Shown piece after piece: positions 1 to 20,719 of a DNA stretch of 20,719 nt. The notes beneath the pieces were generated by a model. The model saw only the letters and a program-made list of their open reading frames with translations, had not been told where the DNA came from and searched no databases. Source of the stretch: a virus; IMG/VR virus record IMGVR_UViG_3300024517_000133, positions 1 through 20,719 of that record. The stretch is one strand, 5' to 3'. Made by a program: the position numbers and the translations under genes. Within the stretch, counting starts at the first letter, position 1, and every line of letters starts with the position of its first letter.

Positions 1-1119
1 AGATTCTTTTCTGTCGATCGAGAAGTCATCGGAGCGTTTTAATCCGAAGAGAGATTTGACCATATTCTTTCGGGTCCCAAACACCTCGTTAATTCTTTGC
101 GTCGCAGACTTGCCTGTATTGAGGGTCTCCTCATTCAGTAGCTGCATGAACTCATGTATTGCCTTATTTACGAATAAAGGCTTCTCATATATGGCCTTTC
201 TTGCCGCGGCAGTTTTACTGTCTGGAGATAGAATGCCATCATCCCACTGAGCAAGCTCTTCTGCGGTTTGAGTAGGTTCCGGATCGGGCAATACGATAGT
301 ATTAGGTTGAGAGACCAGATTCACCATGCGAAGCTTTTCGGTAACCACACCCAGGTCCGTATCAGTCAGATCAGCTTCACTGCGCTTCAGAAAGTAGGAG
401 GCTTCAGTGCTTCCAGGCTTGATTCCCAGCTTTTTCTCGTTCAGCGAAACAGAGACTATGTCCGATCGGGTTGGTTTGGTCTTCGGAAAGTCCTTCTTCA
501 GGTCCGCCTTGCTTTGGTAATCCTGGATGGTAGTTACACCCGTCTTTGTTTTTTCGATGTATCCTGCTTCTTCGAGTTGGTCCAGTGCAGCATCGCCGAT
601 ATTGTAGTACAAACTTTCGATCAGGGCTGCAGATTCATCGGTTGTTGCACGCGCGAATCGGTATCCTTTCTGGTATGCTATTTTGCGGCCAATACTGGCA
701 GCAACTCGAGATCTAGGAAGCGCCGGCAGCACGCCACTGATACTTATCGCAGAAACAGGGATGCTAAGGTTACGGGCTTTGTCAGATTCGCCTTTGACAG
801 ACTCCATGAGCTCGTGCAAAGCGATACTCATTTCTATATTATTGTCGTGATTAAATATATCATCCTGTATCGATCCGCCGGTTGCGTCTGATTCTCGGAT
901 TCTTTTGAGCATTCCGGTAATTTTTCGGAGGATGCGTAAAGATTGCGTACTATCCGGTAAAGCGGATATATTCAGTTTATCCGTTAAAGCGGATACCTCT
1001 TTGGACGTAGTTTTCCATACGTCGTAACGCAAATTTTTATCCTTCTGCTTGTCGATCGTGACCTTTTGGTCGAACTCGACGATAAGCTTTTGGAAGTCTT
1101 TGAAGTCTATGCAAGCCAT
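1..1119 (-). CDS. Partial protein, possible T7-family RNA polymerase N-terminal region (3' end off window)
   Basis: This reading frame starts with ATG at 1119 and stays open to the left edge, giving 373 visible residues without a stop. Its ATG shares a base with the TAA of the preceding ejection-type gene (TAATG), so it belongs to the same operon. By eye, several segments line up with the N-terminal domain of T7 RNA polymerase: VAASIGRKIAYQKGYRF near residues 139-155 against the T7 stretch VASAIGRAIEDEARFG; IGDAALDQLEEAGYIE near 174-189 against VGVRCIEMLIESTGMV; and a QPNTIVLPDP segment near 271-280 where T7 has QPCVVPPKPW. The catalytic domain would lie outside the window, so the polymerase motifs cannot be inspected. 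In N4 the virion RNA polymerase also lies at the far end of the capsid operon from the portal. Alternative: a further large helical ejection protein. The gene is certain; the polymerase assignment is a moderate inference. Confidence 0.5.
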   Translation of the reverse strand, partial: MACIDFKDFQKLIVEFDQKVTIDKQKDKNLRYDVWKTTSKEVSALTDKLNISALPDSTQSLRILRKITGMLKRIRESDATGGSIQDDIFNHDNNIEMSIALHELMESVKGESDKARNLSIPVSAISISGVLPALPRSRVAASIGRKIAYQKGYRFARATTDESAALIESLYYNIGDAALDQLEEAGYIEKTKTGVTTIQDYQSKADLKKDFPKTKPTRSDIVSVSLNEKKLGIKPGSTEASYFLKRSEADLTDTDLGVVTEKLRMVNLVSQPNTIVLPDPEPTQTAEELAQWDDGILSPDSKTAAARKAIYEKPLFVNKAIHEFMQLLNEETLNTGKSATQRINEVFGTRKNMVKSLFGLKRSDDFSIDRKES

Positions 1120-4067
1120 TATACTCTACACCCTGGTACCATTGAGTTATAAGCTTCCTTGAATTTCGTAATAGTTTCAAGACCTTTTGTGACTACGTTA
1201 TCAAATAGTTGGTCGGCAGATAAAGTAGTTGGGTATGCCTGGTCCAGACGCTTAAAGAATGTCGAGTTGTTCTTTAGGTCCGGAAACTGTTCTACAAAGG
1301 ATTCGAACTCACCTCTGGTCCTAACACCAAACTGTTTCATCTGTTTAAGGAATATGTCAGCACTGTCTGCCAAGGCATCGTCCAGCTTGGGATCCTTTAA
1401 AGTCTCGAGCACGCCATCAATCACAGCCTGGAATGTTGAGTTAATTTCGACCTTATTGAATTCCTCGACAGCTTCACTTACTGCACTACTGACTGCTGAG
1501 GCTGCCCTTAAAGCAACATCTGAACCTCGAGACTCACCTTCTGGTATATCCAGGTCCGCATCAATTTCTTTATCCAGCTTGTCAGCTTTCGCTTTTAGTC
1601 TCTTATGCTCGGCGAGGAACGCATCAGCAGCTGTTCTGGTGCCGGTATCGAGCTCGTCTTGAGCCTTGTTTTTAAGGTCCTTGACGATTTTACGAAGAGC
1701 TTTTAAGGCTTCCATTTTGTCTGTAATTTCTGGCGTGAGTTTGCTACCACTATCCAATGTGCCTTTTACTGATTTGACCACTGAGTCAACAGCCCCGGTA
1801 ACTTTATCCTTAACTTCCTTAGGCCGGCCTAACAGTTTGTCTCTAACTTTCTTGAGCTTGCGTTTCACAGCAACTGCTCCATCACGGCTCATGGCGCCAT
1901 TCGTTTGGTTCTTAAAGTCTTCAGACGCCTCTACTGCAGCTAGTGCTGCTTCAGCTTTTTTGAGAGACGACATGTCATCAATATTGCCAGCTACCGTTTC
2001 ATTCAGTGCTTTGCTGACAGAGGCTACTTCACCGGCATCGATCGATCCGCGGTCGGCCACATCTTTAATGATTGGATTCAGAGTTGCTTCGTTAATTAGT
2101 TCATCACGTTTGAGACCGGTGCGCTCGAGAGCTTTATCCTTTGCTTTTTGTACCTTCAAGAGTTGACGTCCAATCTCTGGCTTCATCTCTCCAATGACAG
2201 CAGTTACCCGATCCAGGTCATGCTTGTCGAGAGTTTTAGCAGCTTCCAGGATTTGTTTTACTTCTTTCTTGCTGGCATGCGTAGCGAGCTCTATCATTCC
2301 GAGAGCTGTACTCGAGCGGATCTCGTCTACGGCCTTGACAGCTTTCTTTCCAAGCTCGAGGTCTGTTACAGTTTGTATAACAGCTTTTACGCCAGGGGAC
2401 ACAGCTTCAACTGCAGCTTTAGCTGCTTCTACTGTTTTACGCTGCACATTCTTGGACGCCTGTTTAACGACCGCGACACCAGTGTCGGCCTCTAGTTCAA
2501 TCTTTAAGAGTGCAATCTTTGACTTAACCGGTTTGACCAGCTCCCTCTTCAGCTGTTTTATGACCTTAGGTTTCCTGAGATCGGCATCAGTGAATTCGTT
2601 CTCTTGTATGAGCTCTGATACCTTTTTTGAGATCTCCTCATCCAGACGTAGGTCTTCAATAATATCTGCGGCCTCAATCGTATCTACCGTAGCTTGGAAG
2701 TCAGCGACTTTGGCGTCTACAATCACCTTACGGCTGTCACGATCACCCTTGATTTCGTTTATCTCTTCTTCGGATAGGACCTGAAATGCTCTTTTATCGG
2801 TTACGTGTTTGGCAACCTTGCCGGCAGCTTTTGTCAACCCTACGGCTGCTTTAACTCCGGTTTTGGCTGTGCCTACGGCGGTATCGACCGCTGTGCCCAC
2901 TGCGACGCCTGGAGCTGCAATTCCTGCACGGGCAACACCGCCTGCTCCGAAACCAAGGAAGGATCCAACTTTAGCTGCAAACTGGCTATCCTCATTCTTA
3001 ACTACATCCAGCACACCGCCCCAAAAATCTTTACGAGTTGCAGGCGCCAGGTTAACGTTGATCTCCTCTGCCCAGGTTTGGAAGTACTCCTGTGCGGCTT
3101 CTGCTCCACCTGCGACTGTGATCTTTTTGGAAGCATCCCATACTCGAGACATGATCGACTTAAAGTTTGATTTGCCTTTAACATTTTTTACCACACTTCC
3201 TATTTCTTTTTTGATCTCCTTCTTGAATGAAGGTACGAATAAATTCTTTATGATACTTGGCGTTGGCATCATTGTAGCCAGGTTCAGGCCAAGCATGAGA
3301 GCTCCTTCCCCTCGGGTAGGGTCTCTTCCTTGCTTAGCTCTGAAATCATTAACGTTACCTTGGGTAATGTCCACAGCAGCGATACTGACTTGGCTTGCTG
3401 CTTTGGCAGCAGATGATAAGGCGCCTTTGGCTTTGTCGAGTGCCTTGAATATTTTACTACCACCTTCAATAACCTTACGGCCACGGTTAGCGGCTAAACC
3501 TACGCTTCCAGCGGCACCAACACCAGTCGCTGTCAATAAAGCTCCTACGCCAATCTCTCCCAGTATAGATGCTGAATCAGCCAGTGTTCCTGGCCCGGCC
3601 TTAATAGCGTGGCCTAAAGCATCGAGATGCCCTTGTAACCCACCTTGGGCCAGTGACTCAATAACTTTATCTTGGTTATCAGTAACCAGGCGTTGACGAT
3701 CTTCCGGAGTAACACCGGCAAGGAGGTCTGCGAATTCTTGATTCTCTTGGTTTCGATCGACACCAGGCGTGCCTTTATTGCCGCTGATAAGATCGAATAT
3801 GTTTTCTCTGCTTTTAAAGAATGAGGATTCTGCTATATCTAAAAGGCCAGCGCTCGAGCCTTGGCCACTTGCTGCCTCCAGGTCTGCTTGGAGCTGCTCT
3901 TCGGATAATTGTGCTGCTGGATCTATGCGACGTTTCTTCTCTACTTCTTTTGAAGCATTGGAGATGCCTTTCTGCATAGCAAGCGAAGGCGCTGACACAG
4001 ATTCGGCTAAGCCAAAATATGGGTCATTCAATCGTTTAAATTGGATCTCAGCTGGAGTTAGGGCCAT
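1119..4067 (-). CDS. Large internal virion / DNA-ejection-type protein (982 aa)
   Basis: The protein is a long, Lys/Ala/Glu-rich, mostly helical polypeptide. It has a Gly/Ala hydrophobic segment near residues 167-195 and a second small-residue-rich stretch near 367-420. Between them is the motif AEAAQEYFQTWAEE (about 322-335), a pattern I associate with large ejection proteins of podoviruses. The C-terminal half looks like extended coiled coil. Hydrophobic patches in a soluble virion protein fit a component that is ejected and inserts into the host envelope, as T7 gp15/gp16 do. I chose the ATG at 4067 over one 14 codons upstream because it falls just after the stop of the 570-residue gene, has GGGA upstream, and the residues between the two ATGs are arginine-rich and overlap the neighbour. 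No lytic transglycosylase motif is seen. The role is inferred from composition and position rather than a recognised domain. Confidence 0.6.
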   Translation of the reverse strand: MALTPAEIQFKRLNDPYFGLAESVSAPSLAMQKGISNASKEVEKKRRIDPAAQLSEEQLQADLEAASGQGSSAGLLDIAESSFFKSRENIFDLISGNKGTPGVDRNQENQEFADLLAGVTPEDRQRLVTDNQDKVIESLAQGGLQGHLDALGHAIKAGPGTLADSASILGEIGVGALLTATGVGAAGSVGLAANRGRKVIEGGSKIFKALDKAKGALSSAAKAASQVSIAAVDITQGNVNDFRAKQGRDPTRGEGALMLGLNLATMMPTPSIIKNLFVPSFKKEIKKEIGSVVKNVKGKSNFKSIMSRVWDASKKITVAGGAEAAQEYFQTWAEEINVNLAPATRKDFWGGVLDVVKNEDSQFAAKVGSFLGFGAGGVARAGIAAPGVAVGTAVDTAVGTAKTGVKAAVGLTKAAGKVAKHVTDKRAFQVLSEEEINEIKGDRDSRKVIVDAKVADFQATVDTIEAADIIEDLRLDEEISKKVSELIQENEFTDADLRKPKVIKQLKRELVKPVKSKIALLKIELEADTGVAVVKQASKNVQRKTVEAAKAAVEAVSPGVKAVIQTVTDLELGKKAVKAVDEIRSSTALGMIELATHASKKEVKQILEAAKTLDKHDLDRVTAVIGEMKPEIGRQLLKVQKAKDKALERTGLKRDELINEATLNPIIKDVADRGSIDAGEVASVSKALNETVAGNIDDMSSLKKAEAALAAVEASEDFKNQTNGAMSRDGAVAVKRKLKKVRDKLLGRPKEVKDKVTGAVDSVVKSVKGTLDSGSKLTPEITDKMEALKALRKIVKDLKNKAQDELDTGTRTAADAFLAEHKRLKAKADKLDKEIDADLDIPEGESRGSDVALRAASAVSSAVSEAVEEFNKVEINSTFQAVIDGVLETLKDPKLDDALADSADIFLKQMKQFGVRTRGEFESFVEQFPDLKNNSTFFKRLDQAYPTTLSADQLFDNVVTKGLETITKFKEAYNSMVPGCRV

Positions 4068-4071
4068 CGGT

Positions 4072-5784
4072 TTATCCCGGTTGACCCTCAATGTACTTGA
4101 AGTACGCAATTAGAAGAGCTTCTTCCCTGTTGGACCCTTCACCGTCAGCATCACCTATGCCTATTTTGCCTTCCTTACTTAATAGCTTGGCGTGGCGAAG
4201 AGCATCAGTTCTATCTGTAGAGGAAAGTCCATCGACTTGTGCCTGGCGAGCTGCACGCAGCTGTGTTTCGTCAGGCTTTGGAGCCGATCTAGGATCAAGT
4301 ATTCCAGGTCCAGGAGGAGTTAAGTTTTCGAATAACTTGCCAATTGCTGGTACGGGATTAGCGTTCTGTATAAAGTCTGACACACTGTTAGCTGTTGCTT
4401 CTATTCCTCGGGGAACACCAATGTTAGGGAACTCAGCCGGCGTAGGCTCAGCTTGTTTTGCAGCCACTAGTTTTTCTAATTCAGGATCTACCTCAGGTGC
4501 AGGTGCAGGTGCAACCTCGGGAGTGAGGATCTTTTTCCCCGCTCCCTGGTTGTCACCCGCCTTGCCGGGGGATGTCTGGAGATTACCAGTACCACGGGAC
4601 TTAACGCCATGTGGGGCAGATCCGAGACTATCTAAGAATGAAGATATTACCTGAGCATCACTATCCGCACTAGGGGTAAGGCTCGAGAGTAACCTTTGGT
4701 TAAACTGTTGTACCTGGTTTACGATGTCAGCCGGACTCCCTGTGCTTGATTGGCCAGCATCAGATATACCACCTCCTCTTTTGTTGAAAATTTGGGTTTG
4801 TTGAGCTTCGTTCTTTTTAGCCAAGGCACTCAGCGATTTAAGCTGCTTGCCAGAGAGGTTGCCCAAGTCAACATCTGTTTCCAGGTTACCGTCAATAACG
4901 CTACGCAAAGCAGCGATTGATGAAGATACACTGTTGCCTTCACGCTCGAGAGCGGCTAGGGCCTGGTTATAATTTTGTTGGGTTACGTTTCGTTTTCCAA
5001 ATATCTTACCAAAGATCGGGATCTCAATATCGTCATGTTCAACACCAAGAGTTGTTGCTGTTTTTTTATCGGTTAGCCCCAGGCTTTCAAATTCCGAATT
5101 TACTTGTTCAGTCTTGTTGGGCTGGTTTGTCTGGCCACTTAAAAGGCTAACGCTGCCAGACCTGCTACCAGAGCGGCTTCCTGTGGAATCACCAATTTTG
5201 AATTCTGGCTTAGCCAGGAGACTTTTAATTATCGATGGATCTGCAGTTGGGTACCTCTGCTTAATTTGATCAGATACAGCTTGTTTAATTTCAGCACCGG
5301 TGAATAGACCACTACCGCCGAGCTGCGCAGCCAAGTCTTCTCCAAATTGTTTAGGAGGAGTCAATGCTGAGGGATTGTTCTTAATGAATTTGTTTCGTGC
5401 AGCAAGCTTGCCGGCGTCATCAAGAGCAGCATAAGTAGGGTCCTGGGAGAGTATACTCTCGAAACCAGTAAACCTATCGCCACCTGCGAATTGAAGACCT
5501 TCGGCCATGCCTTGTATAGTTTGGGTTTTCTCGTTGTCTCGAGCCAGCTCAGCGACACGCTTGAGCTCAGTACGCGCATCGGCGCCTTCAAGGAAGTCTT
5601 GCTTACGATCGGCTTGGGCTAGGGTTTGCTCTCGGAATAGTTTGTCTGCTTTGACTTTGTCTTCAGCAACCTGTCTTTCTCCAAAACCACTAAGGGTTTT
5701 TGAGATCTGATTGATGAATGTTGCCGGTGAACCGAAGTTCGGACGAACGCTAGGACCGGGTACGAAAAATTGTGGGCCGGCCAT
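4072..5784 (-). CDS. Internal virion / ejection-type protein (570 aa)
   Basis: This protein is 570 residues long. It has a Pro/Gly-rich start, then a helical charged N-terminal third (roughly residues 30-110), a Ser/Gly/Arg-rich linker around 195-215, a mixed middle, and a disordered Pro/Ala-rich segment around 415-450 that contains alternating PAPAPE units. The C-terminus is helical. It begins two bases after the stop of the 127-residue gene with AGGTG as Shine-Dalgarno, and stops just before the 982-residue gene. A small, then medium, then very large protein in this order is the layout of the T7 internal core genes 14, 15 and 16 and of their counterparts in other podoviruses. No enzyme motif is visible. 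Assignment as a virion internal or ejection protein rests on context and composition. Confidence 0.55.
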   Translation of the reverse strand: MAGPQFFVPGPSVRPNFGSPATFINQISKTLSGFGERQVAEDKVKADKLFREQTLAQADRKQDFLEGADARTELKRVAELARDNEKTQTIQGMAEGLQFAGGDRFTGFESILSQDPTYAALDDAGKLAARNKFIKNNPSALTPPKQFGEDLAAQLGGSGLFTGAEIKQAVSDQIKQRYPTADPSIIKSLLAKPEFKIGDSTGSRSGSRSGSVSLLSGQTNQPNKTEQVNSEFESLGLTDKKTATTLGVEHDDIEIPIFGKIFGKRNVTQQNYNQALAALEREGNSVSSSIAALRSVIDGNLETDVDLGNLSGKQLKSLSALAKKNEAQQTQIFNKRGGGISDAGQSSTGSPADIVNQVQQFNQRLLSSLTPSADSDAQVISSFLDSLGSAPHGVKSRGTGNLQTSPGKAGDNQGAGKKILTPEVAPAPAPEVDPELEKLVAAKQAEPTPAEFPNIGVPRGIEATANSVSDFIQNANPVPAIGKLFENLTPPGPGILDPRSAPKPDETQLRAARQAQVDGLSSTDRTDALRHAKLLSKEGKIGIGDADGEGSNREEALLIAYFKYIEGQPG

Positions 5785-5786
5785 GG

Positions 5787-6170
5787 TTACACCTGGAATG
5801 TTTGGTCAGCAATTGCCGCTTTTATGCGCTCATGCTCAGGAGTACCCGGTGTAGTTGTTTGCAAAGCCAGTGATAAGGAATTACCTGTCTGCAGGTTCTG
5901 CGCAGTAGCTGCACGGTTTTCCTGGTCTTTCAATAGGCCGAGTTGGTCATTTTGAAAGTCGAGAGATTTTTTGAGACCAAAGCCTTGTAGGCCAAGACTG
6001 CCTAAACCTAAGAGACCCTGACCACCTTTGCTTCCTAAGAAGTCGGTGAGGCCACCGAACATGTCTCCTAAGTTAAAGCCACCGCCACCACTAATGGCGC
6101 CAGATAAGCCTCCGCCTAAATTTCCACCAAAAAGACCGCCTGTTGAACCACCTGGATTAAAGCCTGGCAT
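5787..6170 (-). CDS. Small Gly-rich virion protein, gp14-like position (127 aa)
   Basis: The first 70 residues are almost entirely Gly, Leu, Phe and Ser, forming a low-complexity, mildly hydrophobic region (GGLFGGNLGGGLSGAISGGG near residues 10-30). A helical segment follows (FGLKKSLDFQNDQLGLLKDQ, about 63-82), then a polar tail. Small podovirus ejection proteins often have this layout of a Gly-rich hydrophobic head plus a Gln/Asn-rich helix, and the gene sits directly upstream of the two large ejection-type genes. A TGAGGTAC segment a few bases before the ATG supplies the ribosome site. The role is inferred. It could also be a minor structural linker. Confidence 0.5.
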   Translation of the reverse strand: MPGFNPGGSTGGLFGGNLGGGLSGAISGGGGFNLGDMFGGLTDFLGSKGGQGLLGLGSLGLQGFGLKKSLDFQNDQLGLLKDQENRAATAQNLQTGNSLSLALQTTTPGTPEHERIKAAIADQTFQV

Positions 6171-6183
6171 ATGAGTACCTCAT

Positions 6184-8979
6184 TTATGAAACCCCAGTCA
6201 GGAGTTGTTGTTCATGATAATTGCCCACGATATTATCATAGTTGTATAAAGTATCATAGTTATACGTTTGCTGTATAGCGTTGAAGTTACCGGTACTCAC
6301 TGAGTCCATCTGCGAAGCGAAGACAAAATTGTTCTCTAAAGCTGAAACATCAGGTCTGTGCTCCCGTAGTTCCTCGAGCTGATCTTCCTGCTCTTGAAGC
6401 GCAAGCTGTTTTTGTTCAATATCTTCAGCATTCTGGTAGTTTTCCAAATCTATGAACAGTGTACCAACCTCCTGGGCAAAATCTAGGGCTGTGTCGAGTA
6501 GTTGTTCACCTGACATCAGGGCCAGCTCTTTAAACATATCCGGATTTTTTGAGTATACTGCAGCAATAGTTATAATTAATGCTGTTAGGAAGTTGTTACC
6601 GCTGTGTTTCGCTACGAATATAAAGAGCTCTCCAATAGCCCAGTTCACTACGAGCTGTTCGACTATCGCCAGGAATCCTGCGTAAATTGAGGTGGCTGCA
6701 CTAAAGGCTGTACCAAAGGATATGACAGTAACTATAATCAATATAATGACTAAAACGAACTCAAACAGGTCAAGGAAAGCTGATGTCTCGTACCACTCCA
6801 GGTGAGTAATAACGACTGCGTTCATATCCATCCTACAAAGGTATTGGAACACTTCCATCTGCTCTCGAGCAGGGACCTCATCGAAGATCTTCCAGGATAT
6901 AGGAATAGTAAAATTCTCGTCTACAACAGTATTTAGAGCAACTTCGTGATAAGTTTGATAGTTGATCGATGTCATACCATTAACATTGGTCAGTACCATT
7001 TCATCATAGAAGTTATCTACTTTTTGGTACTGCAGAGTTAATGTATTTGCTACGGTAGTGGAGTGTATATAGCTACCGGTGGCTGCTATAGTGCCAGCTA
7101 CTCCAAGATTGACTGTATGTCCAGACCATACGATAGCATTCTCAATGTCGCCTTCTTTTAAGGTGGCCGAGAGTAGATCTACGTTGGACTGCAGGCCGGA
7201 GGTGATCAGGATTTGCTCCCACTGTAGCCACAACATTTTAGAAACGATTGGGTTCGTGTCAAATGGGCTAACAGAAAAATTAAGGTAAGAATCATCGATC
7301 TGGGCTATATCCGGGTTAGCTCCAGTTGCGTCAAGAAACTGATTAATATCTAAACCCACACGGGACATTAACATCCTGGTAGTAAAGAATTCTGGGGAGA
7401 GAGGGGCGTGTAATACATCCCACTGCGTTTTCTCTTTTCTAATAATTGCCAATGGCATCATTTGCAGATCGCTTATAGACTGATGAGTTGCTGCCAAATC
7501 GTATGTAATATCACTGTGAGGATGGACCCAGTAATGGAATTGGCCTGGAGGCTCACTATCATCTGAGTATGTGACAATAATAGATGGTTCTTTAACAAAA
7601 GCCGGCGTTTTGATGAAGCTATCCAATATCAATGTTGTGCCTGGGGTAGGGTCACTGGTTTTATCGAGAATTGTAACTGTTGAAGTAGCACCAATATTTA
7701 TGCCGTCTATATCTGAAGAATTGAGTAAGGATACCCGAAACTGCTCGAGATCATCATTAGCTACATCAGCAAAGATGTCGACAGTTATTTGTTGGATCTC
7801 ACCATTCGTACCAGCAAAACTTAGTGTGCCCGGCGTGTTGTCGTAATCAACTCCTCCTGTTATACCTCCCAGGTCTGTGAAGGTGTAGTCCACGGTAAAG
7901 GCGCCAGACGGAGCTACCTGGTTCAGTACGACATCGATCGTAATGGTGGTATTGGCTTCTTCAGTAAGTTGATCACTCATCGTCAATAGCAATGCGTCAT
8001 CGTCGGTGATGGTCGTAGTCACCGTATCGAGCGCATTGATATTTACATGTTCGAATACACCGGTCCCATTATCTAATGTGGCAATGGTTATGGCCATGGT
8101 TCTGTTGGCGTTTCCTGTCTCGAGGGTTACTAGATCTACTGTGATCTCATCCACATTCTGAGGCATGATAACCGAGGCAACCTCAGTGAAGTCGACACCG
8201 TTTACCGCAGTCCCTGCGTAACTGAAGCCGATCGTAATCTGTTCGCCGCTGGGCACCACCCGGTTAGACCTGATTGTGTAAGTGGCAGTTTCTCCTTCGG
8301 TGATCTGGCTAGGGCCGTAGATAAAAAATTCCGCAGTTTCCATCGTACGACTAAGAGAGATCGTGTAATTATTAGGGCCGGAGTTAAAAATTATATCGTC
8401 GACAAACCATCCTTCTCGAGTGGCTCCATACAGTGTATCGGTGAAGGTCAGGGTATTCAGCCAAGCCTTATAGTTGTGGGTTGTCTTCATATCCCAGTAG
8501 TAATACTGGAACTCGGTAGGATTTCTGTCGATTGCGCTTAGTACAGTATGGGTAGATCCAAGTTCAGCATCCAAAGCTAATTGCACATCATCAAAGTTAA
8601 CAAATGTGCCCTTTAATACCATCTCAGGTAGGCCATTCCAGAAAAGATCGAGCTCACCGTAACGGAAATATGATTTAAGCTGACCTTTGACTCTAAATAC
8701 TTGAGCCATGAAATTTGGAAAGAAGTCGGTCTCGTTTCGGACCATATTTAGAACAGCTCGAGCAACCCCAGCTTCGTAAACATCGATAGTATTTTGGCTA
8801 TAGACTCGACTTGATATTCGTTGAACGTTTATTATCGTTTCATCTTCGATACCAAACCAGGAAAATACCTCTTCCAGGATAGGTTCGACTACAGCGTCCC
8901 ACACAGCTTTTACTACGTCTGTAAAGGCGTCCCATACAGCGGTTAGAACATCTTCAATGAAGCTGATTACGGCGCTCAT
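6184..8979 (-). CDS. Calx-beta-containing virion/tail protein with hydrophobic C-terminal block (931 aa)
   Basis: Residues 1-45 form amphipathic helices with a repeated AVWDA unit. Residues 50-220 contain a conserved-looking structural region (for example ELDLFWNGLPEMVLKG). Two Calx-beta domains follow, at about 222-328 and 329-439. Each has the family's G-x-D-F/Y strand (GTAVNGVDFT; GGVDYDNTPGTLSF) and the closing T-V/T-I-T-D/L-D-D/K edge (TTTITDDD; STVTILDK). Residues 450-730 are beta-rich and aromatic. Residues 733-810 are strongly hydrophobic (FVLVIILIIVTVISF and three further helices). The last 120 residues contain a Gln/Glu coiled coil and a Tyr/Asn tail. Calx-beta domains are calcium-binding beta sandwiches known in exchangers and adhesins. 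In a phage virion they would suit surface binding or a calcium-triggered step. The hydrophobic block suggests membrane insertion during entry. The start overlaps the previous stop (ATGA). Confidence 0.7.
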   Translation of the reverse strand: MSAVISFIEDVLTAVWDAFTDVVKAVWDAVVEPILEEVFSWFGIEDETIINVQRISSRVYSQNTIDVYEAGVARAVLNMVRNETDFFPNFMAQVFRVKGQLKSYFRYGELDLFWNGLPEMVLKGTFVNFDDVQLALDAELGSTHTVLSAIDRNPTEFQYYYWDMKTTHNYKAWLNTLTFTDTLYGATREGWFVDDIIFNSGPNNYTISLSRTMETAEFFIYGPSQITEGETATYTIRSNRVVPSGEQITIGFSYAGTAVNGVDFTEVASVIMPQNVDEITVDLVTLETGNANRTMAITIATLDNGTGVFEHVNINALDTVTTTITDDDALLLTMSDQLTEEANTTITIDVVLNQVAPSGAFTVDYTFTDLGGITGGVDYDNTPGTLSFAGTNGEIQQITVDIFADVANDDLEQFRVSLLNSSDIDGINIGATSTVTILDKTSDPTPGTTLILDSFIKTPAFVKEPSIIVTYSDDSEPPGQFHYWVHPHSDITYDLAATHQSISDLQMMPLAIIRKEKTQWDVLHAPLSPEFFTTRMLMSRVGLDINQFLDATGANPDIAQIDDSYLNFSVSPFDTNPIVSKMLWLQWEQILITSGLQSNVDLLSATLKEGDIENAIVWSGHTVNLGVAGTIAATGSYIHSTTVANTLTLQYQKVDNFYDEMVLTNVNGMTSINYQTYHEVALNTVVDENFTIPISWKIFDEVPAREQMEVFQYLCRMDMNAVVITHLEWYETSAFLDLFEFVLVIILIIVTVISFGTAFSAATSIYAGFLAIVEQLVVNWAIGELFIFVAKHSGNNFLTALIITIAAVYSKNPDMFKELALMSGEQLLDTALDFAQEVGTLFIDLENYQNAEDIEQKQLALQEQEDQLEELREHRPDVSALENNFVFASQMDSVSTGNFNAIQQTYNYDTLYNYDNIVGNYHEQQLLTGVS

Positions 8980-9452
8980 TTCTTGATCTCTTTATCAATC
9001 AGTTTAATCATCTTCTGTCTGAAATGGTCAACCCGGATCATTAACGGGTGATTAGGATTTGCATGAGCACGCATCATTGAGGATACGGTCAGTAGGGATT
9101 TATATTCCTGTATCATCTTGCCTGGGTGTAACGCGAAACGGAGCATGCATGTTTCACGATCGCTAAAATAAAATACCCCGGTGAACAGAGATAGCATTTC
9201 CACAGGGTTATTCATTCCGAATATAGCCACCCCATGGGCTAATCGCTCATTTTCTTTTGTGTAGTACAGGAACGTGTTCTCGCTGCACCAGGCGTGGTTT
9301 TCGTTGACGCTGAGGGCCATACGAGTTTTAAACTCTGCGTGCTGATCTTCAGGTATCCAGTGTTTTATTTGGTCGAAATGAGGATCTATGTCCGACGTCA
9401 AGCAACGGCGACACTCTAGTTTCCTATCAAAGATCTCTTTAAGAACGGGCAT
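8976..9452 (-). CDS. Unassigned 158-aa protein downstream of the ketosynthase
   Basis: I do not recognise this protein with confidence. It is soluble, with a charged N-terminus holding a CRRC pair (residues 14-17), a NENHAWCSENTFLYY segment in the middle, a hydrophobic strand (LAHGVAIFGM), and a helical Lys/Arg-rich C-terminus. It overlaps the ketosynthase stop by 14 bases and ends in an ATGA overlap with the 931-residue virion gene, so its production is tied to both. There is no clear Shine-Dalgarno, which also suggests translational coupling. In size and position just upstream of ejection genes it recalls T7 gp13, a GNAT-fold protein, but the GNAT acetyl-CoA loop is not evident. It might be an acyl-transfer partner for the ACP, a chaperone, or a virion protein. 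All of these are speculation. Confidence 0.55.
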   Translation of the reverse strand: MPVLKEIFDRKLECRRCLTSDIDPHFDQIKHWIPEDQHAEFKTRMALSVNENHAWCSENTFLYYTKENERLAHGVAIFGMNNPVEMLSLFTGVFYFSDRETCMLRFALHPGKMIQEYKSLLTVSSMMRAHANPNHPLMIRVDHFRQKMIKLIDKEIKK

Positions 9453-10287
9453 TTGGTTTCGTTAGCGTAAAAGAGCCATAGTAACCTCCCAGGCCGTTGG
9501 CTACAACCAGGATCCTGCCTCTTATGTTCGAATCGTCCAGTAATAGACAAGTTTCAAGAAGAGCGCTGATCCCTTGGGTGTGCCCTATATGTCCTTTGTA
9601 CTCCAGTGGCGTAGCAAATCTTGCTAAGTCAGCCTCAGCTTCATCATTTGATTTAGTTCCGGTTCCGTGTAGCTTCACATATCCAACTTTGTAGGCAGGA
9701 ATCAGGTTGTTTAAAGTTTCCCGGGTGAACATAAATGGATTAGCGTTATACGCCCAGAGCCACTGTGGCTTGCTAATTTCTATGCCTTTCCCCAACCTCA
9801 TGTATACAAAACCGTCACCACAGGTTACTTTGATACCAAGCTCCTTGAACAGGCGCATTGTGTCCTGGGTGGTACGTTCGTGTCCGATGATAATAATCTC
9901 TTCGACGCCACTCAAATGGTCATAAAGTAGCTCATGAGCACGTTTTATGGCGTGGATAGCAGATGCGCACGTACCATTAACGACTTCCATCGATCGCAGC
10001 AATTCTATATTCTTGAATGTAGAAGCCCACTGATGGGCCACATATGGCGTTGAATCTTTAAGCGCCGGGCGGTATTTTCCCTGGGACACACCAATACCGG
10101 ACTCTGACTGGTCGACCTGGGTCCCAGCTATGTATATAAACGCCGTAGGTACGGTAAGCTCTATGTTTAAATTCGTGAGCTCAATAAATTGTGGAGTTGC
10201 AGGTTTGTTTCGTACCAACTCTGTTATTGCGACGAAGCCTCTATCAGCGTGGGTTCCGTGGAGGTATTGATAATCGATAATCTGCAT
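9439..10287 (-). CDS. Compact beta-ketoacyl-ACP synthase-like enzyme (282 aa)
   Basis: This is a thiolase-fold ketosynthase, the class that condenses an acyl-thioester with a malonyl-ACP. The KAS I/II catalytic triad can be read directly: the nucleophile Cys107 in VNGTCASAIHAI (FabF-type DTACASG), His207 in VKLHGTGTKSNDEAEADL (FabF-type NAHGTSTxxND), and His236 in GHIGHTQGISALLE (FabF-type GHxxGAAG). A Gly-rich C-terminal strand, NGLGGYYGSFTL, matches the GFGGTN element. At 282 residues it is much shorter than the usual 400-420, with less sequence before the Cys and between Cys and His, so this is a reduced enzyme rather than a fragment. It overlaps the ACP gene by 64 bases, which implies coupled translation, though a later start is possible since the Shine-Dalgarno is weak. 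Being next to an ACP strongly supports acyl chemistry. Substrate and product are unknown. Confidence 0.85.
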   Translation of the reverse strand: MQIIDYQYLHGTHADRGFVAITELVRNKPATPQFIELTNLNIELTVPTAFIYIAGTQVDQSESGIGVSQGKYRPALKDSTPYVAHQWASTFKNIELLRSMEVVNGTCASAIHAIKRAHELLYDHLSGVEEIIIIGHERTTQDTMRLFKELGIKVTCGDGFVYMRLGKGIEISKPQWLWAYNANPFMFTRETLNNLIPAYKVGYVKLHGTGTKSNDEAEADLARFATPLEYKGHIGHTQGISALLETCLLLDDSNIRGRILVVANGLGGYYGSFTLTKPNARS

Positions 10288-10517
10288 TGGTTTACAAGGT
10301 CCCGTATGGTTAAAGTTGTGAAGTCCAAGGTAGATAGTGCGTCGGCGTCGATCGGCACATCCTTGAAGATAGGGTAGTCTGACTCTAGCACGGCGATGGT
10401 TATCACTGTGCCCAGGCTATCGAGCTCTGCGTCTTTCCACGTATCTTTCATGGTGACACGAATCCCTTTCTCCTCAATGATTATCTCATTGAGGCGATCG
10501 AGTATTTGTTGTTTCAT
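10224..10517 (-). CDS. Acyl carrier protein-like (97 aa)
   Basis: The 97-residue protein carries an ACP fold signature. The attachment motif is ELDSLGTV with Ser34 as the expected 4'-phosphopantetheine site, followed by an acidic amphipathic helix II (ITIAVLESDYPIF) and a helix IV start (TLTIRDLVNQ) that matches the TTVQAAIDYI region of E. coli ACP. Length and helix spacing agree with bacterial ACPs. The prosthetic group would have to be added by the host's phosphopantetheinyl transferase, because none is visible here. The ATG overlaps the stop of the 235-residue structural gene (TAATG) and the 3' end overlaps the ketosynthase start. The last 15 residues (Thr/Ser/Glu-rich) lie beyond the normal ACP end and are encoded in the overlap. 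As a carrier it would hold the acyl chain for the adjacent ketosynthase. Confidence 0.85.
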   Translation of the reverse strand: MKQQILDRLNEIIIEEKGIRVTMKDTWKDAELDSLGTVITIAVLESDYPIFKDVPIDADALSTLDFTTLTIRDLVNQCRLSIINTSTEPTLIEASSQ

Positions 10518-11224
10518 TATGCCCCGAGATCAGGTGTGGCTGCTGTATTCACTGTGGCGGTGCTGCCAATATCGTCGAGCAGTTCCTGGACCAGAGCGTC
10601 AATTGCGGGCTCGGTAGCTGCATTAGGAACAGTTGCTGTACCAGCAATCGATAATGTAACAGCGTAACCGTCAAACAGCTGCTTGAGGAGTTTCTGTTTG
10701 GTATCACTAGCAAACCCTAAGGTCTGAGCTGCGATAAGGTTGGACTTGTCGTTCAGCAGACCACCGGTTGGATCAACAGTCTGAGCCACTTCAGTTACCT
10801 GCTTCTGTCCTACGAGAGCTATGTCTGCGTAGACTTTGGCAACCTGGCCGATAGTCAGATCGACTTTGTTCTCTGCATCAGTAATCTGGTGATCAATGAG
10901 GCCGGTACCAGTACTTGCGCCAAGGACCAGGTCTCCGTTGACATCAGTCGTTACGCCGAATCCCCACTGCTTTATGACAGTAGCTTCGCCGATCATGGCA
11001 TCTGTAGCAGCTTTATCTTTTTCCAGGAGGAATCCGATAGCTGCTTTTAAAATATCTGCATAGCCCTGGACATAAGCGGCAGCGAACTCAGCTCCGACAA
11101 GACGGCCAGCGTCATACTGTTCCTGAATACGAGTTTCGAATTTCTCGATGAGAACATCCAGAATTCCGGTGCCCTCTGTCGGGGTAATCTCATTTGTGAG
11201 ATCGTCTAGTGATACTGAAGCCAT
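10517..11224 (-). CDS. Helical phage structural protein (235 aa)
   Basis: This is a soluble, mainly helical protein. The N-terminal half is amphipathic (YVQGYADILKAAIGFLLEKD near residues 50-70). The middle has repeated short helices with Gln/Thr/Asp. The C-terminal pattern (IAAQTLGFASDTKQKLLKQL, about 164-183) is one I associate with hypothetical structural proteins encoded downstream of the capsid gene in podoviruses. It follows a 85-base spacer, has AGGAAAA before the ATG, and its stop overlaps the ACP start. It could be a tail-adaptor or internal head protein. I cannot name a specific function. Confidence 0.5.
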   Translation of the reverse strand: MASVSLDDLTNEITPTEGTGILDVLIEKFETRIQEQYDAGRLVGAEFAAAYVQGYADILKAAIGFLLEKDKAATDAMIGEATVIKQWGFGVTTDVNGDLVLGASTGTGLIDHQITDAENKVDLTIGQVAKVYADIALVGQKQVTEVAQTVDPTGGLLNDKSNLIAAQTLGFASDTKQKLLKQLFDGYAVTLSIAGTATVPNAATEPAIDALVQELLDDIGSTATVNTAATPDLGA

Positions 11225-11309
11225 AATTTTTTCCTATTGAATTGGGTTAGTTTACTTTAACGTTAAGAGAAATTCCATTCTTTTAATAAGTCGGTGTTAT
11301 CATGAATAA

Positions 11310-11675
11310 TCACGGAGCAGATGGCGGAATAACTTGTGGGCCCTGAGTCAAGCTCGGAGCAGCACCAGTAATTACGTGAGCCGGGGGAATTACGGAAAAT
11401 ATTTCACGGTGTGCGTTCACAACGTGTACGGCATTTGTTCCGATAGACAAGGTTGCCTGGTAAAGACCTACGTCAGCCAGAGTCAGATCGTACGTAACTA
11501 TGCCTTGTACAGTTGCTGTGGGAGCAACATAGGTTGTGATCCCATCATCGGTATAAGCAGCAACGCCGTTTGGCGCTACCAGAGTGATATCAAAATCTGC
11601 TTTCACTGGTGGTGCGCCCGTAGGATTGATATACCAGGTAATGGTTATCGTGCTGTCTTTTGCGTAAAAACTCAT
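11310..11675 (-). CDS. Ig-like beta-sandwich virion protein, paralogue B (121 aa)
   Basis: A small beta-rich protein with no signal peptide. Its first 95 residues align end to end with the 95-residue protein at 12712-12999: ITITWYINPTGAPP against ITITWILAPTDTPL, then TTYVAPTATVQGIVTYDLT against VNYVAPTALFAGSIQYLWT, then VGLYQATLSIG against PGHYQIFLTCG. This copy has an extra Pro-rich tail of about 25 residues (GPQVIPPSAP). The alternating strand pattern with Trp and Tyr core residues suggests an Ig-like sandwich, as in phage decoration or fibre-attached domains. The ATG overlaps the stop of the beta-propeller gene. A virion surface role is inferred. Confidence 0.6.
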   Translation of the reverse strand: MSFYAKDSTITITWYINPTGAPPVKADFDITLVAPNGVAAYTDDGITTYVAPTATVQGIVTYDLTLADVGLYQATLSIGTNAVHVVNAHREIFSVIPPAHVITGAAPSLTQGPQVIPPSAP

Positions 11676-12715
11676 AATTTAAAAACTACACGATTAAGGA
11701 GCGCCTCTTGTGTGATTACAGCAAAACTATTAGCCGGCATGCCAGGGTCTCTTTGCCCACCAATTAGATAAGAATCTGGTAACGAGGAAGGAAAAAGTTC
11801 GAATCCTTCGAATGGGGTTGTAGCGTCGTGAACCCAATTTATTGCGTCATCAGAGGATAGTATAGGGTTTGTAGCGTCTTGGCACACTGCGTACCATTTG
11901 GCTTCACCAGGGAAGTATTTTATAAACAGTAACGCGTTAGCTCGACTATCCCCGGTTAAACTGTACCCATTCCATATCCCAGGACTTGTCATCAATGCAG
12001 CGTCCCAGGAACTACTAAAAGCTACTGTTTTTACACCGTCAGTAGCTATGTGATTCATATTCGGTAAGCTAGGCCATAAGGTGCCATCAGCAAATAACGT
12101 AAAGTCGGACATCGTCTGATTCGTGGTTCCGCTGTAGATACTTCGTTCTTGTCCCATACTTAAAAAGGTAGTACCAGCAAAGCCTGGCGGGCTTTCTATC
12201 CAATCGTAAAACCCTACTTCAGGGAATGTCTGTAGTAGACCACGATCGAGCCAATTTACCCCACCATCAATTGAGTACCAGCCATGCTCCCTACCCATAT
12301 AGAACACATCCTTTTCTTTAAGGTATGTGATGTAGCTGGCTATTCTTAATGGGCCGCTTGGTACGGTAGTAGCAGCAATCCAGGTAATTCCGTCAGTTGA
12401 GTGCCAAGCTTCTCTTCCGTAGTACGTAGTCATTACCCATTTACCATTGCCGTAAGCAATGTGCGGGTTTTTCGGTGTGTCAGTAACCATGGCCTGGGCA
12501 TGGAAAGTCCAGCTATCAAAGTTCATACCGGTGGTAACGAATACGCCCCACCCACCAGCGTTTTGCCGGCCAGCTATAACGAATTTAGTTCCGTCGGTAG
12601 CTATACTCCACATCTCGACTTCAGTAGTGCTAGAGCCAAACTCTAATTCAACAGGCGCTGGTATAATGGAAGCAGGGCCTAAGGCTATAAGTGATGGTTG
12701 TGTGGTTAAGCTCAT
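11672..12715 (-). CDS. Beta-propeller (BNR/Asp-box-like) virion protein (347 aa)
   Basis: The protein contains recurring units in which a short strand is followed by an Asp-box-like turn: HSTDGITW (about 105-112), SIDGGVNW (148-155) and SSDDAINW (287-294). Each is preceded by an aromatic strand such as GNGKWVMTTYYG or FYMGREHGWY. This is the repeat pattern of BNR/sialidase-type beta propellers, which phages use in tail-fibre, decoration and receptor-binding proteins. No catalytic sialidase arginine triad can be assigned, so a binding role is more likely than an enzymatic one. It sits between two paralogous Ig-like genes with ATGA overlaps on both sides, which suggests the three proteins are made together and possibly assembled together. 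Confidence 0.65.
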   Translation of the reverse strand: MSLTTQPSLIALGPASIIPAPVELEFGSSTTEVEMWSIATDGTKFVIAGRQNAGGWGVFVTTGMNFDSWTFHAQAMVTDTPKNPHIAYGNGKWVMTTYYGREAWHSTDGITWIAATTVPSGPLRIASYITYLKEKDVFYMGREHGWYSIDGGVNWLDRGLLQTFPEVGFYDWIESPPGFAGTTFLSMGQERSIYSGTTNQTMSDFTLFADGTLWPSLPNMNHIATDGVKTVAFSSSWDAALMTSPGIWNGYSLTGDSRANALLFIKYFPGEAKWYAVCQDATNPILSSDDAINWVHDATTPFEGFELFPSSLPDSYLIGGQRDPGMPANSFAVITQEALLNRVVFKL

Positions 12716-12999
12716 GACGGAAACACCCAGAAATCTTTCTTATCTTTGATTGTGTAAGCAGCCGCAACGCCACAAGTTAGGAAGATCTGGTAGTGGCCAG
12801 GCTGAGCTGGAGTCCAGAGATATTGAATACTGCCGGCGAATAGTGCGGTCGGCGCCACATAGTTTACAATTGCGGCATCCGTATAAGTCCCGTCCAAGCC
12901 GGATGGGACAAACCTGATATCATAATCAGTAGCCGCTAACGGAGTATCAGTGGGTGCAAGGATCCACGTAATGGTTATTTCGTTGCCGGCTATATACAT
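12712..12999 (-). CDS. Ig-like beta-sandwich virion protein, paralogue A (95 aa)
   Basis: This is the shorter of two paralogues flanking the beta-propeller gene (see 11310-11675 for the aligned segments). It has the same strand order and the shared cores ITITW, DYDIRFVP and NYVAPTA, but lacks the Pro-rich tail. It contains one cysteine (LTCGVAAAY) that is absent from the partner. No signal peptide or membrane segment is seen. Overlap with the downstream gene (ATGA) implies co-translation. It is probably a small virion-surface or adaptor domain, inferred from fold pattern and location. Confidence 0.6.
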   Translation of the reverse strand: MYIAGNEITITWILAPTDTPLAATDYDIRFVPSGLDGTYTDAAIVNYVAPTALFAGSIQYLWTPAQPGHYQIFLTCGVAAAYTIKDKKDFWVFPS

Positions 13000-13013
13000 T
13001 CACGAATTCTACC

Positions 13014-13568
13014 TTAGTCAGGTTGCTTTTGCGAATAGCTGATTGCATATTTTTTAACTCGAACAGGTGTTTTATTACCGGTACGTTTGCCTCCGACAAC
13101 TTCGTCTTTGTGAAGAGTCATAGTGCAAGCTGCAGCAATCTTTATCAAAGCTACTTCGAGTTCGACTGGTATATCCAGGGGAACCATACGCGCCATACCA
13201 AAATATTGGTTTTCAAAACTCAGGTAAGCGGTCGTAGTGACGTTATTATCACGAGGATCTTTATTCGTAATAGTAACAATCTGCTTTTTGAAAGATGCTA
13301 TTTTCTGTTCTTTCACGTATTTACGACGTTGAAGGGCGGTAGATCTCAAAGCTTCTCGATGAGTCTCTTTGGCATTGATGTTGATATCTTTGATGCTTTC
13401 TTCAGGTTCTGCTTTAACGGCAGGTCCTGCAGGAGCAGCGGAGGTATCAGGAACAGGCAAACCTTGGGCTTCGGCCAGTAGGGCTTTCAGCTTAATGTTA
13501 GAAATATTGCCAGGGAATTTGAGCTCAAGGTCTTGAGCATCAGCGATCATTTTTTCACGTTCAGTCAT
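13014..13568 (-). CDS. Virion protein with N-terminal HeH/LEM-like motif (184 aa)
   Basis: The ATG at 13568 gives a protein beginning MTEREKMIADAQDLELKF. An ATG 49 codons upstream is also in frame, but it would read back through the hairpin and into the end of the capsid gene, producing an Arg/Cys-rich stretch unlike a phage protein, so I reject it. Residues 6-30 fit the phage HeH/LEM-like motif (FPGNISNIKLKALLAEAQGL). A Pro/Ala-rich linker follows, then a basic helical and beta region ending KKYAISYSQKQ. Proteins with this C-terminal layout occur near the capsid gene in podoviruses, but I know of no assigned function. It is the first gene after the capsid gene and its hairpin. Confidence 0.55.
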   Translation of the reverse strand: MTEREKMIADAQDLELKFPGNISNIKLKALLAEAQGLPVPDTSAAPAGPAVKAEPEESIKDININAKETHREALRSTALQRRKYVKEQKIASFKKQIVTITNKDPRDNNVTTTAYLSFENQYFGMARMVPLDIPVELEVALIKIAAACTMTLHKDEVVGGKRTGNKTPVRVKKYAISYSQKQPD

Positions 13569-13604
13569 GGTATTAAATCCCGTAGGTTGTTTAATTAAAT
13601 AGGA

Positions 13605-13623
13605 GGCCCCCATTACAGGGGCC
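13605..13623 (-). terminator. Hairpin downstream of the major capsid gene
   Basis: A perfect 6-bp GC stem (GGCCCC / GGGGCC) with a 7-base loop lies 26 bases beyond the capsid stop codon on the transcribed strand. The following bases, TCCTATTTAATT, are only moderately T-rich. It may be a weak or leaky terminator, or a processing or stability hairpin, separating abundant capsid mRNA from downstream accessory genes. Confidence 0.5.
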
Positions 13624-13648
13624 ACCGTTGTACTTGTTACGCTACGAC

Positions 13649-14944
13649 TTATGCAGAGGCACAAACGTAGATTTTCAGCAAACGCTCTTCGCGCAGGATT
13701 ATTCCTGCATACCACATGTTGTAGCTGAAGAAGCCCTGAGTGCCGTAAGGGTTACTAAGCTCGATCTTGCTCGGCGCCTGGGCGTTGAACTTGATCTTGC
13801 CGTTGCCTTTAAGGCCGACAGTTGCAAATGAACCCTTGGTAGGGAACAGGATTGGGAAAACGTCAAGACGCTCTTCACCAGTGGCGTACTCAGTCAAGCC
13901 AAGGAATGTATCCAGGGCTGTGGCTTCGGCAGAAGTCAGAACGGTACTAGACAATGTACCAACGTAAGCACCGTCACCAGGAACGACAGTAGAGGGAGTT
14001 AACCCGCCAGCGCCTTCATAGATAACAGCAGATTCAGACTCAATGAAACGAACATCGTTCATTGCACCAACTTCGCCTTCAGCCAGGTTAGTGGCATCAG
14101 CGTATTTGTATGCCGGAATATAAGCATACTCGGTGCTGTCAGCTGAAGTTGTGCCAGTAGCACGAACAACATCTTCCAGGTCGAATTTCACTTCTGCGCC
14201 GATTATGGCGTAGAAAGCTTTGTTGATAACGCGAGTATCAATCTTGGTAGAACCAGTAACGATTGAAGTGTTCTTCTGAGCACGGTTACGAACCAGCTTC
14301 TTGGTAGCGGTACGAATCAGGTCATAGCTAACTTTAGCCAGGCCATCATTGTCGCCATCTACGCCGGCTTGCAAGTCACCAAGGTCATCACCCAAATCTT
14401 CGATAGCTGCAGCAGCACCAACGAAAACGATGTTGGTAGTGGTGAGCATGTCGAGCTGGATCAGATCTTCCGCTCTGCGGTTAGCCAGGAGGCCAAGCTC
14501 TTCGCGGTAATGTACCTGTACCATGTCCTCTGCGAACATATCGACTTCGTCGGTGAAGTCAATCATTTCGCCATAACGCGCGAAATCAGTTTGGATAGTT
14601 ACTTTGGTGATGTTCTGCTTGTTAACAGCTCCATCGCCTTCAGCAAGCTCTGCACCGACCAGGCCGGTAGAAACATCAACGATGTTCCGGGCTTGCAAGT
14701 AGCCTTTAGCAGCGAAATCAGGATCAGTGGTTAACCGATCGAAGATGTGCAGCCACTTCGAGACTTTGTAAGTGGTACCCATTTTAAGGGGCATGGATCT
14801 ACGATCTGCAAACTGTGCGTACACAGCAATTGCGTTAGCGGCTTTGACACCAGCTTTGTCGTAGTAATGAATGACAGTGTTCTGTCCGTGTGTCGAGTCG
14901 CCTGTCGCACGGGAAGTTACACCATAAAAGTTTGTAACGGCCAT
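13649..14944 (-). CDS. Major capsid protein, N4-gp56-like family (431 aa)
   Basis: The N-terminal third has the HK97-fold pattern typical of N4-gp56-type capsids: FADRRSMPLKMGTTYKVSKW (about 45-64), then a helix and strand region with DFARYGEMIDFTDEVDMFAE (about 120-139) and a conserved spine helix (REELGLLANRRAEDL). A predicted E-loop and A-domain follow, and the C-terminus ends with aromatic strands (GFFSYNMWYAGIILREERLL). Length suits the family (about 400-430). It lies directly after the acidic scaffold, has the strongest ribosome site in the window, and is followed by a hairpin, all consistent with high-level production. Several hundred copies would form the head shell. Confidence 0.88.
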   Translation of the reverse strand: MAVTNFYGVTSRATGDSTHGQNTVIHYYDKAGVKAANAIAVYAQFADRRSMPLKMGTTYKVSKWLHIFDRLTTDPDFAAKGYLQARNIVDVSTGLVGAELAEGDGAVNKQNITKVTIQTDFARYGEMIDFTDEVDMFAEDMVQVHYREELGLLANRRAEDLIQLDMLTTTNIVFVGAAAAIEDLGDDLGDLQAGVDGDNDGLAKVSYDLIRTATKKLVRNRAQKNTSIVTGSTKIDTRVINKAFYAIIGAEVKFDLEDVVRATGTTSADSTEYAYIPAYKYADATNLAEGEVGAMNDVRFIESESAVIYEGAGGLTPSTVVPGDGAYVGTLSSTVLTSAEATALDTFLGLTEYATGEERLDVFPILFPTKGSFATVGLKGNGKIKFNAQAPSKIELSNPYGTQGFFSYNMWYAGIILREERLLKIYVCASA

Positions 14945-14949
14945 AATAG

Positions 14950-14955
14950 CCTCCT
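14950..14955 (-). promoter_or_regulatory. Strong Shine-Dalgarno of the capsid gene
   Basis: AGGAGG lies five bases before the capsid ATG. It is the only perfect six-base match seen before a head gene here and agrees with the need for abundant capsid protein. Confidence 0.75.
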
Positions 14956-14968
14956 AATCAAAGTTTAA

Positions 14969-16231
14969 TTAAATTGAAGACCCGATTTTTTCTTTATACC
15001 AGGCTTCGTAAGCTTCATCGTCATCGTCTAAATAATCGATGACACCTTTGCGGTCTGCTCTTGTTCTAGAAGAGGAGGCAGCCCGCTTTTTTTCGGCTTC
15101 AGATGATGCCTTATCAAACTTTGAATCTGCTGATTGTGCGTCCGAGTTAAGCTCGTCTACTTTGTTTTGGCCTTCCTTCTCTTTGTGGAGGGCCTCTACT
15201 TTGAGCCTAAGTTGTTCGCCTGCAAGCATGTAGTATTCAATGTCAGACTTGGAATTTCCATCAAGCACTTTCATTTTCATCGCAGCTGGTGCTACTTTAT
15301 CATACACACCATTTACGATATCGTTATGCAGCCCCGTTATCATGTTCGGATTCTCTGCAATCATCCTTCGAGAAGTATCATCCCACTGGTTGTCAATGAC
15401 ATCCGTAGTGATTTTGAACTCCTTATCGTTTTGTATCTTACCAGTTATTTCCTCAATATCCAGTTGTGTTTCATTTTTTCCGTAATTAGTTTGTATGTAC
15501 GGAGCTTCGTCGTCTTCGTCTTTGGTCAGGTCATACGCATCTACCTTGGCCACTTCCAACAGTTTTTTGATGGCACCTTTGTCGCCTTTAAGCGCATCTA
15601 TGGCCAGGTTCAGGCTATCGTGTGTGATGCCTTCCTGCTCCAGAGCAGAGATCATTTTCCGGTACGGAGCGATCTTCTGCATTTTTTGGGTGTAATTCAT
15701 GGCCTGGCCAAAGACAGTCTCGAACTGCTCGAGTATTTCTTCGTCAGTGAAGGTGAAGTCCTGGTTATTGGCTTTGAATGTACGGGTTCCGGTCGGCTCT
15801 TCTTCCTTATCGTCCGCTTTTTCATCAGATTTGGCGTCTTCCGCAATCTGCTCATCTGTTAAAGGGTTGCCTTCATCGTCGACACCTGCCGCCTTGTTCG
15901 CTGCTTTGTTAGCAGTTTCAATGGCAGCATCGGCTATATCCGCGGCTTCCTTCGCAGCCTTGGCATCGCCAGTCAGCTCGTCTTTTTCATCCGTTTCCAG
16001 GTTTTCATCATCTGCATCACCAGGTTTTAAGGCATCCAATTCCTCGTCATCGTCCTTTTTGTCACCCTTATCATCAAGGACGTCAACCAGAACTTCTGAC
16101 TCCAGGGGTGGCAAATCTTCTTCGGCCACACCTTCTTCACGGCGGATATCACGAAGTGCTTCGAGAGGCTCCTTATCATTATTCATGATGTCGTCGGCGA
16201 TTTCTTCGTCAGTAAGTTCTGGTTTAGGCAT
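14969..16231 (-). CDS. Acidic scaffolding-type protein (420 aa)
   Basis: The N-terminal 150 residues are extremely Asp/Glu-rich with Lys and Ala (for example DDKGDKKDDDEELDALK) and probably disordered. A folded module follows (about 145-210: TFKANNQDFTFTDEEILEQF, then a helix FGQAMNYTQKMQKIAPYRK). The C-terminus is a Lys/Glu helical coil with Ser- and Arg-rich patches ending near YEAWYKEKIGSSI. High charge, helical content, and location between portal and major capsid are the hallmarks of phage head scaffolds. The basic, helical C-terminus would be the usual capsid-binding end. GGAG lies upstream of the ATG. Confidence is good for the role, although scaffolds are not recognisable by conserved residues. 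Confidence 0.72.
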   Translation of the reverse strand: MPKPELTDEEIADDIMNNDKEPLEALRDIRREEGVAEEDLPPLESEVLVDVLDDKGDKKDDDEELDALKPGDADDENLETDEKDELTGDAKAAKEAADIADAAIETANKAANKAAGVDDEGNPLTDEQIAEDAKSDEKADDKEEEPTGTRTFKANNQDFTFTDEEILEQFETVFGQAMNYTQKMQKIAPYRKMISALEQEGITHDSLNLAIDALKGDKGAIKKLLEVAKVDAYDLTKDEDDEAPYIQTNYGKNETQLDIEEITGKIQNDKEFKITTDVIDNQWDDTSRRMIAENPNMITGLHNDIVNGVYDKVAPAAMKMKVLDGNSKSDIEYYMLAGEQLRLKVEALHKEKEGQNKVDELNSDAQSADSKFDKASSEAEKKRAASSSRTRADRKGVIDYLDDDDEAYEAWYKEKIGSSI

Positions 16232-16232
16232 C

Positions 16233-16601
16233 TTAGTTCACTCCACCGGCTGCATCGATATTTTCCTGAGCTTCAAGCCGGGCTATTTCCTCTTCTTCTT
16301 CATCGGAGAGGATGGGGCTTGTAGCGCCTTCATACTCATGTTCGATGATTTTGAAGTAGTACTGCAGGTTTGAGATAGCAACCAAATCTTCCATTACATC
16401 TGGACGATGGCCTTTTTCTTTAATCTGAGGTACTGCCAGGAGTGAAACAGAGGCCATGGCCTTAGATTCACAGTAACCTTTAAGGATGACTTTTTTGAAG
16501 TCAGAGTTACGTTGGAGTCGGTTCCAGGCTTCGCCCATTACTACGGCGTGTTCGAGGGAGCGGGTTTCGAGTTCGATCTGTTCTTGTTCAGAATTGCTCA
16601 T
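16233..16601 (-). CDS. Small helical protein between portal and scaffold (122 aa)
   Basis: The protein has three parts. The first is an N-terminal charged helix with WNRLQRNSDFKKVILKGYCE (about 27-46), a pattern I associate with small proteins encoded beside portal or scaffold genes in other podoviruses. A helical middle follows, then an acidic tail containing DEEEEEIARLEAQE. There is no membrane segment or signal. It starts after a 73-base gap that holds a promoter candidate, with AGGAA ahead of the ATG, and is followed one base later by the scaffold gene. It probably helps head assembly, but the function is not known. Confidence 0.55.
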   Translation of the reverse strand: MSNSEQEQIELETRSLEHAVVMGEAWNRLQRNSDFKKVILKGYCESKAMASVSLLAVPQIKEKGHRPDVMEDLVAISNLQYYFKIIEHEYEGATSPILSDEEEEEIARLEAQENIDAAGGVN

Positions 16602-16641
16602 AATAGAGTTCCTGTGGTTAGTTTTGAAGTAAAGCGGCTAA

Positions 16642-16671
16642 ATCATATATTAAAGTATACCATTCAGTCAA
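16642..16671 (-). promoter_or_regulatory. Candidate sigma-70-type promoter before the scaffold-capsid genes
   Basis: On the transcribed strand a TTGACT box (16666-16671) is followed after 18 bases by TATGAT (16642-16647). It lies in the AT-rich 73-base gap between the portal stop and the 122-residue gene, one of the few gaps in the window. An overlapping TATACT is present but too close to the -35 box. The match is decent for a host RNA polymerase promoter and could boost scaffold and capsid transcription. It is a sequence match only. Confidence 0.4.
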
Positions 16672-16674
16672 ATA

Positions 16675-18729
16675 TTATTTTGCTGGCTGAGGCTTATTTG
16701 CCTCGATCGCAATCTTGGTGAAGTTGTCTGACTGGGCTTTATCCATGACAGCTTTGTGGTCAATTCTTTTCAGATCTACTTCTCGAGCATGCTTCGTACC
16801 GTCGGCTATATTGGTAAACTCAAGATCCTTGAGGTCTGTATCCGCCAGCAACTGACGAGTCCTGGCCTGGTTGAGCATGGCCTGAGTTTCTTTATTGATC
16901 ATATCGACCTCGTTCTCACGGGTCCTGGAATTACGTTCAGCGATTTCAGACTCGACCTTCATGACCTCGAGTTCCTTCATCTTCTCAGCGAAGGGGTCAG
17001 GTTTCGGCTCGAAGGTTTCCATTGCCTTGGATAGGTCAGGCATTCTGTGCAGTTTGGCGATCTCGGCCATCAGCAGGTTCCGCATTCCCTGGTCCATGCC
17101 TTGGCCGAGAGTCTGCAGCAAGAAGCTGAGCTCCTGTGCTTTAGAGGAGTTGTCTTCTGCAGTTGACACTTCAATCTTAATGTCGATCTCACCTCTAAGG
17201 TCGTCACGTTTTACAGGAACGAATTCATCGTTGGTAATCCGGACTACTTCCTCTTCGCCAAGGAACTCACTGTTGTAAGACATCCATTTGCGCATCAGAG
17301 GATTTATATGGTTTTCGGCAATGTTGCGGACGATATCTAATCTACGGACGTTTACCGCATCAAGTACACCGCTGGCAGCTCGAGCCGTAGATCCAAGAGA
17401 TGCTCCCTGTATACCTCCAGTAAAAGCTTTGACGCCAAGCATCGAATCGTTTTCGTTGTTGTTCTGCTCCATGACGGCGAACACACTTTGAGGAATAGCG
17501 TTGTAATTCCCTTCGAAGAAATCTTGCTGGTTACCGTTAAATTCGAAGTTCTTGCCGTTCAGGAAGCGCTTCTTGTTGATCGGATCCAGGGCGCCAGTTC
17601 GTATACCCTTCTGGGCATTGTTCGAATTGGCCATGTTATCTATGATACCGCGTTTAATGGCAGTATTTATCTTCTGATTATCACCAATCAGTTCAGCAGC
17701 AGCTTCGCCGTAGATCTTGAATGGCGTGCTGTTGTTCATCAGAATCAGGAACGGAAGGTCCTGATCCGGGTAAGGATTCGACTCTAGCTGGATAATAATG
17801 TCGTTGACCCAAGTACATACTACTGGCTCAGCAACTCCATCACCGTCGACATCGTAATTACCCCAGTATTCATATACCACGATTTTCTTTCTGGGCTCAT
17901 CTTCGAATACGAATTCGCTCTCGTCTTCCGGATCAAAGTCTTCAGAGTCAAATGCCGCACTGTCGTTTTTACCGGCTATATTACGAGCCAGCTTGTTGAG
18001 GTTTTTGTACTTACCAGATTTGCGTAATGTAGATAAGTCAGTTTCATAACGATGAATTACGAACTGAGCTTTATTCATATCACCTTCTGATGTCGGGTCC
18101 AGGAATATGTCTTCGAGACGGCAAACTTGTACATGTGGTTTATTGACGAGAACATTGATACGCTTGACTTCTTTGGTACCAATCTGTGTGGGTTGACCTG
18201 TCAAGTCTAGGCCGAATACGGGAACCTCTTCTTCAACTATTTCGTCTTCGTAGTCCCAGCTGGTTTTGGAGATAACCGTACCTTCCTGGTAGTAAAGCTT
18301 GACGACATCCGTCATGTATTTATAACGGTTGAAGTGACGGGTGAACTGTTGGTTAAGAACTAACTCGTTTTGCTGTGCAGCTGCACGGTCTTCGAAGGTG
18401 ACCGGCTGACATTTGACGATATCAGGATCTGCTACGAAAGGATCCTTGATGGAGGCATGCTGCCACTCATCCTGGCGTTTAATGTCTCGAGATACGATAC
18501 ATGACTTTCCAGACTGCTCATTGCCGTACAATTCGCCGTTGTAGTAGTCTCTCCAGGTTTCAACCTTGGCAACCATCTCCAGGCGCAAGCAATCAGCGGC
18601 TTTCATGTCCGCTTTAAAATCTTTTAAGATTTGTGCTTTGGTAGGCTTCTTTGGTACGCCAGTATTATCGATGGTCTTAGCATCGGCTATACCACCGCCT
18701 TCACCTGTAAATTCGTCACCTATAGGCAT
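16675..18729 (-). CDS. Portal protein, N4-like (684 aa)
   Basis: The protein is 684 residues, close to large podovirus portals (N4 gp59 is about 760). It has a disordered Gly-rich N-terminus and a helical region with ETWRDYYNGELYG (about 57-69). A wing-type beta region contains PHVQVCRLEDIFLDPTSEGD, the 'locating' segment typical of portals. A central aromatic strand region (ENVFEFNG-like element near KNFEFNGNQQDF) and a long helix (GSTARAASGVLDAVNVRRLD) follow. The C-terminal Lys/Glu coiled coil ends near the ATG-proximal gap. The ring of twelve would form the vertex through which DNA is packed and ejected. The order portal, small protein, scaffold, capsid is standard. The start follows the holin stop by three bases. 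Confidence 0.82.
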   Translation of the reverse strand: MPIGDEFTGEGGGIADAKTIDNTGVPKKPTKAQILKDFKADMKAADCLRLEMVAKVETWRDYYNGELYGNEQSGKSCIVSRDIKRQDEWQHASIKDPFVADPDIVKCQPVTFEDRAAAQQNELVLNQQFTRHFNRYKYMTDVVKLYYQEGTVISKTSWDYEDEIVEEEVPVFGLDLTGQPTQIGTKEVKRINVLVNKPHVQVCRLEDIFLDPTSEGDMNKAQFVIHRYETDLSTLRKSGKYKNLNKLARNIAGKNDSAAFDSEDFDPEDESEFVFEDEPRKKIVVYEYWGNYDVDGDGVAEPVVCTWVNDIIIQLESNPYPDQDLPFLILMNNSTPFKIYGEAAAELIGDNQKINTAIKRGIIDNMANSNNAQKGIRTGALDPINKKRFLNGKNFEFNGNQQDFFEGNYNAIPQSVFAVMEQNNNENDSMLGVKAFTGGIQGASLGSTARAASGVLDAVNVRRLDIVRNIAENHINPLMRKWMSYNSEFLGEEEVVRITNDEFVPVKRDDLRGEIDIKIEVSTAEDNSSKAQELSFLLQTLGQGMDQGMRNLLMAEIAKLHRMPDLSKAMETFEPKPDPFAEKMKELEVMKVESEIAERNSRTRENEVDMINKETQAMLNQARTRQLLADTDLKDLEFTNIADGTKHAREVDLKRIDHKAVMDKAQSDNFTKIAIEANKPQPAK

Positions 18730-18732
18730 ACA

Positions 18733-18927
18733 CTATCTTCCGTATTTCATTTTGAACCAGGCGGTGAATGCAAATGTGGCACAAACACCGATGATACCAA
18801 CTACGGCGGCGGCTATACCCCACTGGTCGACTGTTAGCCCTAAAAACGTGGTACCTATGGAAACGCCATAGCTAGTTGACACAACGGCAGTTGTAATATT
18901 ATCCATATTTGCTAACCCTTCACTCAT
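18733..18927 (-). CDS. Holin, HP1/T7-like small type (64 aa; second start at residue 8)
   Basis: A 64-residue membrane protein. The segment ITTAVVSTSYGVSIGTTFLG followed by LTVDQWGIAAAVVGIIGVCA and the basic tail WFKMKYGR is the layout of class II/HP1-type phage holins, with two hydrophobic helices. Holins collect in the inner membrane and open it at a set time. Two in-frame starts exist. The first ATG overlaps the o-spanin stop and has only a weak GAGAA upstream. The second (Met8, at 18906) has GAAGGG at usable spacing and yields the size and start more usual in the family. Two products, as for lambda S, are possible. The gene ends three bases before the portal gene. Confidence 0.75.
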   Translation of the reverse strand: MSEGLANMDNITTAVVSTSYGVSIGTTFLGLTVDQWGIAAAVVGIIGVCATFAFTAWFKMKYGR

Positions 18928-19279
18928 TGTTTGAATTCTCTAGATCCTGTAGCCGTTCAATTTCTACATTGTAGTCGAGTATACAGTCTCGATAATACTT
19001 TGTCTGTCCTTTTTGTGATTTGATATACCGAATAAATTCCTGGTTATTGATTCCAAGGTGTTCATAGTCTCGTGGAGTGAAACCTACCCAGGCTAAACCA
19101 TCCGTATCAAATATGGCTCTGGGTTTAGCCGGGAGCATACGAATACCATCAGGAGACGGGTAATCCGGGCACTGAACTTTGGTATAGGCCAGTTTGGTCT
19201 TTACGACCACATCTGGGCGAAACATCGCACAACTGGAGATCAGGAATACGCTAAGGAGCAGTAAGAGTTTCAATTTCAT
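18920..19279 (-). CDS. o-spanin (Rz1-like outer-membrane lipoprotein, 119 aa)
   Basis: The N-terminus is a lipoprotein signal: basic MKLK, a leucine run, and a lipobox ISSC with Cys at about residue 17, so the mature protein would be lipid-anchored to the outer membrane. The mature part has a Pro-containing linker (PSPDGIRMLPAKPRA) and a C-terminal charged helix (NVEIERLQDLENSNNE). The gene overlaps the end of the i-spanin gene by 29 bases in another frame, as Rz/Rz1 pairs do. AGGAGGTG lies four bases before its ATG. Together with the i-spanin it would span the periplasm and disrupt the outer membrane. It is larger than lambda Rz1 and less proline-rich. Confidence 0.75.
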   Translation of the reverse strand: MKLKLLLLLSVFLISSCAMFRPDVVVKTKLAYTKVQCPDYPSPDGIRMLPAKPRAIFDTDGLAWVGFTPRDYEHLGINNQEFIRYIKSQKGQTKYYRDCILDYNVEIERLQDLENSNNE

Positions 19280-19625
19280 CGAACACCTCCTGAGTTTTCT
19301 TGATCATTAAATTTTCAATTAGGCCAGGCTTTCTCGTTATTAGCTTAGCAAAATCGTGGTCTTGGAACAGGTCACGCATCTTATTGACCTCGAGCCTGGC
19401 TTGATTACGTTCCATCTCTATAACCGCGGTCTTTGCAGCAAACTGTTTTAGCTGTATATCAACCAGCTCTTTCTCCTGTTGCGCTGTACGCAACGAAGTT
19501 TCAGCAGCTTCTACTTTAATAATAGCCACTTGAAGGTCATTTTTCAACTGCAGGTTAGCAGTGTAGAAGAACCAGGCAAGTAGCCCCATGGCTACAACAC
19601 CGGCAAGTAATCCTTTAGTTATCAT
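19251..19625 (-). CDS. i-spanin (Rz-like inner-membrane protein, 124 aa)
   Basis: I choose the ATG at 19625 rather than one 15 codons earlier, because GGAGA lies at correct spacing and the protein then starts MITKGLLAGVVAMGLLAWFF, an N-terminal membrane anchor. A long coiled-coil follows (KVEAAETSLRTAQQEKELVD and onward to about residue 90), and the C-terminal segment contains KPGLIENLMIKKTQEVFDEI. This anchor-plus-periplasmic-coil design is that of Rz-type inner-membrane spanins. The gene overlaps the end of the sulfotransferase gene by 11 bases and the start of the o-spanin gene by 29. Confidence 0.75.
   Translation of the reverse strand: MITKGLLAGVVAMGLLAWFFYTANLQLKNDLQVAIIKVEAAETSLRTAQQEKELVDIQLKQFAAKTAVIEMERNQARLEVNKMRDLFQDHDFAKLITRKPGLIENLMIKKTQEVFDEIETLTAP
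19284..19291 (-). promoter_or_regulatory. Strong Shine-Dalgarno inside the i-spanin gene for the o-spanin
   Basis: AGGAGGTG lies four bases before the o-spanin ATG and within the i-spanin coding region. It supports independent initiation of the overlapping o-spanin frame. Confidence 0.65.
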
Positions 19626-20421
19626 CTTTGTGTCTCCAAAATTGTGCATCATAATACTGGTTAAATGCATTATTCCCTATAAGCCCAGCGGCATTAACAA
19701 CTACTGGCTCTACTTTAGGGCGTATTGTGTGGAGACCAGGTATACCATGAATATCGTCGTTCTCATGGGTGACTTGCTCCACGTTATTGAAATCGTGTTC
19801 GAATAGGTCCTCATCAAGAAACTTATATATTTCTGCCATAGTTTCTTTAGGATCACATGTTAAGTCTTCGAATTCTACCAGATGCATACGGCCTTCAAAT
19901 CCTCGATCCAGTGAATCACGGATCTGATTATAGGCTAAACCTACTGGCTGGTTATCTTGCATCAAGACATTGGCTCGGCCTTCCATTGTCTGCCAGGCAT
20001 GATAATTTGTTTTTTCTTGTGGGAACTCCCAGTCATGAGCATTTGCACGATACAGTTTTTCGAATGAAGCAAGTATATCTACGATCGACCGAACAGGAAC
20101 CAAGATTTTGACTCTAGCCCCGAGGAGGTGCTCAGCAAGATCTATTTTGCCAACCCAACCTCGAGACTTATCAAATACCACTGGCCGCTCGACCTCTTCG
20201 TGATAACTGTTAAGGATTCCCCTCATCACCTGGGTTTTTCCTTCCTTGTTGGGTGAGGCCGCAAAAGCGGTCACATTCTCCCATTGATTCCGGATAGCGA
20301 GCACAATCTCCAGTATCCCGGAGGTTGAAGTTGCGTGGAATCGAGGGTTCTGATTCAGGATATTGCACAATAAGGTTGAGCCGGCTCGAGGGAACCCCGC
20401 TATGAAGTGTAGTGTTTTCAC
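19615..20421 (-). CDS. Sulfotransferase-family protein (268 aa)
   Basis: This is a P-loop sulfotransferase-type protein, moving a sulfuryl group from PAPS to an acceptor. The 5'-phosphosulfate-binding loop is FIAGFPRAGSTLL at residues 6-18, with Arg12 and Ser15-Thr16 in place. The 3'-phosphate-binding region is VPVRSIVDILASFEKLY (about 110-126), with the expected Arg and Ser. An F-E-D-L-T segment (about 183-187) and a C-terminal helical end complete the family layout. The start is a GTG that overlaps the upstream stop (GTGA), with GGGGGAG close by. Sulfotransferase genes are known in marine phages. The acceptor here is unknown; a host surface polymer or a virion protein are both possible. Its place inside the lysis genes is unusual. 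Confidence 0.85.
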   Translation of the reverse strand: MKTLHFIAGFPRAGSTLLCNILNQNPRFHATSTSGILEIVLAIRNQWENVTAFAASPNKEGKTQVMRGILNSYHEEVERPVVFDKSRGWVGKIDLAEHLLGARVKILVPVRSIVDILASFEKLYRANAHDWEFPQEKTNYHAWQTMEGRANVLMQDNQPVGLAYNQIRDSLDRGFEGRMHLVEFEDLTCDPKETMAEIYKFLDEDLFEHDFNNVEQVTHENDDIHGIPGLHTIRPKVEPVVVNAAGLIGNNAFNQYYDAQFWRHKDDN

Positions 20422-20579
20422 TTCTCCCCCGCCTTGAGAGCGTTAACATTGTGGTACCCATAGATACCTAAGATAGCGACAGCGAGCATCACGAACTCAC
20501 CACCATCCAGTTTGTCAGCAAAGAGAGCTAATGTAGCTATGGCCTCCATGCTGATTGCTATGAAGAATTTTCTGCTCAT
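20418..20579 (-). CDS. Small two-helix membrane peptide (53 aa)
   Basis: The reading frame gives MSRKFFIAISMEAIATLALF as its first 20 residues, with a first hydrophobic helix at about 4-21, a short DKLDGGE loop, and a second helix (FVMLAVAILGIYGY, 29-42) followed by a basic end. Its ATG overlaps the endolysin stop (ATGA) and its TGA overlaps the sulfotransferase start (GTGA). A two-helix basic-ended peptide directly after an endolysin could be a second holin, an antiholin or another lysis regulator. No family is recognised. The coupling on both sides supports it being a real gene. Confidence 0.6.
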   Translation of the reverse strand: MSRKFFIAISMEAIATLALFADKLDGGEFVMLAVAILGIYGYHNVNALKAGEK

Positions 20580-20719
20580 GAGAGTCTTTTATCCCATCTA
20601 CGGCGCCCCGAAGAGCTGGTGTCGAAGTGGGTACGGCCTCTGTACTGTCCGATGCCATACTTCTTTTTGAACTTGGTATCCAGGTAAGAAGCAACTTTGT
20701 CCGGGTGGACTTGCATCTT
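20576..20719 (-). CDS. Endolysin, M15-type peptidase C-terminal end (partial, start off window)
   Basis: The last 47 codons of a gene continue past the right edge with no start visible. The segment KYGIGQYRGRTHFDTSSSGR, then RRW, matches the C-terminal end of phage D-Ala-D-Ala carboxypeptidase / L-Ala-D-Glu endopeptidase M15 domains, in which this region carries a zinc-ligand His (here THFD, usually H-x-D) and a closing R-W. The stop overlaps the next ATG (ATGA). Such enzymes cut peptidoglycan stem peptides, and a phage would use one to lyse its host. The zinc ligands further upstream are outside the window. Confidence 0.7.
   Translation of the reverse strand, partial: KMQVHPDKVASYLDTKFKKKYGIGQYRGRTHFDTSSSGRRRWDKRLS

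Follow-up and report, generated by a model that had tools for sequence, protein, structure and literature searches.

In a stretch of 20,719 bases from an IMG/VR virus record (a fragment, hereafter the window), genes for an acyl carrier protein (ACP), a ketosynthase (KS) and a protein with a predicted GNAT fold lie between two virion genes, and the large structural protein encoded just downstream bears an N-terminal extension that covaries with this cassette in two phage lineages. Many uncultured tailed phages carry such genes amid their virion genes, and the cassette, together with the special start of its neighbour, suggests that a fatty chain is added to a protein of the phage's own particle. 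We consider the chances about evenly balanced that the genes form a phage-encoded protein-acylation cassette, which would work with ACP-bound acyl chains and target the neighbouring structural protein. A preliminary description of this DNA had singled out the ACP–KS pair; the GNAT-fold third gene and the covarying extension go beyond it. No publication describing the cassette was found in the open PMC text, in which the literature on Bcep22, followed as a lead, also yielded nothing.

The ACP, KS and GNAT-fold genes of the window

The features of the window that bear on the cassette, all on the minus strand, are:

16675–18729 (−): SU10-type portal protein (PF23899, 3e-132)
13649–14944 (−): major head protein (phrog_1357, 2e-71)
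10517–11224 (−): virion structural protein of 235 residues, N4 gp54-like, bordering the cassette on its upstream side (phrog_2050)
10224–10517 (−): ACP of 97 residues with predicted phosphopantetheine Ser34 in ELDSLG (family profile, invariant Asp-Ser)
9439–10287 (−): compact beta-ketoacyl-ACP synthase (KAS type) of 282 residues, with Cys107, His207, Lys231 and His236 (Pfam, profile)
8976–9452 (−): GNAT-fold protein of 158 residues, candidate acyltransferase (structure model)
6184–8979 (−): structural protein of 931 residues, N4 gp53-like, with transmembrane segments, candidate substrate (Schitoviridae homologues)
8845–8979 (−): amphipathic N-terminal extension of the 931-residue protein, ~45 residues, starting MSAVISFIEDVLTAVWDAF (relatives compared)

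The gene positions and overlaps given in the preliminary description are exact by the window coordinates: the 235-residue gene overlaps the ACP gene by 1 base (TAATG), the ACP and KS genes share 64 bases, the KS and 158-residue genes share 14 bases, and the 158- and 931-residue genes meet at ATGA. Ser34 in ELDSLG and the KS residues Cys107, His207 and His236 are likewise present as it had them, and so is Lys231. The context is virion-like, with the SU10-type portal, the major head protein and a virion structural protein recognized by Pfam and PHROGs. A virion RNA polymerase gene was not identified within this fragment; the order portal–major head protein–gp54–gp53 and N4-like homologues were found. 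The 931-residue protein is homologous to the Schitoviridae 'N4 gp53 protein' or 'TMhelix containing protein', and the structural proteins flanking the cassette correspond to the gp54–gp53 pair of N4-like phages (Schitoviridae).

Elsewhere in the window, a sulfotransferase-family protein lies near the portal end (19615–20421, −; Sulfotransfer_3 3e-14 and Sulfotransfer_1 2e-10 in Pfam). Proteins of 121 residues (11310–11675, −) and 95 residues (12712–12999, −) with similar ITITW/ITW openings flank a 347-residue protein; in the close relative L001 starts of this type are fused onto longer proteins, and the short proteins look like shuffled Ig-like decoration domains.

The window ACP alone gave no significant Pfam match; single-sequence ACP searches were too weak, and family profiles were used instead. 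The ACP family profile retrieved almost only acyl carrier proteins from the PDB (best 6.8e-4), the Asp-Ser pair is invariant in 11/11 and in 26/26 aligned ACPs, and 13 of the 26 ACP relatives of the other lineage (see below) match PP-binding in Pfam. By family profile and invariant Asp-Ser the 97-residue protein is an ACP, with Ser34 as putative phosphopantetheine site and a predicted conversion to the holo form. Matches of the ACP with 'tail tube' proteins of Vibrio, at an E of about 1, were treated as chance.

The window KS alone matches Pfam Ketoacyl-synt_C at E=7e-5, and a profile of 17 sequences of its family matches FabF-type structures at 3.8e-29; on this family evidence the 282-residue protein is a KAS-type ketosynthase, unambiguous as a family and weak as a single sequence. 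Among 110 full-length KS relatives the catalytic Cys is conserved in 109 and the His, Lys and His in 110 each, and condensing activity is predicted from this Cys-His-Lys-His set and from family similarity. Thus the identities first assigned to both proteins from motifs are borne out by the profile matches, and Cys107 and Ser34 prove to be conserved among their homologues. The families and active-site residues are those of KAS II (FabF) and AcpP in type II fatty acid synthesis, and the ACP–KS order is that of bacterial acpP-fabF. Unlike FabF, the window-type KS has 275–290 residues rather than about 410, is accompanied by no reductase that we could find and sits with virion genes.

The sole full-length copy of the 110 with Arg at the catalytic Cys is that of locus L131 (5236–6345), whose record also encodes a holo-ACP synthase (AcpS); this KS is possibly inactive or repurposed, or the Arg may reflect a sequence or alignment error. 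No cultured phage with a KS was found in the collections searched, and the sole named KS-bearing record, MW202545, is an environmental sample. KS matches of 24–29% identity in other 'phages' records, mostly unannotated and with names that refer to Listeria phages, Enterococcus phages and others, were read as probable bacterial contamination. The KS and GNAT of the other virion-operon lineage (L002-type) had no relatives in bacterial genomes in scans that detect close relatives only, and therefore no prophage or host copy was found.

Pfam, PHROGs and PDB profile searches of the third gene were uninformative, and it was placed by fold prediction only. The AlphaFold model of the window's 158-residue protein (pLDDT 85) gave a best Foldseek E of 2e-3 (prob 1.00), with none at E≤1e-3; nearly all of the PDB matches listed were GNATs, VIA Z was 10.1 to Ard1, and N-terminal protein acetyltransferases stood among the top matches. 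The model of the third-gene protein from the other lineage (pLDDT 95) gave 82 Foldseek matches at E≤1e-3, of which those listed were GNATs, and a VIA Z of 11.9 with RimI. A GNAT acyltransferase fold is predicted for the 158-residue protein from its model. Since both third-gene models match GNAT enzymes, the two lineages share ACP, KS and GNAT in that order. A scan with a reduced alignment of window-type GNATs gave six loci.

The string [RQ]xxGx[GA] is the usual CoA-loop motif of GNATs (acyl-CoA pyrophosphate); of the 81 third-gene proteins, only 11 contained it in a string scan that took no account of position at the loop. A GNAT-fold protein of a phage may have a structural role and no catalytic one, and ACPs serve as structural partners elsewhere. 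With the motif this scarce, the genes could encode non-catalytic assembly factors, the ACP acting as chaperone or scaffold and the GNAT-fold protein as a component of the particle, with both docking on the extension. We regard this as unlikely: the conserved KS catalytic residues and the phage AcpS imply a loaded ACP, and GNAT-fold toxin-activating acyltransferases that use acyl-ACP likewise lack the CoA elements (PMC8339906, PMC8510554). This acyl-ACP-dependent toxin-activating acylation is the nearest working analogue of the proposed phage system, and the phage protein falls outside that family by sequence. No match to the HlyC family (PF02794) was obtained in Pfam for the third-gene proteins of the window, L001 and the L002-type loci; D21 is common to the window-type GNATs and H25 to most of them, residues that may or may not correspond to the catalytic His/Asp dyad of HlyC.

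Recurrence and reduced forms of the cassette

L001 has the same gene order as the window and a KS 66% identical to it; together with the distant relative MW202545 it led to 66 further loci. A follow-up scan returned at least 413 related stretches, possibly including ordinary KS genes, and 140 loci with a KS open reading frame were reduced to 113 distinct KS. An ACP motif precedes the KS in 108 of the 113 according to a loose script, a few of whose rows show a DS string that does not contain the ACP serine, and also in L033 on reading the DNA; the remaining four KS start too close to a contig end to show an upstream ACP. The ACP–KS order thus recurs in related phages at every distinct KS locus with enough upstream sequence.

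By context, 73 of these KS lie in virion operons of the L002 type and 9 in those of the window type, while 28 belong to a replication-type region and 3 are unassigned; the virion-operon copies belong to two unrelated phage lineages. The virion-operon placement stressed in the preliminary description therefore holds for the window and most copies but fails as a general rule. In the 28 replication-type copies neither the GNAT nor the structural protein lies alongside the ACP–KS pair, which can therefore do something else. Five records of this lineage, with ACP–KS away from virion genes, encode a phage AcpS; none was found in the window-type records searched. Two of its positions are:

L112, 1021–1395: phage AcpS (PF01648)
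L131, 1035–1400: phage AcpS (PF01648)

When the second lineage's GNAT served as search anchor, ACP, KS and GNAT were found together in 72/76 loci, two more being cut at a contig end. The dN/dS of ACP, KS and third gene was 0.00–0.14 in nine informative close pairs, which come from the L002-type and replication-type groups, with none from the group of the window (the members of a tenth pair hardly differed; in the replication-type pair L023/L027 the third gene is an HTH-like gene, not a GNAT). In these groups the genes are under purifying selection, and the pairing is more than chance because the same order is kept in many relatives at these low ratios.

If ACP and KS were auxiliary metabolic genes, they would redirect host fatty acid synthesis, for membrane lipid supply or fluidity, and their location in a late operon would be incidental. 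This is the published reading of roseophage acpP/fabF/fabG (PMC8224337) and of the gp30 'acyl carrier protein' of Alteromonas phage vB_AmeP-R22Y (Schitoviridae) (PMC11705849). The intact KS active site is compatible with it, as is the third lineage, in which ACP–KS lies outside the virion operon and five records carry AcpS. We nonetheless find a metabolic role rather unlikely: no FabG-type reductase was found in the 32 records searched (0 of 32), such a role explains neither the tight order with the GNAT nor why the N-terminus of the structural protein that follows covaries with the cassette, and the ACP persists beside the GNAT without a KS.

Such KS-less forms include R22Y itself, whose gp30 is homologous to the cassette ACP and occupies the corresponding position in an N4-like virion operon; the available part of its description (PMC11705849) discusses neither the GNAT nor the N-terminal extension. 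Alteromonas phages R22Y and PT11-V19 both encode ACP, GNAT and gp53-like protein in this order with no KS in either whole record, and the contig locus L244 has ACP–GNAT with the KS absent. The view of ACP and KS as the functional minimum is not supported, given these three cases, and on the acylation reading the KS would be an optional supplier, as R22Y and PT11-V19 illustrate. In L244 (5413–8586) the large protein opens MCNPIEK, with an N-terminal Cys once Met is removed. In one further phage, represented by two loci, GNAT and extension are kept while the ACP and all but 35 residues of the KS are gone, an apparent natural deletion that spared the GNAT and the MSAV protein:

L195, 1685–1789: 35-residue KS remnant upstream of intact GNAT
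L198, record G050:C1:18879-18983: 35-residue KS remnant upstream of intact GNAT

Covariation of the N-terminal extension with the cassette

In the window, R22Y and PT11-V19 the gp53-like protein starts with an amphipathic stretch of ~45 residues of the pattern M-[S/G/A]-[A/G]-V.... In the seven cassette-less, N4-like relatives examined, all Schitoviridae-type phages, gp53 follows gp54 with no intervening ACP, KS or GNAT (one of the seven has an HNH endonuclease there), and the extension is absent from their gp53.

The motif was found in 59/66 next-downstream large proteins versus 11/553 other open reading frames of the same loci, and in 46/48 of the genes that come next in GNAT-anchored loci. 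It had been picked after viewing the first set, and sorting the other lineage by presence or absence of the cassette is therefore the fairer test. There, among loci retrieved with the C-terminal portion of the large protein and sorted by script (the cassette-bearing ones partly drawn from previously seen contigs), M-[GSA]-[AG]-V opens 11/11 distinct large proteins when ACP, KS and GNAT are all present and 2/34 when none of them is (Fisher 8e-9, a value that overstates independence because related sequences are counted as independent). Four distinct proteins accompanied by the GNAT alone had mixed starts. As an open reading frame was taken to start at the first start codon past a stop, some N-termini may be set too early, most likely among the cassette-less group.

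This covariation would also fit a docking site instead of an acylation site. Acylation is favoured by the KS-less ACP–GNAT isolates R22Y and PT11-V19, which retain the extension, and disfavoured by the phage that retains GNAT and extension despite the loss of the ACP and most of the KS.

A possible route to acylation of the gp53-like protein

Under the acylation proposal, a host holo-ACP synthase (or the phage AcpS in one lineage) would convert the phage ACP to its holo form, which would then carry an acyl chain. Where a KS is present, it would condense a host acyl chain with malonyl-phage-ACP, leaving the chain on the phage ACP, and host reductases would complete the chain, since the search for a FabG of the phage turned up none. 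Like a toxin-activating acyltransferase, the GNAT-fold protein would use acyl-ACP as donor and pass the chain to the N-terminal extension of the gp53-like protein, either to the N-terminal Ser, Gly or Ala after Met removal or to a nearby side chain. The lipid could help this protein, with its membrane segments, to engage the envelope in tail assembly or genome ejection. The earlier guess of acylation of a virion protein gains support from the GNAT-fold neighbour and the covarying extension; acylation itself, with the loading of the ACP, the donor used, the site modified and any part in entry, is what we infer, the identities, gene order, residues, selection and covariation being drawn from sequences and models.

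Some GNAT-fold enzymes pair acyl-ACP with small acceptors. By analogy with LuxI or N-acyl-amino-acid synthases, ACP and KS could make a 3-oxoacyl chain that the GNAT would transfer to a small acceptor, yielding a small molecule or envelope lipid that serves as a signal or is membrane-active. An envelope-directed lipid was also among the products suggested in the preliminary description. The conservation of both KS and GNAT agrees with this reading, but we judge it unlikely, as it gives no reason for the tie to the N-terminus of a structural protein; N-terminal protein acetyltransferases are also among the best fold matches, although the nature of the acceptor does not follow from the fold.

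The acylation of a structural protein would resemble the HlyC/ApxC/CyaC and class IV CdiC systems, in which a GNAT-fold enzyme encoded by an adjacent gene acylates a large envelope-acting protein from acyl-ACP (PMC8339906, PMC8510554). In contrast to the RTX acyltransferases and CdiC, to which no sequence relation was detected, the phage cassette encodes its own ACP and often a KS, and it would act on a structural protein of the phage. To our knowledge, acyl-ACP-dependent lipidation is known in no tailed-phage virion protein. More tentatively, tailed phages may use an ACP, a KS and a GNAT acyltransferase of their own to put a lipid on the N-terminus of a tail protein or an ejected protein, a counterpart of N-myristoylation or RTX-toxin activation for crossing the host envelope.

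The two cultured Alteromonas phages with the ACP–GNAT form make the acylation reading testable now. If it is true, phages carry a full system for lipidating proteins of their own particles from acyl-ACP, and phage genes now labelled metabolic would shift to the virion assembly class. It would also bear on how short-tailed phages pass proteins and DNA across the envelope.
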